NCBI RefSeq assembly: GCF_020149915.1
Contig: NZ_CP083760.1
Span: forward strand, 2,790,001 to 2,854,000
Direction: 5' to 3'
Source: Candidatus Sulfidibacterium hydrothermale
GTDB lineage: Bacteria; Bacteroidota; Bacteroidia; Bacteroidales; F082
Length of the DNA: 64,000 nt
The notes below the pieces were generated by a model that was given only the letters and a program-made list of their open reading frames with translations, was not told where the DNA came from and did no database searches. The position numbers and the translations under genes were made by a program. Of this stretch, positions 1 to 64,000 are shown piece after piece; the stretch's first letter is position 1, and every line of letters begins with the position of its first letter.

Positions 1-2138
1 TTATAATCTCCGTCGTCAGCCACAAAAGTCAGCCGGTTCCGCCAGGGACCCAGCGTTTCCGGCGTATTTGAATGGTAACGAATGGTTTTATCTACGGCTT
101 CTTTTGCTTCTTCCGGCGTATCGACCGGAAACCGGCCAATACCAATATCTACCCGGTCATCAAGGCTGTTTCCTTCTCCATCATCCAGATAACCGAAATA
201 ATCATCTGACGCAATGGAATTAATGGTATTCAGCGATTCCACACTTTCCCAACAAGGAACAAAATTGGTATTTCCGGGAACCCGGTTTTTATAATCAAAA
301 GAGGCATCACCAAAAAGAAGCAAATACCGTAATTCACTTCCCGGAGAACTATTGTCGTAAATGTGCTTCACAAAATCACGAATAGCCGTAACATCCTGTG
401 CCCCGGAAGAAAATTCGTTGTAGATTTTTTGTGGAGTAGTCACAAAAACTTTCATTCCATCTTTTTCCCGGTGAAAATCGGCCAGTCGCTGGGCCTGTTC
501 CAAAAAATCAGGATAAGCAACTATTAATAAATCAATATCTTTTACTGCATGCAAATTTTGGTTTTCCACTTTTTCCACAAACTCGGGCTTGTAAAAATCG
601 GTTCCGTCAAAAGCAACAAACGTTTTCACCGGTGCTTCATGGGCCAAAAAAGTAAAACCATCCATTGTTTGTTTTATTTCTGCTTTTTTGGCTGAAAGCG
701 GATCCGTTACATCCCATACTTCCACTTTGCCGGAAGTTTTTAAATGATATTCTGCCACATTCCCAGAGGAAAAGGTATTTCTAAAAGTCATTTGTCCGCC
801 ATCAAAAACAAGTTGCCGGCGAACATTCAGCTCTATGTAATCAAGATATCCCACTGAAGAAGATGAACTTCTTTGAAAAACCGTTTTCACCGAAACATCA
901 TCTCCTGCAGGGCTAAATGTAAACTGTGTACTGCCTGCTTTTCCCAAATCGTACCCACTGGTTCCGGTCAATGGCATATCCAGTGTTTTTTGTAATTGAT
1001 CATTGGTATAGATTAAAAACCGGTTTGACGAATAGGCTTTGGAAGCAAAAACCGCTTTACAAAATGCCGGAGCATTTTGATCGACATGTGGGAAATGGAA
1101 ATCAAAAGTATAAGAAGTTGACAGATCATACACCTCGCCATACCAGGTACGTCCTGTATTACCCAGATTCCGTTCATCTTTTTCATGACAAGCCACATCA
1201 GTAAAAGTATTGATTTCCGTATCAGGATTTCCGGAAATCGTATCCTGTTCAATCCGCAACCCGGGTTGCTGCTGTACGGTCAAAAAATAGTAAGCATAAT
1301 CGTCATAAGGATTATTTTGGTGATAAAAAGTACCGCTAGAAGACTGGTATTTCCAGCTTACCGGGCCTTTGCCATAAAAAAGAATATAATCGCCAGGACC
1401 AAAAACACCATCTTTGCCATCTACTACTTCAATAGGATTTTCCGTCAAATCTGCCGGACGCGGATCATTATTTTTTTCAGGCAAAACGCCTCCTCCATTT
1501 CCATAAAGCGCAAAATAGGCCGGATTTTTACTCACAGGAAAGCCCATGCTTTTCAGCTCATCGTAAGTCAGTTTATAAATTCCACTTTTATCAATCCGGA
1601 TTTTAAACCAATCCCCTTCGGCCAGTACCGAATGGGTTACCTCCGACATTTTCAATGCTGTTTGCTTTAACGGCAAATCCGTTACCGTAATTTTCACGGC
1701 AAAGACAAGTAATTTCTCATATCGTTTGGCATGCACATTCCAACGAACCGGCGTAAGCTGTATTTCAGCGTAAGGCTGTTTGCGTGCTGTCACCAGGAAT
1801 GCCTGAACCCGAAAAGCTGTATCTGAAAAGTTTTTTTCTGCCAGCCACACTGCCGCGTTACTGTCTGCCGGAGCTACTGAAACCGGAATGAGTTTTGCCT
1901 GAATACGAACATTCCCGGAATGTATCGGAAGTAATTTTTTATACACAGGGAGCGATTCGAGACCAGAAAAAAAAGCATTTTGGAAAGATAAACGGCGAAA
2001 CACATTACCCTGTTCCGTACGAAACCGCTGCATCCCCTGCCACTGAATGGAGTCGCGAACAGAATAGTCCACCGCACGGCTTACCATGGGAAACAGGAAA
2101 AACGTCAGAAGAAAAACCGTAATAAATCTGAAGCGCAT
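1..2138 (-). CDS. porU: Type IX secretion sortase PorU, N-terminal part (runs off window start)
   Basis: The open frame runs from an ATG at 2138 to the first base without a stop, giving about 712 codons. It starts with a signal peptide (MRFRFITVFLLTFFLFPMVS). A beta-rich region follows, then the start of a gingipain-like C25 peptidase domain (GSELRYLLLFGDASFDYKNR, then a VADDGDY motif at the window edge). This order is that of PorU, the cell-surface transpeptidase that removes the C-terminal sorting domain of T9SS cargo and attaches cargo to A-LPS. The catalytic His and Cys lie outside the window and cannot be checked. The gene diverges from gldJ, another T9SS/gliding component, which supports the call. 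A secreted C25 gingipain-like protease is the alternative, but the long N-terminal part fits PorU better. A TAnnTTTG promoter element lies just upstream. Confidence 0.88.
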   Translation of the reverse strand, partial: MRFRFITVFLLTFFLFPMVSRAVDYSVRDSIQWQGMQRFRTEQGNVFRRLSFQNAFFSGLESLPVYKKLLPIHSGNVRIQAKLIPVSVAPADSNAAVWLAEKNFSDTAFRVQAFLVTARKQPYAEIQLTPVRWNVHAKRYEKLLVFAVKITVTDLPLKQTALKMSEVTHSVLAEGDWFKIRIDKSGIYKLTYDELKSMGFPVSKNPAYFALYGNGGGVLPEKNNDPRPADLTENPIEVVDGKDGVFGPGDYILFYGKGPVSWKYQSSSGTFYHQNNPYDDYAYYFLTVQQQPGLRIEQDTISGNPDTEINTFTDVACHEKDERNLGNTGRTWYGEVYDLSTSYTFDFHFPHVDQNAPAFCKAVFASKAYSSNRFLIYTNDQLQKTLDMPLTGTSGYDLGKAGSTQFTFSPAGDDVSVKTVFQRSSSSSVGYLDYIELNVRRQLVFDGGQMTFRNTFSSGNVAEYHLKTSGKVEVWDVTDPLSAKKAEIKQTMDGFTFLAHEAPVKTFVAFDGTDFYKPEFVEKVENQNLHAVKDIDLLIVAYPDFLEQAQRLADFHREKDGMKVFVTTPQKIYNEFSSGAQDVTAIRDFVKHIYDNSSPGSELRYLLLFGDASFDYKNRVPGNTNFVPCWESVESLNTINSIASDDYFGYLDDGEGNSLDDRVDIGIGRFPVDTPEEAKEAVDKTIRYHSNTPETLGPWRNRLTFVADDGDY

Positions 2139-2155
2139 AAAAATGATTTCGAAGG

Positions 2156-2163
2156 CAAATATA
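2156..2163 (-). promoter_or_regulatory. -7 promoter element of porU
   Basis: Read on the minus strand this is TATATTTG, a perfect match to the Bacteroidetes -7 consensus TAnnTTTG. It lies 18 bases upstream of the porU ATG, so the leader would be very short. Match only; no start site has been measured. Confidence 0.6.
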
Positions 2164-2316
2164 TTGAAATAGGTAATTGTTTTTTACCAACGAAAAAAAA
2201 GAGTTTTTATTTTCTTTTCAGGGCTCCTTTTGGGAAACACATAACGACATATAAACCACCATTTAAGGCCCCATAAAACAGTCTCCTTTTTTGATCGCAG
2301 GTCAAACTTAGCTCTA

Positions 2317-2355
2317 ACCGTGCAGATTTAAAATTTAGTTTTAAATCTGCACGGT
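2317..2355. repeat. Perfect 17-bp inverted repeat (stem-loop)
   Basis: ACCGTGCAGATTTAAAA is followed by a 5-base loop and its exact reverse complement. No T-run follows on either strand, so it does not look like a simple intrinsic terminator. It sits midway between two divergent T9SS genes and could be an operator, a cruciform or an RNA processing site. Confidence 0.7.
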
Positions 2356-2459
2356 AATTGTTCCGTTTTTCCAAAAAACCATCCAAATCATTTCCTTTTA
2401 TAAACAAAACAGAGAACAATAATTTTTTTAGAAAAATTACCTTTTCCGGGTTAATTATT

Positions 2460-2467
2460 TACATTTG
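2460..2467 (+). promoter_or_regulatory. -7 promoter element of gldJ
   Basis: TACATTTG matches TAnnTTTG exactly. It lies about 75 bases before the gldJ ATG. A GGAGG sequence at 2513-2517 lies too far from the ATG (26 bases) to act as a classical ribosome binding site. Confidence 0.55.
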
Positions 2468-2543
2468 CACCTTTATGGGAAAAGAAATTTCCGGCATAAA
2501 ACAATAAAAATCGGAGGAAATAGTTATACATCAAGAAAAATTA

Positions 2544-4013
2544 ATGGCAACAAAAATGCTAAAGCTGAATAAAATTTTTGTTATTTTTCTTTCACTCAGC
2601 AGCTTCATGATTTTTGGCACATCATGCAGCAACAAAGGAGGAGGGAAAAATGTTTCGCGTACTACCGGATGGGCATACAACGATCCGAAAAACGGCGGTT
2701 TTGAAGTGGCTCCGGCCAAAGAACAAAAAACAGGTCCGGGACTCGTTTTTATTGAAGGAGGTACTTTCACTATGGGAGCCACACAGGAAACTCCTTTTTA
2801 CGAGTGGGACAACCGCCCCCATCAGGAAACGGTGAATAGTTTTTACATGGACGAAACGGAAGTTAGCAACTTAGACTATCTGGAATATATTTACTGGTTA
2901 CAGCGGGTTTACGGAGCCGATTATCCTACAGTGGTAAAAAAAGCCCTTCCCGACACCACGGTTTGGCTCAACAAAATGACCTACAACGAACCCCTGGTGG
3001 AAAATTATTTCCGCCACCCGGCTTATCATGATTATCCTGTAGTAGGAGTCAGCTGGTTACAAGCCAATGATTATGCTGCATGGCGTACCGACCGCGTTAA
3101 CGAACAACTGCTTATCAATGCCGGATACCTGGACTATGACCCAGACCAAAAAGATGACAACAGTTTTAATACAGAAGCTTATCTTTCAGGACAATATCAA
3201 GGACTGGTAAAAGAAGGCAAGAAAGATTTAAATCCGAACGGAACCGGAGTACGAAAAGTCGGTTACGGAGACGGAATCTTACTACCACACTACCGCTTAC
3301 CCACCGAAGCCGAATGGGAATATGCCGCACTGGGATTGGTAGGAAACACGGTAAACAACCGTATTGTGGAAAGGAAAACCTATCCCTGGAACGGAGAAAG
3401 TTTGCGTTCAACAAATAAAAGACATTTCGGCAGCTTTATGGCTAACTTCAAAATTGCCAAAGGCGATTATATGGGGGTAGCCGGCGATCTGAATGATGCA
3501 GCCAGTATTCCGGCACCGGTTTTCTCTTACTGGCCTAATGATTTTGGCTTGTACAACATGGCCGGAAACGTGAGCGAATGGGTTCTCGACCGTTATTCAC
3601 CCACTGCTTTCAGTGAAGTTTCCGATTTTGATCCGTATTTCGGTGATAATTTTAAAGTCATCAAAAGAGATGCTGACGGTCAGGTAGCCCAAAAAGACAG
3701 TTTAGGCCGCATTCCGATGGTACCATTGAGCAAAAGCAAAATGGCCCAGTTAGAAAGCAACGGACCGCCGCCGGATAACTTTAACATGAGCGAAACCAAA
3801 CGCAAAGGATTTGCAGAATATGGTGTTACATCGCTGATAAACAGCAAATCAAGAGTAATCAAAGGAGGCTCGTGGAAAGATCCGCCGTATTACCTGAGTC
3901 CGGGTGTTCGCCGGTACATGGATGAAGATAAATCATCGGCTACAGTAGGTTTCCGCTGCGCCATGAGCCGTGTAGGAAGTCCGGAAGCATCAAAAAAAGC
4001 AAGAAGAAAGTAA
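2544..4013 (+). CDS. gldJ: Gliding motility / T9SS lipoprotein GldJ
   Basis: The 489-residue protein has a lipoprotein signal peptide with the lipobox cysteine near residue 28 (FMIFGTSC). An FGE-sulfatase/SUMF1-like fold follows, with typical signatures: GGTFTMG near 73, DETEVSN, RLPTEAEWEYAA, NMAGNVSEW and a C-terminal GFRCA. The N-terminal sequence after the lipobox (SRTTGWAYNDP, NGGFEV) is characteristic of GldJ rather than its paralogue GldK. GldJ is an outer-membrane lipoprotein needed for stability of the T9SS/gliding machinery in Flavobacterium. An inner ATG at 2556 would give a more usual signal peptide start (MLKLNKIF). A stem-loop terminator follows, and murF comes next. Porphyromonas-type non-gliding bacteria also carry such proteins, so gliding itself is not shown. 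Confidence 0.85.
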   Translation: MATKMLKLNKIFVIFLSLSSFMIFGTSCSNKGGGKNVSRTTGWAYNDPKNGGFEVAPAKEQKTGPGLVFIEGGTFTMGATQETPFYEWDNRPHQETVNSFYMDETEVSNLDYLEYIYWLQRVYGADYPTVVKKALPDTTVWLNKMTYNEPLVENYFRHPAYHDYPVVGVSWLQANDYAAWRTDRVNEQLLINAGYLDYDPDQKDDNSFNTEAYLSGQYQGLVKEGKKDLNPNGTGVRKVGYGDGILLPHYRLPTEAEWEYAALGLVGNTVNNRIVERKTYPWNGESLRSTNKRHFGSFMANFKIAKGDYMGVAGDLNDAASIPAPVFSYWPNDFGLYNMAGNVSEWVLDRYSPTAFSEVSDFDPYFGDNFKVIKRDADGQVAQKDSLGRIPMVPLSKSKMAQLESNGPPPDNFNMSETKRKGFAEYGVTSLINSKSRVIKGGSWKDPPYYLSPGVRRYMDEDKSSATVGFRCAMSRVGSPEASKKARRK

Positions 4014-4038
4014 TTTAATTACATTTTAAAGTATTTTT

Positions 4039-4075
4039 AAGGGCTGTTTCATTTTTCCGGAACAGTCCTTTTTTT
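4039..4075 (+). terminator. Intrinsic terminator after gldJ
   Basis: The stem AAGGGCTGTT pairs imperfectly with AACAGTCCTT and is followed by a run of T. It separates gldJ from murF. Confidence 0.75.
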
Positions 4076-4086
4076 ATGTATAGAAA

Positions 4087-5373
4087 ATGAACACGAAAAC
4101 CTTATATCAGCTTTTTCAGAAAACGGGCAAAGTATGTACCGATACCCGTCAAATGGAAGACGGATGTTTGTTTTTTGCCCTTTCAGGAGAAAATTTTAAT
4201 GGAAACCGTTTTGCCCCACAAGCACTGGAAAAAGGCGCCGTTGCCGTGATTGTTGATGACCCGGAAGTTGTTCCGCCGGACAATGATCCGAGATACATTC
4301 TGGTTGAAAACAGTTTACAGGCTTTACAAGAACTGGCCCAATACCATCGCTGTCAGTTTACCCTTCCTGTTTTGGCAATTACCGGAACCAACGGGAAAAC
4401 CACGACCAAAGAACTTTGTGCAGCCGTTCTTGCTTCTGAAAAAAATATTTGCGCCACGCAGGGGAATTTCAACAACCATATTGGCGTTCCGCTTACCCTT
4501 TTAAACATCAACAAACAAACGGAAGTTGCCATTGTGGAAATGGGAGCCAACCATCCGGGAGAAATCGCGGCATTGTGCCAAATGGCCCAGCCTACCCACG
4601 GGCTGATCACCAACATAGGGAAAGCCCATCTTGAAGGTTTTGGTGATTTTGACGGAGTAATCAAAACCAAAAACGAATTATACCAATGGATAAAATCTAA
4701 AGACGGACTCGTTTTTGTTCACCGGAACAATCCGCTGCTCATGGAGCTTTCCGGACAAATCCGGCGCATTACCTACGGAACCCCGCCAGCCGATGTAGCC
4801 GGAATTTTAAAGCAAAATCAAACATCCATTGTTGTGGAATGGGAAAAATATGGCGAAATAAAAACCCGTCTTTACGGCAGCTATAATTTTGCCAATGTGA
4901 TGGCAGCAATAGCCGTAGGCAATTACTTTGGGGTCAAAAACAACAACATCCGGCAGGCTATTGAAAAATACGAACCCAAAAACAACCGGTCACAATGGGT
5001 TTTTTCTTCTCACAATCAGATCATCCTGGATGCATACAATGCCAATCCGGAAAGTATGGCACTGGCCATTGACGACTTCGTCGGACATCATTTTCCCCAT
5101 CCTTTATTGATTCTGGGTGATATGTTTGAACTGGGAAAAGCTGAAGAAGCCGAACATCTGAAAATTGTTGAAAAACTGAAGAATACAGGAATAGACGATA
5201 TCATTTTAACGGGAAAAGCATTTTACAAAGCCGGAGCCGGAACCCCCTGGAAAAGGTTTAAAACTACCGAAGAAGCCATCCGGTTTCTTCAGTCTCATCC
5301 GGTGAAAAACAGGCATATTTTAGTAAAAGGCTCACGGGGAATGGCATTGGAAAGTTTAATACAATATTTGTGA
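4087..5373 (+). CDS. murF: UDP-N-acetylmuramoyl-tripeptide--D-alanyl-D-alanine ligase
   Basis: MurF is the last cytoplasmic Mur ligase and adds D-Ala-D-Ala to the UDP-MurNAc-tripeptide. The 428-residue protein has the expected N-terminal substrate domain (VCTDTRQMEDGCLFFAL), the ATP-binding loop ITGTNGKTTTK near residue 98, the central EMGANHPGEI motif typical of MurF, and the C-terminal ligase domain with DAYNANPESM and LGDMFELG. Length is normal for a Bacteroidetes MurF. It lies between gldJ and anmK; anmK begins 2 bases after the murF stop, so the two peptidoglycan genes are probably cotranscribed. Confidence 0.95.
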   Translation: MNTKTLYQLFQKTGKVCTDTRQMEDGCLFFALSGENFNGNRFAPQALEKGAVAVIVDDPEVVPPDNDPRYILVENSLQALQELAQYHRCQFTLPVLAITGTNGKTTTKELCAAVLASEKNICATQGNFNNHIGVPLTLLNINKQTEVAIVEMGANHPGEIAALCQMAQPTHGLITNIGKAHLEGFGDFDGVIKTKNELYQWIKSKDGLVFVHRNNPLLMELSGQIRRITYGTPPADVAGILKQNQTSIVVEWEKYGEIKTRLYGSYNFANVMAAIAVGNYFGVKNNNIRQAIEKYEPKNNRSQWVFSSHNQIILDAYNANPESMALAIDDFVGHHFPHPLLILGDMFELGKAEEAEHLKIVEKLKNTGIDDIILTGKAFYKAGAGTPWKRFKTTEEAIRFLQSHPVKNRHILVKGSRGMALESLIQYL

Positions 5374-5375
5374 TC

Positions 5376-6437
5376 ATGAAAAAAATAACGGCACTGGGGA
5401 TCATGTCGGGAAGTTCGCTGGATGGCCTGGACCTGGCATTTTGTGAATTCTGGCAGGAAAAACAAAAATGGAAATACCGCATCGCGGCTGCCGACACCAT
5501 TGGGTATGACGAAGAATGGAAAATGGTATTACAGGAGAGTTTCTCTGCCCGGGGAGTTCGACTTATTGAAAACCATATTGCTTATGGAAAATTCCTGGGA
5601 GAGAAAGCTGCCGCTTTTTTGCAGAAAAACGGATTAAAACCGGAACTCATTGCTTCACACGGCCATACCATCTTTCACCAGCCGGAAAAAGGGTTTAGTT
5701 TTCAGCTGGGCGACGGACAGGCTTTGGCAACAGCTTCAGGATTGACTACCGTGAGCGATTTCCGGAACAAGGACATCCAATATGGCGGCCAGGGAGCTCC
5801 GCTGGTGCCTGTTGGCGATGAATTGCTTTTTGGCGAATATGACTATTGTATCAATTTCGGGGGCATTGCCAATATCTCTTTCCGGGAGAAAGAAAAACGG
5901 GTGGCATTTGATGTTTGTCCGGCTAACCAGCTACTCAATTACCTGAGCCGGCAAACCGGAAAAGCGTATGATAAAAACGGGGAAACCGCGGCCCTTGGAA
6001 AACTGGACAAATCCCTTTTCGATGCTTTGAATCAGGTTGATTTTTACCGGCAACCTTATCCTAAATCGTTGAGCAATGAACAGGTAAAAGCCCTTTTTAT
6101 CCCGCTGCTTGATGCATCAGAGGCAACGGTGGAAGACAAACTTTACACCGTGGTGAAACACATTGCTTTTCAAATTGCACAAGCGGTAAAACAGGCACCC
6201 GGCAAAAGCATGCTTCTTACCGGTGGCGGTGCACGCAACGGATTTCTGGTAGAAGCCATCCGGCAGGAATGTCCGGATAAATCGGTTGATGTACCGGATG
6301 AGATTACCGTTGATTTTAAAGAAGCGCTAATCTTTGCTTTTATGGGAGTCCTGCGCTATCAGGGCAAAATAAACTGCTTGGCTACAGCTACGGGAGCCAC
6401 AAAAGACACTTCTGCCGGAGTGATCTATGAACCCTGA
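5376..6437 (+). CDS. anmK: Anhydro-N-acetylmuramic acid kinase
   Basis: AnmK opens and phosphorylates 1,6-anhydroMurNAc released from the wall, giving MurNAc-6-P for recycling. The protein begins MKKITALGIMSGSSLDGLD, the family's nucleotide-binding opening, and continues with ASHGHTIFHQP, FRNKDIQYGGQGAPLVP, FGGIANIS and the late LLTGGGARNGFL motif. I use the ATG at 5376; a GTG two codons upstream at 5370 would overlap the murF stop. Length is about 353 residues, usual for the family. It pairs with the upstream biosynthetic gene murF, joining wall synthesis and recycling in one transcript. A strong bidirectional terminator follows. Confidence 0.93.
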   Translation: MKKITALGIMSGSSLDGLDLAFCEFWQEKQKWKYRIAAADTIGYDEEWKMVLQESFSARGVRLIENHIAYGKFLGEKAAAFLQKNGLKPELIASHGHTIFHQPEKGFSFQLGDGQALATASGLTTVSDFRNKDIQYGGQGAPLVPVGDELLFGEYDYCINFGGIANISFREKEKRVAFDVCPANQLLNYLSRQTGKAYDKNGETAALGKLDKSLFDALNQVDFYRQPYPKSLSNEQVKALFIPLLDASEATVEDKLYTVVKHIAFQIAQAVKQAPGKSMLLTGGGARNGFLVEAIRQECPDKSVDVPDEITVDFKEALIFAFMGVLRYQGKINCLATATGATKDTSAGVIYEP

Positions 6438-6456
6438 AACAGATTGTAAAACAATA

Positions 6457-6492
6457 AAAAAAGGTCATCAGCAGTTGCTGATGACCTTTTTT
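6457..6492. terminator. Bidirectional terminator between anmK and the first nhaD
   Basis: A perfect stem (GGTCATCAGCA with TGCTGATGACC) is flanked by an A-run and a T-run, so it can end both convergent genes. Confidence 0.92.
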
Positions 6493-6511
6493 ATTTTCTA
6501 ATGATTAAATT

Positions 6512-7954
6512 CTAGTGATGGAAAATCAATTCGTTTTGCAACCAATAAGCTGCAATACCGGCAAAATAACCAATCAAAGCAATCCAGGCTATTTTTTTCA
6601 TGTACCAGATAAAATCGATTTTTTCGAGAGCCATAGCAGCTACTCCGGCAGCAGAACCAATGATCAGGATACTTCCACCGGTACCGGCAGCATAAGCCAA
6701 CAGTTCCCAGAAAGCGCCATTCACCATAAAATGGTGCATAAAAGCAGGTTCAGCTGAAGCAGCCACCATCGCATGGGTCATAATCGGATACATTCCCATG
6801 GCAGCAGCAGTAAGCGGCACATTATCTACAATAGACGACAGCAATCCGATAGATCCGTTGATGGCATAAATATTATGCATGTGTTTGTCAAAATATTCTG
6901 CCATTAACTGTAAATGACCAGCGGATTCCAGTGCAGCAACGGCCGACAAAATACCAAGATAAAACAGAATCGTAGGAATATCCACTCTTTTTAAGATACC
7001 GACCACAGTAAACCGCCGGCGGTCTTCTTCGGTACCTTTTTTATGAATAAATTCGGTGGCTACCCAGATAACACCTAAACTGAACAACATTCCCATGTAG
7101 GGAGGCAAATCGGTTAATTCTTTAAAAATAGGAACAAAAATTAATCCGCCAATACCCAAAACCAGCATCAGAATTCTTTCGCGTTGCGGGGTATTAAAGC
7201 TGTCACTTTTATCTTCTGCCGGTTTTTCCACATGCCCGCGCATGTAAATAGAAACCACAGCCAGCGGAATAACCAGGCTGATAACACTGGGAACAAATAC
7301 CATCGCAATGATATCCAGTGCTGTAATTTGTCCGCCAATCCACAGCATAATGGTCGTCACATCGCCAATGGGCGAGAAAGCACCCCCGGCATTGGCAGCA
7401 ATCACAATGATACTGGCAAAAAACCAACGGCTTTTCTTATCGTCAATCAGTTTCCGCAACAAAGCAATCATTACAATCGTCGTGGTCATGTTGTCCAATA
7501 CAGCTGACAAAAAGAAAGCGATAGTAGCTACTGTCCACAACAATTTTACTTTATTGGTGGTTTTAATACGGTCGGTAATCACCCGGAAACCTTCGTGTTG
7601 GTCTACGGTTTCCACAATGGTCATGGCACCCAGCAAGAAAAAGAGAATTTGTGCCAAATCACCAAGATGTTGTACCACTTCGTGATCGGTAATGAAATAT
7701 TTCATCTGGGCTAACAGAGTAGCACCTTCGTATTTGTGTTTAAAGTTCGCCAGATCGGAGCTTTTCAGAAACTCTTTCCAGGCCGGACTAAATCCTAGGT
7801 TAAGGACATCGGGGAGTCCGTAAATATAAACTACCCAGATAATCACACCTAACAAAAGTGCCGAGGCCGCCTTATCCACTTTTATGGGGCCTTCCAGTGC
7901 TATGGCCAGGTAGCCCAGCACAAAAACAATCAACATCAGTATAAAAGCTGTCAT
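6512..7954 (-). CDS. nhaD: NhaD-type Na+/H+ antiporter, copy 1
   Basis: A 480-residue inner-membrane protein made almost entirely of hydrophobic helices. Motifs of the NhaD / ion-transporter superfamily are present: FFLLGAMTIVETVDQHEGF, LDNMTTTIVM, ANAGGAFSPIGDVTTIMLW and SSIVDNVPLTAAAMGMYP. NhaD exchanges cytoplasmic Na+ (or Li+) for protons and is common in marine or salt-tolerant bacteria. It lies directly downstream of a second copy on the same strand, separated by about 200 bases with a terminator and its own promoter element, so each copy is probably transcribed separately. The 3' part contains a tract nearly identical to copy 2 (see the repeat entries). Ion specificity is inferred from the family. 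Confidence 0.9.
   Translation of the reverse strand: MTAFILMLIVFVLGYLAIALEGPIKVDKAASALLLGVIIWVVYIYGLPDVLNLGFSPAWKEFLKSSDLANFKHKYEGATLLAQMKYFITDHEVVQHLGDLAQILFFLLGAMTIVETVDQHEGFRVITDRIKTTNKVKLLWTVATIAFFLSAVLDNMTTTIVMIALLRKLIDDKKSRWFFASIIVIAANAGGAFSPIGDVTTIMLWIGGQITALDIIAMVFVPSVISLVIPLAVVSIYMRGHVEKPAEDKSDSFNTPQRERILMLVLGIGGLIFVPIFKELTDLPPYMGMLFSLGVIWVATEFIHKKGTEEDRRRFTVVGILKRVDIPTILFYLGILSAVAALESAGHLQLMAEYFDKHMHNIYAINGSIGLLSSIVDNVPLTAAAMGMYPIMTHAMVAASAEPAFMHHFMVNGAFWELLAYAAGTGGSILIIGSAAGVAAMALEKIDFIWYMKKIAWIALIGYFAGIAAYWLQNELIFHH
6603..6719. repeat. 117-bp tract nearly identical to 8244-8360
   Basis: Aligned by eye, this tract differs from the matching tract in the neighbouring nhaD copy at only two positions. 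It encodes the conserved LLAYAAGTGGSILIIGSAAG region. The flanking parts of the two genes are clearly more diverged, so the pattern suggests local gene conversion. Confidence 0.85.
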
Positions 7955-7979
7955 CGTCTTAAGTTTTAAAATTTAGGTG

Positions 7980-7987
7980 CAAAAGTA
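7980..7987 (-). promoter_or_regulatory. -7 promoter element of nhaD copy 1
   Basis: TACTTTTG on the minus strand matches TAnnTTTG and lies 26 bases before the start codon. It implies independent transcription of this copy. Confidence 0.55.
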
Positions 7988-8084
7988 TTTATTTGAAATT
8001 TTATAACCAGTTGATTTTGGTCTTAAAATTTCTAAAACAATCTATTTTATACCGGTTACAGATAAAATGTGATACAGCGCACAA

Positions 8085-8119
8085 AAAAACCCGCTCGACT
8101 TTTCAGACGGCGGGTTTTT
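8085..8119 (-). terminator. Terminator after nhaD copy 2
   Basis: AAAAACCCGC pairs with GCGGGTTTTT around a loop, giving a GC stem followed by T residues on either strand. Confidence 0.8.
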
Positions 8120-8152
8120 ATTTTTAAACCGGTTTTCCCGGTGATTTTATCA

Positions 8153-9589
8153 TTACATGTGGAATAAAATTAAATCCTGTAACCAGTAAATGAAGATACC
8201 ACCAAAGTATCCGATCAAAGCCAACCAGCTGATCTTTTTCATATACCAGATAAAATCGATTTTTTCGAGAGCCATGGCAGCTACTCCGGCAGCAGAACCA
8301 ATGATCAGGATACTTCCACCGGTACCGGCAGCATAAGCCAACAGTTCCCAGAAAGCACCATCCTGAACAAAATGATGCAGATACGGATGTCCTTCGACCA
8401 TTGCATGGGTCAGAACAGGATACATTCCCATAGCTCCGGCAGTAAGCGGTACATTGTCTACAATGGATGATAACAAACCAATGGCGGCATTGATTCCGTA
8501 AATGTTATGAACGTTTTTGTCCAACCAGTGGCTGGCCAATGCCAAATGTCCGGCCGACTCGAGTGCAGCCACTGCCGACAGAATACCGAGGAAGAAGAAG
8601 ATCGTCGGGATATCCACTTTTTTCAGAACACCTACCACAGAAAGTTTACGACGGTCTTCTGCCGATTTATTTTTATGAATTAATTCGGTCGTAATCCAGA
8701 TAATACTCAGACCAAACAACATGCCCATGTAAGGAGGCAAATGGGTCAGGGTTTTCAGAATAGGAACGAATACCAAAGCACCGATTCCCATAATCAGCAA
8801 CAGTTTTCTTTCACCGGGAGTGGTAAATGCTGCCGTCTCGGTTTCATCCAGTTTGGGTCTTTTAATGGTTCCCCGCATATAAATTGAAACAATGGCCAGC
8901 GGGAAAAGCATATTGAAAACACTTGGAACAAATACCATGGCAATAATGTTGGCTGCTGTTACCTGTCCGCCAATCCACAGCATAATGGTGGTTACGTCGC
9001 CGATCGGTGAAAAAGCGCCACCTGCATTGGCTGCAATAACTACCATACTGGCAAAGAACCAACGGGTTTTCTTGTCGTCCACCAATTTGTTCAAAAGGGT
9101 AACAATAACAATGGTTGTGGTCAGGTTATCCAGCACTGCCGACATGAAAAAGGTGAGGACACTCAGGATCCACAAAAGTTTTACCTTGCTTGTGGTGGTA
9201 ATTTTGTCGGTAATCAGTTTAAATCCCTGGTGTTGGTCTACAGTTTCCACAATGGTCATAGCACCCAACAGGAAGAAAAGGATTTCACTAATATCGCCCA
9301 GATGTTCAATAATCTGGTTATCCACAACGAAATAACGCATCTTCTCCAGCATGGTTGCTTCCGGATGCGTTTTTACGAAGTCCTGCATCATTGTACTGTG
9401 ACTAAAGTGCGCCCAGGCATCGCTGAAACCAAGCGAAAGGATATTGGAAACATCCAACAGGTAAATTCCCCACACCAATACGCCCAGCAAAAGGGCCGAA
9501 GCTGCTTTGTCTATCTGCAGCGGGTTTTCTAAAGCTATGGCGGTATATCCGAGGATAAAAATCACCACCATCAAGGTGAAAGTAAACAT
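8153..9589 (-). CDS. nhaD: NhaD-type Na+/H+ antiporter, copy 2
   Basis: A 478-residue paralogue of the gene just downstream, with the same motifs in the same order: FFLLGAMTIVETVDQHQGF, LDNLTTTIVIVTLL, ANAGGAFSPIGDVTTIMLW, SSIVDNVPLTAGAMGMYP. The copies are very similar in the transport core and differ most in the loops around residues 60-80, 250-265 and 400-410, which suggests a tandem duplication followed by divergence. Two copies may give different pH or Na+ ranges; this is inference. It diverges from the exbB-exbD-tonB-folC cluster and has its own TAnnTTTG element and terminator. Confidence 0.9.
   Translation of the reverse strand: MFTFTLMVVIFILGYTAIALENPLQIDKAASALLLGVLVWGIYLLDVSNILSLGFSDAWAHFSHSTMMQDFVKTHPEATMLEKMRYFVVDNQIIEHLGDISEILFFLLGAMTIVETVDQHQGFKLITDKITTTSKVKLLWILSVLTFFMSAVLDNLTTTIVIVTLLNKLVDDKKTRWFFASMVVIAANAGGAFSPIGDVTTIMLWIGGQVTAANIIAMVFVPSVFNMLFPLAIVSIYMRGTIKRPKLDETETAAFTTPGERKLLLIMGIGALVFVPILKTLTHLPPYMGMLFGLSIIWITTELIHKNKSAEDRRKLSVVGVLKKVDIPTIFFFLGILSAVAALESAGHLALASHWLDKNVHNIYGINAAIGLLSSIVDNVPLTAGAMGMYPVLTHAMVEGHPYLHHFVQDGAFWELLAYAAGTGGSILIIGSAAGVAAMALEKIDFIWYMKKISWLALIGYFGGIFIYWLQDLILFHM
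8244..8360. repeat. 117-bp tract nearly identical to 6603-6719
   Basis: Partner of the tract in nhaD copy 1; two mismatches seen by eye over 117 bases, at the same reading-frame position in both genes. Confidence 0.85.
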
Positions 9590-9633
9590 ATTTGATTGAT
9601 TTTGTTAATAATACGAATGAAAATTAATCGCGG

Positions 9634-9641
9634 CAAATGTA
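9634..9641 (-). promoter_or_regulatory. -7 promoter element of nhaD copy 2
   Basis: TACATTTG on the minus strand matches TAnnTTTG, 45 bases before the nhaD start. I found no equally clear element for exbB in the rest of the 268-base divergent gap. Confidence 0.55.
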
Positions 9642-9857
9642 AGGAAAGAATTCTATTCGACCGGCTTTTAAAATTTGCACAGGAAAAATTTATATGAGGT
9701 CTAAATAGCATCAATTTTATGGTTTTCTGAAATAATAAAATCCTCTATTTTCAGTTAAACTAACAGCATGTTGTTTAAAAGAATACCCAACAGTTTTTCA
9801 ACATCAATGCAGAGCATTTAATTTTACATTTTTTACAAACAACATAAAAAGCAGCAT

Positions 9858-10556
9858 ATGATACCAGCGCTTCTTCTTCAACTTCATGAAACCGCACAAG
9901 CCCTGACCCCGGAAGCAGCCAAAGGCGAAATTACGCTTCCGATAATCCAACTGGTCATCAAAGGAGGGTGGATTATGGCCATTTTGGGCGTTCTTTCGAT
10001 TATTGCCGTATATATTTTTATCGAAAGATACCTGGTCATCAGCCGGGCGGCACGCGAAGACAAAAACTTCATGAACAACATTCGTTCATTTATTCTTGCC
10101 GGGAAGCTGGATTCGGCCAAAGCATTGTGTCAAACCAACAATTCACCCATTGGAAGAATGATCGAAAAAGGGTTGCTCCGTCTCGGCAAACCGCTCAACG
10201 ATATTAACGCCGCCATCGAAAATGTGGGAAAGCTGGAAATTTCCAAACTGGAAAAAAATGTAGCCGGACTAGCTACCATTGCCGGCGCAGCTCCCATGCT
10301 CGGTTTTTTGGGTACCGTTATCGGGATGATTCGTGCTTTTTATGACATGTCGATGGCAGGGAACAATATTGACATCCAGTTGCTGTCTACCGGAATCTAT
10401 CAGGCTATGATTACCACGGTAGGCGGTTTGATCGTTGGTATCACGGCTTACATTTTTTACAACGTGCTGGTAGCCCGCATTCAAAAGGTGGTTTACATTT
10501 TAGAAATCCGGACATCCGAATTTATGGACTTACTCCACGAACCGGCTAAAAAGTAA
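9858..10556 (+). CDS. exbB: MotA/TolQ/ExbB proton channel protein
   Basis: The 232-residue protein is the ExbB-type subunit of an inner-membrane proton channel that powers TonB. It has one hydrophobic segment near residues 35-55 (GGWIMAILGVLSIIAVYIFI), a cytoplasmic stretch with the family-typical GMIEKGLLRLG-like and AAPMLGFLGTVIGMI motifs, and two further membrane helices near 135-160 and 185-210. Followed directly by exbD and tonB on the same strand, so the three form one energising module for outer-membrane transport. A TolQ role in envelope division cannot be excluded, but the downstream TonB favours ExbB. Confidence 0.9.
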   Translation: MIPALLLQLHETAQALTPEAAKGEITLPIIQLVIKGGWIMAILGVLSIIAVYIFIERYLVISRAAREDKNFMNNIRSFILAGKLDSAKALCQTNNSPIGRMIEKGLLRLGKPLNDINAAIENVGKLEISKLEKNVAGLATIAGAAPMLGFLGTVIGMIRAFYDMSMAGNNIDIQLLSTGIYQAMITTVGGLIVGITAYIFYNVLVARIQKVVYILEIRTSEFMDLLHEPAKK

Positions 10557-10585
10557 ACCGTTACTCCAAACAAAAACACCTGAAA

Positions 10586-10999
10586 ATGGCTATAGAAACA
10601 AGAAATAAGATCGATTCCAGTTTCAGCATGGCATCCATGTCTGACCTGGTTTTTTTGCTGTTAATCTTCTTTATGCTAACGTCCACCCTGGTGGCTCCCA
10701 ATGCCATCAAATTATTACTCCCGTCGAGTAACAGCAAAACCATGGCCAAACAAAGTTTGTCGGTTTATATCAACAAGGAACGCCATTTTTTTATTGGAGA
10801 CAAACCGGTGGCTCCGGCCCAACTTGAAGAAAAACTTTATAACCGGATAAAAACCGACCCCAAGGCCACCATTGTTTTAAGAGCAGACAAATCTGTTCCG
10901 GTTCAGGATATCGTTACTGTAATTGACGCCATTAATCAAATTAACCGGCAATACCACACGAAACACAAAATGATTTTGGCAACCCGTCCGAACAAATAA
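10586..10999 (+). CDS. exbD: ExbD/TolR-family biopolymer transport protein
   Basis: The 137-residue protein has a short cytoplasmic N-terminus, one membrane helix with the key aspartate (SMASMSDLVFLLLIFFMLTS, Asp near residue 16) and a periplasmic domain ending in IDAINQINRQY. This is the ExbD layout. The Asp in the helix is the proton-conducting residue in the family. It begins about 30 bases after exbB and ends 9 bases before tonB. Confidence 0.92.
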   Translation: MAIETRNKIDSSFSMASMSDLVFLLLIFFMLTSTLVAPNAIKLLLPSSNSKTMAKQSLSVYINKERHFFIGDKPVAPAQLEEKLYNRIKTDPKATIVLRADKSVPVQDIVTVIDAINQINRQYHTKHKMILATRPNK

Positions 11000-11008
11000 C
11001 CACTGGGT

Positions 11009-11881
11009 ATGAACTGGGATAAAGACAAAAGTAAAGCACTGGCAGGCACCATTCTATTTCATGCGCTGGTATTGGTTTTACTTGTATTTATGGCTTTACG
11101 CACGCCTTTGCCATTACCCGGAGAACAAGGAGTAGAAGTTAACCTGGGAAGCAGCAATGTTGGTCTGGGACAAAAAGCCACCATGGTTCCCAGGAAAAAA
11201 CAACATCCCAAAACCCTTTCAAAACCGGTTTCAAAGCCGGCAGCTCATCAACCCAAACCGCAAAACACCCCATCGAAAGAGAAAAATCTGACGCAAAATA
11301 TTGAAAAAGCACCGGCTTTGCCTCCAAAGAAAAACCAGGTAAAGAAGAAAACCAAAAAAACCGCGAAGAAAAAACCACCGAAAAAAACCGTCAGTCCGGC
11401 GAAAAAAACGGCACAAAAAACGGACACTTCGAAAAGCAAACCTGTCACCCCGCCAAAGCCGGTAGTCAACCCACGGGCTTTATTCAAAGTGGCACCCGGC
11501 ACCAACAACCAAAGCCAGGGCATAAAACCCGGTTCCGGCGATATGGGTAAACCCCACGGATTTAAAGAAAGTAACCAATATCAGGGACAAGGTGGTGCCG
11601 GTCATGGTATCTCATTCAGTCTTGGAAACCGCGGGGCAAAATTTCTGGATAAACCGGCCGCAAAATTTTCTGAACAAGGAACGGTTGTGGTACGTATAGA
11701 AGTAAATCCAAAAGGCGAAGTGGTCAATGCCCGCGTGTACGCCAAGGGAACCACCGTAGTAAGCGAACAACTACGGCGTCTGGCTGTACAATCGGCCAAA
11801 AACTCGGTTTTCAGTGCCGACCCGTCAGCTCCGGCCATTCAGGTCGGAACCATTACTTATCATTTTATTTTGAAAAGATAA
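11009..11881 (+). CDS. tonB: TonB-family energy transducer
   Basis: The 290-residue protein has one N-terminal anchor helix (residues about 9-28), a long Pro/Lys-rich periplasmic spacer (about 50-150, repeated KK, PKP and KKP runs) and a C-terminal TonB domain (EQGTVVVRIEVNPKGEVVNARVYAKG, then VGTITYHFILKR). It would carry proton-motive energy from ExbB/ExbD to TonB-dependent receptors. The Lys content of the spacer is high. The stop codon lies directly before the folC leader. Confidence 0.9.
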   Translation: MNWDKDKSKALAGTILFHALVLVLLVFMALRTPLPLPGEQGVEVNLGSSNVGLGQKATMVPRKKQHPKTLSKPVSKPAAHQPKPQNTPSKEKNLTQNIEKAPALPPKKNQVKKKTKKTAKKKPPKKTVSPAKKTAQKTDTSKSKPVTPPKPVVNPRALFKVAPGTNNQSQGIKPGSGDMGKPHGFKESNQYQGQGGAGHGISFSLGNRGAKFLDKPAAKFSEQGTVVVRIEVNPKGEVVNARVYAKGTTVVSEQLRRLAVQSAKNSVFSADPSAPAIQVGTITYHFILKR

Positions 11882-11917
11882 TTGAACATTATTCTTTCCG
11901 GCAGCGGACAAATATTT

Positions 11918-11925
11918 TACTTTTG
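11918..11925 (+). promoter_or_regulatory. -7 promoter element very close to folC start
   Basis: TACTTTTG matches TAnnTTTG exactly and ends only four bases before the folC ATG at 11930. If used, transcription would begin at or near the start codon. Confidence 0.45.
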
Positions 11926-11929
11926 TCCC

Positions 11930-13222
11930 ATGAATTACGAAGAGACCATTCAATGGCTTTTCAGCCGTTTGCCCATGTACCAACGCGTAGGAAAATCAGC
12001 TTACAAAGCCGACCTTTCCGGCACTTTAGCCTTATTAAAAGCTTTGGGAAATCCTCAGGAACATTTTAAAGTCATACACGTGGCCGGCACCAACGGCAAA
12101 GGAAGTGTTTCTCATATTATTGCTTCCGTTTTACAGCAAGCCGGTTACAAAACAGGGCTTTATACGTCACCCCATCTGCGCGATTTTCGTGAACGGATCC
12201 GGATTAACGGATCGATGATCCCCCGCGAAAGCGTGATGGATTTTGTGGACAAAAACAAAAAAGCTTTCGACCGGATAGAACCCTCTTTTTTTGAAATGAC
12301 TGTGGGCATGGCTTACGATTATTTTGCTGAAGAAAAGGTGGATTTTGCGGTATTGGAAACCGGTATGGGCGGACGACTTGATTCAACCAATGTCTCAAAT
12401 CCCGTACTTTCGGTCATTACGCACATTGATTTTGATCACACGCAATTTCTTGGTGATACACTGGAAAAAATTGCCGCTGAAAAAGCCGGAATTATCAAAG
12501 AAGGTATTCCTGTGGTTATCGGTCGCCGGCAGGCAGAAACCGTTCCTGTTTTTGAGAAAAAAGCGGCTGAAAAAAACAGCGAACTGATTTTTGCTGAAGA
12601 TCATGTAGAACTAAAACCCCTTCACACCGCAAAACCGCTCGAAAAACATTACGACATCTGGTTGGATAACCAATTGATTATCGAAGACTTCAACAGTCCG
12701 TTACTCGGAAACTATCAGTCGGAAAACATGGCTACAGCCCTGCAAGCCATAGAATTACTAAACCAAAAGAAGATTATTCAAACCGACTACGCCACTATCC
12801 GCGACGGATTAGAAAACACAATAAAAAATACTCACCTGGCCGGTCGCTGGCAAATCATCAACAAAAATCCATTGACTATCGTAGATACCGGTCACAATCG
12901 CGACGGACTACTGGCCATCCGGCAACAGCTACAGGAAACCGATTACCGGAATCTGCATTTTGTGTTGGGCATGGTTTCTGACAAAAGCCATGACGGTCTG
13001 CTTCAGTTGCTTCCGAAAAAGGCCACTTATTATTTCTGCAAAGCCGATATTCCACGCGGACTGGATGCCGAAATACTGAAAGAAAAAGCTTTTAAAACCG
13101 GACTCAATGGCAACAGCTATCCTTCTGTCATGCATGCCTACCAGTCAGCAGTAAACAATGCCGGCCCGAACGATCTGGTTTTTGTAGGGGGAAGTACATT
13201 TGTAGTAGCCGAAGTCATTTAA
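11930..13222 (+). CDS. folC: Folylpolyglutamate synthase / dihydrofolate synthase
   Basis: FolC joins glutamate to dihydropteroate and extends the polyglutamate tail of folates. Motifs: VAGTNGKGSVSHI (ATP loop, near residue 52), GLYTSPHLRDFRERIRING, ETGMGGRLDSTNV, ITHIDFDHTQFLGDTLEKIAAEKAGIIK and the late VDTGHNRDGL. I start at the ATG at 11930 (MNYEETIQWLFSRLPMYQ), giving 430 residues; the frame can be extended to a TTG at 11882, but that adds residues not seen in the family. It is the last gene of the exbB-exbD-tonB run and is followed by a perfect inverted-repeat terminator. The folate enzyme FolK lies 20 kb away. Confidence 0.94.
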   Translation: MNYEETIQWLFSRLPMYQRVGKSAYKADLSGTLALLKALGNPQEHFKVIHVAGTNGKGSVSHIIASVLQQAGYKTGLYTSPHLRDFRERIRINGSMIPRESVMDFVDKNKKAFDRIEPSFFEMTVGMAYDYFAEEKVDFAVLETGMGGRLDSTNVSNPVLSVITHIDFDHTQFLGDTLEKIAAEKAGIIKEGIPVVIGRRQAETVPVFEKKAAEKNSELIFAEDHVELKPLHTAKPLEKHYDIWLDNQLIIEDFNSPLLGNYQSENMATALQAIELLNQKKIIQTDYATIRDGLENTIKNTHLAGRWQIINKNPLTIVDTGHNRDGLLAIRQQLQETDYRNLHFVLGMVSDKSHDGLLQLLPKKATYYFCKADIPRGLDAEILKEKAFKTGLNGNSYPSVMHAYQSAVNNAGPNDLVFVGGSTFVVAEVI

Positions 13223-13223
13223 A

Positions 13224-13250
13224 CCGTTTTCCCGAAATTCGGGAAAACGG
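13224..13250. terminator. Bidirectional terminator after folC
   Basis: CCGTTTTCCCGAA and its exact reverse complement flank a single A. The long perfect stem lies between two convergent genes. Confidence 0.8.
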
Positions 13251-13259
13251 AAATTTTCT

Positions 13260-13724
13260 CTAATCTCCCTGCACAAAGGGAATGTGCTCAAGAATGTTAT
13301 AGCGTATAATCGTCAAAATGTACGACTCCACTTCATAAAACTGCGTAGCCACTTTGGCATCGGTAGCTTTCTTTATTTTCTTGTAGTACTTTTTCAACAA
13401 TTTATCTCTTTTGGTACTCAATGCCAATACCTTTTTCATCCAGGCATCCGCTTGTTCATTGGTCATATGTTGCCATTGACTGACATATTCTTCAAGTAGT
13501 TGAATTCTTTCTTTTCCCAAAATTTTCCGCTGGGCTTCGTACTCATTGTACAGTTTAACAAAAGCTTCTTTTTGTGAAGGAGCAGGATGAACAAACGAGA
13601 AAACGATCTGGGCTTTTTGTGCCCCCAGAATCGACTGAATCAAATCCAGCTCACTTTGACGAGTTTGTGAAAAGCCAGCCATAGCAAAAAACATAAACAG
13701 CGAAGCCAATAATACTTTTTTCAT
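13260..13724 (-). CDS. Small secreted protein of unknown function
   Basis: Starting at the ATG at 13724 gives 154 residues with a clear signal peptide (MKKVLLASLFMFFAMAGFSQ). The upstream extension of the frame has no signal and is probably not translated. The mature part is rich in Lys and Glu and predicted helical (SELDLIQSILGAQKAQIVF, then KLYNEYEAQRKILGKERIQL, then KRDKLLKKYYKKIKKA). It resembles the short helical periplasmic proteins common in Bacteroidetes, but I do not recognise a named family. A TAnnTTTG element lies 80 bases upstream, and the gene converges on folC across a terminator. Confidence 0.75.
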   Translation of the reverse strand: MKKVLLASLFMFFAMAGFSQTRQSELDLIQSILGAQKAQIVFSFVHPAPSQKEAFVKLYNEYEAQRKILGKERIQLLEEYVSQWQHMTNEQADAWMKKVLALSTKRDKLLKKYYKKIKKATDAKVATQFYEVESYILTIIRYNILEHIPFVQGD

Positions 13725-13804
13725 TTCTTTAATTTTTAATGATGAAGATTTCAGGGAAAACGGAAAAATCCCTTTCATGAATATCCTTTCTCTTCCGTTT
13801 GGTA

Positions 13805-13812
13805 CAAAGATA
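13805..13812 (-). promoter_or_regulatory. -7 promoter element of the small secreted protein gene
   Basis: TATCTTTG on the minus strand matches TAnnTTTG. Its position supports the start at 13724 because the longer frame would overlap the promoter. Confidence 0.5.
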
Positions 13813-13927
13813 AACAATTTCAGGGAGATACAGAAAGCCGTTTTTCCCGGGCTACAGAAGACCACTTGTAAGGTGCTTTTTTCTAATTTTACAGGAAATC
13901 CTGTTAAAATTAAAAAACCATTCTGTT

Positions 13928-14243
13928 ATGAAAGGACCTGTTTTTTCTTTCGGTCTTTCTTTTGCTTGTTTCGTGTAGCAAAAAAAGCTTAAATCTGCCG
14001 GTCAGCCCGCTCATTCCCGGAAAAGGGAAACGCTTACAAACCTCCTGCACCAAAGTAATCGATGAGGCCACAAGAACACTATTCAAGAATTTTGATTCCG
14101 ATACCTTACAAGATCTTGTTACTTTTTAACATTCCCGAATCAAAGGCAAAAAATACGCTATAACATTTCCCAGTGATGTTACCCATAACAGACCCGCCGG
14201 GGCACAGTTATCCGATTTTATAATCATACCACACACCTTTTAA
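13928..14243 (+). pseudogene. Decayed lipoprotein gene
   Basis: An ATG at 13928 opens a frame (MKGPVFSFGLSFACFV) that stops within 50 bases. One base shift at the T-run restores a typical lipoprotein signal (FLSVFLLLVSCSKKS) followed by about 45 readable codons up to DTLQDLVTF. A TAA then interrupts, yet the same frame continues for about 35 further codons (HSRIKGKKYAITFPSDV to FIIIPHTF) before a second stop at 14241. One frameshift in the signal peptide and one in-frame stop therefore separate this from an intact small lipoprotein of roughly 100 residues. The family is not recognised. A sequencing or assembly error could explain one lesion, less easily both. Confidence 0.6.
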
Positions 14244-14309
14244 AGAAAGCAATAAAAGAAAAGAACTTTTTATGATCCGGCATTTCTTTTACTAAGTAAT
14301 TCCCTGAAA

Positions 14310-14326
14310 TTTCCCCCGTTACCGAA
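14310..14326 (+). promoter_or_regulatory. 17-base motif shared with the region upstream of the MFS transporter
   Basis: TTTCCCCCGTTACCGAA occurs here and again at 52060-52076, each time upstream of a metabolic or transport gene. Here it lies 20 bases before a TAnnTTTG element, about where a -33 region or an operator would be. Confidence 0.45.
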
Positions 14327-14346
14327 CAAGGAATTCATTGATTTTA

Positions 14347-14354
14347 TACCTTTG
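14347..14354 (+). promoter_or_regulatory. -7 promoter element of the ALDH7 gene
   Basis: TACCTTTG matches TAnnTTTG and lies 38 bases upstream of the ATG at 14393. Confidence 0.6.
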
Positions 14355-14392
14355 CCTACGTTTTACTATTTAGAACAAAAAACTTCATTATC

Positions 14393-15949
14393 ATGAGCAT
14401 TAAACATAATAAGGAAGATATTCTCAATAATCTGGGAATTGAAGCCGTTAATCCGGGTGTATGCACCGGAACCGAGTGGATCGACACCAAAGGCGATGTA
14501 ACCACTTCTTACTCTCCCATTGACGGAGAAGCCATTGCACAGGTAAAAAATGCCACGCTGGACGATTACGAAATGGTTATCAACAAAGCCGAAGCCGCTT
14601 TTAAACAATGGCGTGCTGTTCCGGCTCCCGTTCGTGGCGAATTGGTTCGCCAAATCGGACTGGCATTGCGCGAAAACAAAGAATATCTTGGCGCACTGGT
14701 TACCCTCGAAATGGGCAAAATCTACCAGGAAGGTCTTGGCGAAGTACAGGAGATGATCGACATCTGTGATTTTGCCGTAGGACAATCGCGTTTGATCAAC
14801 GGAACCAATCTGCAATCGGAACGAGTGAACCACCGTCTTTCGGAACAATATCATCCGTTGGGCATCGTCGGGCTGGTTACTTCTTACAATTTCCCTGTAG
14901 CTGTCTGGGCATGGAATACAGCATTAGCCATCATCGCCGGTGACGTGGTGGTATGGAAACCTTCTTCCAAAACACCGTTGACCGCTGTGGCTACCCACCG
15001 CATCATCAGCAAAGTATTAAAAGACAACAATGTACCTGAAGGCGTCTTTAACCTTGTCATTGCCAAATCGTCGGTTATGGGCGATAATTTCCTGGGCGAC
15101 AAACGGGTACGTTTACTTTCAGTTACCGGTTCTACCGCTGTAGGAAAACGGGTAGGCGGCATCGTAGGAAAACGTCTGGGCAAAACCATTCTGGAACTGG
15201 GTGGAAATAATGCTGTAATTATTGCTCCCAGCGCCGACATCCAAATGGCGGTGATGTCTACCGTATTTGGCACAGTAGGAACTGCCGGACAACGTTGTAC
15301 CACCACACGCCGGGTAATTATTCATGAAGATGTTTATGATGAAGTACGTGACAAATTTGTAGCCGCTTACAAAAACATCGTTCCCCGCATCGGCAATCCG
15401 TTGGACGAAGATTACCTTGTCGGGCCGCTCATCGACAAATTTGCTGTTGAGTTGTTTACCAATGCGGTAAAACAGGTACAAGACGAAGGCGGAAAAATTC
15501 TGTTTGGCGGTGAAGTACTCAGTGGTCCGGGTTATGAATCGGGCAACTACGTGGTTCCGTGTATTGCCGAAGCAGAAAATCATTATAAAATTGTACAGGA
15601 AGAAACCTTTGCTCCCATTGTTTACTTCATTAAATACAAAGGCGACATTATGAATGCCATTGAAATTCAAAATGATGTACCGCAAGGACTTTCTTCAGCC
15701 TGCTTTACACTCGACATGCGCGAAGCAGAAACCTTCCTCTCCTATGCCGGTTCCGACTGCGGAATTGCCAATGTAAACCTCGGCACTTCCGGCGCAGAAA
15801 TTGGCGGAGCTTTTGGTGGAGAAAAAGATACCGGCGGCGGCCGCGAATCGGGTTCGGATGCCTGGAAAGTATATATGCGCCGGCAAACCAACACCATTAA
15901 CTTCAGCACAGACTTACCGCTGGCACAAGGAATTAAATTCGATATTTAA
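14393..15949 (+). CDS. ALDH7-family aldehyde dehydrogenase (probable L-piperideine-6-carboxylate dehydrogenase)
   Basis: The 518-residue protein is an NAD(P)+-dependent aldehyde dehydrogenase. Visible residues: Asn in SYNFPVA (near 166), cofactor-binding Lys in VWKPSSKTP (189), general base Glu in LELGGNNA (268) and catalytic Cys in GTAGQRCTTTRR (302). The GTAGQRCTT sequence and overall length match the ALDH7/antiquitin group, which oxidises alpha-aminoadipate semialdehyde in lysine breakdown. That substrate is inferred from the family. No other lysine-degradation gene lies nearby; it stands alone between a decayed lipoprotein gene and a secreted peptidase. It has its own promoter element and a terminator. 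Confidence 0.85.
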   Translation: MSIKHNKEDILNNLGIEAVNPGVCTGTEWIDTKGDVTTSYSPIDGEAIAQVKNATLDDYEMVINKAEAAFKQWRAVPAPVRGELVRQIGLALRENKEYLGALVTLEMGKIYQEGLGEVQEMIDICDFAVGQSRLINGTNLQSERVNHRLSEQYHPLGIVGLVTSYNFPVAVWAWNTALAIIAGDVVVWKPSSKTPLTAVATHRIISKVLKDNNVPEGVFNLVIAKSSVMGDNFLGDKRVRLLSVTGSTAVGKRVGGIVGKRLGKTILELGGNNAVIIAPSADIQMAVMSTVFGTVGTAGQRCTTTRRVIIHEDVYDEVRDKFVAAYKNIVPRIGNPLDEDYLVGPLIDKFAVELFTNAVKQVQDEGGKILFGGEVLSGPGYESGNYVVPCIAEAENHYKIVQEETFAPIVYFIKYKGDIMNAIEIQNDVPQGLSSACFTLDMREAETFLSYAGSDCGIANVNLGTSGAEIGGAFGGEKDTGGGRESGSDAWKVYMRRQTNTINFSTDLPLAQGIKFDI

Positions 15950-15959
15950 ACATTATTAC

Positions 15960-15991
15960 AGAGCTGTCTCACTAGGGGCAGCTCTTTTTTT
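15960..15991 (+). terminator. Terminator after the ALDH7 gene
   Basis: AGAGCTG pairs with CAGCTCT around a 12-base loop and is followed by a T-run. Confidence 0.8.
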
Positions 15992-16011
15992 AACCCTAAA
16001 AAATTTATTTT

Positions 16012-17223
16012 ATGAAAGTTAAATCACTTATCTTTTTGATGGTAGCAGCTCTGTTATTCGGAACAGAAGCTTTTGCACAAACAGATACCACAGCGAAAAA
16101 AGAGCTGAAAGGGTACCATTTTACTGATGACATTGTGGTTCCACACACTTCTGTCAAAAACCAGTATCGTTCGGGAACCTGTTGGAGCTATTCCGGTATT
16201 GGCTTTGTAGAAGCCGAACTTTTACGGACTACCGGTAAAAAATACAATCTTTCCGAAATGTTTTGTGTTAACCACATGTATTCTGATAAAGCCATCAAGT
16301 ACGTACGTTTGCATGGTAAACTGCAATTTGGTTCCGGTGCCGAAACCGAAGATGTTTTGCGTGTAATCAAAAAATACGGCATGGTTCCCGATTCCGTTTA
16401 CAGCGGTTTGCAATATGGCACCAAACTACCTGTAGAAGGCGAGCTGGATAAAGTATTGCAAAACTTTGTAGATGCTATCGTTGCCAATCCCAACAAAAAG
16501 CTTACCCCGGTATGGCACAAAGCTTTTGATGCCATTCTGGCTTCCTATATGGGACCTTTGCCCAAAACTTTCAAATGGCACGGAAAAGAATATACTCCAC
16601 AGAGTTTCAGGGATATGACTGGATTCAATCCGGATGATATTGTTCCTATTACTTCTTACAAAGACCATCCTTACTATAAACCTTTTCCGTTGGCCATTCC
16701 AGACAACTGGTTGTGGGCTTCATCGATGAATGTTCCTTTAAAAGACATGATGGCCATCATCAATTACGCATTAAAACACGGATATACCGTAGCCTGGGGA
16801 GCTGATGTAAGCGACCGCGGATTCAACTGGCGCAAAGGTGTAGCCATTATCCCGAACAAACATCCCAAACTCACCGGCAGCGACCAGGCCAAATGGGAAG
16901 CACTAAGTCAACATGAAAAAAACAAAGAACTTTATAACTTTGACTCCATTGTTCAGGAAGTACACGTTACCCCTGAAATGCGTCAACAGCATTACAATAA
17001 TTACCTCGTAACCGATGATCACGGTATGTTGATTGTCGGAATTGCCCACGACCAAAAAGGAGACATTTTTTACAAAGTGAAAAATTCATGGGGAACCGAC
17101 CAAAAATATCATGGCTATTTTTATGCTTCCAAAGCTTATGTAGAATTACAAACCATCAGCATTGCCGTTAATAAAAATGCCATTCCGAAAGAAATCAGAA
17201 AAAAAATGGGACTGAAAAAATAA
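16012..17223 (+). CDS. Secreted C1-family cysteine peptidase (aminopeptidase C / bleomycin hydrolase-like)
   Basis: The 403-residue protein has a signal peptide (MKVKSLIFLMVAALLFGTEAFA), so it is exported, unlike classical cytosolic PepC. The papain-fold triad is visible: Cys in YRSGTCWSYSG (near 57), His in DDHGMLIVGIA (near 342) and Asn in KVKNSWGTDQ (near 363). The middle region and the end (MGLKK) match bleomycin hydrolase/PepC relatives found in Bacteroidetes. It probably trims peptides in the periplasm. It is a single-gene unit flanked by terminators on both sides. Confidence 0.88.
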   Translation: MKVKSLIFLMVAALLFGTEAFAQTDTTAKKELKGYHFTDDIVVPHTSVKNQYRSGTCWSYSGIGFVEAELLRTTGKKYNLSEMFCVNHMYSDKAIKYVRLHGKLQFGSGAETEDVLRVIKKYGMVPDSVYSGLQYGTKLPVEGELDKVLQNFVDAIVANPNKKLTPVWHKAFDAILASYMGPLPKTFKWHGKEYTPQSFRDMTGFNPDDIVPITSYKDHPYYKPFPLAIPDNWLWASSMNVPLKDMMAIINYALKHGYTVAWGADVSDRGFNWRKGVAIIPNKHPKLTGSDQAKWEALSQHEKNKELYNFDSIVQEVHVTPEMRQQHYNNYLVTDDHGMLIVGIAHDQKGDIFYKVKNSWGTDQKYHGYFYASKAYVELQTISIAVNKNAIPKEIRKKMGLKK

Positions 17224-17241
17224 AGTTCCTGATTCAGGATT

Positions 17242-17276
17242 AAAAAAGCCGGATATAAATTAATCCGGCTTTTTTT
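17242..17276. terminator. Bidirectional terminator between the C1 peptidase and the antiporter
   Basis: AAAAAGCCGGAT pairs with ATCCGGCTTTTT around an 8-base loop, flanked by A and T runs. Confidence 0.9.
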
Positions 17277-17290
17277 ATTCCCCAAAACAA

Positions 17291-19183
17291 TTACCGTTGT
17301 ACCTGCCGACGAACCGCCTCCAATGCTGTCGGCGTTCCGAAAATATGTAACCGGTCGCCGGTTTGCAGATAAGTTTCGCCATGTGGAATAAACGATGAAT
17401 AATCGCGGGTAATCATCATCAAAATAGCCCCGCTGTGAAACGGGATTTCTTTCACCTTTTTGGCATTTAAATCGCTCCGCGTAACAATAATTTCTTCCAC
17501 ACTGTAATTTTCAAAAGTTTCCACCAGATCATGATAAGTCGTCGGCCGGAGAATAAGATTTTCAATGGCTGTAGCCAGCACACGATGCAGATCAACCGTA
17601 TCGATTCCCAACCGGTTTAATTTTTCCACGCAGGGCATTTTACAAGCCCGCATAATAATACGCTCGTGCTGTAGCTCGTTACGCAAAAAACGGACAATTT
17701 CGAAATTCTGCTGGTCATTACCGGTTTCCACCACTACATAGTTTTCCGGGGCCAGTTTCAGTTTTTTGTATGTTTCCGGCATCGCCCCATCGGCCTGAAT
17801 CACCCAAAGGCCCTTGCTTTTTATTTCATCAAAACGGTTTTTATTTTTTTCGACAAGAACAACTTTTTTACCATGAATATTCATCCGCCGGGCCAACAAA
17901 ACCCCCGTGCTGCTTCCGCCAACGATAATTACTTTTTCCCCTTCGGTAAGGCGAACAGGATTTAACGAATTAAAAATAACCGGTGACAACAGACAGGTAA
18001 TCACCGCCATCAAAATAAATCCCGCATTAATACCGGGTGTAATTACTCCTAACTGCAGTCCTACTGCCGATGCGGCAATGATCAGGCTCAACCGCGATGA
18101 CATCAGAAAGCCGGCCGACAACGCCTTTTGAAATCCAAACACCTTTGCCCATAACAACGACGGAACAATCTTGATAAAAAACAAGGTAAAAAGTAACAGG
18201 ATCAAAAATCCGTAAACCGAATGATCAAATTCTTTCAGGGAAGAAGGATCGAACTGCATCCCCACCATGATAAAAAATATGGGAATAAAGAAGCCGTATC
18301 CCATCCCATCGAGTTTTATCATCAAAACCGAACGCTCTTTGTGTAACAACGTGGAAAGGATCAGACCACTCAGAAAAGCACCGAGCAGAACCACTTCCTC
18401 GCTGATATATTGCGACATCACCACAAAAATCAAAATCATCAGAATGGTTCCGCGTACCCGGATTTGTGAGGCGGCATGCGAAAGTTGAAAAGCCAGTTTT
18501 TTCAATGGAGTCAGGCGTTTCAGGTGGTTTCCCAAACGGTAAAACACAAAAAAGACAAAAAACAATACCAGAATATACAGCAGCTCCCACCGGAAACCAT
18601 TTTTGATAATAAATGCCGTAAAAGTAAAAAGGAGAATACTCAAAATATCGGCCAGGGCCGCTGCAATGATAATCATCTGGCCAAACCGCGAAGACAGTTC
18701 GCCGCGACTTTTCAACACCGGCAATACAATGCCCACAGAAGTGGTTCCCATGATCAGGGCAAAATACCAGGTATGCGGAATTTCTACCAGCTGTGCCAGT
18801 ACCAACGTAGCCAGATATCCTAAAATAATAGCCAAGATAAAATGAAGCACGCCGGATAACAACGGATTAGAAGTAAAAAGCGAAAGCCGAAACCGCCGTC
18901 GTGGAAAAGAAGCACGTATCTGATCCACGTCAATCTCAAGTCCACCGAGAAACATCAGAAACACAAATCCTGACAGCGCCAGAAATTCCAGAATATGAAA
19001 ACTCTCGGTAAAATGATCCACCAAAATATAATGTCCGAGAAAATAGCCCAATATAATCTCCACAATCACGGCCGGAATCTTATTCAACCGCAATAACGAA
19101 AGCAAAATAGGAACCAGCCAGGCTACACCGGCTACCAGCAATAGCGGATAATAATCAAAATGAAAAGAGAGACTAAGTAGCAT
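17291..19183 (-). CDS. CPA2-type monovalent cation:proton antiporter with RCK domains
   Basis: A 630-residue protein. Residues 1-400 form about 12 membrane helices of the Na+/H+ exchanger fold (IVEIILGYFLGHYIL, FLMFLGGLEID, GTTSVGIVLPVL). A TrkA-N nucleotide-binding domain follows near 415-535 (VIIVGGSSTGVLLARRM) and a TrkA-C domain at the end (EEIIVTRSDLNAKKVKEIPF to DRLHIFGTPTALEAV). This is the layout of KefB/KefC and related K+ or Na+ antiporters; the transported ion cannot be told from sequence. It lies 60 bases downstream of a glycosyltransferase gene on the same strand. Confidence 0.9.
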   Translation of the reverse strand: MLLSLSFHFDYYPLLLVAGVAWLVPILLSLLRLNKIPAVIVEIILGYFLGHYILVDHFTESFHILEFLALSGFVFLMFLGGLEIDVDQIRASFPRRRFRLSLFTSNPLLSGVLHFILAIILGYLATLVLAQLVEIPHTWYFALIMGTTSVGIVLPVLKSRGELSSRFGQMIIIAAALADILSILLFTFTAFIIKNGFRWELLYILVLFFVFFVFYRLGNHLKRLTPLKKLAFQLSHAASQIRVRGTILMILIFVVMSQYISEEVVLLGAFLSGLILSTLLHKERSVLMIKLDGMGYGFFIPIFFIMVGMQFDPSSLKEFDHSVYGFLILLLFTLFFIKIVPSLLWAKVFGFQKALSAGFLMSSRLSLIIAASAVGLQLGVITPGINAGFILMAVITCLLSPVIFNSLNPVRLTEGEKVIIVGGSSTGVLLARRMNIHGKKVVLVEKNKNRFDEIKSKGLWVIQADGAMPETYKKLKLAPENYVVVETGNDQQNFEIVRFLRNELQHERIIMRACKMPCVEKLNRLGIDTVDLHRVLATAIENLILRPTTYHDLVETFENYSVEEIIVTRSDLNAKKVKEIPFHSGAILMMITRDYSSFIPHGETYLQTGDRLHIFGTPTALEAVRRQVQR

Positions 19184-19243
19184 GAATAGATTTTGTGAAA
19201 TTTTCCTTCTGTTGTGGGTAAAGATACAAAAAGAAAGATTACC

Positions 19244-20455
19244 CTACCGGTCTTTAGCCCGTTCGCTGCCTTCCAAAGCAAACATCTTATCACGAAGAGA
19301 AGCCAACACGCCAAATGTTGCTTTCTCAAAACCTTTTGTCTCCAGTTCGGTTAATCTGTTTTCCGGGATTTCTTCCGGAAAATATTTTCTCAGAAAACCG
19401 GTCAACGGTTTTACATCATTTCCCGATCCCTGATAATGCTGTTTCAAGAACTGCAAAATTCGCAAACCATCCACTTTGTTTTGGCAGGCCTTCACAAAAT
19501 TTTTCCGGCTTTTAAAATTTTTACGCAAAGGACTCCAAAGCGCTTCTGTTTTAAAAAGCTGTTTTAAAAAAGTATCCATGGGCGTAGCAAGGTCTTTTTC
19601 AAACAGCGCCGGAAACAAAGCATACGTTTGTTCTACCTGATCAAACAATTCTGACGGATAAAACGGATAAGAATCCCAGTGTCCTGACCGTCCTTTTATC
19701 AAAGCCGGACCGGTACCAAAATTTACCCGATCGGAAAAACGGGCAGAAGGATAAGCCGTAGTGGGAGCCCAATAACCAAGAGGACCGTTTTTCACCAGTT
19801 TTTGTAAGAAATAAAAATCTTCCCCGCTTTGCACGGGGGTCAATCCGGACACTTTCCGGTAGGCCCAAACCGGAAAAGCCATAGCAGACCCCAGTGCCGT
19901 AAAACGATACGGATTTTTAATCCGAATCATATTCAGCGCATAATAACGCATGTACAACTCGTAACGCAGCAAAAGCCGGTCGTGCCATTCGTCTCCGGTT
20001 AACCGGTGATAATAAGGAAGGCTCAGCCCTACGTCACACGGATGATCCTGAAAATAACGGATAATTGCGGACAGATACTCCGGCGGATATTCCGTATCGG
20101 CATCCATGCTTACAATAATGTCCGTATCCTTTGCTTTTGCAGCAATTTGGTCCATGGCCATTTTACGGGCAAAGCCCACGCCGCCTTTTCGCGGAGGCCA
20201 ACCTTTTCCGGGTGATGTCCGGTCGATCACTTCTACCGGGAAAGGAAACTTTTGTTGTAATAAACGAAGGCTCTTTCGGTTGTCTTCGCAAAGTTTTTTC
20301 CGTTCCGGATCATTCCAATCGTTGTCATACTGATTTACACAAACCGTAAGTGAAAAATCCTGAAATGTTTGATTCTGAATAGAAGAAAGAAACCGCGGGA
20401 GGGAATATGACTCATTCAGCACGGGCAAAGCAATATAAATCCGCGATTGTACCAT
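19244..20455 (-). CDS. Family 2 glycosyltransferase
   Basis: Starting at the ATG at 20455 gives 403 residues; a TTG three codons upstream is also open. The N-terminus is a GT-A fold (SRIYIALPVLNESYSLPRFL) with the sugar-nucleotide DxD-type motif in DIIVSMDADTEYPPEYL near residue 115, and a later GEDFYFLQKLVKNGP acceptor-side motif. No membrane helix is obvious. The sugar and acceptor are unknown. No polysaccharide cluster surrounds it, and it may be cotranscribed with the downstream antiporter. Confidence 0.82.
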   Translation of the reverse strand: MVQSRIYIALPVLNESYSLPRFLSSIQNQTFQDFSLTVCVNQYDNDWNDPERKKLCEDNRKSLRLLQQKFPFPVEVIDRTSPGKGWPPRKGGVGFARKMAMDQIAAKAKDTDIIVSMDADTEYPPEYLSAIIRYFQDHPCDVGLSLPYYHRLTGDEWHDRLLLRYELYMRYYALNMIRIKNPYRFTALGSAMAFPVWAYRKVSGLTPVQSGEDFYFLQKLVKNGPLGYWAPTTAYPSARFSDRVNFGTGPALIKGRSGHWDSYPFYPSELFDQVEQTYALFPALFEKDLATPMDTFLKQLFKTEALWSPLRKNFKSRKNFVKACQNKVDGLRILQFLKQHYQGSGNDVKPLTGFLRKYFPEEIPENRLTELETKGFEKATFGVLASLRDKMFALEGSERAKDR

Positions 20456-20536
20456 GAAAATCAAATAAAATTTCTGAAAACGGTCAGGGAAAAATCAAAA
20501 AAACAGAAGCATCCCCTCACAAGAAGAGCATACAGA

Positions 20537-20740
20537 TCATCCGGGGTGTTCCACCCATTTTCCGTTTTTCGATTCTCCCAATATTACCACTTCTTTGGTT
20601 TTGGAATAATCTTTAATGGCTTTAAGCATCTCTTCGCGGGTATTCCTGACAATTTTAATTCCGTTTTTAGCTCCTTTGTTGCGTACTTCAATATAGAATC
20701 CGTCTCTCAGCTTTTTTGGTCTTGTTGGCGGTCTTCCCAT
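20537..20740 (-). CDS. Small conserved basic protein of unknown function
   Basis: A 67-residue protein beginning MGRPPTRPKKLRDGFYIEVR. It is rich in Lys and Arg and has a regular alternation that suggests a small alpha/beta fold (GIKIVRNTREEMLKAIKDY, then EVVILGESKNGKWV). From memory, similar short proteins occur widely in Bacteroidetes; this could not be checked. A perfect TAnnTTTG element 66 bases upstream supports real expression. Function unknown. Confidence 0.7.
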   Translation of the reverse strand: MGRPPTRPKKLRDGFYIEVRNKGAKNGIKIVRNTREEMLKAIKDYSKTKEVVILGESKNGKWVEHPG

Positions 20741-20806
20741 TTATTTTAAATTTTCAAAAGTTATTAAAAGAACAGCCGTTCAATAACAGCAAATTTTGTT
20801 TCTGAA

Positions 20807-20814
20807 CAAATATA
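20807..20814 (-). promoter_or_regulatory. -7 promoter element of the small basic protein gene
   Basis: TATATTTG on the minus strand, a perfect TAnnTTTG match. Confidence 0.6.
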
Positions 20815-20968
20815 CATCTTTTTGTTGAATCTTTTTGAAAAAGAGCGGATTTGTTTCTTAAAAAATTGTAAAAGCCGGCTTTCCGGAATCATTAAAAAAG
20901 TGATTTATCAGGCCCCAAAAGACACCGGAACATAAAACATATAACCGCCCTGGTTTTGCAGCCTGCCC

Positions 20969-21040
20969 AAAACAACAAAAGCCTGCGAACCACAGGCTTT
21001 TGTAACTAAATATTGATCTCTTTTTTAGGTTGTGATCCAG
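20969..21040. repeat. 72-bp direct repeat, left copy (att-like)
   Basis: Identical by eye to 21906-21977. It contains a transcription-terminator hairpin (ACAAAAGCCTG with CAGGCTTTTGT, 20975-21003) and ends with the reverse of the last bases of tRNA-Arg (GTGATCCAG). No tRNA body is present at this copy, so this is a detached tRNA 3' end plus its terminator. Confidence 0.9.
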
Positions 21041-21125
21041 ACAGCCACCTAAACAGATTAAGAATATCTTTGTAAGGAAAAAATTAATTCTTAATTTTGT
21101 TGAGAACCCTTTAAACAGTTAAAAA

Positions 21126-21752
21126 ATGACAAAGCAAATACTAATGTTTTTTCTGCTGATATTTTCTGGCAGGTTATTAGCCCAAGATACGTTAGTAGAC
21201 ATGAGCGGCCACAAAATTCCGGTTTTCATTGTAAAAATGACCGACACACAGATTACTTACACTGTTCCAGGCGATTCTTCCCATACCGAAACCACCTGCG
21301 CATTGAAATACCTGAAAGCAGTCATTCGCGATCAGTCAGCTGAAAGAGCAGCTCCTTTCCGCAAAGCGAATACCATTATCATAGAAACCCGTCAAACCGA
21401 CAGTACCAATTTTCATGATTTTCAGCGGCAATTGCTTAAGAAGGATTATTTTGTAGCAAAGGCAAACCCGCAATTACTTACCCTGGTTACTGCCGAACAT
21501 GCGTTGAAAAAACATCCCGGATGGTCATATACTTATTTTTTTCGTATTATTTTTCAGGACGGTAAGATCATTATTAAACCGTATATGAAAGGAAATATTT
21601 CACTGATTTTAGGTAGCGTAAAAACCGAGAATCAAGCTTTCCGGTGGCATTATGCCAGTGTCCATAGCAACATCCAGTATATGATATGGAAAGACATTAT
21701 GGATTTAGTAAGCGATTACCCGCATACGGGCGTGATGTATGCACAGCGGTAA
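21126..21752 (+). CDS. Secreted protein of unknown function carried between tRNA-end repeats
   Basis: A 208-residue protein with a signal peptide (MTKQILMFFLLIFSGRLLAQ). The mature part begins DTLVDMSGHKIPVFIVKMTD, a beta-rich opening like that of small Bacteroidetes periplasmic proteins that start with a short SH3-like or DUF-type segment. The rest (FHDFQRQLLKKDYFVAKANP, HPGWSYTYFFRIIFQDGKI) matches nothing I recognise. It is the only gene between two 72-bp direct repeats derived from the tRNA-Arg 3' end. No integrase accompanies it. Confidence 0.72.
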   Translation: MTKQILMFFLLIFSGRLLAQDTLVDMSGHKIPVFIVKMTDTQITYTVPGDSSHTETTCALKYLKAVIRDQSAERAAPFRKANTIIIETRQTDSTNFHDFQRQLLKKDYFVAKANPQLLTLVTAEHALKKHPGWSYTYFFRIIFQDGKIIIKPYMKGNISLILGSVKTENQAFRWHYASVHSNIQYMIWKDIMDLVSDYPHTGVMYAQR

Positions 21753-21905
21753 TCAGAATTTCACCAAATATTCTTACTGTAAATCAATACCGTATTCACT
21801 TTTCAACCATCACCAAATTTCATCGTATTAAACATACAATCAGTTCGCCTAGCACTTTGGTAAGATTGCATAGCGGCTAACAAAACAGTTCTTTTTATTT
21901 TCTTA

Positions 21906-21977
21906 AAAACAACAAAAGCCTGCGAACCACAGGCTTTTGTAACTAAATATTGATCTCTTTTTTAGGTTGTGATCCAG
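21906..21977. repeat. 72-bp direct repeat, right copy (overlaps tRNA-Arg 3' end)
   Basis: The right copy joins the acceptor-stem 3' strand of tRNA-Arg and carries its terminator hairpin at 21912-21940. With the left copy it bounds a unit of 937 bp (20969 to 21905). Confidence 0.9.
21912..21940 (-). terminator. Terminator of tRNA-Arg
   Basis: ACAAAAGCCTG pairs exactly with CAGGCTTTTGT around a 7-base loop. It is duplicated at 20975-21003. Confidence 0.8.
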
Positions 21978-22043
21978 GCGGGATTCGAACCCACGACCCG
22001 CAGCTTAGAAGGCTGCTGCTCTATCCAACTGAGCTACTGGACC
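21970..22043 (-). tRNA. tRNA-Arg (anticodon TCT)
   Basis: On the minus strand the cloverleaf is complete: acceptor GGTCCAG with CTGGATC, D-arm AGCTCAGTTGGATAGAGC, anticodon arm GCAGC-CTTCTAA-GCTGC (anticodon TCT) and T-arm with GGTTCGAATCC. CCA is not encoded. Its 3' end is duplicated 0.9 kb away as part of a 72-bp direct repeat. Confidence 0.97.
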
Positions 22044-22214
22044 ATCTGCATAAAGAAAGTCCGTTTATCATCCCCCACAATTTCCACAATCAAACGAATC
22101 TCTCATTTTTCAGGCTGCAAAAATAGAAAATATTTTTGCCCGCCCATCTAAAAAGTATTTTTTGTGAAAATTTTGGTTCGAATACGAACATTTATTCTCA
22201 TTTTTAAGAACACA

Positions 22215-22256
22215 AATAAGGCCAAAGAATAAAAGTCAGGATTCTATGGCCTTATT
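22215..22256 (-). terminator. Possible terminator after sppA
   Basis: AATAAGGCCA pairs with TGGCCTTATT around a long loop, just downstream of the sppA stop on the minus strand. The T-run is short, so it is weaker than the others. Confidence 0.45.
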
Positions 22257-22279
22257 ACTTCCGACAAAATCGGACAAGG

Positions 22280-24049
22280 TTATTCTATTTTCATTACAAA
22301 CGGAAGGCGGGCTTGTATTCCTTTCATCCGGCTCCACATTTTAATTTCTGACAGATAGGGCTCAAATGCCTGCAACTGTTCATCCACCAGGCGTGCCTGA
22401 GCCTTTCCGCTCAATTCATTCATTAACTCTTCAAAAAAGGCTTTGCGTTTGGGATATTCTGTAATCCGGTAATTTTTCAGTTTAGCTTTTTTAGCGGCAT
22501 ATGCAATAGCATCCTGCATTCCGCCCAAACTATCCACCAATCCCAGTTTCAATGCTTCGCTACCCGACCATACCCGGCCACGGGCAATACTGTCTACATA
22601 CTTTTTATTTAAATGACGGCTTTGTGCTACCAGCGAAACAAACTGATGATAAACCCGTGTAATTCCGTCGTTGAGCCGCTGTTTCTGTAATGGATTTAAC
22701 GGAGCCATCACGTCCACAAAATCGGCATTTTTATTGGTCATCACCTTATCGAAAGTAATCCCCAGCTTTTTATTCATAAACTTTTGAAGATCAGGAATAA
22801 TGCCAAAAACCCCGATGGAACCGGTAATCGTTACCGGCTGCGCAAAAATAAAGTTCGCATCGGTAGAAATCCAGTAACCGCCACTGGCCGCCACATCTCC
22901 CATAGAAACAATAAAAGGTTTGGATTTTGCGGCCAACTCTACTTCGCGGCGAATCACATCCGAGGCCAGCACATCACCACCGGGCGAATTCACCCGCATA
23001 ACAATGGCTTTAACGTGTTTATTGGTACGGGCTTCGCGAATGGCTTTTGCCAGCGTTACCGAGCCAATACTGGTTTCGTCTTTACTTTCTCCCTGGTTAA
23101 TTTCTCCCAAAGCATAAATGACAGCTATACGATCACGCGAGATTTTTTCCGTTTTCTTTTTCAACTCTACCCGGTCATATTTGTCAAAAGCCATGTAATA
23201 CGGTTTGGTTCCCACCCGTTTTTTCAATGAGTCCATCACCATATCGCGATAAGCAATCCCATCCACAAAATGATATTTCAAAGCCTGTTGCGCATCAAAA
23301 AGGCTCAGGCTGTCTGCCAGCCGGTTCATCTCATCCACAGAAATTCCGCGGTTTTCGTGCAAAACCGTTAATATTTTCCCCCAAATATTGCCCAGCAAAT
23401 CCTGCATTTGCTGACGGTTGGCTTTACTCATTTTATCCAGCAACAACGGCTCTACTGCACTTTTATATTTGTTGTTCGGCCCACGAATCACCTGGGCTTT
23501 AATCTCCAGTTTATCCAGTAAGTTTTTCAAAAACATGATCTGGGCATGCAGCCCTTTAAAAAGTACCAATCCCTGCGGATTCAGGTAAATTTTATCCGAA
23601 AGGCTTGCCAGGTAATACGCTTTTTGATCGTAATTGTTGGCATAACTTACAATAAATTTCCCCGTTTTTTTAAAATCTTTCAGTTTATTGTAAATTTCTT
23701 CTGTAGTTGCCATTCCGGCCGGAATAGTTTCCATATCCAGAAAAATGCCATCCACATGCGGATCTTTGGCTGCTTTGTCAATATCTTTCAGGATATCATT
23801 CAAACCGAGTGTCCGGTGTGGTTTCAGGGTGGCAAAATCAAAATTTTCAAAAGGATTTTCTGGCGTTCTGTCCAGAATAGGTCCTTTCCAGGTAATGTGC
23901 AAAACCGTATGCGGCTTGGCTTTTACGGTTTCTTTCTGCGCCATGCTGGAGATGGAAGCCACCATACCGGCGAAAAGCAATAAAATTAAAATAAGGGTTA
24001 ACAGTGTGCCTGCAAAAGAGGCAAACATGAATTTGAAGAACTGTTTCAT
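22280..24049 (-). CDS. sppA: Signal peptide peptidase SppA (67K type)
   Basis: The 589-residue protein has one N-terminal membrane anchor (residues about 10-32) and two tandem S49 peptidase repeats, the long SppA form. The catalytic pair is visible: Lys in PNNKYKSAVEP (near 196) in the first repeat and Ser in GDVAASGGYWIS (near 389) in the second. SppA breaks down cleaved signal peptides in the membrane. Motifs VMRVNSPGGDVLASD and VTITGSIGVFGI also fit. It is divergently placed relative to a GH73 glucosaminidase gene. Confidence 0.95.
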   Translation of the reverse strand: MKQFFKFMFASFAGTLLTLILILLLFAGMVASISSMAQKETVKAKPHTVLHITWKGPILDRTPENPFENFDFATLKPHRTLGLNDILKDIDKAAKDPHVDGIFLDMETIPAGMATTEEIYNKLKDFKKTGKFIVSYANNYDQKAYYLASLSDKIYLNPQGLVLFKGLHAQIMFLKNLLDKLEIKAQVIRGPNNKYKSAVEPLLLDKMSKANRQQMQDLLGNIWGKILTVLHENRGISVDEMNRLADSLSLFDAQQALKYHFVDGIAYRDMVMDSLKKRVGTKPYYMAFDKYDRVELKKKTEKISRDRIAVIYALGEINQGESKDETSIGSVTLAKAIREARTNKHVKAIVMRVNSPGGDVLASDVIRREVELAAKSKPFIVSMGDVAASGGYWISTDANFIFAQPVTITGSIGVFGIIPDLQKFMNKKLGITFDKVMTNKNADFVDVMAPLNPLQKQRLNDGITRVYHQFVSLVAQSRHLNKKYVDSIARGRVWSGSEALKLGLVDSLGGMQDAIAYAAKKAKLKNYRITEYPKRKAFFEELMNELSGKAQARLVDEQLQAFEPYLSEIKMWSRMKGIQARLPFVMKIE

Positions 24050-24189
24050 AATGTTCGGATTATTTTACGATTTCGAAAGACAATATTAACAATAAAGTGT
24101 GTAAAATTTAACAAATCGGCCGGAAAACTTTCAAAAAAAGTTTTCACCTTTTTCAAGTAAAAAAATCCGGTTGGTCCGTAACGTTGCTT

Positions 24190-24918
24190 ATGAAACATTC
24201 TATACGCTATCTTCTTGTTTTATTGCTCTTTATCTTGAGCAAAGGAGGTGCTTTCCCGGAAGAAAGCGGCAAGCCGGTTCATCATGTATCATTAACTTCT
24301 CCCCAAACAACTACGCTTTTGATACCGGTAAAACAAAACCATTTTGTGGTTTTTTCACCTGCGGAATATGTTTTTTTCCGGGAAAAAAGAAAAAAAACAA
24401 GCCCGTTACCCAAAAACATCCGGATTCCGGTTTCGATTATGGGACATGGAAAGTTAAAAGCATCAGCCCTGGCAGCCTTTCTGCACCAAAACAACCCGGA
24501 TATTCCTTTGTGGGAAGCAAAAAAAATTGCCCGTATTTATATTGAAGAAGCCCGTGCCGAAGGAGTTAATTACGATGTTGCCTTTTCGCAGATGTGTCTC
24601 GAAACCGGTTTTCTGCGCTATGGAGGAACCGTTTTACCCGGTCAAAATAATTTTTGCGGACTCGGCGTGCTTAACCAGAAAACGCGCGGCGTAACTTTTC
24701 AGGATCTCCGGTTAGGAATCCGTGCCCACATCCAGCATCTGAAAGCCTACGCATCCAACAAAAAATTAAATCAGAAACTTGTTGATCCCCGGTTCCGGTT
24801 TGTGGCAAGAGGAAGTATTCAAAACATCAATCAACTTTCCGGACACTGGGCCTCCGACAAACATTACGGAAAAAAAATCCGGTATCTTCTCACCCGGCTT
24901 TATCGCGAAAGCGTGTAA
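24190..24918 (+). CDS. Exported glucosaminidase-domain protein (GH73-like)
   Basis: I use the ATG at 24190; a TTG two codons upstream is less likely. The 242-residue protein has a signal peptide (MKHSIRYLLVLLLFILSKGGA), a linker, and a C-terminal Glucosaminidase domain from about residue 85. Seen motifs: YIEEARAEGVNYDVAFSQMC, LETGFLRYGGTVLPGQNNFCG (with the catalytic Glu of the family) and SGHWASDKHYGKKI. Such enzymes cut the GlcNAc side of peptidoglycan glycan strands and are used in cell separation or wall remodelling. No LysM or SH3 wall-binding domain is present. Confidence 0.85.
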   Translation: MKHSIRYLLVLLLFILSKGGAFPEESGKPVHHVSLTSPQTTTLLIPVKQNHFVVFSPAEYVFFREKRKKTSPLPKNIRIPVSIMGHGKLKASALAAFLHQNNPDIPLWEAKKIARIYIEEARAEGVNYDVAFSQMCLETGFLRYGGTVLPGQNNFCGLGVLNQKTRGVTFQDLRLGIRAHIQHLKAYASNKKLNQKLVDPRFRFVARGSIQNINQLSGHWASDKHYGKKIRYLLTRLYRESV

Positions 24919-24931
24919 ACAAAAACAGATG

Positions 24932-26113
24932 CTAATGTTTGTATTTCAGTAAAAAGAAGCTTTCGTTCATCACAATGTACAAACCATAAGAGTAATCCAG
25001 CTCATGCGACATCAGATCGTAGTAACTTTCAAAACGCGCTTCCAGTTTTATACTATGGTAAATGGTTTTATGAAAACTGATCTTGCTGGTGAGTAATTCC
25101 CGTTTTTCCTGCGAAAAAGCCGGATCAATTTCTGAAACCGACTGAAAAAGATACTCACCGTGAGGCGAAATAAAACGCTTGGCATACCAATACCCGGTCA
25201 TTATTTTCAACGGGCCATAACGAAACGAAAGTTTGGTATAACTACCCCAGCCATCGTTAAAAGGCTGTCCGTTAATTTCATTTGGGTCCGGCAAATTTAA
25301 CCCGGCATAGTATAAAATTTCCGGCTCAAATGCCAACGAAATTTTCGGATTAAAACGATACTGTAATTGCACACCGGCAAGGGTATTCATAATGGTAGAA
25401 ACCGGCTTATGAGGCGGTGGTGCCAATTGTCCGCCCTTGTGGGCAAACACCACTTGCACCGGTATGGAAAAGCCCCAGCCCTTGCGGGGATTGTTAAAAG
25501 TAAAAACCGTACTGCTCCCCACCATCAGATGTTCCTGAAGCGTATCGCCTACCTGAATAAAATGTTCCCAGCTCAACCACAAGTCTGACCAAACATGCGA
25601 AGTATGCAACAAAAACTGAAATCCGTATTCAATATGATCCTGATAAAAACGATCGTACCGGAAAAGGGGCTCAGCCAAACGATGATTGGCTGTTCCGTAA
25701 ATATTTCCCATGACCAATTCGAGCGTTGGAGCCATTTTATACCGCAACCGGAAAATGGGAATGACCTGCGAAAAATCGTCCAATCCGGAATATTTCAGCA
25801 AATAAACACCGGCTGTAGCTTCAAATTTATCGGTGAAATAGTAATCCAAAACAGGTTTGGCATAAAATCCGATTCCGGTATAACCGTACGCAAAAGAATC
25901 GAAATACTCATTGTTCTTAAAAAACGTACTGCTTTCTATCCGGAAAAAGAGTGTTTGCTGGGAGCTGTCTGATAAAGGCTGATAGGTTCGAAAAACCGAA
26001 GATTGTGCCGACACTTCTCCGGCTCCCAACAACAGCAATAAAAAAATAGTTGCCCGAAAAAAAATTTCCGACCTTGCAAAAAAAGCATGTCTGTTTTTTA
26101 CAGCCTCATGCAT
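24932..26113 (-). CDS. Predicted outer-membrane beta-barrel protein
   Basis: With the ATG at 26113 the protein has 393 residues; the frame is open upstream to a TTG at 26152 that overlaps the preceding gene. A signal peptide (FFRATIFLLLLLGAGEVSAQ) is followed by alternating aromatic beta strands (YFDSFAYGYTGIGFYAKPVLDYYF, IMTGYWYAKRFI) ending in an aromatic-rich strand. It looks like a 14-18 strand barrel with no recognised family motif. It follows a Dabb protein gene on the same strand. Confidence 0.7.
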   Translation of the reverse strand: MHEAVKNRHAFFARSEIFFRATIFLLLLLGAGEVSAQSSVFRTYQPLSDSSQQTLFFRIESSTFFKNNEYFDSFAYGYTGIGFYAKPVLDYYFTDKFEATAGVYLLKYSGLDDFSQVIPIFRLRYKMAPTLELVMGNIYGTANHRLAEPLFRYDRFYQDHIEYGFQFLLHTSHVWSDLWLSWEHFIQVGDTLQEHLMVGSSTVFTFNNPRKGWGFSIPVQVVFAHKGGQLAPPPHKPVSTIMNTLAGVQLQYRFNPKISLAFEPEILYYAGLNLPDPNEINGQPFNDGWGSYTKLSFRYGPLKIMTGYWYAKRFISPHGEYLFQSVSEIDPAFSQEKRELLTSKISFHKTIYHSIKLEARFESYYDLMSHELDYSYGLYIVMNESFFLLKYKH

Positions 26114-26144
26114 TCTCACAGATCCCAAAACGTAAAAATGCCCG

Positions 26145-26531
26145 TTATTCAATGTGATAAGTAAATCTTAACATTTTATCCGACATGGCCATTAATTTCC
26201 CCAGCATCCGCATTCTTAACGGATTAGCCTGGAAAATCTCCATGTTATTATCGTTTTTAAATTTCAGCATTAAACACTGATCATATTCTTTGGACGCCCC
26301 GGTATAATCTACCCGTTTCCCCCACTCTACTTTTTCAATGGTTTTTGTGTGTTTTAACTCTTCGATCAAAGCGATCAACTCTTCTTTTTGTGTTGCAGGA
26401 ATATCTTTTTTAAACTTTACAAGAATTATTTCACGAATCGCCGTTGGTTTTTTCCCAAACGGAGCCATGGCCTGGGTTCCTACCACACCAGCCAACAAAA
26501 CCACTACAATCAAAAAAAATTTCTTCATCAT
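26145..26531 (-). CDS. Exported Dabb-type (stress-responsive A/B barrel) protein
   Basis: The 128-residue protein has a signal peptide (MMKKFFLIVVVLLAGVVGTQAMA) and one Dabb domain (IREIILVKFKKDIPATQKEELI, then VEWGKRVDYTGASKEYDQCLMLKF). Dabb domains are dimeric ferredoxin-like barrels whose role is mostly unknown; exported versions are common in Bacteroidetes. It lies just upstream of the outer-membrane protein gene and may be cotranscribed with it. Confidence 0.82.
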   Translation of the reverse strand: MMKKFFLIVVVLLAGVVGTQAMAPFGKKPTAIREIILVKFKKDIPATQKEELIALIEELKHTKTIEKVEWGKRVDYTGASKEYDQCLMLKFKNDNNMEIFQANPLRMRMLGKLMAMSDKMLRFTYHIE

Positions 26532-26698
26532 TTCTCTCTGTTTTTTTGAGCCGTAAACTTACTAAAAATTCATCTTGCTATAGGCAGTACCGGCGTAAAT
26601 AAAACCACTCCAGATAATCAAACAATTTTACATTCAAAATTTTTCAGTGAAATCCTTTGTTTCCAGTTTATTCTTTAAGCGGGTTCTTTGAATCTTTG

Positions 26699-26706
26699 TA
26701 CATTTG
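26699..26706 (+). promoter_or_regulatory. -7 promoter element of the S41 protease gene
   Basis: TACATTTG matches TAnnTTTG. The leader to the ATG at 26845 would be about 130 bases and contains a hairpin (CTGTCCG with CGGACAG, about 26759-26787). Confidence 0.55.
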
Positions 26707-26844
26707 GCCAATTTTTAAATCTGTCCGGAAAATAAGTTCCGGATAAAAAACAGCGGGCTGTCCGTCTGCACAACATAGCCGGACAGAATTACCTAAAAGC
26801 AAGTGTAATTCACTCGTTAATAACAAACTACAAAAAGCAAACCA

Positions 26845-28455
26845 ATGAAACAGTTTTTTCGGATTTTTCTGTTGTTCTCCATTCTTTTTGTTTCAGGATA
26901 TGCCAGGGCACAGGACGATTGGGAACCCATGAATCCCAAAACCACCACACAAAAGTTTTCCACCCTGCTTTTTCTGATCAATAATTTCTACATGGATACG
27001 GTAAATATGCCGCAATTGACAGAAAAAGCCATTATTGCCACACTCAAAGATCTGGATCCACATTCCACCTATATTTCAAAAAAAGATCTGGAACAAGCCA
27101 ACGAACCACTGGTAGGCAGTTTTGAAGGAATCGGCATTACATTCCAGCTTTTTCATGATACCATTTTGGTTGTTTCGCCCATTCCTGGTGGCCCATCAGA
27201 CAAGGTAGGACTGATGGCCGGAGATAAAATTATTAAGGTAAACGGAGAAAAAGCATATGGTCCGGATATTACCAACGACTGGGTAATGAAACACCTGCGC
27301 GGAAAAAAAGGAACCAAAGTAACCGTTTCGGTTTACCGGAAAGGGGTAAAAAACCTGCTTGACTTTACCATTACCCGCGATGTGATTCCCATCAACAGCA
27401 TTGATGCTGCCTTTATGCTCAATAAACATACGGGTTACATCAAATTAAGCCGTTTTGCTCAACACTCGGTAAACGAATTCAACAAAGCCATCGAAAAATT
27501 AAAAAAACAAGGTTTAAAAAACCTGGTTTTTGATCTGCGTGGCAATGGCGGAGGATATCTGAGTACTGCCAGAGGCATTGCCGACGAATTTCTTCCGGCC
27601 GGCGATCTTATTGTTTACACCAAAGGCGTACACAGCCCAAGAGAAAACCTGGTAGCTACAAACGCCGGAAATTTCGAAAAAGGAAAACTCATTGTACTGA
27701 TTGACGAAGGTTCTGCTTCGGCCAGCGAAATTGTTTCAGGCGCTTTACAAGACTGGGACAGAGCCATTCTTATTGGCCGCCGTTCTTTTGGCAAAGGATT
27801 GGTACAACGTCCTTTCCGGTTGCCTGACGGCTCGGTGGTACGATTGACCGTAGCCCGTTATTACACCCCTTCGGGGCGCTGGATCCAAAGGCCTTACAAC
27901 CACGGAGTGGAAGCATATTACGATGATCTGGAAGAACGGATGAAACACGGCGAACTGATCCACCCTGACAGCATCCATTTTCCGGATTCATTAAAATTTC
28001 ATACTGCATCAGGACGTACCGTTTACGGTGGCGGAGGCATTATGCCGGATATCTTTATTCCTTTTGACTCGGCCCGTTATGATAATTTTTATTCTAACCT
28101 CATCCGGAAAGGAGCCTTTAACACTTTTGTGAATGATTACCTGAACGATCATCGGAAAAAATTACAAAAGAAATATCCGGATATCCAATCGTTTACTAAA
28201 GGTTTTCAAATTACGAAACCCATGTTCGACACTTTCCTTTCCGATGCAGTAAAAGCCCATGTAAAAATAGATTCTGCTGCTTTACAGCGTAATAAGGCAT
28301 TTTTTCAGCTTCAGCTAAAAGCATTGATTGCACGGGATTTATTCAATCAAAGCGCCTATTTTGAGGAAACAGCGCCCATGGATCATGCTATACAAAAAGC
28401 GATTCGGATCATGCAAAATGACACAATATTTAAGAAGTTGCACATTAGTGAATAA
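26845..28455 (+). CDS. S41-family C-terminal processing peptidase
   Basis: The 536-residue protein has a signal peptide, an N-terminal helical part, a PDZ domain (about 90-175: GSFEGIGITFQL, SPIPGGPSDKVGLMAGDKII) and the S41 catalytic domain. The Ser lies in the DEGSASASE motif (289-295) and the Lys in RSFGKGLVQ (317). Such CtpA/Prc-like proteases act in the periplasm on C-terminal tails. The C-terminal 150 residues are an extension usual in Bacteroidetes homologues. The next gene is a T9SS-exported protease. Confidence 0.93.
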   Translation: MKQFFRIFLLFSILFVSGYARAQDDWEPMNPKTTTQKFSTLLFLINNFYMDTVNMPQLTEKAIIATLKDLDPHSTYISKKDLEQANEPLVGSFEGIGITFQLFHDTILVVSPIPGGPSDKVGLMAGDKIIKVNGEKAYGPDITNDWVMKHLRGKKGTKVTVSVYRKGVKNLLDFTITRDVIPINSIDAAFMLNKHTGYIKLSRFAQHSVNEFNKAIEKLKKQGLKNLVFDLRGNGGGYLSTARGIADEFLPAGDLIVYTKGVHSPRENLVATNAGNFEKGKLIVLIDEGSASASEIVSGALQDWDRAILIGRRSFGKGLVQRPFRLPDGSVVRLTVARYYTPSGRWIQRPYNHGVEAYYDDLEERMKHGELIHPDSIHFPDSLKFHTASGRTVYGGGGIMPDIFIPFDSARYDNFYSNLIRKGAFNTFVNDYLNDHRKKLQKKYPDIQSFTKGFQITKPMFDTFLSDAVKAHVKIDSAALQRNKAFFQLQLKALIARDLFNQSAYFEETAPMDHAIQKAIRIMQNDTIFKKLHISE

Positions 28456-28508
28456 TACAACCCCGATGTTTGACGTTTAAACAAAAATAATCGGAACATC
28501 CTATCCAC

Positions 28509-30413
28509 ATGAAAAACAAAATACGCAAGAAAAATAAGCTTCGCCGGATTCAAAAAATCATTCCTTTGCTCTTAGCGGGTATGCTTTTACCCCTTTTGGT
28601 TGCTGCCCAGATACAACGGAAAGGAACCCCGGCTTCATGGAACTTTCAAAACAAAGAAACTACTCCGGTTGTCCGGTTAAAAGCAACCCAACCGGTAAAA
28701 CAACTCAATGTTCAGAAAAACAGCACGGCAGCTCCACAACCTCTTGCTGCCGGTTATATCGTTCCTTTTGACAGTTTGCTGTTGCAACAGGGAATATGGC
28801 AACAACTCCCTGACGGGACATGGGCATGGAAACTAACAGTTCATCTGAAAGGTTCCGGTGCCATGAATTTTTATTTCAGTCACCTGAACTTTCATCCTGA
28901 CGATAAACTTTTTCTTTACACAACCGACCGCCGCCAATTATTGGGGGCTTTCGGAACCTGGGACAGTACATCCAGGATGGGAACCGCCTATCTGCAAGAT
29001 AGTATTGTAACGGTAGAATTTGATGCCCGCGAGAGATACGATCAGTTACCCTTTTTGATTACCGGCGTAGGAAATATTACCCAACCATCGGAAAAATCAT
29101 TAAAAGACTTTGGCGATGCCGGTTCCTGCGAAATTCCGGTCAATTGTCCGGAAGGCAAAGAGTATCAGAATCAAAAAAACGGTGTCGCCCGTATTTTGCT
29201 TCGTGATGGAAACAGCCTGTACTGGTGTACCGGTTCACTGATCAATGACACCCGGAATGATGGCACACCTTATTTTCTGACCGCCAATCATTGTGGATCG
29301 AGTTCTTCGGCCAGCGATTATGCGCAATGGGTCTTTTATTTCAATTATGAGTCGCCTGATTGCAGCCGGCCGACAACGGCACCCGCCATTCATGCTCTTT
29401 CGGGAGCCAAACTGTTGGCTTCTGCCGATTACAACACCGGTTCCGACTTCAAATTACTGCTATTGAACAGTAAAGTGCCTTACGATTACAAACCGTATTT
29501 TAATGGTTGGAACCGCAGCGGGGACATCAGCGACAGTGGCGTAGTCATTCATCATCCGGAAGGAGACATCAAAATGATTTCGACCTATAAAACGCCAACC
29601 CGCCCTGTAGACTATTATGGCAGTACCACCGATCCGAATGCAGATTTTTGGGAAGTTCATTGGGCTACTACCGTTTCGGGACACGGAGTTACAGAAGGCG
29701 GCTCGTCCGGATCTCCGTTATTCGATCCCAACAAACTGATTATTGGCACCTTAACCGGTGGCGACGCAGCATGTAGCGCTCCGGATGCCCCGGATTACTT
29801 TGGCCGGTTCAGCAAACATTGGGATGCTGGCGGTACAGATTCTACACGGCAACTGAAATACTGGCTGGACAAAGCCCAAACCGGAATTGTTGAAATGACC
29901 GGTTACGACCCGCTTTCTACTGCTGCCATTGCCAATTTTTCTTCTGATGTAAAAAAAACCCCCATCGGCGGAACCATCCGTTTTGTTGATCTTTCAACCG
30001 GCCCGGTAACTGGTTATCACTGGGAATTTGAAGGAGGCGAACCGGCTACGTACGATAGCAAAACCCCTCCTTCTATCCAATATCCACATATGGGAACTTT
30101 TCAGGTTAAGCTGACCGTAACTTCGGCAGCCGGAACCAATACCAAAATCGATTCGGTTTTTGTGCTACCCGTCATCTATCCCAATCCGGTAAAAGATGGA
30201 AAAATCTATATCCTGCTGGGAAGTTATCAACCGGAAGACATTTCCATCGAGGTATTCGACATGCTGGGAAGAAAAGTCAATATTTTCAAGCCACAATTCG
30301 GAACCGACCACGTCAGTCTGTTGCTTCCGCATAACCAAAACGGACTTTATATTATCCGGCTGACCAATAAAAACAGCGTGAATACCTTTAAGGTTATTAA
30401 TTTTCACCTTTAA
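28509..30413 (+). CDS. T9SS-exported trypsin-like serine peptidase with PKD and sorting domains
   Basis: The 634-residue protein has, in order, a signal peptide, a beta-rich N-terminal region (to about 210), a lysyl-endopeptidase-like S1 domain (220-465), a PKD domain (about 476-550: ANFSSDVKKTPIGGTIRFVD, GYHWEFEGGEP) and a type A C-terminal sorting domain (555-634: VIYPNPVKDGKIYIL, then NGLYIIRLTNKNSVNTFKVI). The triad is intact: His261 in FLTANHCG, Asp313 in NTGSDFKLLLL and Ser402 in TEGGSSGSPLF. It is a predicted substrate of the T9SS whose sortase PorU is encoded at the window start. Confidence 0.9.
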   Translation: MKNKIRKKNKLRRIQKIIPLLLAGMLLPLLVAAQIQRKGTPASWNFQNKETTPVVRLKATQPVKQLNVQKNSTAAPQPLAAGYIVPFDSLLLQQGIWQQLPDGTWAWKLTVHLKGSGAMNFYFSHLNFHPDDKLFLYTTDRRQLLGAFGTWDSTSRMGTAYLQDSIVTVEFDARERYDQLPFLITGVGNITQPSEKSLKDFGDAGSCEIPVNCPEGKEYQNQKNGVARILLRDGNSLYWCTGSLINDTRNDGTPYFLTANHCGSSSSASDYAQWVFYFNYESPDCSRPTTAPAIHALSGAKLLASADYNTGSDFKLLLLNSKVPYDYKPYFNGWNRSGDISDSGVVIHHPEGDIKMISTYKTPTRPVDYYGSTTDPNADFWEVHWATTVSGHGVTEGGSSGSPLFDPNKLIIGTLTGGDAACSAPDAPDYFGRFSKHWDAGGTDSTRQLKYWLDKAQTGIVEMTGYDPLSTAAIANFSSDVKKTPIGGTIRFVDLSTGPVTGYHWEFEGGEPATYDSKTPPSIQYPHMGTFQVKLTVTSAAGTNTKIDSVFVLPVIYPNPVKDGKIYILLGSYQPEDISIEVFDMLGRKVNIFKPQFGTDHVSLLLPHNQNGLYIIRLTNKNSVNTFKVINFHL

Positions 30414-30417
30414 GCTG

Positions 30418-31113
30418 ATGCCTAAATACAAACATCTTTTTTTTGACTTAGATCGTACCCTTTGGGATTTTGAAAAAAGTGCCCTTGAAGCTTTTGAAGA
30501 AATTTTCGATAAACATCAACTGGAACAAAAAGGAATTACTAACGTACAAACATTCCATCAAAAATATTCGGATCATAATCAACGGTTATGGAACCTATAT
30601 CGCGAGGGGAAATTGCCCAAAGAGATCTTGCGGTGGAAACGTTTTTATCTGACCCTGCTCGACTTTGGCATTGACGACAAAGATCTGGCAGAGACGATGG
30701 GAGAAGATTATCTTACCATTAGTCCGCAAAAAGTAAATCTCTTCCCTCATGCAATAGAAACACTGTCCTGCCTTTTCGAAAAATACCACCTTCACCTTAT
30801 TACCAACGGATTTCAGGAAGTACAACAAATCAAACTCCGTGCATCGGGGATGAATCGCTATTTTGAGCAGGTCATTACATCCGAAGAAGCCGGAGTAAAA
30901 AAACCGAATCCGCAGATTTTTTATTATGCCCTTGAAAAAAGCGCAGCTTCGCCGGACGAAAGCCTGATGATCGGAGACGATTATCCTGTGGATATTGAAG
31001 GAGCCCGGAATGTGGGAATGGATCAGGTCTTTTTTGACCCGGAAAATGCTTCCCAAGAAATCACAGCCACTTTTAAAATTGCGGATTTAAAAGAACTTTG
31101 CAACTTTCTGTAA
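30418..31113 (+). CDS. yjjG: YjjG-type HAD nucleotidase
   Basis: The 231-residue protein is a HAD hydrolase. Motif I is FFDLDRTLWDFEKSA (Asp nucleophile near residue 10), motif II is LITNGFQEVQQIKLR, motif III lies at the KKPNP segment, and motif IV is MIGDDYPVDIEGARNVGM. The RTLWDF opening and NGF-QxxKL segment are typical of YjjG pyrimidine 5'-nucleotidases, which remove non-canonical nucleotides. The ATG lies 4 bases after the stop of the preceding T9SS protease gene; the spacing may be fortuitous. Confidence 0.85.
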   Translation: MPKYKHLFFDLDRTLWDFEKSALEAFEEIFDKHQLEQKGITNVQTFHQKYSDHNQRLWNLYREGKLPKEILRWKRFYLTLLDFGIDDKDLAETMGEDYLTISPQKVNLFPHAIETLSCLFEKYHLHLITNGFQEVQQIKLRASGMNRYFEQVITSEEAGVKKPNPQIFYYALEKSAASPDESLMIGDDYPVDIEGARNVGMDQVFFDPENASQEITATFKIADLKELCNFL

Positions 31114-31214
31114 TAAAATTTAACAAATTGTTGCTTTTTTTAAAACGATATATTACTTTCGCTTAAAAATTCATTATGCGATAACCAGTTAATTATCAAT
31201 TAAAAAGAGCAAAC

Positions 31215-32630
31215 ATGAAAAGATATCTACCTTTTATAAAAATTTCTGTCATTGCCCTTTTCTTTTTTATCTTCTCACAAGGGACAAAAGCACAGAATGG
31301 TTATATTTTATATGGTTTACGCGATATACAACAAAGTAGTTTTTTAAATCCGGCTTTTGCATCAGGAGCTCATGTTGTCGTAGGAATCCCTCTCCTTTCC
31401 AACCTTTCTGTAGGTTTATTTTCTACCGGAGGGGGAATTGGTGATTATGTAAGCACATACCCGGGAACCGACTCTTTATATTTCGATTTGGACAAAATAA
31501 TCAACAACGGAAAAACCGAAGATAAACTCGTAGACTTTCTGGACAACGATTTGCTTTTTGGGGGCTTTAAAGCCGGAAAGATGTTTATCACCCTCGGTAT
31601 CCGGCAACATCTTTTTATACAAACTATTTTTGACAGGGATGCCCTCCGGTTATTATGGAACGGAACTTCTGATTACGAAGGCGAAATTTTAAATCTTGAC
31701 AATACTGTCGTGAATGAAAACCATATCATGGATTATCATGTCGCCGTTTCTCTTCCGGTAGGAAAAATCTTTAGGGTAGGTGCCCGGCTTCATTTCTTAC
31801 AGGGCCTTTCTGACATCACTACTGAAAACAACGGCATCAATGTGGAAACCATCCAGGACAACGACGGTAATTTTATACTACATGCCCGTACCAATTTTGT
31901 AGTAAATACAGCCGGATTTGCCGATAATTCTATCACGGTCTCCGATTATTTTTCCAACTTCGACAATCTGGGGTTTTCGGTTGATTTGGGTGTAGATGTA
32001 CAGGTAACCAAACAGATATCGGTAAATGCTGCCGTACTCAATTGGGGGAAAATCCACTTCCGTTCCAATACCAAAAGCTATTATCCTGCTTATGATTCCA
32101 TTAATTTCGACGGAGCCGACATTGACATCAACAACGAAGACGTTATTGATAATTTGGGAGATACCTTACAAAAAATCTTTGAGATTAAAGATGAGCCCCG
32201 GGATTATGACGTAAAACTTCCCACACGCATTATTGTCGGTGGTGAATATTTTACCAAAGACTTTCGCAACGATTTTTCCTTTCTGTTCTCAGGAAGGTTT
32301 TATGATGAGTATTTTGAACCGGCCATTTCGATAGGATATACCCGATTTATCTCTCCGCATTTTACCATAAAAGCCAATTACACCTGGATACAAGATGCGC
32401 CAACAAATTTTGGTTTAGCTTTTGCTCTCAATTTCCATCCGCTTCAGTTTTATCTCTATTCTGAAAATGTACCGGGTCTGTTTAACTGGGATCAACAAAA
32501 ATACGTACAGATAGGATTTGGATTAAATGTCCGGCTGGCTTCGCGGAATAGCCGGAAAAATCCAAACAACCCCCAGGCTATTCACAACCTGAGGCCCAAT
32601 CTGCAACCACAACAAAGAAAACAGAATTAA
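31215..32630 (+). CDS. DUF5723-family outer-membrane protein
   Basis: The 471-residue protein has a signal peptide (FIFSQGTKAQ) and the usual DUF5723 opening, in which a short stretch ends in NPAFASGAHVVVGIPLLSN. The rest is beta-barrel-like, ending in aromatic strands (QFYLYSENVPGLFNWDQQKY, FGLNVRLASRN) before a polar tail. DUF5723 proteins are Bacteroidetes outer-membrane proteins of unknown role. The gene ends head-on with a kinase gene; the two stop codons overlap. Confidence 0.72.
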   Translation: MKRYLPFIKISVIALFFFIFSQGTKAQNGYILYGLRDIQQSSFLNPAFASGAHVVVGIPLLSNLSVGLFSTGGGIGDYVSTYPGTDSLYFDLDKIINNGKTEDKLVDFLDNDLLFGGFKAGKMFITLGIRQHLFIQTIFDRDALRLLWNGTSDYEGEILNLDNTVVNENHIMDYHVAVSLPVGKIFRVGARLHFLQGLSDITTENNGINVETIQDNDGNFILHARTNFVVNTAGFADNSITVSDYFSNFDNLGFSVDLGVDVQVTKQISVNAAVLNWGKIHFRSNTKSYYPAYDSINFDGADIDINNEDVIDNLGDTLQKIFEIKDEPRDYDVKLPTRIIVGGEYFTKDFRNDFSFLFSGRFYDEYFEPAISIGYTRFISPHFTIKANYTWIQDAPTNFGLAFALNFHPLQFYLYSENVPGLFNWDQQKYVQIGFGLNVRLASRNSRKNPNNPQAIHNLRPNLQPQQRKQN

Positions 32631-33259
32631 AATGTAATACGGTGTATTCCGGTCGGATAGGAACGCTCCATCACGTCCAAGATTTTTTGATAATCTTCCG
32701 GCCGGTTTACAAAATCCAACTTATTGGTATCCAGAATTAAAATACGCAAATTCTTTTGCTGGCGGATAAATTCAAAATAACCTTCCTGTATTTTATCCAG
32801 GTATTCATCCTGAATGTTTTGTTCGTAAGGACGTCCCCGCATTTTAATATTCGACTGTAACCGGTCTGTTTTTACATACAGATACACCAACAGTTCGGGT
32901 TTGGGCAATTGCTGGTAAATGATATTAAAAAAAGTGGAATACAGCTTAAACTCATCCGGGGGTAAATTTTTCCGGGCAAAAATCAACGACTTGATAATAA
33001 AGTAATCGCTAATGGTAAACGTTTTAAACAAATCCATAGACAACAACTGATCTTTCAATTGTTGATACCGGGCAGCCATAAACGACATTTCCAGCGGAAA
33101 AGCATATTTTTCCGGTTCTTTATAAAATTTTGGAAGAAAAGAGTTTTCTTCAAACTGCTCCAAAATAAGATGGGCGTTATAATCCTGGGCAATCTTTGTA
33201 GCCAGTGAGGTTTTCCCGGCACCAATATTTCCTTCTATGGCAATAAAATTATATTGCAT
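32627..33259 (-). CDS. Deoxynucleoside kinase
   Basis: With the ATG at 33259 the protein has 210 residues (MQYNFIAIEGNIGAGKTSLA). It has the P-loop GNIGAGKTSLA, the ERS-like segment and MRGRPYEQNIQDEYLDKIQEGY of the dNK family (deoxyadenosine/deoxyguanosine kinases), which salvage nucleosides. The start overlaps the 3' end of folK by 11 bases, which suggests translational coupling. A longer frame upstream lies inside folK and is rejected. Confidence 0.9.
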   Translation of the reverse strand: MQYNFIAIEGNIGAGKTSLATKIAQDYNAHLILEQFEENSFLPKFYKEPEKYAFPLEMSFMAARYQQLKDQLLSMDLFKTFTISDYFIIKSLIFARKNLPPDEFKLYSTFFNIIYQQLPKPELLVYLYVKTDRLQSNIKMRGRPYEQNIQDEYLDKIQEGYFEFIRQQKNLRILILDTNKLDFVNRPEDYQKILDVMERSYPTGIHRITF

Positions 33260-33770
33260 GAATTTGTTTTTCTTCAAATTTCCAAACTTTTCCCTGGTCT
33301 GCACATTCCGTCAAAAGATGTGCACACGATTTATTCAAAACAGGATGCATTTTATCCGGAGCAATCTCGGCAAGCGGAACCAGTGTAAATTTTCGTTCGG
33401 CCATCCTCGGATGAGGAACAGTCAAATCAGGTTTATCAATAACCGCATCATCATAAAAAAGAATATCCAGATCCAATGTTCGTGATGAATATTTCTCTCC
33501 TTTCGATTTTTCCTTCCTTCCGAGCAGTCGTTCAATTTCCTGAGTTTTTTCCAATAATTTTTCCGGTGCCAAACCGGTTTCCACACACACTACCTGATTC
33601 AGAAAAAAAACAGAAGCATCAAAACCCCACGGCTCCGATTCGTACACGGCCGAAACTTCCCGAATTTTTCCAATATGTTGTCGTATCTGCCTGATTCCTC
33701 CGGTCAAATAACCGGTTCGCGAAGGAATATTACTTCCCAAAAGCAGATATACGGTGTGCTTGTTTGTCAT
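33249..33770 (-). CDS. folK: 2-amino-4-hydroxy-6-hydroxymethyldihydropteridine diphosphokinase
   Basis: FolK transfers pyrophosphate to 6-hydroxymethyl-dihydropterin in folate synthesis. The 173-residue protein shows the family opening (VYLLLGSNIPSRTGYL), YESEPWGF, FLNQVVCVETGL and the catalytic block YSSRTLDLDILFYDD followed by VPHPRMAERKFTLVPLAEI. It is the first gene of a two-gene overlapping unit with a deoxynucleoside kinase. FolC lies elsewhere in the window. Confidence 0.93.
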   Translation of the reverse strand: MTNKHTVYLLLGSNIPSRTGYLTGGIRQIRQHIGKIREVSAVYESEPWGFDASVFFLNQVVCVETGLAPEKLLEKTQEIERLLGRKEKSKGEKYSSRTLDLDILFYDDAVIDKPDLTVPHPRMAERKFTLVPLAEIAPDKMHPVLNKSCAHLLTECADQGKVWKFEEKQIHAI

Positions 33771-33857
33771 AAAACAAAAATAAACATTGCTTTGTTACCC
33801 CTTGACGAAACCCGGCAGAAATCGGGTAAATATTTTAACAGGTTTTTAACTAAAAAG

Positions 33858-33889
33858 GAAAGCCATTTACCTCACGGCAAACGGCTTTC
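33858..33889 (-). terminator. Terminator after the P5C dehydrogenase gene
   Basis: GAAAGCCATTT pairs with AAACGGCTTTC with one G-T pair, just downstream of the P5C dehydrogenase stop on the minus strand. Confidence 0.65.
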
Positions 33890-33911
33890 TTGCTATTTAT
33901 TTCATCAAAAA

Positions 33912-35543
33912 TTACTCTGCTTCCATAAACGGATAGCGATAATCCGTAGGAGGAACAAAGGTTTCTTTAATCGTCCGCGGGCTCACCCAACGGATCAGGT
34001 TAAGGCTTGAACCTGCTTTGTCGTTCGTACCGGAAGCACGGGCACCACCAAAGGGTTGCTGTCCGACCACTGCACCGGTAGGTTTATCGTTAATGTAAAA
34101 GTTTCCGGCTGCATTCACCAATTTCTTCACTGCCAGATCAACAGCATAACGGTCTTTGGCAAATACGGCACCGGTAAGTCCGTAAGGAGAGGTATTATCC
34201 AGTACATCCAGTGTTTCTTCGTATTTATCCGCTTCATAAACATAAATGGTCAAGACCGGACCAAATAACTCTTCTTCCATAGTAACATAATGCGGATCGA
34301 AAGCCTGAATAACCGTTGGTTCTATGAAATAACCTTCAGATTTATCATAGCCGCCACCTACAATAATTTCTGCATCAGCATCTTTTTTAGCATTGTCAAT
34401 AAACATGGACAGTTTATCAAAGCTGGCTTCATCAATGACGGCAGTCATAAAATTGGTAAAATCTTCAGGGCTTCCCATCTTAATGGTCTTCACCTGGGCG
34501 ACCAGTTTTTCTTTCAGTTCATCCCACATTGTATCGGGGATATAAGCCCGCGAAGCCGCCGAGCATTTTTGTCCTTGAAACTCAAAGGCACCACGAACCA
34601 AAGCGGTAACCACCTGATCTACATTGGCCGAATCGTGTACCATCACAAAATCCTTTCCGCCGGTTTCACCCACAATGCGTGGGTAGCTCTTGTAGCGGGC
34701 AATATTCGATCCGATGGTTTTCCAGATATGCTGAAAAACACCCGTGGAACCCGTGAAATGGAATCCGGCAAAATCGGGATGTTCCATCACCGTTTTTCCG
34801 GCTACCGGACCCGATACAAACACCAGGTTAATTACACCGTCAGGAAGACCGGCTTCCATAAAAATATCCATAATTACTTTAGCTGAATATACCTGAGTAT
34901 TCGAGCATTTCCAAACGACCACATTGCCCATTAAAGCAGGTGCTCCGGGCAGGTTTCCGGCAATAGAGGTAAAGTTAAACGGTGTCAGGGCATACACGAA
35001 TCCCTCTAAAGGACGATATTCCAAACGGTTCCAGATTCCTTTGGAAGAATCAGGCTGCTGGCTGTAGATTTCTGTCATGTATTGCACATTAAAACGGAAA
35101 AAATCAGCCAATTCGCAGGCGGCATCAATTTCAGCCTGAAAAACCGTTTTTGACTGGGCCAACATGGTAGCGGCATTGATCTTTGCACGATAAGGACCAC
35201 TAATCAGATCCGCCACGCGCAAAAAGATGGCAGCCCGTTGTTCCCAAGGCATATTGTGCCAGGTTTTACGGGCTTCGAGCGCTGCTTCAATGGCCATAGT
35301 TACATGAGACGCATCGCCTTTATGATAATATCCCAATGTATGTTTTAATTCGTGCGGTGGGTGAATGGCTACTTTATTTCCGGTGGTCACCGGCTTTCCC
35401 CCGATGATCATGGGAATTTCCACTTCTTCGGATTTCAGCTGTTTCAGCATGGCTTTGAGTTCGGCACGCTCGGGCGATCCCGGCTTGTAACTCAAAACAG
35501 GCTCGTTATAAGCCTTCGGAACACTTTCAAGATTGCTGTACAT
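33912..35543 (-). CDS. 1-pyrroline-5-carboxylate dehydrogenase
   Basis: Start taken at the ATG at 35543 (543 residues); a GTG at 35567 is open but less likely. It oxidises glutamate gamma-semialdehyde to glutamate in proline and arginine breakdown. Key residues are Asn in TPFNFTSIAGNL, Glu in VGETGGKDFV and catalytic Cys in FEFQGQKCSAASR (near 327). The long N-terminus and the QKCSA motif match the eukaryote-like P5CDH form common in Bacteroidetes. No proline dehydrogenase is nearby. Confidence 0.92.
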   Translation of the reverse strand: MYSNLESVPKAYNEPVLSYKPGSPERAELKAMLKQLKSEEVEIPMIIGGKPVTTGNKVAIHPPHELKHTLGYYHKGDASHVTMAIEAALEARKTWHNMPWEQRAAIFLRVADLISGPYRAKINAATMLAQSKTVFQAEIDAACELADFFRFNVQYMTEIYSQQPDSSKGIWNRLEYRPLEGFVYALTPFNFTSIAGNLPGAPALMGNVVVWKCSNTQVYSAKVIMDIFMEAGLPDGVINLVFVSGPVAGKTVMEHPDFAGFHFTGSTGVFQHIWKTIGSNIARYKSYPRIVGETGGKDFVMVHDSANVDQVVTALVRGAFEFQGQKCSAASRAYIPDTMWDELKEKLVAQVKTIKMGSPEDFTNFMTAVIDEASFDKLSMFIDNAKKDADAEIIVGGGYDKSEGYFIEPTVIQAFDPHYVTMEEELFGPVLTIYVYEADKYEETLDVLDNTSPYGLTGAVFAKDRYAVDLAVKKLVNAAGNFYINDKPTGAVVGQQPFGGARASGTNDKAGSSLNLIRWVSPRTIKETFVPPTDYRYPFMEAE

Positions 35544-35584
35544 TGTCTTAATTTTTAAAGTTTTCACTCAGATTAATTATCGGA

Positions 35585-35592
35585 CAAAGGTA
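35585..35592 (-). promoter_or_regulatory. -7 promoter element of the P5C dehydrogenase gene
   Basis: TACCTTTG on the minus strand matches TAnnTTTG, 42 bases before the ATG at 35543. It fits the shorter start. Confidence 0.6.
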
Positions 35593-35735
35593 GAAATATT
35601 TTCGGCTCATTGAAAAAATATTTACCCGGAGCAGCCTGAACCACAGACAGTATAAACAACCTGATACACAAAGTATTGTGCCTAAAAACAAAAGACAGAT
35701 ATTTTCCTTTAAACAAGATTATTTTTACCGGCAGG

Positions 35736-36701
35736 TCATACCGGTGAGGAAGAACTTTTTCCGGCATCAGATAATTCCAAAACCGTGATTTCCGGCGGAC
35801 AATTAAACCGCAACGGAACACCCGACACACCCGCCCCCGGACTCGTGTATCCGGTCATTCCATTTTGATACCACAATCCGCGTATCTGCTCCTTTCGGCC
35901 TTTTTGGTGACTGATAATGGGGATTCCGCCCGGCAAACAAATTTGTCCGCCATGAGTATGTCCGCAGAGGTACAGACCATAACCATTTTCTGCAGCCACA
36001 TCGCACAGCTCCGAAGTATGCGACAAAGCAATAGAAAAATCATCCGAAGGTTTTTCCAAAACATGCAGTGCCATATCGGTATAATAGTAATACGTATCAT
36101 CTACACCGGTTACCCGTAAATTATGATTTTCTTTATGGATAAAAACGGTTTCATTCACCAAAAAACGTATTCCAAAAGGCTCTAACTCTTTCACCATCTG
36201 AAAAGTATCATGATTCCCCAAAACGGCCAACGTTCCGTATTCAGGATGAAGCGCTGCCACCAGTTTTTTCATGGCCGGAAGAATCTGCTGAAAGCCCCCT
36301 ACAGTATCCCGTCGAAAATCGCCGGTAATTACACAAAGATCATATTGTAACGGTTTGATTTTTTGGATAATGATATCCTCCAAACCTTCAATGGCATCAA
36401 TATGCAAATCACTCAAATGTAAAATGCGAAAACCGGAAAATGCCGCCGGAAGGTTCTTTAATGGCACTTTAACATCCTGAACCAATATGTTTTTGGCCTG
36501 CGAAAGGCCCTTTGAATAAGCTCCGATCAGTTTCAAAAAAAGCTGAAAAAACCACAGGATTCGTTCGAACAGGGTCCAGTTACTTCGGCTTTTTTTTCCG
36601 CTCCTTTTGTATTTAAACCGAAAAGCCTCCAATGTGGCCCTCACCGAAGACCAGACCACACGTTGTTCTTTTTCTTCCGGCGTAAGGGGGTAAAAATTCA
36701 T
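35736..36701 (-). CDS. Calcineurin-like metallophosphoesterase
   Basis: The 321-residue protein has the full set of metal ligands: HLSDLHIDA, ITGDFRRD, VLGNHDTF, ALSHTSEL and CGHTHGGQICLP. One hydrophobic segment near residues 45-60 may anchor it to the membrane. Relatives include YkuE and lipid-A precursor hydrolases (LpxG/LpxH-like); the substrate cannot be told from sequence. The gene lies 63 bases downstream of a thioesterase gene on the same strand. Confidence 0.88.
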   Translation of the reverse strand: MNFYPLTPEEKEQRVVWSSVRATLEAFRFKYKRSGKKSRSNWTLFERILWFFQLFLKLIGAYSKGLSQAKNILVQDVKVPLKNLPAAFSGFRILHLSDLHIDAIEGLEDIIIQKIKPLQYDLCVITGDFRRDTVGGFQQILPAMKKLVAALHPEYGTLAVLGNHDTFQMVKELEPFGIRFLVNETVFIHKENHNLRVTGVDDTYYYYTDMALHVLEKPSDDFSIALSHTSELCDVAAENGYGLYLCGHTHGGQICLPGGIPIISHQKGRKEQIRGLWYQNGMTGYTSPGAGVSGVPLRFNCPPEITVLELSDAGKSSSSPV

Positions 36702-36764
36702 TTGTTTTCCTTTCTAATCAAAATTCCGGCAGTTCCGTATTGTTATTACCTGCCATCATTTTTA

Positions 36765-37244
36765 TCAGGATGTTTCGTAAAATGCCTCATGGCCCGGATA
36801 ATGCAATTTTTCAATTGCCACCTTTTCCGGGAAGGTAAAATAAACAAAATCGGCTTCAGCACCCAGTTCTCCGTCCGGACAAAAAAGCTCCACATGAATA
36901 TCGGCCAGATTATGCCGTTTACCGGTCAGTTTTGCCCGGAGTTTGATGTTTCCCTGATTTACCGGAACGGTTTTTTTGTAACGTACCGTCATTTGCGAAG
37001 TTACCCCGGCCGTTTTCAGTTTTAACTGAACCAGCCACGAAGCAATTTCATCCATCAGTGTAGCCTGAATGCCACCATGCAAAACCTGATAATATCCCTG
37101 AAAATACGATTTGGGTTCCCATTCGGAAAGGACGTAATCTCCCTCTTCCATAAAATTCATTTGCAAACCGTTGGTGTTTTGCGGAGCACAGCCAAAACAC
37201 TGGTATCCCTCCATTTTTCTATACGGATTCTGTATCTTTTTCAT
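36765..37244 (-). CDS. PaaI-type hotdog thioesterase
   Basis: From the ATG at 37244 the protein has 159 residues. It shows the hotdog opening CFGCAPQNTNGLQMNF, the catalytic loop QVLHGGIQATLMDEIASW (HGG with the acidic residue in helix) and TVRYKKTVPVNQGNIKL. It would hydrolyse acyl-CoA thioesters; the acyl chain is unknown. A TTG three codons upstream extends the frame without evidence. A TAnnTTTG element lies about 65 bases upstream. Confidence 0.85.
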   Translation of the reverse strand: MKKIQNPYRKMEGYQCFGCAPQNTNGLQMNFMEEGDYVLSEWEPKSYFQGYYQVLHGGIQATLMDEIASWLVQLKLKTAGVTSQMTVRYKKTVPVNQGNIKLRAKLTGKRHNLADIHVELFCPDGELGAEADFVYFTFPEKVAIEKLHYPGHEAFYETS

Positions 37245-37309
37245 TCTGCTCAACTGTTAAACCAATTCTACATACACCGGCTCTATTAAAAAGCCGCTTA
37301 CGAACACAA

Positions 37310-37317
37310 CAAAAATA
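37310..37317 (-). promoter_or_regulatory. -7 promoter element of the thioesterase gene
   Basis: TATTTTTG on the minus strand matches TAnnTTTG. Confidence 0.5.
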
Positions 37318-37715
37318 GTGCTTTCGTAAACAGGGAACAAAAAAACAGGCCGGAAGTTTTTGCACGACCGACCTGAATCAACCAAAACCAAAAAAACCTT
37401 CCGACATTGCTGACGGAAAAATTTTCCGGCACAATTCAATTTGTATGCCACGAAATGTAAGACAAACTTTATCAGAAACTTATTAAAATCAAAAGAAAGA
37501 GCCACCTTTCCGGCATCTGTTTTTGGTTATGGTTTTCGGATAATTATTCTCCGTTTTCCGAAAATAACTTCGGCTTGTAAAAGCCAAAAGTGGCATTTTC
37601 CCATAATCAAACCCGTTTTCCCATTTTGGGAAAAACCAAATTCTACCCACGAACATTAAAATAAAGAAAATCAATATCTTAACCCTTTCACACTCCTTTT
37701 AGGTCTGATTTTTGT

Positions 37716-37723
37716 TATATTTG
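37716..37723 (+). promoter_or_regulatory. -7 promoter element of the LruC-domain lipoprotein gene
   Basis: TATATTTG matches TAnnTTTG perfectly, 31 bases before the ATG at 37755. Confidence 0.65.
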
Positions 37724-37754
37724 CTATGGAAAAATGTATAAAAAAAACAAAGCA

Positions 37755-39653
37755 ATGAAAACAAAAACTTTTATTCTCTCCATGTTATTGTTGTTGATGG
37801 CCGGACTCACGTTCCAGTCGTGCAACAAAGCACCCGAACCCGATGACAATTCTCCACTGGACAATTTGAACATCCCGGATGGTTTTACTTTTGAATCCAC
37901 CCGTGTGGAGAACGTAACCATCAAAATGCCTTCAACCGTTTCATTTGAAACAGACAAATCGCGGTTTAATATTTACACCGCAGATCCGGCTGATGGCGGA
38001 CAACTCATTACTGCCGGAAGTTTTGACGAAAACGGGGAATGGACGGGTGAAATTCGTGTCCCCACCGCACTGGATTCTGTTTATGTACAAAGTGTAGCAG
38101 GAGGCGTATATGCCCAACTCCCGGAACAAAACACAAAAGAAGGCGGCGTAACCGTTGATTTTGGAGAAGACTATGAAACCAATATTCCGCCGGATACCAT
38201 TCCGCCAGAAAGCACAACTACGAAATCCGCTTCATACACCGTATCGTCGGCCCATTATTCCGGAGCCGGTATTCAGATAAGCAATAATTTAATCCAAAAC
38301 GGTGATTTTGAAACAGATAATTTTGGCTCAATTTATGGCTGGTCTTCCGATCATCCTATTGATGGAAAATGGTACTTTACTTCCTACAGAAATCAACGAA
38401 TGGAATGGTACAACGACGGAGGAAATCATGTGGTTCGCACACCAGTAAACCATTTATATTCGTATTATGGGGGAGTTACGCAAATGATTGCTGCTTCTGC
38501 AGGAGATTTGATCACTTTTTCTGCCGATATTAAATCAGTAGGAAATCCAGCTTACCAGACAAGTTGGTTGTATATCATCCCCATGGATTCACAAAACCGG
38601 GCATTAGCATATATCTGTAAATACTACCCTCATCCAGCCAACCATTGGGTAAAAAAGACGATTTGTGCTACTATGCCTTCCGGAACAGCAAAGGTAAATA
38701 TTCTTCTTTGGAACTGGGACTTAGACCGCAATGGTTCTATTTACTGTGATAATGTTGAAGTAACTAAACCGTCTAACGACAGCGACGGAGATGGTGTACC
38801 GGATGACCAAGATGATTATCCCAACGATCCGGCACGCGCTTTTAACGTTTACTACCCTAACCAAACCGATTGGGGCACCCTGGCTTTTGAAGACCTGTGG
38901 CCCGGTAAAGGCGACTATGATTTTAACGATCTGGTTGTAGATTATCATTTTAAATCGGTTTTGAATGCATCAAACCAACTGGTTGAATTTTTCACTGATT
39001 ATTCTGTACGCGCAGTAGGTGCCAGCCTGAAAAACGGATTCGGATTTATGCTGGGTGGCAATCCGAGTAACGTAGCTTCGGTAACAGGTACGCATTTGAC
39101 CGAAAACTATATCCATAACAACCCGAATGGTACCGAACAGGGACAAACCAATACCGTGGTTATTTTGTTCGATAACGCTTTCCGGATGATTGGCAGTTCA
39201 GGATCCGCCTTTATCAATACCAAAGAAGATGTTCCTTATGTTGAACCTGACACTAATGAGCTCCATGTTTTATATGCCAACCCGGTATCAGTAAGCACTA
39301 CGGGAACTGCACCTTACAATCCGTTTATCATCATCAATGGCGAACGGGGTAAGGAAGTGCATCTGGCCGGACAAAAGCCTACAGATTTAGTGAACACCTC
39401 TTATTTTGGCACTTATGCCGATGCTACTGATCCGGCAACCGGAAAATATTACCAAACAGAGAATAATCTGCCTTGGGGACTGGATTTACCGGTTTCCTTT
39501 GCTTATCCCAAAGAACAGGTAGATATCCTGAGTGCTTACAATTATTTCGGCCAATGGGCAGAATCGGGCGGAAACGATTATCCGGACTGGTACATGGATA
39601 AACCCGGATATCGTGTAAGCTCTAACATATACACTCCTCCGGCCGGAAAATAA
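37755..39653 (+). CDS. LruC-domain surface lipoprotein with carbohydrate-binding-like insert
   Basis: Start at the ATG at 37755 (632 residues), directly before a lipoprotein signal (MKTKTFILSMLLLLMAGLTF, then QSC). The N-terminal third is a beta region. A CBM4/9-like jelly-roll follows near residues 180-340 (NLIQNGDFETDNFGSIYGWS to IYCDNVEV). Next is a Ca-binding-like DSDGDGVPDDQDDYPNDP repeat (thrombospondin type 3-like), then the LruC domain to the end (WPGKGDYDFNDLVVDYHF, NPFIIINGERGKEVHLAG, SAYNYFGQW). LruC proteins are outer-membrane lipoproteins of unknown role. The polyglycan target, if any, is unknown. Confidence 0.82.
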   Translation: MKTKTFILSMLLLLMAGLTFQSCNKAPEPDDNSPLDNLNIPDGFTFESTRVENVTIKMPSTVSFETDKSRFNIYTADPADGGQLITAGSFDENGEWTGEIRVPTALDSVYVQSVAGGVYAQLPEQNTKEGGVTVDFGEDYETNIPPDTIPPESTTTKSASYTVSSAHYSGAGIQISNNLIQNGDFETDNFGSIYGWSSDHPIDGKWYFTSYRNQRMEWYNDGGNHVVRTPVNHLYSYYGGVTQMIAASAGDLITFSADIKSVGNPAYQTSWLYIIPMDSQNRALAYICKYYPHPANHWVKKTICATMPSGTAKVNILLWNWDLDRNGSIYCDNVEVTKPSNDSDGDGVPDDQDDYPNDPARAFNVYYPNQTDWGTLAFEDLWPGKGDYDFNDLVVDYHFKSVLNASNQLVEFFTDYSVRAVGASLKNGFGFMLGGNPSNVASVTGTHLTENYIHNNPNGTEQGQTNTVVILFDNAFRMIGSSGSAFINTKEDVPYVEPDTNELHVLYANPVSVSTTGTAPYNPFIIINGERGKEVHLAGQKPTDLVNTSYFGTYADATDPATGKYYQTENNLPWGLDLPVSFAYPKEQVDILSAYNYFGQWAESGGNDYPDWYMDKPGYRVSSNIYTPPAGK

Positions 39654-39676
39654 AGTTATTTGTTTTCATTGTTTAT

Positions 39677-39712
39677 AAAAAAGCCTGCTCGAAATTGAGC
39701 AGGCTTTTTTTT
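39677..39712. terminator. Bidirectional terminator after the LruC gene
   Basis: AAGCCTGCTC pairs exactly with GAGCAGGCTT around a 6-base loop and is flanked by A and T runs. Confidence 0.92.
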
Positions 39713-39741
39713 GTATTATCCAGAAAAGATCGCGATTCCGG

Positions 39742-41064
39742 CTACGATAACGGATGGTCACGATGAAATTGAGCCAACCGCTCCTCCAGAACCGGCAACT
39801 GATCATGACGCACCAACGAAGTACAAGCCCGTATCCCTTCGTTATGATCACTACCGGTAATCAACAATGAAATCGCACTGATTCCGTAATAAGCCAATTC
39901 GTGTAATAATTCATCGGCTCCCATTCCGGGATACGAAAAAGTAAAATAGAATCCGTCAGCAATGGGTTGGTCAATATCGGTATCGTATACAATACGGAAA
40001 CCATTTTCAAGAAACATCTTTTTCATGGCTTTGGCTTTCACGCCATAATCTTTTACATAATCCACAAAATTGAATTTCCCTTCATTCACCGCTTTTAACA
40101 CGGCAGCCAAAGCATATTGTGCCGAGTGGGCCGTACCGGAACTTAGCGGATACAGGGTTTCATAAATAAGTGAATATCCTAAGCCATCGGTGGTATAATA
40201 TCGTTTTAAATCCGGCAGGCTCATTGAATAAAGATGATCGGAAATGGCCATCATCCCGATACGTTCACCCGCATAACTGAAAATCTTAGAGCTGGAAACC
40301 AACAAAATATAATTCGTTGAGTATTTGGCCACCGTAGGCTGAAAAGGCGGTTTTCCCGGCTGGGAATAATCTTTCCGGAAATCCATTCCGAAATAAGCCA
40401 GGTCTTCCACAATGGCTACACGGTACTTATCGGCCATTTCACCAATAATGCGTAATTCTTCATCCGTAAAACAAATCCACGAAGGGTTGTTGGGATTGGA
40501 ATACAAAACCGTATGGAAACGGCCGGTTTTAAAATAAGATTCCAGTTTTTCTTTCAGCTTTTTTCCACGATAATTATACACATCAAAGCTTTCGTAACGC
40601 AGGTTTAAAACCTTGTGTTGCATTTTGTGTACCGGGAAACCCGGATCAATAAAAAGCGTGGAATCCTGATGCCGGTTAGTACGACTCATGCACAAAAAAG
40701 CAGCAAATCCCCCCTGCATGGATCCCACCGTAGGAATACATCCTTCCGGACTCACTTCAATATCCAGAAAAAGTTTCAGGAAACGTGAAAATTCATCTTT
40801 GAGTACCTGGAGTCCTTGAATATTAGGATAAATGGCCGCCACACCATTTTTCAAGGCTTCAATCTGTGCCTCTGTTCCAATTTGAACAGGCGGAAGGCCG
40901 GGAACGCCCATCTCCATCCGGACAAATTCCTGACCGGTGGCTTTTTCAATTTCATCCACCAGTTTTTTAATTTCACGGATGGTGGCCTTTCCCATAGACT
41001 TCAGACCACTTTCTTTTAATTTTTGATCGACAATACGAACATCAACAGGTGTTTTTTTCATCAT
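39742..41064 (-). CDS. Fold-type I PLP-dependent aminotransferase
   Basis: The 440-residue protein is a class I/II aminotransferase. The PLP lysine lies in LLVSSSKIFSYAGERIGMM (near 271). Supporting motifs are YSNPNNPSWICFTDEEL and VEDLAYFGMDFRKDY (Asp and Tyr contacting PLP), with Arg in EGIRACTSL near the end. The amino donor and acceptor cannot be assigned. It lies upstream of a terminator and has its own promoter element. No biosynthetic pathway gene is adjacent. Confidence 0.85.
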   Translation of the reverse strand: MMKKTPVDVRIVDQKLKESGLKSMGKATIREIKKLVDEIEKATGQEFVRMEMGVPGLPPVQIGTEAQIEALKNGVAAIYPNIQGLQVLKDEFSRFLKLFLDIEVSPEGCIPTVGSMQGGFAAFLCMSRTNRHQDSTLFIDPGFPVHKMQHKVLNLRYESFDVYNYRGKKLKEKLESYFKTGRFHTVLYSNPNNPSWICFTDEELRIIGEMADKYRVAIVEDLAYFGMDFRKDYSQPGKPPFQPTVAKYSTNYILLVSSSKIFSYAGERIGMMAISDHLYSMSLPDLKRYYTTDGLGYSLIYETLYPLSSGTAHSAQYALAAVLKAVNEGKFNFVDYVKDYGVKAKAMKKMFLENGFRIVYDTDIDQPIADGFYFTFSYPGMGADELLHELAYYGISAISLLITGSDHNEGIRACTSLVRHDQLPVLEERLAQFHRDHPLS

Positions 41065-41131
41065 TTGAGTATTTAAGCTGTAATTCCATAAATTATTTTA
41101 CAGAGAAGATTTTCTCCGGTGAAAAGTTGCC

Positions 41132-41139
41132 CAAATTTA
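41132..41139 (-). promoter_or_regulatory. -7 promoter element of the aminotransferase gene
   Basis: TAAATTTG on the minus strand matches TAnnTTTG. Confidence 0.55.
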
Positions 41140-41192
41140 CACAATTTCGGCGAAGGCCAAAAGCATAAACTTGAACAACTTATTATTCATTT

Positions 41193-43256
41193 TCATTTTT
41201 CAATCCGGATACGAGCATCTACGGCAATCACCTGACGGCTGTTACCCAGCAAAGGGTTCAAGTCCATTTCAGCAATTTCGGGGGCTGTAGCCACCAACGC
41301 CGAAAGCCGCACAAGAATATCAGCGAAAAGATCTTCGTTAACCCCTTCCTGTCCACGTACTCCCTGGATAATTTTATAGCTCTTCAGTTTTTTCAATTCA
41401 TCCAGCACTTCATTCCGGCTTAACGGAGCCAGTGTGGTACGTACATCTTTCAGGACTTCAATAAAAATCCCGCCGAGGCCAAACAAAATCAGATGGCCAA
41501 ATTTTGCTTCTTTTTTCACTCCGGCAAAAAGTTCGGTGCCGCTCAGCATGGGTTGAATGAGAACCCCTTTGGCTCCTTCAATTTGCATCATCCGGTCCAT
41601 CTCGGCCAGCAGTTTTTCGTTGGTCCGGATATTCAGGCTTACACCGCCCACATCCGATTTGTGCAATGGACCTACCACTTTCATCACCAACGGAAAACCA
41701 ATTTCAGAAGCCTGTTTCAGCAAGACTTCTTTTTTATCCGTAGTAAATTCTTTGGCCCGTGAAATTCCGGCAGCATCGAGCAAAGCAGCCACATTTTCCG
41801 GAGAAAGGTACCCATTTTCAGCATGTTCGACAACAGCACGGATTTTTTCTTTATCCACCGGAGGCAAATCCGGTGTTTCTGCTGCCGGTGCCGACGTATG
41901 ATAGACCCGGGCCAGGGCTTCGCCAAGCATTACCTCATCCGGAAAATAAACCCGGCCTTTTTCCACAAAAGCTTTTACCTCTTCTGCCGCCGTCAGAACG
42001 GAAGGCAACACCGGGAAAATCGGCTTTTTACTCGTTTTCATTTTCTCATGTAACAAATCGTACACATCAAAAACTTTAAAAAGTCCCGGCGTTCCAAAAA
42101 TCACCACCATGGCATCAATGTCATCAAACTTTTCATTGACATAGTCAATGATAGTGCCGAGCTGTTCTGCAGTTCCGGTAGCAAGAAAATCGATGGGATT
42201 TCCCACAGCAGATCCGGGGAAAAGTTTACTTTTCAGTTCATCCGCATCCGGTCCGGTAATAGCCGGCACCTGGAGTCCGCCATTTGAAAGTTTGTCGGTA
42301 AGCATCACAGCCGGCCCACCGGCATGGGTAATCACAGCAAATCTCTTGCCTTTCAACTCAGGATGCATAAAAACAGAAGCCACAGCAATCAGATCTTCAC
42401 GGCCATAACAGCGGACGATACCCGCTTTTCTGAACAATGCATCAGCAGCTGCATCCGAACCGGCTAAAGCTCCGGTATGAGATGAGGCCGCCCGGCTGCC
42501 CGCTTCAGAAGCTCCGGCCTTCACCGCCGCAATGCGACAACCTTTCCGGATAAGTGAAGAAGCATGCTTCAGCAACAAATCCGGCTTATCTATTTTCTCG
42601 AGATATAATAATTTGACTTTAGCATCTTTCTCCGGATCAAAATTTTCATCCATGTATTGCAACACTTCCTCCACTCCCATCTGGGCAGAATTTCCAACAG
42701 AATAAACATTATTAAATGTCAATCCTTTGGGGATACCCGCTTCCATGATAAAGCATGCCGTAGCTCCCGAACCGCTGATAAAATCACAGCCTTTCGGATC
42801 GAGTTTCGGAATCGGCTCTGTGAAAACGCCGTGGTATTGCGGGGTAAGAACTCCTACGCAATTCGGCCCAATTAATGAGCCATTTACTTTATTTACAGCC
42901 GCAACCAACCGGTCTTCCAACAGTTTTCCTTCATGACTTTCTTCAGAAAAGCCTGCCGACAATACGATGAATGCCCGGGTATTTTTATGCTGAGCTAAAA
43001 ACTCAACTGTTTCCGGCGTATATTTTGCCGCAATGGCCAAAATGGCCAAATCTACATCCGGCATTTCCTCAGGATTACGATAACTTTTTATTCCTTGTAC
43101 TTCATCTTCTTTGGGATTCATTACATAAAGTGCTCCTTTAAATCCGCCATCCAGCAAATTTTTCAGCACTTTTCCACCTGGTTTTTGGATGTCATTTGAC
43201 CCGCCGACAACCACAATGCTGCGGGGGTGAGTTAATTGTTGTGTAATCATGTCCAT
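41193..43256 (-). CDS. ADP-forming acetyl/acyl-CoA synthetase (fused alpha-beta)
   Basis: The 687-residue protein joins a CoA-binding domain (SIVVVGGSNDIQKPGGKVLKN), a succinyl-CoA-ligase-like domain with the phospho-His in SHTGALAGSDAAADA (near 255), and a C-terminal ATP-grasp domain (from about 480: KQASEIGFPLVMKVVGPLHK, SDVGGVSLNI, EMDLNPLLGN). This fused alpha-beta layout is the ADP-forming synthetase that makes ATP and acetate or another acid from acyl-CoA. It suggests energy conservation from acyl-CoA, often seen in fermenting bacteria. An ATG at 43250 is an alternative start. Confidence 0.92.
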   Translation of the reverse strand: MDMITQQLTHPRSIVVVGGSNDIQKPGGKVLKNLLDGGFKGALYVMNPKEDEVQGIKSYRNPEEMPDVDLAILAIAAKYTPETVEFLAQHKNTRAFIVLSAGFSEESHEGKLLEDRLVAAVNKVNGSLIGPNCVGVLTPQYHGVFTEPIPKLDPKGCDFISGSGATACFIMEAGIPKGLTFNNVYSVGNSAQMGVEEVLQYMDENFDPEKDAKVKLLYLEKIDKPDLLLKHASSLIRKGCRIAAVKAGASEAGSRAASSHTGALAGSDAAADALFRKAGIVRCYGREDLIAVASVFMHPELKGKRFAVITHAGGPAVMLTDKLSNGGLQVPAITGPDADELKSKLFPGSAVGNPIDFLATGTAEQLGTIIDYVNEKFDDIDAMVVIFGTPGLFKVFDVYDLLHEKMKTSKKPIFPVLPSVLTAAEEVKAFVEKGRVYFPDEVMLGEALARVYHTSAPAAETPDLPPVDKEKIRAVVEHAENGYLSPENVAALLDAAGISRAKEFTTDKKEVLLKQASEIGFPLVMKVVGPLHKSDVGGVSLNIRTNEKLLAEMDRMMQIEGAKGVLIQPMLSGTELFAGVKKEAKFGHLILFGLGGIFIEVLKDVRTTLAPLSRNEVLDELKKLKSYKIIQGVRGQEGVNEDLFADILVRLSALVATAPEIAEMDLNPLLGNSRQVIAVDARIRIEK

Positions 43257-43271
43257 TAAATTTTAATGGCA

Positions 43272-43279
43272 CAAAATTA
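43272..43279 (-). promoter_or_regulatory. -7 promoter element of the acyl-CoA synthetase gene
   Basis: TAATTTTG on the minus strand matches TAnnTTTG, 16 bases before the start. Confidence 0.5.
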
Positions 43280-43440
43280 CCGATTAACCTCCAGCAAAAA
43301 GGGCGAAAACTGATATTTAGAATTAATTTAGGGAAGTTTTTGTCCGGCAGAGAAACAAAACAGCACAGCACAGACAAAGCTAATAATCAACATATTACAA
43401 GACAAACAAAGCGACAAAACAAAACATTCCGGCCAGCCAT

Positions 43441-44805
43441 TTAACGGGCATCATCCGATGAAGAAAAAGACGGATGTTTTACCACAACTTTTCTTTTCCA
43501 CCGGCCGGTTTTGTAATAGGAGAAAGCCAATAACAAACCCACAAACCAAGCAATGGGAATACCCCACCAAATACCGGTTACTCCTATTTTCTGCGAAAGA
43601 AAATAAGAGGCCGGAATCCGGACGAACCACAGGGAAATAATGGTAAAGAACATGGGAACCAGCGTATCGCCCGCTCCGCGCATCACGCCGTTAATGGTAA
43701 ACATGGTGGCAAAAACCATATAAAACAACGGTACAATCAACAGATAATGTTTTCCGATTTCAATCACCGCAGGGTCTTTGGTGAAAACTGCCATTAAAGG
43801 CCGGGCAAAAAGCAGGGCAATCACTGAAATAAAAACAGCAACTACGTTGGCCATAATCAGCGTTACTTTTAACCCCTTATGTACGCGTTCCATTTTTCCG
43901 GCTCCCATATTCTGTCCGGTAAATGTTGCCAACGCTGCCGAAAAGTTCATTGCCGGCATAGCAGCAAAAGAGTCAATACGGACGGCAATACTGTAAGCTG
44001 CAATAGTTGGGGTTCCAAATAAATTCACAATCCGGTAAAGGGCCATAAAACCAAAAGCCACAAAAGTCTGCTGAAAGCCGGTAGGCAATCCGATTCGGAG
44101 ACTTTTTTTAAAAATATCACGGTCAAACTTCATTTGCAACGGACGAAAATCCAGAAAACGGTGATACCGGTTCATATAAAAAATAATGGCAAAAAAAGCA
44201 GCTGCCTGTGCCACAACCGTAGCGGCTGCCACTCCTTTGATACCCCACCGGAAAACCAAAACGAACAATAAATCCAAGGCCACATTAAGCAAAGTGGAAC
44301 CACCCAAAAAATAAAATGGCGTTTTGGAATCTCCCAGCCCGCGCATAATGGCGCTGGTACCCTGATACCCAAAAAAGAAGATAAAGCCGGTGGCATAAAC
44401 TTTAAAGTAGCTCACTGCATCCGGCAAAACATCCGGAGGAAGGTCGATAAGACGGAAAATAGGACGGGCAAAGACAATTCCGGTTAAAGAAACCACCAAA
44501 GCAGCAAAAAACATGAAGATATAAAGCGTATCAATGGTACGCTTTACTTCTTTCATTTTTCCCGCACCAAAAAACTGGGAAATCACCACCGTTGACCCAA
44601 TAGCAATACCTACAACAAAAGAAATCAGCGCAAAAATAAAAGGGAAGTTAGCGCCCACAGCCGCCAAGGCTTCTTTACCAATAGCTCTCCCCACCACAAT
44701 GCTGTCCACCACATTGTACAACTGCTGGAAAACATTTCCTGCCAACATGGGCAACGCAAATGAAAAAATAAGTTTTCCTTCGCTGCCGGTAGTTAAATCT
44801 TTCAA
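43441..44805 (-). CDS. MATE-family efflux transporter
   Basis: The 454-residue protein has about 12 membrane helices with two MatE halves (LPMLAGNVFQQLYNVVDSIVVG near 18-39 and VPLFYMVFATMFTINGVMRG in the second half). Such proteins export drugs or metabolites using H+ or Na+. The start is a TTG at 44805: no ATG lies between the upstream in-frame stop and this point, and the first residues (MKDLTTGSEGKLIFSFALPM) match the family N-terminus, so the TTG start is supported by homology. It lies downstream of tatA on the same strand. Confidence 0.88.
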   Translation of the reverse strand: MKDLTTGSEGKLIFSFALPMLAGNVFQQLYNVVDSIVVGRAIGKEALAAVGANFPFIFALISFVVGIAIGSTVVISQFFGAGKMKEVKRTIDTLYIFMFFAALVVSLTGIVFARPIFRLIDLPPDVLPDAVSYFKVYATGFIFFFGYQGTSAIMRGLGDSKTPFYFLGGSTLLNVALDLLFVLVFRWGIKGVAAATVVAQAAAFFAIIFYMNRYHRFLDFRPLQMKFDRDIFKKSLRIGLPTGFQQTFVAFGFMALYRIVNLFGTPTIAAYSIAVRIDSFAAMPAMNFSAALATFTGQNMGAGKMERVHKGLKVTLIMANVVAVFISVIALLFARPLMAVFTKDPAVIEIGKHYLLIVPLFYMVFATMFTINGVMRGAGDTLVPMFFTIISLWFVRIPASYFLSQKIGVTGIWWGIPIAWFVGLLLAFSYYKTGRWKRKVVVKHPSFSSSDDAR

Positions 44806-44828
44806 TCGTGCGGGTTAAAAATTGGGAT

Positions 44829-45101
44829 TTATTTTTTCCGGCCCACTGTTTTTTCGCCGGTTTTCAGAATTTTTTTCGGATTGATTTTATCCACATCTTC
44901 TTTAAAATCCTGAATGTCGGAAGCCACATCTTTCAGGTCTTTGGCCAAGCCTTCTTCATCCACGGCTTTTTTAAATTCCTTCATTCCTTTTCCTAATCCC
45001 CGTGCCAGCTCCGGGATTTTTTTACCGCCAAAAAGCAGAAGAAGAGCGCCAAAAATAAGAATCAATTCCTGTGTACCGATGAGACCGCAAGTTTGTATCA
45101 T
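44829..45101 (-). CDS. tatA: Twin-arginine translocase subunit TatA/TatE
   Basis: The 90-residue protein has one membrane helix (about 9-24, with [20 protein letters not shown]), the conserved hinge [21 protein letters not shown], and a charged cytoplasmic tail. It forms the pore of the Tat system that exports folded proteins. TatC is not in the window. Its promoter faces away from that of rnpB. Confidence 0.93.
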
Positions 45102-45117
45102 GGCTGTATTTTTTTGA

Positions 45118-45125
45118 CAAAAATA
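45118..45125 (-). promoter_or_regulatory. -7 promoter element of tatA
   Basis: TATTTTTG on the minus strand matches TAnnTTTG. Confidence 0.55.
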
Positions 45126-45232
45126 AACATTTATCGGAGTTTTGTAAACCCTTTCGCTTTTTCAAAACGCGTCTCCGTTTTTTACCCGTAACAAAAAGCA
45201 ACAAGGTACAATTTTTGATGAAACAAAAAGCG

Positions 45233-45240
45233 TAATTTTG
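45233..45240 (+). promoter_or_regulatory. -7 promoter element of rnpB
   Basis: TAATTTTG matches TAnnTTTG and lies 10 bases before the first stem of RNase P RNA, where a start site is expected. Confidence 0.7.
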
Positions 45241-45250
45241 TAATGAAAAA

Positions 45251-45637
45251 CCGTCAGGCTGTTCTATCGCCGTTTGTTCTTTTACAAACGGAGGAAAGTC
45301 GGGACAACACAGGGTACCATACTTCCTAACAGGAAGGTGCCGCGTTTGCGGTAACAGCAAGTGCCACAGAAAATAACCGCCGATGTTGCCTTTGGGCAGC
45401 AGGTAAGGGTGAAAACGTGGGGTAAGAGCCCACGCGACCGGTTGGTGACAACCGGCCGGGGTAAACCTTATGGGTTGCAAGGCCAAGTATGCCGGCGCTC
45501 CTGTTTTAACAGGATAAGGGCGACCCGTCCGACGCCGGCGGGTAGGCTGCTAGAGGTACAGGGTGACCTGTATCCCAGATAAATGATAGAACCCGGAAGT
45601 CTTTCCGGCGACAGAATCCCGCTTACAGGCCTGACGG
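45251..45637 (+). ncRNA. rnpB: RNase P RNA
   Basis: The catalytic RNA of RNase P, bacterial type A. The ends pair (CCGTCAGGC with GCCTGACGG). Conserved core blocks are present: GGAGGAAAGTC near the 5' end, ACAGAAAATAACCGCC, GTAAGGGTGAAAACGTGGGGT, the CAAGGCCAAG block, and the 3' core GACAGAATCCCGCTTACAGG. Its transcript ends in a T-run that abuts the stop codon of the convergent alpha-oxoamine synthase gene, with only 3 bases between. Confidence 0.97.
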
Positions 45638-45640
45638 TTT

Positions 45641-46909
45641 TTATTTTGCCATTACCCTATTTCTCAGTTTATAATGCTTGAGAATTTGTTCATTAGAGAG
45701 CCCTTTTTTGGCATACGTCTCCTGAAAAGCTTTCGCAAGGACATGTAAAATCTTATCTACATCTTTTTTAGTCTGGTAAAGAGTTAAAGTAATTCGAAGC
45801 CCCGAATTATTATAAGGCACAGCCGGATAAATAGCCCCTGTAACATGTATCTTGTTTTCGAATAACACACTTGAAATTTCATTAACCAACTCTGGTTTTC
45901 CTGTGGCAACCATTGCAATAGGAGTCGGAGTATAATCAACAACCGGTAAGTCAAGCTCTTCTGCTAATGCATAAAAATACCGAACCAATTCTGCCAGCTG
46001 TTCTTGTCGTTCAACTATTTCATTGCTCAAATGAATCTTGGCCGACTCAATAATTGCTCCCAAAGTAGCAGGCTCTACAGGAGATGTAAACATTAACGGA
46101 ACTCCTAAAACAAGAATTTTTTCACGTATTTCTTCATTTGGACAAACAATGGCACTACCCCCTGCACCGAAACCTTTTCCCAAAGAGGTAATCAAAAACA
46201 TTTTATCGTGATAATCAATCTGCGAAAGCAAATATCCACTGCCGTTTTTTCCTGTCCAGCTCATGCCATGTGCATCATCCACAAAAAGATAAAGCTTAGA
46301 AAGCCGATTCAACATCTCTTCCAGTTCCTTTGCCGGAATGGTATCACCAAACATAGAGTACACTCCATCTGTAAAATACCAAATCTTCTCATACTGATCA
46401 GACAAAGCAGTGTACTTTTCTTCCAAAGCAATCAAATCATTATGATGAATCGTTTCTGTGTGAATTCCGTATGCTCTTAACATATCGGAAGCTATTCGTA
46501 CCGTTGTATGTACCTGATGATCTAAAATAACGGCATCATGACGTCCAATAAGAATAGGCAAAACCGTTATATGCGAAAGAGTTGTACGCGGAAGCAACAA
46601 TACGGGTTTGCCAAAAATACGGGAAACCAATTCTTCTGCTTCCCGATAAATATTGAGTTTCAAAAAGGTTCGGGAAATGGCAGTATAAGTACCATAAGTA
46701 TTAACCGCCCGGATGGACCCCTGCTTCAAACGCTTATCAACAGACAATCCTAAATAATCACAAATTGAAAAATTTAAAAGCTCACCTAAATTTTCAATAT
46801 CAATATATTTTCCATCGAAAACATTATTACTTGTTGTTAAATGAGCTTTCCCATGTGCTCTAAAAAGGTTTATTACTTCTAAGGCCTGTTTGAATAATTT
46901 ACTGTCCAT
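45641..46909 (-). CDS. Atypical alpha-oxoamine synthase (CqsA/LqsA-like candidate)
   Basis: A 422-residue PLP enzyme of the AONS branch (fold type I). Seen: aromatic-stacking His134 in DHQVHTTVRIA, Asp-Ala-His in LFVDDAHGMSW (211-214), Schiff-base Lys245 in ITSLGKGFGAGG, and a late NNSGLRITLTLYQTKKDVDK that binds carboxylate. AONS enzymes join an amino acid or SAM to an acyl-CoA. The usual GSGGSR/H-x-x-LE substrate block of KBL, BioF and serine palmitoyltransferase is replaced here by YTAISRTFLKLNIYREAEEL. A comparable loss occurs in the autoinducer synthases CqsA and LqsA. It diverges from two hybrid kinases with membrane sensors, the neighbour type expected for such a synthase. Substrate and product are inferred. 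Its base composition looks more A+T-rich than its upstream neighbours. A KBL-like or other acyl-amino ketone synthase is the alternative. Confidence 0.8.
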   Translation of the reverse strand: MDSKLFKQALEVINLFRAHGKAHLTTSNNVFDGKYIDIENLGELLNFSICDYLGLSVDKRLKQGSIRAVNTYGTYTAISRTFLKLNIYREAEELVSRIFGKPVLLLPRTTLSHITVLPILIGRHDAVILDHQVHTTVRIASDMLRAYGIHTETIHHNDLIALEEKYTALSDQYEKIWYFTDGVYSMFGDTIPAKELEEMLNRLSKLYLFVDDAHGMSWTGKNGSGYLLSQIDYHDKMFLITSLGKGFGAGGSAIVCPNEEIREKILVLGVPLMFTSPVEPATLGAIIESAKIHLSNEIVERQEQLAELVRYFYALAEELDLPVVDYTPTPIAMVATGKPELVNEISSVLFENKIHVTGAIYPAVPYNNSGLRITLTLYQTKKDVDKILHVLAKAFQETYAKKGLSNEQILKHYKLRNRVMAK

Positions 46910-46931
46910 CTTTTTATGATTAAGAATTACA

Positions 46932-46939
46932 CAAATATA
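46932..46939 (-). promoter_or_regulatory. -7 promoter element of the alpha-oxoamine synthase gene
   Basis: TATATTTG on the minus strand, a perfect TAnnTTTG match, 22 bases before the start codon. Confidence 0.6.
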
Positions 46940-46954
46940 TTCCTATTTTGGGAA
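46940..46954. promoter_or_regulatory. Candidate operator between divergent synthase and kinase promoters
   Basis: TTCC and GGAA form a small inverted repeat with a 7-base spacer, lying exactly between the two divergent -7 elements. A regulator bound here could control both genes. The repeat is short and may be chance. Confidence 0.3.
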
Positions 46955-46961
46955 ATGTTTA

Positions 46962-46969
46962 TAACTTTG
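46962..46969 (+). promoter_or_regulatory. -7 promoter element of hybrid kinase 1
   Basis: TAACTTTG matches TAnnTTTG. It faces away from the synthase promoter, with only 22 bases between the two elements, so the upstream boxes must overlap. Confidence 0.6.
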
Positions 46970-46985
46970 ATAAAAAAATTATTTT

Positions 46986-48674
46986 ATGGACAAAATACTC
47001 TCGTGGTTAAGCCGTGAAAATGGTTTCGAAGAAAACATTGATGCGGAACTCGTTTCTTCCTTGTCATTGGTTGCGCTTATCATTTCTTTAGTCGGTTTTT
47101 TTGTTAATTTTTTAATGCGATTAAACCATTTAGTTTCACTAATAGTCGGGGTATCTATAATTGTTTATTTTACTTTATACAAGTTTTCCAAAAAAGAAAA
47201 ATATCAAACAATTACCAAATGGACGCTGATTGTTTTTTCTATCACATTGTTAAACCTGTTGTGGTATTACAATAATGGTTCGCGCGGTCCGGCTTTGTAC
47301 ATTTTTGTCATCATATACAGTTTTTTTATTCTCGTATTCTCAGGAAAACAGAAAATTATCCTTACTGGTATAGCCAGCTTAAACGTCATAATCCTTTTTC
47401 TGTTAGAATACAGAAATCCAAACATGGTAGGGCACTATTACTCTAATCACGATCGTATTATAGATGTTTATACCGCTTTGATATACTACGGGTTAATCTT
47501 TTATGTTTTTCTCACCATTATTAGAGATGCTTACTTAGCCCAATATAAAAAGGCCAAAACAGCCGACAAACTAAAATCAGCCTTTTTAGCAAATATGAGT
47601 CACGAAATACGCACCCCGTTAAATGCCATTGTAGGATTTAGTAATCTACTGGCTGACGGAACCATTAAAGACGAAGAAAAGGAACAATACGTTTCGATTA
47701 TTAATACCAGCAGCGAAACATTACTTCAGCTCATTGACGATATTCTGGATGTCTCCATGATCGAAGCCAACCAAGTAAAAATTAATGCCGAATTTTTTTC
47801 GGTCAATGATCTGATGCAAAACCTGAAAGAAACCTACACTCCTTCTCTGAAAAAGAAAAAAGGAGACGCCGTAACTTTAGAATTGCAGATTCCCAAAGAC
47901 ACCTTTCTGATTACATCGGATCCCATCCGGATAAACCAGGTTATGATCAATCTGTTAAACAATGCGGTAAAATTTACAGAAAAAGGTAAAATTTCTTTCG
48001 GGTTTTCTGCCCAAGGAGAACAACTCCGCTTTTTCGTGAAAGATACCGGAATTGGCATCGAACCAAGCCACATAAATTACCTTTTCGACCGGTTTTATAA
48101 AATTGAGGATGATAACAAAAAACTGTACCGCGGCACAGGAATCGGATTATATCTTTGCAAAAAAATTACCGAAATGTTGGGAGGTTCTATCCATGTAAGA
48201 TCCGAATTCGGAAAAGGTTCAGAATTTTTCTTTTTCTTACCGGCTAAAGATCTTACTGTCAAACCAGCAATTACAAACATACAACACAAAGAAACAACAG
48301 AAAGCATACAGCTTCCCAAAGGGACGGTACTTATCATTGAAGACGACCCCAGCAGCAGAATTTACTTTAAAAAGGTGCTAGAAAAGCAACAAATCCACAT
48401 ACTGGAAGCAGCCGGAGGGCACGAAGGCGTAAAAATTTTTCGTGAAACCCCCGATATTTCAATAGTCCTGCTGGACATTAGATTACCCGGCACAAGTGGG
48501 TTTGAAATTTTAAAAGAACTGAAAAAGATCAATCCCAATGTACCGGTTATTGCTCAAACGGCTTTCGCCATGACAGGCGACCGTGAAAAATGTATGGCAG
48601 CCGGATTTACAGAATACATTTCCAAACCCGTCAAAAAAGACAGGTTGATTGCCTTACTTCATAAATACATATAA
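46986..48674 (+). CDS. Hybrid sensor histidine kinase 1 with six-helix membrane sensor
   Basis: A 562-residue protein. Residues about 25-183 contain six predicted membrane helices with short loops and no PAS, GAF or large periplasmic domain; a conserved loop reads NNGSRGP. A HisKA domain follows (phospho-acceptor His206 in ANMSHEIRTPLNAI), then HATPase_c (N-box LLNNAVKF near 323-330, DTGIGI 353-358, GTGIGLYL). A C-terminal receiver domain carries the acidic pair EDD (452-454), phospho-acceptor Asp497 in LLDIRLPG and Lys547 in SKPV. The design (6TM sensor, HK, receiver) is that of CqsS. An Hpt partner would be needed to pass the phosphate on and is not seen here. The gene is divergent from the AONS gene. 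Confidence 0.93.
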   Translation: MDKILSWLSRENGFEENIDAELVSSLSLVALIISLVGFFVNFLMRLNHLVSLIVGVSIIVYFTLYKFSKKEKYQTITKWTLIVFSITLLNLLWYYNNGSRGPALYIFVIIYSFFILVFSGKQKIILTGIASLNVIILFLLEYRNPNMVGHYYSNHDRIIDVYTALIYYGLIFYVFLTIIRDAYLAQYKKAKTADKLKSAFLANMSHEIRTPLNAIVGFSNLLADGTIKDEEKEQYVSIINTSSETLLQLIDDILDVSMIEANQVKINAEFFSVNDLMQNLKETYTPSLKKKKGDAVTLELQIPKDTFLITSDPIRINQVMINLLNNAVKFTEKGKISFGFSAQGEQLRFFVKDTGIGIEPSHINYLFDRFYKIEDDNKKLYRGTGIGLYLCKKITEMLGGSIHVRSEFGKGSEFFFFLPAKDLTVKPAITNIQHKETTESIQLPKGTVLIIEDDPSSRIYFKKVLEKQQIHILEAAGGHEGVKIFRETPDISIVLLDIRLPGTSGFEILKELKKINPNVPVIAQTAFAMTGDREKCMAAGFTEYISKPVKKDRLIALLHKYI

Positions 48675-48958
48675 GATTATATTTTACCACCCCTTTAATT
48701 ACACCTAAACGCCAAAGTATCAATTATTTCAACAAACAAACTCACTTACAAGAATCAGGACTTGGCAATCTGTTGAAAAATGACTAATTTTGTTAAAAAG
48801 TACGAAAGCTTAGGCAAAATATAAATTGCTTCTTTCCCGTTTAAACAAAAAAAAACGGGAAGAGCAAGTTGAGCCATTTTCAAAATTAAAAAAGGAGTCA
48901 AGGACTCCGGATTCGATAGAATTTTTATTTACAACAAAAGGGTTTAAATCCGTACGAT
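48675..48958 (+). promoter_or_regulatory. Structured leader upstream of hybrid kinase 2
   Basis: The 284-base gap holds a TAnnTTTG element at 48785-48792 (TAATTTTG) and then two stable hairpins in the leader: a long one at 48826-48867 (TTTCCCGTTT with AAACGGGA, extended by TTGCT/AGCAA) and a perfect one at 48894-48908 (GGAGTC-AAG-GACTCC). Neither is followed by a T-run. The hairpins suggest post-transcriptional control of the second kinase; this is inference. Confidence 0.5.
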
Positions 48959-50659
48959 ATGAATTTATTTACAGCCAATTATAAAAGGAATCAAATAAAA
49001 GATGAAGAGTGGTTTTCTTTCGAAAAGCACTTTCTCATCCCGTTAAGTTTAACGGCCATTTTTTTTGCATTTGTTTCAGCCTGCTTAAACATTATTATTG
49101 GATTCAACCAGGTCTTAATAACCATCCCATTTATAAGTATGGTTATTTTCCTTGTTGTTTATTATCTGGCAAAAAAAGGGCAACATCTTGTTTTCGCCAA
49201 ATGGCTTTTTATCGGCACTACATTAATCATTATAAATCTGGTCTGGTATTACAATTACGGAGCGCGTGGCCCTTGGCTTTTCCTTCTGGTCCTGCTCTAT
49301 AGTTATCTTATTTTTATGATGAGTGGGAGACAGCTCCTAATACTAAGCATATTACTGATAATTAATATTTTATCTTTGTTTTTTTATGAGTATCAACATC
49401 CTTTTACACTAGGAAACTATCCATCTGAAAAAGCAAGAATTTTGGATTTTTACTCCGCCATCCTTTTATCGGGGGCAACAGCTTATGTCTTAATGACCAT
49501 GGCCAAAAGAGCTTATACCACCCAATATAAAAAAGCGAAAATGGCCGATAAGCTCAAATCATCATTTTTGGCCAATATGAGTCACGAAATCCGTACCCCG
49601 CTGAATGCCATTGTCGGATTTAGTAATTTGCTGGCCGACGGCACAATCAAAGAGGAAGAAAGGGAAGAATACATTGCCATTATCAACAGCAGCAACGAAA
49701 CACTATTGCAGCTCATTGATGACATTCTGGATGTATCCATGATTGAGGCCAACCAATTAAAAACAAACGAGGAGCCTTTTTCCGTTAATGAACTCCTGAA
49801 AAAACTGGAAATGACGTACCAGCCAATTCTGGCAAAGAAAAAGAAGAATACCGTCCGTTTAAAATTGAATATTCCTGCTGAAAACCATATTATCACTTCT
49901 GATCCCATAAGAATCAACCAACTTATGGTCAATTTACTGAACAACGCCATAAAATTTACGGAAAAGGGATTCATTGAAATTGGTTTTTACCTGAAAAACA
50001 ACACTATCCGATTCTTTATCAAAGACACCGGTATTGGCATTGAACAAGAACATCTCGAACATCTTTTTGACCGTTTTTATAAAATCGAAGACGATAAATC
50101 CAAGCTATATCGCGGAACCGGTATCGGATTATACCTCTGTAAAAAAATTGCAGAAATGCTGAACGGAACCATTTCTGTTACTTCAGAACCGGGGAAAGGT
50201 TCGGAATTTATTTTTTCCATTTCGGCCAAAAACCTGGTGGTAAAACATACCGATGAGAGCAAGAAAAAATTAAATCTTCAAGCTTCCGGTTTTTCCATTC
50301 CAGACAGCACGGTGCTACTTATTGAAGATGACCTGAACAGCCGGATCTATTTCAGGAAGATTATGGAAGAGCTTCATCTCACCATTCTGGAAGCTCCCGA
50401 TGGGCCTTCCGGAATCAAGCTTTTTAAAGAAAACCCGGATATTGCTTTGGTACTTCTTGACATCCGGTTACCCGGAATAAGCGGCTTTGACGTACTAAAA
50501 GAACTTAAAAAAATCAATCCGAATATACCGGTCATTGCCCAAACGGCCTTTGCCATGGCCGGCGACAAAGAGGATTGTATGGCTGCCGGTTTTAAAGACT
50601 ACATTTCCAAACCAGTAAACCGTCACAAGCTCATCCAACTGCTGCAAAAATACATCTGA
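48959..50659 (+). CDS. Hybrid sensor histidine kinase 2 (paralogue of kinase 1)
   Basis: A 566-residue tandem paralogue of the previous gene with the same order: six membrane helices (about 27-183, with the loop YNYGARGPW), HisKA (His209 in ANMSHEIRTPLNAI), HATPase_c (LLNNAIKF, DTGIGI, GTGIGLYL) and a receiver domain (EDD, LLDIRLPG, SKPV). The kinase and receiver parts are highly alike in the two proteins while the membrane sensors differ more, as expected if the copies read different or related signals. Two sensors beside one synthase recalls LqsS and LqsT in Legionella. It has its own promoter and a structured leader, so it is not simply cotranscribed with kinase 1. Confidence 0.93.
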   Translation: MNLFTANYKRNQIKDEEWFSFEKHFLIPLSLTAIFFAFVSACLNIIIGFNQVLITIPFISMVIFLVVYYLAKKGQHLVFAKWLFIGTTLIIINLVWYYNYGARGPWLFLLVLLYSYLIFMMSGRQLLILSILLIINILSLFFYEYQHPFTLGNYPSEKARILDFYSAILLSGATAYVLMTMAKRAYTTQYKKAKMADKLKSSFLANMSHEIRTPLNAIVGFSNLLADGTIKEEEREEYIAIINSSNETLLQLIDDILDVSMIEANQLKTNEEPFSVNELLKKLEMTYQPILAKKKKNTVRLKLNIPAENHIITSDPIRINQLMVNLLNNAIKFTEKGFIEIGFYLKNNTIRFFIKDTGIGIEQEHLEHLFDRFYKIEDDKSKLYRGTGIGLYLCKKIAEMLNGTISVTSEPGKGSEFIFSISAKNLVVKHTDESKKKLNLQASGFSIPDSTVLLIEDDLNSRIYFRKIMEELHLTILEAPDGPSGIKLFKENPDIALVLLDIRLPGISGFDVLKELKKINPNIPVIAQTAFAMAGDKEDCMAAGFKDYISKPVNRHKLIQLLQKYI

Positions 50660-50723
50660 TGTTTCCGGAACCTTTTGTCCATGAAGAATAATCGTATTTT
50701 TGTTTTCCGGTAATTCTCTGCTT

Positions 50724-51368
50724 ATGGCTAAAAAACTACAACGTAAGGAAAGACATAACATTATTCTGCTCCTGCTTATTCTCATTTATGTATTTATCCT
50801 TTCTCCGTTCCCGCCCAGTGAGGGCCGGCGGATAGCCTACAGCATCACTTTAAGCGGAATATTTATTATCGCCGTTTTTGCGATCAAAAAGAAAAGCAAC
50901 CTTTATTTTTATCTGAGCGGAATAGCCATTATTCTGGAATGGGTTTCTGATTTTTACAACCTCACCGCATTACAATGGTTAACTTCCGGAACAACACTAT
51001 TATTTTTCAACATCGCCATCATTACCATGATGATCCGCATTGCAAAAAGCAAACGGGCAGGTGCGTTGGAGTTTCTCGAAGCCATCAACATTTATTTTCT
51101 GCTCGGCATTTTAGGCTCTGTATTTTTCAGCATAATCCATCTGTATTCACAAGGAGCTTTCCGTTTCCCGGAAGGAGTTATCCCTACCCGGTCCGATTTT
51201 ATTTACTATAGTTTCGTCACCATCTCCACCCTGGGTTACGGTGACATTATTCCCGTGTCGCCACTGGCTAAAAACTTTTCTATTTTTATCAGCATCAGCG
51301 GTCAGCTTTATCTCGCTATGGTAGTGGCCATGCTGGTAGGAAAATATCTGAGTGAAAAAACAAAATAA
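50724..51368 (+). CDS. Two-pore-helix-type potassium channel protein
   Basis: With the ATG at 50724 the protein has 214 residues. Several N-terminal membrane helices (about 15-110) are followed by a pore module: a helix, the selectivity filter TISTLGYGDIIP, and a final helix (ISISGQLYLAMVVAMLVG). The filter TLGYGD indicates K+ selectivity. The RCK domain common in such channels is absent. It starts 64 bases after the second kinase and may be cotranscribed with it or simply be a neighbour. Confidence 0.82.
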   Translation: MAKKLQRKERHNIILLLLILIYVFILSPFPPSEGRRIAYSITLSGIFIIAVFAIKKKSNLYFYLSGIAIILEWVSDFYNLTALQWLTSGTTLLFFNIAIITMMIRIAKSKRAGALEFLEAINIYFLLGILGSVFFSIIHLYSQGAFRFPEGVIPTRSDFIYYSFVTISTLGYGDIIPVSPLAKNFSIFISISGQLYLAMVVAMLVGKYLSEKTK

Positions 51369-51380
51369 CGAACACCCGCT

Positions 51381-52022
51381 ATGGATTCATCCCTGATTTT
51401 TCAATACTTTCCTGATTTGTCGAGCCGGCAAAAAGAGCAAATTCAACAGTTGGCTCCTCTTTACCAATTGTGGAACAGCCGGATTAATGTCATTTCGCGA
51501 AAAGACATGGATCAGTTTTATTTGCATCATGTTCTCCACTCGCTGGCTATCGCCAAACTGATTTCTTTCACACCCGGCACCACCATTTTAGACGCCGGCA
51601 CCGGCGGTGGATTTCCCGGCATTCCCCTGGCCATCCTATTTCCGGAAGTACAGTTTTTTTTAGCCGACAGCATCAGAAAAAAAATAAAAGTAGTACGAGA
51701 AGTAGCCCAGGCACTCGAACTAAAAAATGTAACTGCTGAACAGATCAGGGTAGAAGAGCTGAAAACATCATTTGATTTTGTGGTGAGCCGTGCCGTAACC
51801 GATTTGGAAGTTTTTACCCACTGGGTAGCCGGAAAAATCCGCCCGGATTCAAAAAACAGTTTAAAAAACGGCATTTTGTATTTAAAAGGAGTGGGGATTG
51901 ATGATGAGTTAAAACGTACGGCACAAAAGAAGAAATGGCACATCAGCACCTTTCCGTTATCCCGGTTTTTTGACGAAGAATTTTTCCAAACCAAGCAGAT
52001 TGTTCACGTTTTCAGGAGCTAA
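51381..52022 (+). CDS. rsmG: 16S rRNA (guanine-N7)-methyltransferase RsmG
   Basis: RsmG (GidB) methylates G527 of 16S rRNA using SAM. The 213-residue protein has WNSRINVISRKDMDQFYLHHVLHSLA, the SAM-binding loop ILDAGTGGGFPGIPLAI, and SRAVTDLEVFTHW. Length and motifs are typical. It lies 12 bases after the channel gene on the same strand. Confidence 0.95.
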   Translation: MDSSLIFQYFPDLSSRQKEQIQQLAPLYQLWNSRINVISRKDMDQFYLHHVLHSLAIAKLISFTPGTTILDAGTGGGFPGIPLAILFPEVQFFLADSIRKKIKVVREVAQALELKNVTAEQIRVEELKTSFDFVVSRAVTDLEVFTHWVAGKIRPDSKNSLKNGILYLKGVGIDDELKRTAQKKKWHISTFPLSRFFDEEFFQTKQIVHVFRS

Positions 52023-52059
52023 ATTTCTTTCTTAAGAATTAATCCATATTACCCGCTAT

Positions 52060-52076
52060 TTTCCCCCGTTACCGAA
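52060..52076 (+). promoter_or_regulatory. 17-base motif shared with the ALDH7 upstream region
   Basis: TTTCCCCCGTTACCGAA, identical to 14310-14326, upstream of the MFS transporter gene. A -7-like TAATTTCG lies at 52086-52093, closer than in the other copy. Confidence 0.45.
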
Positions 52077-52137
52077 ATAAATTCTTAATTTCGCCCGTTA
52101 AACATTTTCAAAAACCTAACATTTAAAATAAATCGTT

Positions 52138-53832
52138 ATGACAGAAGCAATACAAAAGTCGCTGCGCGAATCGCCGGTGGCACGCTGGACAGCGATGTTT
52201 GTCGTTTCCATGTCCATGTTTGGAGCCTATTATTTTAATTATGTCGGATCCACAATTAAACCAATATTAGAAACAGCCCTTGGTTGGACCAGTAGAGATA
52301 TTGGGGTATATACGGGATCTTATGCCTGGTTCAATGTTTTCCTTCTTATGCTGATTTTCAGCGGTTTGATACTTGACAAGTTAGGTATTAGGATTACCGG
52401 TTTGTGGGCTACTGCCATGATGGCTATCGGAACGGCGCTTAACTATTGGGCTATGACTTCCATGCCGGCACATATGTTGTCAATGCATGTAACTCTTCCT
52501 TTCATCGGACAACTTTCCATGCAGGTTTTCTTGTCCTGTCTCGGATTTGCAATATTTGGTATTGGAAGTGAGGCGACGGGAATTACGCTATCCAAAGCGA
52601 TTGTAAAATGGTTTAAAGGGAAGGAGCTGGCTCTTGCCATGGGACTTCAGATGTCCATTGCCCGGTTGGGAACGGCTTTGGCTCTCGCCGTATCATTGCC
52701 CCTCGCTATCAAATACACCTACAGTACACCGATTTTACTGGCTTTTGTACTGATGCTGCTTGGTTTGGTGGCCTTTATTGTTTATGTTATCATGGACATC
52801 AAACTGGATAAGTCCGAAGAAAATATTGAAATTGAAGAAGAAGAGCCTTTCCGGGTAAAAGATATTGTTTCGATTGTAAGCAACAAAGCTTTCTGGTATA
52901 TTGCTATTCTTTGTGTATTGTTTTACGGAGCCGTATTTCCGTTCTTGTTTTTTGCACCGGATTTTGTCATTAACAAATACCATGTAGCCCCCAATCTTGC
53001 CGGATATATTCCTGCATTGCTCCCGGCCGGAACGATTGTTTTAACTCCTCTTTTCGGATATATTTATGACAGAAAAGGAAAAGGAGCTACTATTATGATT
53101 ATTGGTGCGGTTATGCTTCTGCTTGTTCATAGTTTTCTTGCTGTTCCCGGTCTTAACCACTGGATTTTTGCTGCCATTTTGGTTATTATCCTGGGTATTG
53201 CTTTTTCGCTGGTGCCTTCGGCCATGTGGCCTTCCGTACCGAAAATCATTCCTGAAAACCAATTGGGAACTGCTTACGCCGTCATTTTTTACATTCAGAA
53301 TATCGGTCTGTTCATTATTCCTACCATCTTGGGGGTTGTTTTGACCATGTCCAACCCGAGTGTAAATCCGAATAAAATGCTGATTAAGTCATCCATCGAA
53401 CAGAGCTTCCAGAAAGCATTGGCAGCAAAACAAATTACTTACAATAAAAAGGATTTGAAGATTGCCATTGATAAAGCTACCGGAAGGGTTGTTGACTCGA
53501 TCGTTCAGAACACTTTTTACACGCCAACACCGGAAAAAGAAATCAATAAAACTACTTTGCAAAATAACATCATTGCAAATAACATAAATGCTGCCGCTCA
53601 ATTTAACCTGATAGACGGAAGCAGAGCTTCGCTGCTGGCGTTGGCTACTGTTTTTACCAAGACAACGTATCCCATTATCGAGAAAGAAAAACTGAACATA
53701 ACTTATAATTACGAGAACGATATTCTCATATTTGTGTTACTTGGTGTGTTATCTGTTATTTTCGGATTCCTCCTTAAAGCAGAAGACAAGAAGAAAGGCT
53801 ATGGTTTGGAATTACCCAACATGGAGAAATAA
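52138..53832 (+). CDS. MFS transporter with large loop insertion (putative dipeptide transporter)
   Basis: A 564-residue major facilitator protein with about 12 membrane helices. Typical signatures are the loop DKLGIRITG between helices 2 and 3 and LFGYIYDRKGKGATIM. A stretch of about 110 residues (about 415-525: PSVNPNKMLIKSSIEQSFQK, then DKATGRVVDSIVQNTFYTP) sits between the last two helices, predicted periplasmic. From memory the core resembles the MFSD1-like group of dipeptide carriers. The next gene, 32 bases on, is a dipeptidase, which makes peptide uptake plausible. Substrate is inferred. Confidence 0.8.
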   Translation: MTEAIQKSLRESPVARWTAMFVVSMSMFGAYYFNYVGSTIKPILETALGWTSRDIGVYTGSYAWFNVFLLMLIFSGLILDKLGIRITGLWATAMMAIGTALNYWAMTSMPAHMLSMHVTLPFIGQLSMQVFLSCLGFAIFGIGSEATGITLSKAIVKWFKGKELALAMGLQMSIARLGTALALAVSLPLAIKYTYSTPILLAFVLMLLGLVAFIVYVIMDIKLDKSEENIEIEEEEPFRVKDIVSIVSNKAFWYIAILCVLFYGAVFPFLFFAPDFVINKYHVAPNLAGYIPALLPAGTIVLTPLFGYIYDRKGKGATIMIIGAVMLLLVHSFLAVPGLNHWIFAAILVIILGIAFSLVPSAMWPSVPKIIPENQLGTAYAVIFYIQNIGLFIIPTILGVVLTMSNPSVNPNKMLIKSSIEQSFQKALAAKQITYNKKDLKIAIDKATGRVVDSIVQNTFYTPTPEKEINKTTLQNNIIANNINAAAQFNLIDGSRASLLALATVFTKTTYPIIEKEKLNITYNYENDILIFVLLGVLSVIFGFLLKAEDKKKGYGLELPNMEK

Positions 53833-53864
53833 AATTGAATGGACAATCTTAAAATTATAAAATC

Positions 53865-55325
53865 ATGAGTAAAGAAATTTTAAATCTGGAACCTAAGGCT
53901 TTGTGGAAAAACTTCTACAGCCTGACACAAATACCGCGTCCTTCGAAAAAGGAAGAAAAAGTCATTGAGTTTCTGAAAAAATTTGGTGAAGACCTTGGAC
54001 TGGAAACCATTGTGGACGAAGTAGGCAATGTCATTATCAAAAAACCCGCCACAGAAGGAATGGAAAACCGTAAAGGCATCATTCTTCAGGGACATATTGA
54101 CATGGTTCCTCAGAAAAATTCAGATGTGGATCACGATTTCGAAAAAGATCCCATCGAAGCATACATTGACGGAGAATGGGTAACCGCCAAAGGAACAACC
54201 CTTGGTGCTGATAACGGAATCGGTGTGGCGGCTGCCATGACGGTACTCGAAGCCAAAGACCTGCAACACGGTCCGGTAGAAGCCTTGTTTACCATTGACG
54301 AAGAAACCGGCATGACCGGTGCTGAAGGACTGAAACCCGGATTGCTGGATGGAGACATCCTGTTAAATCTTGATTCGGAAGACGAAGGCGAACTGTATAT
54401 TGGCTGTGCCGGTGGTGTGAACACCAACGGTGAAATGGAATACAAAGAAGAAGATGTACCGGAAGGCACGGCAGCTTACAAAGTAGCTGTTAAAGGCTTG
54501 AAAGGCGGACACTCCGGGCTGGATATCAACCTCGGACGGGGCAATGCCAATAAAATCATCAATGCGTTACTGGTTACCGCTGCCGAAAAGTTTGGTTTAC
54601 GCGTAGCCGAAGTGGAAGGAGGAAATCTGCGTAATGCTATTCCGCGTGAAGCTTTTGCCGTAGTGGTCGTTCCGGAAGACAAAAAAGCGGATTTTGAAAA
54701 ATTTGTGAAAGAATTTGACCAACTTGTAAAAGACGAATTTGCCAAAACCGATGAAGGCGTAGAAGTTACGGCTGAAACTACCGAAAAACCAGCCAAGGTG
54801 ATGGAAGAAAAAGCACAAAATGCTTTGTTTAAAGCCGTAGCCGACTGCCCCAATGGCGCTATTGCCATGAGCAAAGAACTGGAAGGGATTGTAGAAACCT
54901 CTACCAACCTGGCTATCGTAAAAGCCAAAGACGGAAAAATGGAACTGGCCACATTACAGCGCAGCCTTACCGAAGACGGAAAAGACAAACTGGCTGCCGA
55001 TGTACGGGCTGCTTTTGAAGGTGCCGGACTGAAAGCCGAAAGTTCAGGAGACTATCCCGGATGGAAACCCAATCCCGATTCGATTATCCTGAAAGAAATG
55101 AAAGAAATCTATGAAAAAAAATTCGGAAAAGTACCGGAAGTAAAAGTAATCCATGCCGGCCTGGAATGTGGTTTGCTCGGTTCGGTTTATCCTAATTGGG
55201 ATATGATTTCCTTCGGACCAACGATCCGCTGGCCCCATTCACCGGATGAAAAAGTAAATATCGCTACCGTCCAGAAATTCTGGGACTATCTGGTAGAAAC
55301 ACTTAAAAACGTTCCGGAAAAGTAA
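53865..55325 (+). CDS. pepD: Cytosolic dipeptidase PepD (M20 family)
   Basis: PepD hydrolyses dipeptides, including Xaa-His. The 486-residue protein shows metal and catalytic motifs: ILQGHIDMVPQKNSD, TTLGADNGIGVAAAMTVL, FTIDEETGMTGAEGL and HAGLECGLLGS. The length is that of the bacterial aminoacyl-histidine dipeptidase family. It lies directly after the MFS transporter, so the pair may import and cut peptides. A strong terminator follows. Confidence 0.95.
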   Translation: MSKEILNLEPKALWKNFYSLTQIPRPSKKEEKVIEFLKKFGEDLGLETIVDEVGNVIIKKPATEGMENRKGIILQGHIDMVPQKNSDVDHDFEKDPIEAYIDGEWVTAKGTTLGADNGIGVAAAMTVLEAKDLQHGPVEALFTIDEETGMTGAEGLKPGLLDGDILLNLDSEDEGELYIGCAGGVNTNGEMEYKEEDVPEGTAAYKVAVKGLKGGHSGLDINLGRGNANKIINALLVTAAEKFGLRVAEVEGGNLRNAIPREAFAVVVVPEDKKADFEKFVKEFDQLVKDEFAKTDEGVEVTAETTEKPAKVMEEKAQNALFKAVADCPNGAIAMSKELEGIVETSTNLAIVKAKDGKMELATLQRSLTEDGKDKLAADVRAAFEGAGLKAESSGDYPGWKPNPDSIILKEMKEIYEKKFGKVPEVKVIHAGLECGLLGSVYPNWDMISFGPTIRWPHSPDEKVNIATVQKFWDYLVETLKNVPEK

Positions 55326-55346
55326 TTTCCCTTTTCTGAAACAAAA

Positions 55347-55389
55347 AAACAAATTCCCTTTTCGATGGTTTCGAAGAGGGAATTTGTTT
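55347..55389 (+). terminator. Terminator after pepD
   Basis: AAACAAATTCCCT pairs with AGGGAATTTGTTT, giving a long stem with an inner loop. Confidence 0.82.
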
Positions 55390-55447
55390 ATCCGAAAAAA
55401 AGAAAAAGTTTTTTTGACAATAGATTTGTCAGATTGAAAAAATAGTC

Positions 55448-55455
55448 TATTTTTG
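55448..55455 (+). promoter_or_regulatory. Promoter of rpmH
   Basis: TATTTTTG matches TAnnTTTG. A TTTG box lies about 20 bases upstream, fitting the -33 element, and the ATG follows at 55478. Confidence 0.7.
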
Positions 55456-55477
55456 CAGTCCCAAAATTTACAGGAAG

Positions 55478-55630
55478 ATGACAAAGAGAACGTTTCAACC
55501 ATCAGTAAGAAAAAGAAAGAACAAACACGGTTTTCGTGAAAGAATGTCTAGTGTAAACGGCCGTAAAGTCTTGAAGAGAAGAAGAGCCAAAGGAAGAAAA
55601 AAACTTACTGTTTCCGACGAACGCAGATAG
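55478..55630 (+). CDS. rpmH: 50S ribosomal protein L34
   Basis: A 50-residue, very basic protein: [20 protein letters not shown] at the start, then [20 protein letters not shown], ending [10 protein letters not shown]. This is the standard L34 sequence. It stands as a single-gene unit between a terminator and a promoter on one side and a terminator on the other, not next to rnpA and dnaA as in many genomes. Confidence 0.98.
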
Positions 55631-55676
55631 TAAGTGAACTGAGGTTCATATTTTTCTATATAGCCGTAGAAATTAC

Positions 55677-55715
55677 AGAGACTGTCTTGAGCTATTCAAG
55701 ACGGTCTCTTTTTTG
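55677..55715 (+). terminator. Terminator after rpmH
   Basis: GAGACTGTCTTGA pairs with TCAAGACGGTCTC with one mismatch, followed by a T-run. Confidence 0.9.
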
Positions 55716-55784
55716 TGTTTCCCTCCCTGTTAAATAACAACATCTGTTTCTCCGCTGCATCGCTTATTTTCTTTTAGCTAAAAA

Positions 55785-55817
55785 AAAGCTTCATCCCTTT
55801 TTATGAAATGAAGCTTT
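55785..55817. terminator. Hairpin in the rpmH-mazG gap
   Basis: AAAGCTTCA pairs with TGAAGCTTT around a 15-base loop, with an A-run on its left. It could be a second terminator. Confidence 0.45.
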
Positions 55818-55979
55818 AAATAAAAGTAATGCCTATAATATTTTCCCCGGCAAAAGCACGTACAACACAAAAACAACTTGTAAAAAAAAATTTCCCCGTT
55901 TTATCCACAAAAACCGATGCACATCCAAAATTAATCAGAAAAAACACAAACACCACAAGCACCGGTTTTCTGATTATTC

Positions 55980-55987
55980 TATTTTTG
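55980..55987 (+). promoter_or_regulatory. -7 promoter element of the MazG-like gene
   Basis: TATTTTTG matches TAnnTTTG, 16 bases before the ATG at 56004. Confidence 0.6.
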
Positions 55988-56003
55988 TAAAAAACCCAGA
56001 ACA

Positions 56004-56327
56004 ATGACAATAAAAGAGGCTCAAAAAATAGTAGATAACTGGATTACTACTACCGGTGTCCGTTATTTTAACGAATTGACCAATATGGCCATTCTTACAG
56101 AGGAAGTAGGCGAAGTAGCCCGGATTATGGCCCGGAAATACGGAGAACAATCCTTTAAAGAGAGCGATAAATCTGCTGATCTGGCCGACGAGCTGGCGGA
56201 TGTGCTCTTTGTAGTGATTTGCCTGGCCAATCAAACAGGAATCGATCTGGAAAAAGCGCTCATAAAGAATCTGGAGAAAAAAGAAAAGCGCGACAAAAAC
56301 CGTCATAAAAACAATCCGAAATTGTAA
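56004..56327 (+). CDS. MazG-like nucleotide pyrophosphohydrolase
   Basis: The 107-residue protein is an all-helical MazG/dUTPase-2-like enzyme. The metal ligands form EEVGEVARIMARK (near 32-45) and ADLADELADVLFVV (near 58-72). Such enzymes hydrolyse non-canonical NTPs to NMPs and pyrophosphate. Start and end agree with a single-domain member of the family; full MazG is about twice this size. It lies next to tRNA-Leu and the tig-clpPX cluster. Confidence 0.9.
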   Translation: MTIKEAQKIVDNWITTTGVRYFNELTNMAILTEEVGEVARIMARKYGEQSFKESDKSADLADELADVLFVVICLANQTGIDLEKALIKNLEKKEKRDKNRHKNNPKL

Positions 56328-56415
56328 GGAAACTGCTATCTTGAAAACCGGTTATTTCTTTCAGATACAGCCTTCACCAAAAACAAATTTTAAACCGGTC
56401 AATCCAAAAAAGTAG

Positions 56416-56423
56416 TATATTTG
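56416..56423 (+). promoter_or_regulatory. -7 promoter element of tRNA-Leu
   Basis: TATATTTG matches TAnnTTTG perfectly, 26 bases before the tRNA. Confidence 0.65.
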
Positions 56424-56449
56424 CAGCCCCTAAAAAGAGGGATAATTTT

Positions 56450-56531
56450 GCGGATGTGGCGAAATTGGTAGACGCGTCAGACTTAGGATCTGATGCCGCA
56501 AGGCGTGGGGGTTCGAGTCCCTTCATCCGCA
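56450..56531 (+). tRNA. tRNA-Leu (anticodon TAG)
   Basis: A complete class II tRNA: acceptor GCGGATG with CATCCGC, anticodon arm TCAGA-CTTAGGA-TCTGA (anticodon TAG), a variable arm typical of leucine (TGCCGCAAGGCG) and T-arm with GGTTCGAGTCC. CCA is not encoded. The trigger factor gene begins 28 bases later. Confidence 0.97.
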
Positions 56532-56559
56532 CATTTTTATTTTAACAAAAATCATTTCA

Positions 56560-57909
56560 ATGAATATTACACAAGAAGAAAGCGGCAAACTCACAGCCCT
56601 TGTTCATATCAATCTGAAAGAAGAAGATTACATCGAAAACGTAAACAAACAATTAAAAGAATACCGGCGGAAAGCACAAATGCCCGGTTTTCGTCCCGGA
56701 ATGGTTCCTATGGGAATGATCAAAAAAATGTACGGAAAAGCTGTTCTGGCCGATGAAGTAAACAAAACGGTTTCTGATGCCCTCAACAACTATCTATACG
56801 AAAATAAAATCAACGTACTGGGAAATCCGCTGCCCAATCCTGAAAAAACCAAAACCATTGATTTTGATAAAGATAAAGAATTCGACTTCTTTTTCGATAT
56901 CGGCATTGCTCCTGACATTGAAGTAAACCTGGACGAAATCGGAAAAGTACCTTATTACAAAATCAAGGTAAGTGATGAAGAAGTGGAAAACGCTTTGGAA
57001 GATATCCGTAAACGGCTCGGAAAAGAAGAACATCCGGAAAAAGCCGAACTTGATGATACCGTAAAAGGGAAATTCATCCAGGCTGACGAAGAAGGAAATC
57101 CGGTGGAAAACGGCCATGTAAAAGAAGAAGCTTCTTTTGTCATTTCTGACATTGCACTGAAAACCATTCAGAAAAAATTTGTCAGTAAAGCCAAAGGAGC
57201 ACAAGTTGTTTTCAACCCTGCCAAAGCATTTAAAAACGACGACAAAGTAAAAGAACTGCTCGGTGTATCGGATGAAGAAAAATTAAAAGCGGATTATATT
57301 TTTGAAATAGAAGATATCATCCGTACCATTCCGGCTGAACTGAATGAAGAATTCTTTAAACAGGTTTATCCTTCCGATGACCTGAAAACCGAAGAAGATT
57401 TCAGAAACCGTATCCGCGAAGATTTGGCCAGCCATTATCAGATGGATGCCGACAAACAGTTTGTTTCGGATGTAATTGATGCTATTCTTGAAAAAGTAAA
57501 TCCGGAATTGCCGGACGAATTTCTGAAACGCTGGCTTTACGAAAGCAATGAGGGAAAAGCCACCAAAGAGCAAATTGATGGCCAATACGACAGCTATGCC
57601 AAGACTTTTAAATGGCAGCTGATAGAACAAAAACTGATCGAAGCCACTGGTGACGCACTGAAAGTAACCCGCGAAGATGTCCGTAATAAATTGCGCAGCT
57701 ATTTCCAGATTCCTGAAGGAGACACTACCAATCCACAGGCCGAACAGCTGATTGACCAGCTTTTAAGCAACGAACAGGAATACAACCGGATTTTCGGCGA
57801 ATTGATGGACCAGCGTTACATTGCTTTCTTTAAAGAGAAAATTGAAAAAGACGAAAAAGAAGTCACCACAGACGAATTCGTCAAAATAATTTCAACTCCT
57901 AAAGCCTAA
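56560..57909 (+). CDS. tig: Trigger factor
   Basis: The ribosome-bound chaperone. The 449-residue protein has the ribosome-binding N-terminal domain ([20 protein letters not shown] near 35-55, a variant of the family's GFR motif), a diverged middle PPIase-like region and the C-terminal cradle. Bacteroidetes trigger factors are typically this divergent. It begins a cluster with clpP (6-base spacing) and clpX, so folding and proteolysis genes are together. Confidence 0.93.
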
Positions 57910-57914
57910 ACATC

Positions 57915-58589
57915 ATGAACAACAGCAGCAGCGAATTTAAAAAATACGCCACCAAACATCTGGGGATCAATAGCATGACATTAGAGCGCTATAGCTCGGT
58001 TTATGGTAATTATATCTCCCCTACCATTATTGAAGAACGTCAGATGAATGTAGCACAAATGGATGTTTTTTCGCGGTTAATGATGGACCGTATCATTTTT
58101 CTTGGCGTACCGATCGACGATTACGTGGCCAATATCATTCAGGCACAACTGCTGTTTTTAGAATCGGTGGATGCAAGCCGCGACATTCAGATTTATCTTA
58201 ACACACCGGGGGGTTCGGTTTATGCCGGCTTAGGCATTTACGATACCATGCAATACATCAAACCCGATGTGGCTACTATCTGTACCGGAATGGCGGCTTC
58301 TATGGGAGCCATCATCCTGTGTGCCGGCGAAAAAGGCAAACGAACCGCTTTGCCGCATTCGCGCGTACTGATTCACCAGCCAATGGGCGGAGCTCAGGGA
58401 CAAGCATCTGACATCGAAATCACGGCTCGTGAAATCCTGAAACTCAAAAAGGAACTTTACGAAATTATTGCCAAACACAGCGGACAGACTTACCGGAAAA
58501 TTGAAAAAGACAGCGACCGCGATTACTGGATGACAGCCAAAGAAGCCAAAGACTATGGCATGATTGACGAAGTGCTGGGGCAAAAATAA
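57915..58589 (+). CDS. clpP: ATP-dependent Clp protease proteolytic subunit
   Basis: The 224-residue serine protease has its catalytic Ser in [15 protein letters not shown] (near 117), His in [17 protein letters not shown] (near 142) and Asp in the terminal [15 protein letters not shown] part. It forms the 14-mer chamber fed by ClpX, encoded next. It starts 6 bases after the tig stop, so it is in the same transcript. Confidence 0.97.
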
Positions 58590-58650
58590 TCTTTGAAAAA
58601 TGTTTTAATGTGTTGTCTCTGTAAAAACAGGCAACATCAATCTGTTATTC

Positions 58651-59889
58651 ATGGCAAAATCAAAAGAAGAACACTGCTCATTTTGTGGCCGGCCTAAATC
58701 AGAAACCGATCTGCTGGTAACCGGACTGGAAGCCCAAATTTGCAATTATTGCATCGAGCAGGCCAAAACCATTCTGGATGAAGAACTGCGTGCCAAACAC
58801 AAAGAACTAAAAATCGATCACACGCTGTTAAAACCGGCAGAAATCAAAGCTTTTCTCGACCAGTATGTCATCGGGCAGGAAGACGCCAAAAAAGTACTTT
58901 CTGTGGCCGTTTACAATCACTATAAACGAATTGGACAACGCTCAGATGAGAATGACGTGGAAATCGAAAAGTCAAACATCATTCTCGTGGGAGATACCGG
59001 TACCGGAAAAACATTGCTGGCACAAACCATTGCCCGCATGCTGCATGTTCCGTTTGCCATTGCTGACGCTACCGTCTTAACTGAAGCCGGTTATGTGGGC
59101 GAAGATGTGGAAAGCATCCTGACCCGCCTGCTACAAGCTGCCGACTACGATGTAAAAGCCGCCGAAAAAGGAATCATCTTTATTGATGAAATAGATAAAA
59201 TTGCCCGTAAAAGCGACAACCCTTCCATTACCCGCGATGTTTCGGGCGAAGGCGTACAACAGGCTTTGCTCAAATTACTTGAAGGCTCGGTGATTAATGT
59301 ACCACCGCAGGGCGGACGAAAACATCCGGAACAAAAAATGATCCAGGTCAATACCCGGAATATCCTGTTTATTTCGGGAGGTGCTTTTCAGGGAATCGAA
59401 CGAATTATTGCTGCCCGTCTGCGTACCAATGTGGTAGGTTACTCCTTTGCCGGACATAAAGAGGAAGGAATTGACATGAACAACCTGCTGCAATACATCT
59501 CTCCGGCCGACCTGAAAAAATACGGGCTGATTCCTGAAATTGTCGGACGCCTGCCCATTCTGACTTACCTGAATCCGTTGGATAAAGAAGCATTAAAACG
59601 CATCCTGACAGAACCGAAAAATGCGCTGGTAAAACAATTTACCAAGCTGTTTGAAATGGATGGCATTCAATTGGTTTTTGATGACGCCGTTTTAGATTTT
59701 GTTGTTGAAAAATCCATTGAATTTAAACTGGGAGCCCGCGGATTGCGCTCCATTCTCGAAGCCATTCTGATGGATGCCATGTTTGAACTGCCATCGAAAA
59801 AACAGACCAAAAAGTGGCGGGTTACCCTGAAATATGCCAAAGAAAAACTGGAAAAATCCAATCTTTCCAAATTAAAAGCTGCGGTGTAA
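58651..59889 (+). CDS. clpX: ATP-dependent Clp protease ATP-binding subunit
   Basis: The 412-residue AAA+ unfoldase has an N-terminal zinc domain ([21 protein letters not shown]; Cys pairs near 8-11 and 31-34), Walker A in [13 protein letters not shown], Walker B in [11 protein letters not shown], and the C-terminal sensor 2 [11 protein letters not shown]. It delivers tagged proteins to ClpP. Part of the tig-clpP-clpX cluster. Confidence 0.97.
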
Positions 59890-59912
59890 ATGCCGGTTAA
59901 AAAATTAAAATG

Positions 59913-59920
59913 TACTTTTG
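59913..59920 (+). promoter_or_regulatory. Internal -7 promoter element before tilS
   Basis: TACTTTTG matches TAnnTTTG, 28 bases before the tilS ATG, in the 59-base clpX-tilS gap. Confidence 0.5.
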
Positions 59921-59948
59921 ATACATTTTAAAAGGCATTGGGTTTAAC

Positions 59949-61277
59949 ATGTTTGAGGAATTTTTAAACCATATCCGGCAACATCAGCTTTGTTCTTCCG
60001 ATGATAAGATTTTGGTAGCGGTAAGCGGTGGGGTAGATTCTATGGTCATGTTGCACCTTTTGCACCGGGCCGGATTTTCTCTTGCCATAGCCCACTGCAA
60101 TTTCAACCTTCGGGGGCGTGAATCGGATAATGATGAAAAATTTGTCAGGGAACAAGCCAAAATTTATCACATCCCGGTTTATGTAAAAAACTGTAACGCA
60201 TCCATTTACGCAAAAGATAAAAAAATCAGTATTGAAATGGCCGCACGCCACTTACGATATGCATGGTTTGAATCTTTGCTTACAAAACACCACTTTCAAA
60301 AACTGGCTGTAGGACATCATCGCGATGACGATGCCGAAACTTTTTTTATTAAGCTGTTACGCGGCTCGGGACTGGACGGACTAAAATCCATTTTACCGGC
60401 ACGCGATGTGTTTATCCGGCCGTTGTTGTTTGCCTCGCGTGAAGAAATAATGACTTATGCCCAAAAACATCATCTTCCTTTCCGGGAAGATTCTTCCAAC
60501 GATTCTGACGACTTTCTGCGTAACCGCATCCGCCACCATTTGCTTCCGTTTTTCGAAAAAGAATTTCCGGGCAGCCAAAAAGCCCTGGCCGAAAGCCTGA
60601 AAAAGTTAAAAGAAACCGATGCTGTCTTCAACCAGTTGATTGATGAAAAAAAAGAAAATCTTTTCATCCGGGAAAAAACAGCCGTTCATATCAAAAAAGA
60701 GAAACTCCTTTTCCCGTCTCCCCAAAAGGCCTGGTTTTATTTTCTGCTCCGCGAATTTCATTTTAACCGGCAAACGACGGATAACATTTTCGACGTACTC
60801 CAGTCGGAACAAACCGGACAGTTATTCTATTCTGACACCCATGTTTTGCTAAACGATGCGCATGTTTTGCAAATAAAAAAGAGAGCCGAACTGCCAGATG
60901 ACAAAGTGTATCTTGTCCATCCCGGTAAACCTTTAAAAAAGCCGATTTCTCTTTCTTTTACTTCCTTTCTTAAAAAAGAGGTTTCCTCACTTTTTACCAC
61001 AGAAAAGGAGGCTATTTTTGATCAGGAAAAACTCCGTTTTCCTTTAAAACTACGGCATTGGCAAAAAGGAGACCGGTTTTCTCCTTTTGGAATGAAAGGA
61101 AGTAAATTGCTGAGCGATTTTTTTACTGATGAAAAGATCAACCGCTTTTTGCGCGATGAAATCTGGTTGCTGACCAGTGGCGATGAAATCATTTGGGTCA
61201 TCGGCTACCGGACATCCGAGAAATTTCGTGTTACAGACAAAACGCAAACCATTCTAAAAATTACCTGGCATCCATAA
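59949..61277 (+). CDS. tilS: tRNA(Ile)-lysidine synthase
   Basis: TilS changes C34 of tRNA-Ile(CAU) to lysidine. The 442-residue protein has the PP-loop LVAVSGGVDSMVMLHLL, the HHRDDDAETFFIKLLRGSG motif and RNRIRHHLLP in the N-terminal half, and a TilS substrate-binding region plus C-terminal domain (KLRHWQKGDRFSPFGMKGSK). Length is normal. An internal promoter element may give separate expression from clpX. Confidence 0.94.
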   Translation: MFEEFLNHIRQHQLCSSDDKILVAVSGGVDSMVMLHLLHRAGFSLAIAHCNFNLRGRESDNDEKFVREQAKIYHIPVYVKNCNASIYAKDKKISIEMAARHLRYAWFESLLTKHHFQKLAVGHHRDDDAETFFIKLLRGSGLDGLKSILPARDVFIRPLLFASREEIMTYAQKHHLPFREDSSNDSDDFLRNRIRHHLLPFFEKEFPGSQKALAESLKKLKETDAVFNQLIDEKKENLFIREKTAVHIKKEKLLFPSPQKAWFYFLLREFHFNRQTTDNIFDVLQSEQTGQLFYSDTHVLLNDAHVLQIKKRAELPDDKVYLVHPGKPLKKPISLSFTSFLKKEVSSLFTTEKEAIFDQEKLRFPLKLRHWQKGDRFSPFGMKGSKLLSDFFTDEKINRFLRDEIWLLTSGDEIIWVIGYRTSEKFRVTDKTQTILKITWHP

Positions 61278-61333
61278 AGGAAACAGACACTTTTCCCAGA
61301 ACGGTCTATAAACCTGAGCAAACGATAAAAAGC

Positions 61334-63061
61334 TTATTCACTTAACTTTTCCAGCCAGCGTTCAATTTCATCTACCTGGATTGCCGGGATATCCAATTTG
61401 TTCTTCTTACGATATCCGTTTAATTTCTGCTGAATGGCGGTGGCTTTCATTCCGGAAAGATCCTGGGGTTTGGAAAATCCGGCTTTGATCATATGCTGAG
61501 CCCATTCGCTGTTGATACCGAAAGCGGTAAAATCTTCCGGTCCATAAACTTTTACCGGCTTTTCAGGTCGCATTTGCGGGAAGAACAACACTTCCTGGAT
61601 GGATGGCTGATCCGTTAAGAGCATAACCAGCCGATCAATACCGATTCCGATACCCGATGTGGGCGGCATACCATATTCCAGGGCACGCAAAAAGTCATAA
61701 TCGATATACATGGCTTCATCATCCCCTTTTTCGGCCAACCGTACCTGCTCTTCAAAACGCAGTCGCTGGTCAATAGGATCATTCAGCTCAGTATAAGCAT
61801 TGGCCAGTTCCTTCCCGTTCACCATCAACTCAAAACGCTCGGTCAATTCCGGATTATCCCGGTGCCGTTTACAAAGCGGAGACATTTCTACCGGATAATC
61901 AGTAATAAAAGTAGGCTGGATATAATTTTTCTCACATTTTTCCCCAAAAATCTCATCAATCAGCTTGCCTTTTCCCATCGACGGATCCGTTTCAATATCC
62001 AGCTTTTTACACACCTCACGCAACTGATCTTCGTTCATTCCGCTTACATCAATGCCTGTATTTTCTTTAATGGCATCCAAAATACTGATGCGTTTAAAAG
62101 GTGCTTTAAAATCAATCTCGTTTTCACCTACCCGTACTTTTGTGGTGCCGTGCAGATCGGTGACAATTTTTTCGAGCATGGCCTCCGTGGTTTTCATCAT
62201 CCACAAGTAATCTTTATAGGCCACATACATTTCCATTTGGGTAAATTCCGGATTATGAAAACGATCCATTCCCTCATTCCGGAAATCTTTGGCAAATTCA
62301 AAAACGCCTTCGTAACCGCCAACGATCAGCCTTTTTAAATAAAGTTCATTGGCAATACGAAGATACAACGGAATATCCAGCGCATTGTGATGGGTAATAA
62401 ACGGACGGGCAGCAGCACCACCGGGAATGGGTTGCAAAATGGGGGTTTCCACTTCCAGATAGCCTTTGGCATTCAAAAAATCGCGCATAGAACGAATAAT
62501 CTGGGCCCTTTTTACAAAAATATCCCGGACATGGTCGTTCACCACCAAATCGACATACCGCTGCCGGTACCGTTGATCAGGATCGGTAAAAGCATCATAA
62601 ACTTTTCCGTCTTTTTCTTTTACGATGGGAAGCGGCCGCAGCGATTTAGCCAACACTGTCAGTTCGGTCACATGCAGGGTAATTTCTCCCATTTTGGTAA
62701 CAAAGATAAATCCCTTCACCCCGATGAAATCACCGATATCCAACAATTTTTTAAAGACCGTGTTGTACATGGTCTTATCTTCTCCGGGACAAATATCATC
62801 GCGTTTCAGGTAAATCTGGATACGACCGGTGGGATCCATAATCTCGGCAAACGAAGCGGCTCCCATAATTCGCCGGCTCATAATACGGCCGGCCATACTT
62901 ACGTTCTGAAAAAGCGTATTATCTTCCGGATATTTTTCTTTTACTTCTTTGGCTGTAGCCGTTACTTTATATTCGGCCTGGGGATAAGGATTAATTCCCA
63001 GTTTTCTCAACTCTTCGAGCGCCTTGCGCCTAACGATTTCCTGTTCACTCAGCTGCTGCAT
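61334..63061 (-). CDS. lysS: Lysyl-tRNA synthetase
   Basis: From the ATG at 63061 the protein has 575 residues ([20 protein letters not shown]). It is a class II synthetase: an OB-fold anticodon domain ([20 protein letters not shown]), motif 2 ([20 protein letters not shown]) and motif 3 ([19 protein letters not shown]). The last 75 residues after motif 3 ([20 protein letters not shown] onward) form a C-terminal extension typical of Bacteroidetes LysS. A longer frame upstream overlaps the promoter element and is rejected. Confidence 0.95.
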
Positions 63062-63084
63062 ACCTGCTTTCTTTAAAATTTTTG

Positions 63085-63092
63085 CAAAGATA
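63085..63092 (-). promoter_or_regulatory. -7 promoter element of lysS
   Basis: TATCTTTG on the minus strand, 24 bases before the ATG at 63061. It supports the shorter start. Confidence 0.6.
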
Positions 63093-63352
63093 ATACTTCT
63101 GCAATTAGCGCAAGCAATGAAATTTAACGGGAACATGAAGTATTTTGAAGAAGACCGGTTGCCCATTTAAATCCGAACGGATCGATAACAAAATGAAACG
63201 GGAGATGCTAAAATCCGCCGGCTGGCTGAGAAGGAAACTTTAAATCCTGAGTATAAATCTCTTGCCAACCATTTTTCGTGGTAAAAAATTCGGAAAAGAC
63301 AATTAGTGAATCCTGTCAGAACTTAATGAAAAAATATTTAACCCGTTGATTT

Positions 63353-64000
63353 TTAGATGTTTTTATTCTTTAACATCCGGTAAAGCGTGGATTTCCCAAT
63401 CCCCAGTTTTTTGGCAGTCATCACCACATTTCCATCATATTTTTCCAAAAAGTAACGAATGATTTTTTGGTTATAATCAGCCAACGTTGTTTCTTCCAAC
63501 AAAATATCAGAGGGAAGTCCGGCAGAAGAGAACTGAATATCTCCGGCATCAATTACATTACCGTCTGACATTACTGTAGCCAGTTCCACAATAGCAGCCA
63601 GTTCCCGAACATTGCCCGGATAACTGTAACTCATCAATTTATCCTGTGCTTTCTTGGTAAACACTTTGGGTTCCAGACCGTTCTCTTTACAATATTGTTC
63701 AGCAAAATGTTTAGCCAATAAAATAATATCCAGTCCCCGATTCCGCAGCGGAGGCAATTCAATAGGAAGTCCGAGAAGCCGATAATACAAATCCTGGCGA
63801 AAATTTCCTTTTTTCACTTCCTCGGCCAAATTGCGATGGGTAGCTACAATCAAGCGCACGTCAATTTTTATGACTTCATGGCCTCCGATTCGTGTGAGTT
63901 CCTTCTCCTGAATAACACGCAACAATTTGGTTTGCATGTTCATATCCATTTCTGCCACTTCGTCCAAGAAAAGGGTTCCTCCATTAGCCAGTTCAAACTT
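63353..64000 (-). CDS. Sigma-54-dependent transcriptional activator, C-terminal part (runs off window end)
   Basis: The frame is open to the last base, giving 215 residues of the C-terminal part. It begins in the AAA+ domain at Walker B (GGTLFLDEVAEM), continues through ATHRNLAEEVKKGNFRQDLYYRL and the SYPGNVREL segment, and ends in a Fis-type helix-turn-helix (NVVMTAKKLGIGKSTLYRML). The sensor or receiver domain lies outside the window, so the signal cannot be told. It is encoded on the same strand as, and upstream of, lysS. Confidence 0.93.
   Translation of the reverse strand, partial: KFELANGGTLFLDEVAEMDMNMQTKLLRVIQEKELTRIGGHEVIKIDVRLIVATHRNLAEEVKKGNFRQDLYYRLLGLPIELPPLRNRGLDIILLAKHFAEQYCKENGLEPKVFTKKAQDKLMSYSYPGNVRELAAIVELATVMSDGNVIDAGDIQFSSAGLPSDILLEETTLADYNQKIIRYFLEKYDGNVVMTAKKLGIGKSTLYRMLKNKNI

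What the first reader, a model, noticed from the sequence alone, without database searches (positions are those of the whole stretch)
45641..50659. Candidate CqsA/CqsS-like signalling system in a Bacteroidota: divergent alpha-oxoamine synthase and two six-helix hybrid kinases
Seen: a single PLP alpha-oxoamine synthase with the AONS core (Lys245, His134, Asp211-His214) but without the standard GSGGSR/H-x-x-LE substrate block, divergent across 76 bases from two tandem hybrid histidine kinases whose only input domain is a six-helix membrane region. Known: CqsA and LqsA are AONS enzymes that make alpha-hydroxyketone signals; CqsS is a 6TM hybrid kinase next to cqsA, and Legionella has two sensors, LqsS and LqsT. 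Inferred: this locus makes and senses a small lipid-like signal. I know of no established system of this kind in this phylum. No LqsR-like regulator or Hpt protein is in the window, so the output is unknown.
Basis: partly seen in the sequence, partly recalled or inferred. Interest (0 to 1): 0.85.

Follow-up and report, generated by a model that had tools for sequence, protein, structure and literature searches.

The report
Bacteroidota synthase–membrane-kinase signalling cassette

Summary

It is not a CqsA/LqsA-CqsS/LqsS member: the synthase lies in another clade (AU p 3.5e-8) and the sensor has no detectable LqsS similarity. I read it as an independently derived lipid-signal synthase with its receptors. 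The signal, its release and the output are inferred. At one chromosomal site, synthase and K1 sensor differ between species far more than the flanking genes do, and the whole cassette can be missing, which fits exchange of signal types.

The parts
45641..46909 (-). alpha-oxoamine synthase-fold PLP enzyme, probable signal synthase (422 aa)
46910..46985 (.). 76-bp divergent intergenic region between synthase and K1
   Evidence: no strict TTTG-N17-21-TANNTTTG promoter match here
46986..48674 (+). K1, six-helix hybrid histidine kinase (562 aa)
46986..47564 (+). K1 six-helix membrane sensor domain (about residues 1-193)
47574..48248 (+). K1 HisKA (residues 197-261) and HATPase_c (312-421)
48327..48659 (+). 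K1 receiver domain (residues 448-558)
48959..50659 (+). K2, second hybrid histidine kinase with six hydrophobic segments (566 aa)
48959..49546 (+). K2 membrane sensor domain (about residues 1-196), 66-67% identical to that of the single kinase at the same site in G296 and G297
49556..50224 (+). K2 HisKA (residues 200-264) and HATPase_c (315-422)
50312..50644 (+). K2 receiver domain (residues 452-562)
44829..45101 (-). TatA, flanking gene that marks the insertion site (not part of the system)
50700..51368 (+). ion-channel-like gene (Ion_trans_2), the other flank of the insertion site (not part of the system)

Best explanation
The locus is a self-contained lipid-type signalling cassette. The synthase condenses an amino-acid-like substrate with an acyl thioester, using PLP, to give a small lipophilic amino-ketone or a product derived from it. 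This product partitions into membranes and is bound by the six-helix domain of K1, and perhaps of K2. Binding changes autophosphorylation of the kinase. Phosphate passes to its own receiver domain and then, probably through a free Hpt protein encoded elsewhere, to an unknown regulator. Shown here: conserved catalytic core, conserved coupling of synthase and kinase, a multi-helix membrane input in the kinases beside it, gain or loss as a unit, divergence of synthase and sensor at a fixed site. Inferred: the chemistry, release of the product, binding, direction of the response, output. The synthase clade and sensor family are not those of CqsA/CqsS, so the likeness is one of function and, perhaps, of sensor fold.
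Confidence: 0.62

Rival explanations
1. Local control of a lipid enzyme. The synthase makes a structural or storage amino-lipid, and the kinases sense the state of the membrane and regulate the synthase; nothing is signalled between cells.
For: Enzymes of the same superfamily start sphingolipid and sulfonolipid synthesis in this phylum (PMC9304779, start of abstract in the listing; the SPT models). Some related synthases are fused to a FemAB-like domain or sit beside AMP-binding ligases, as lipid enzymes might.
Against: In the window the genes next to the cassette are TatA and an ion channel, not lipid genes; this was not tested systematically in the relatives. Synthase and K1 sensor have diverged at a fixed site far beyond their neighbours. 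G302 has kinases without a detected synthase (though at a contig edge), and the window has a second receptor. The genome has a separate SPT-like gene (620 bits, just under the 640 cut-off).
Confidence: 0.2
2. RegB-like redox sensing. The six-helix domain binds quinones, and the synthase is a metabolic neighbour.
For: The one weak NCBIfam hit that spans most of the K1 sensor is ActS/PrrB/RegB (E 0.63, residues 32-172 on model 27-167). A G-x-x-G-P loop in most of the window's sensor group may sit where RegB has GGXXNPF (motif from PMC8191878, passages; the alignment is my inference).
Against: 8.8 bits against a cut-off of 350, and K2 has no such hit; the motif is not met; the fold match is adenylyl cyclase; it does not explain the recurrent coupling to one synthase clade nor the strong divergence of the K1 sensor.
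Confidence: 0.07
3. It is an ordinary, divergent member of the CqsA/CqsS (LqsA/LqsS) family.
For: Same gene arrangement (AHK loci L210 and L280-L285 show a synthase with a divergent or adjacent LqsS-type hybrid kinase); same enzyme superfamily; membrane sensor. A deep sister relation of AHK enzymes to the whole superclade with PRK07505 is not rejected (AU p 0.33).
Against: 78 bits against a cut-off of 428; joining AHK with the window family without PRK07505 rejected, p 3.5e-8, and with the window's own subgroup 1.3e-9; no LqsS similarity in the sensor.
Confidence: 0.04

Closest known systems
CqsA/CqsS (Vibrio), LqsA/LqsS (Legionella), JqsA/JqsS (Janthinobacterium) (PMC3376566, PMC3285556, PMC3566124: passages)
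   Different: Different synthase clade; sensor without detectable sequence similarity; no LqsR-type gene in the locus; signal unknown
PRK07505 (NF005697), PLP enzymes named 'hypothetical protein', two examples on enterobacterial plasmids
   Same: Sister of the window family (that family is one clade at 99/98); best NCBIfam match, 243 bits
   Different: Window enzyme is below the family cut-off of 342; the two plasmid examples have no annotated kinase in the stretch fetched
Membrane domain of adenylyl cyclases (Rv1625c, mammalian AC5/8/9)
   Different: 8% sequence identity; output is a histidine kinase rather than a cyclase
Serine palmitoyltransferase, KBL and BioF
   Same: Same enzyme superfamily and catalytic residues
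   Different: Outside their clades and below their cut-offs; the same genome has its own KBL and an SPT-like gene

Membership tests
AHK autoinducer synthase (CqsA/LqsA, NF005526) | Score over the curated cut-off | tested here: not met
   78 of 428 bits
AHK autoinducer synthase (CqsA/LqsA, NF005526) | Placement with AHK synthases in a tree | tested here: not met
   AHK one clade 100/100; union with the window family rejected p 3.5e-8. A deeper union that includes PRK07505 is not rejected (p 0.33)
AHK autoinducer synthase (CqsA/LqsA, NF005526) | Sensor kinase gene adjacent | tested here: met
AHK autoinducer synthase (CqsA/LqsA, NF005526) | Makes alpha-hydroxy/amino ketones | not testable with these tools
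   needs enzyme assay and mass spectrometry
CqsS/LqsS sensor kinases | Six-helix input domain followed by histidine kinase | tested here: met
CqsS/LqsS sensor kinases | Sequence similarity of the sensor domain | tested here: not met
   Model of four LqsS-type sensors finds six further AHK-locus kinases at 70-139 bits but not K1 or K2 at E 1; hhalign 0.04%
CqsS/LqsS sensor kinases | Fold shared with CqsS | not tested
CqsS/LqsS sensor kinases | Phosphorelay partner (LuxU-type Hpt or LqsR) | tested here: inconclusive
   No such gene in the locus; one free-standing Hpt elsewhere in the genome, no link shown
KBL / SPT / BioF | Score over cut-offs and placement in their clades | tested here: not met
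PRK07505 (NF005697) | Score over the curated cut-off | tested here: not met
   243 of 342 bits; sister
RegB/ActS/PrrB redox kinases | GGXXNPF motif and score over cut-off | tested here: not met
   NNGSRGP in K1, NYGARGP in K2; 8.8 of 350 bits for K1, no hit for K2
Adenylyl-cyclase-type six-helix membrane domain | Fold over the whole domain | tested here: met

The most novel reading that the evidence does not exclude
A second, independently evolved class of lipid-ketone quorum sensing, spread over several Bacteroidota families. A PRK07505-like synthase clade was repeatedly coupled to six-helix receptors (adenylyl-cyclase fold in the two groups modelled) on different kinase bodies. At a fixed chromosomal site species exchange signal types: the window carries one synthase type with a receptor (K1) made of a resident-type kinase core and a strongly diverged sensor, and keeps K2, the receptor that congeners pair with the other synthase type, as a listener to a signal it no longer makes.
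Probability: 0.4. Interest if true: 0.87.

Novelty: new variant of a known kind. Interest (0 to 1): 0.73.

Why it matters
Cell-to-cell signals made and sensed by Bacteroidota themselves are poorly known (my own knowledge). This gives a concrete synthase-receptor pair, found beside each other in records titled Bacteroidales, Saprospiraceae, Chitinophagaceae and Catalimonadaceae, that can be tested with one enzyme assay and one receptor assay. If right, oxoamine-synthase signalling arose or was recruited at least twice, each time with a membrane-helix sensor. It would also supply natural partners for the adenylyl-cyclase membrane fold, whose ligands have long been an open question.

Tried and rejected
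Membership in CqsA/LqsA: rejected by score and tree. Membership in KBL, SPT or BioF: rejected. Chance neighbourhood: rejected by the KBL control, although the KBL loci come from one order and the synthase loci from several groups, Methylococcaceae and Bacillota among them. Promoter: the strict pattern TTTG-N17-21-TANNTTTG (a Bacteroidota consensus recalled, from no call) has 10 matches in the window against 3.7 expected; none lies within 45641-50659. Literature: none of the papers listed in searches shows, in title or start of abstract, a PRK07505-like synthase-kinase pair; the listings were capped, and 'PRK07505' occurs in 0 papers of the library. Two reviews of quorum sensing were searched for key words only (PMC13220807, PMC8895600). 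Sensor sequences against PDB found nothing at E 1. Pfam and NCBIfam at E 10 gave only weak hits for ten sensor domains, among them MASE6, MASE7 and RegB. The Foldseek search itself was not run for the sensor because the machine was busy; CqsS was not seen in the VIA-align lists, which is no evidence either way.

Limits of counts: the 80 named loci are the best 80 of 310 relatives and share descent. Of the 68 stand-alone ones, 23 were left out of the 34/45 count for short flanks (over all 68: 41 have a kinase within 1 kb). Of 40 KBL loci two were dropped because my model did not recognise the gene and three for short flanks; the 40 were chosen from the KBL places, mostly the best-scoring. A twelfth genus match (L042, 29% identity) groups with SPT and was left out. 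Kinases and the FemAB part were recognised by models built from six and three sequences, so other types may be missed. Names of flanking genes other than TatA, the ion channel and the 440-aa aminotransferase are by eye.

Full report
What is there. The window (G000, 3.27 Mb, one contig) holds a 422-aa PLP enzyme on the minus strand (45641-46909) and, 76 bp away and divergent, two hybrid histidine kinases, K1 (46986-48674) and K2 (48959-50659). The kinases have HisKA, HATPase_c and receiver domains and no other Pfam domain. AlphaFold2 gives six membrane-length helices in K1 residues 15-194, the last running on towards the kinase (pLDDT 84). The catalytic His134, Asp211, His214 and Lys245 are invariant in 20 relatives, as is Arg372, which aligns with an arginine of E. 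coli BioF (its role in binding the amino acid's carboxylate is recalled, not from a call).

The coupling is not chance. In the genus, 9 of 12 genomes have the synthase and 10 of 12 the kinase sensor: 9 both, 2 neither (G295, G298), 1 kinases only (G302, where a kinase is cut by the contig end). Ten of 11 synthase genes have the divergent kinase next door; the 11th is at a contig end. A twelfth match groups with SPT and was left out. The pair also occurs in three other families of the order: L053 and L055 next to each other, L054 with a 150-aa HTH gene between and a kinase without receiver. In the order sample 12 of 295 genomes have the synthase at E 1e-40. In the phylum sample 9 of 395 have a relative at E 1e-70; in 7 of the 8 other than the window's the open frame is 648-839 aa, long enough for a fused form. 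Among the 80 best of 310 relatives in named genomes, 68 are stand-alone and 12 fused to a FemAB-like domain. Of the 45 stand-alone ones with at least 2.5 kb on both sides, 34 have a histidine kinase within 1 kb (in 25 it is the very next ORF); for 35 KBL loci, a housekeeping relative, the number is 1. The fused class shows 3 of 6. The 11 without a kinase include five Methylobacter/Methylococcaceae, a Lewinella MAG and Flavilitoribacter.

Why that fold matters. In print, C18 mono-unsaturated fatty acids inhibit Rv1625c only when its membrane domain is present (PMC12505454, abstract), mammalian membrane domains are lipid receptors (PMC11606603, abstract), and the sensor of Vibrio CqsS, described as having an identical six-helix design, can replace the Rv1625c anchor so that CAI-1 stimulates the cyclase (PMC4821796, passages). 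So the K1 sensor has the predicted fold of a lipid receptor that is interchangeable with a known quorum-sensing receptor. That K1 binds a lipid is inference.

Fixed site, changing content. Between TatA and an ion-channel gene the window has 5.6 kb with the cassette, whereas G298 has about 0.5 kb and no cassette. In G296 and G297 the same site holds one synthase and one kinase. Flanking genes there are 69-87% identical to the window's, the synthase 47-48%. That kinase is K2's counterpart (sensor 66-67%, core 70-71%). K1 has a core about as close to it (67-71%) but a sensor of only 36-37%; the change falls at the sensor-kinase junction. In the trees the window synthase groups with one synthase of G303 and one of G304, while the genes of G296, G297, G299, G300, G301 and a second gene each of G303 and G304 form another type. 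G304 has both types in tandem, each with a kinase, one of them split. A plain reading is replacement of one synthase type by another, together with a new sensor, while the old receptor K2 stayed. Distances of synthases and of adjacent sensors correlate (r 0.77, 13 pairs, 0 of 5000 permutations), but synthase and kinase core correlate nearly as well, and using K2 in place of K1 still gives 0.67, so this does not prove co-evolution. Loss of cqsA with cqsS kept has been described in a green sulfur bacterium (PMC10158934, passages).

Relation to CqsA/CqsS. Reference AHK synthases were taken from the class of a Methylococcaceae genome, Gammaproteobacteria (6 of 274 genomes over the cut-off). One scores 331 bits against the sequence of a CqsA structure; in 4 of the 7 loci fetched a kinase lies nearby. 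In a 64-protein tree the window family (37 rows) is one clade (99/98), sister to PRK07505, and AHK synthases are another (100/100). Joining AHK with the window family without PRK07505 is rejected (p 3.5e-8; with the window's subgroup 1.3e-9). A deeper union that includes PRK07505 is not rejected (p 0.33), so the order of the deep branches is open. A model of the four LqsS-type sensors recognises kinases beside AHK synthases in another class of the phylum (6 of 6 loci looked at) but not K1 or K2. The window's system is therefore a functional analogue, not a member.

Mechanism. The enzyme most likely joins an amino acid or similar donor to an acyl thioester and gives a lipophilic amino-ketone or a follow-up product. 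No obvious modifying enzyme lies beside it in the window, so the substrates and any tailoring would come from general metabolism. The product would enter membranes and act on the six-helix domains. The receiver domains need an Hpt partner; the genome has one free-standing 115-aa Hpt (G000:C1:1728822-1729046), without a shown link. Output and role in population sensing are unknown.

Judgement. Observation confirmed, interpretation right in kind but not in family. The recurrence over several families, the common multi-helix input and the fixed-site exchange make a signalling role the best reading (0.62). Local control of a membrane-lipid enzyme is the main rival (0.2).

Noticed in passing
L056:9509-11932, L057:9735-12176, L129:5932-8355, L139, L142: A related class of the synthase is fused to a FemAB-like C-terminal domain (about 810 aa) and in these loci sits beside DUF7793/SpoIIAA-like proteins; in L129 and L139 the neighbouring hybrid kinases have no hydrophobic segments. 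Possibly a different branch of the same signalling theme.
   Followed up: partly
L060:7202-12369, L061:1202-8040, L062:8826-14348: Another synthase class lies beside an AMP-binding ligase; L061 adds a B12-binding radical SAM protein, L062 a second, shorter synthase-like protein and a kinase whose sensor matches the window's sensor model.
   Followed up: partly
L280-L285 (family f136 of the phylum, other class): AHK synthases beside kinases with an LqsS-type sensor in 6 of 6 loci looked at; 30 of 395 sampled genomes, all in this family, carry the synthase over the NF005526 cut-off.
   Followed up: partly
L045:5545-11716 (G304): Two synthase-kinase modules of different type in tandem; one kinase is split into two ORFs.
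   Followed up: no
L055:13348-13821: A 158-aa ORF directly after the kinase matches the sensor model weakly (25 bits) and has no Pfam hit: perhaps a stand-alone part of a sensor domain.
   Followed up: no
L252:5923-7164 and L253:4908-6131: PRK07505 enzymes (over the family cut-off) on enterobacterial plasmids, one beside asnB, the other beside an MFS transporter; they look like small-molecule biosynthesis genes without a kinase.
   Followed up: no
window, whole: The pattern TTTG-N17-21-TANNTTTG occurs 10 times against 3.7 expected (0 of 100 shuffles as high), which suggests that it marks real promoters in this genome; none lies in the cassette.
   Followed up: no
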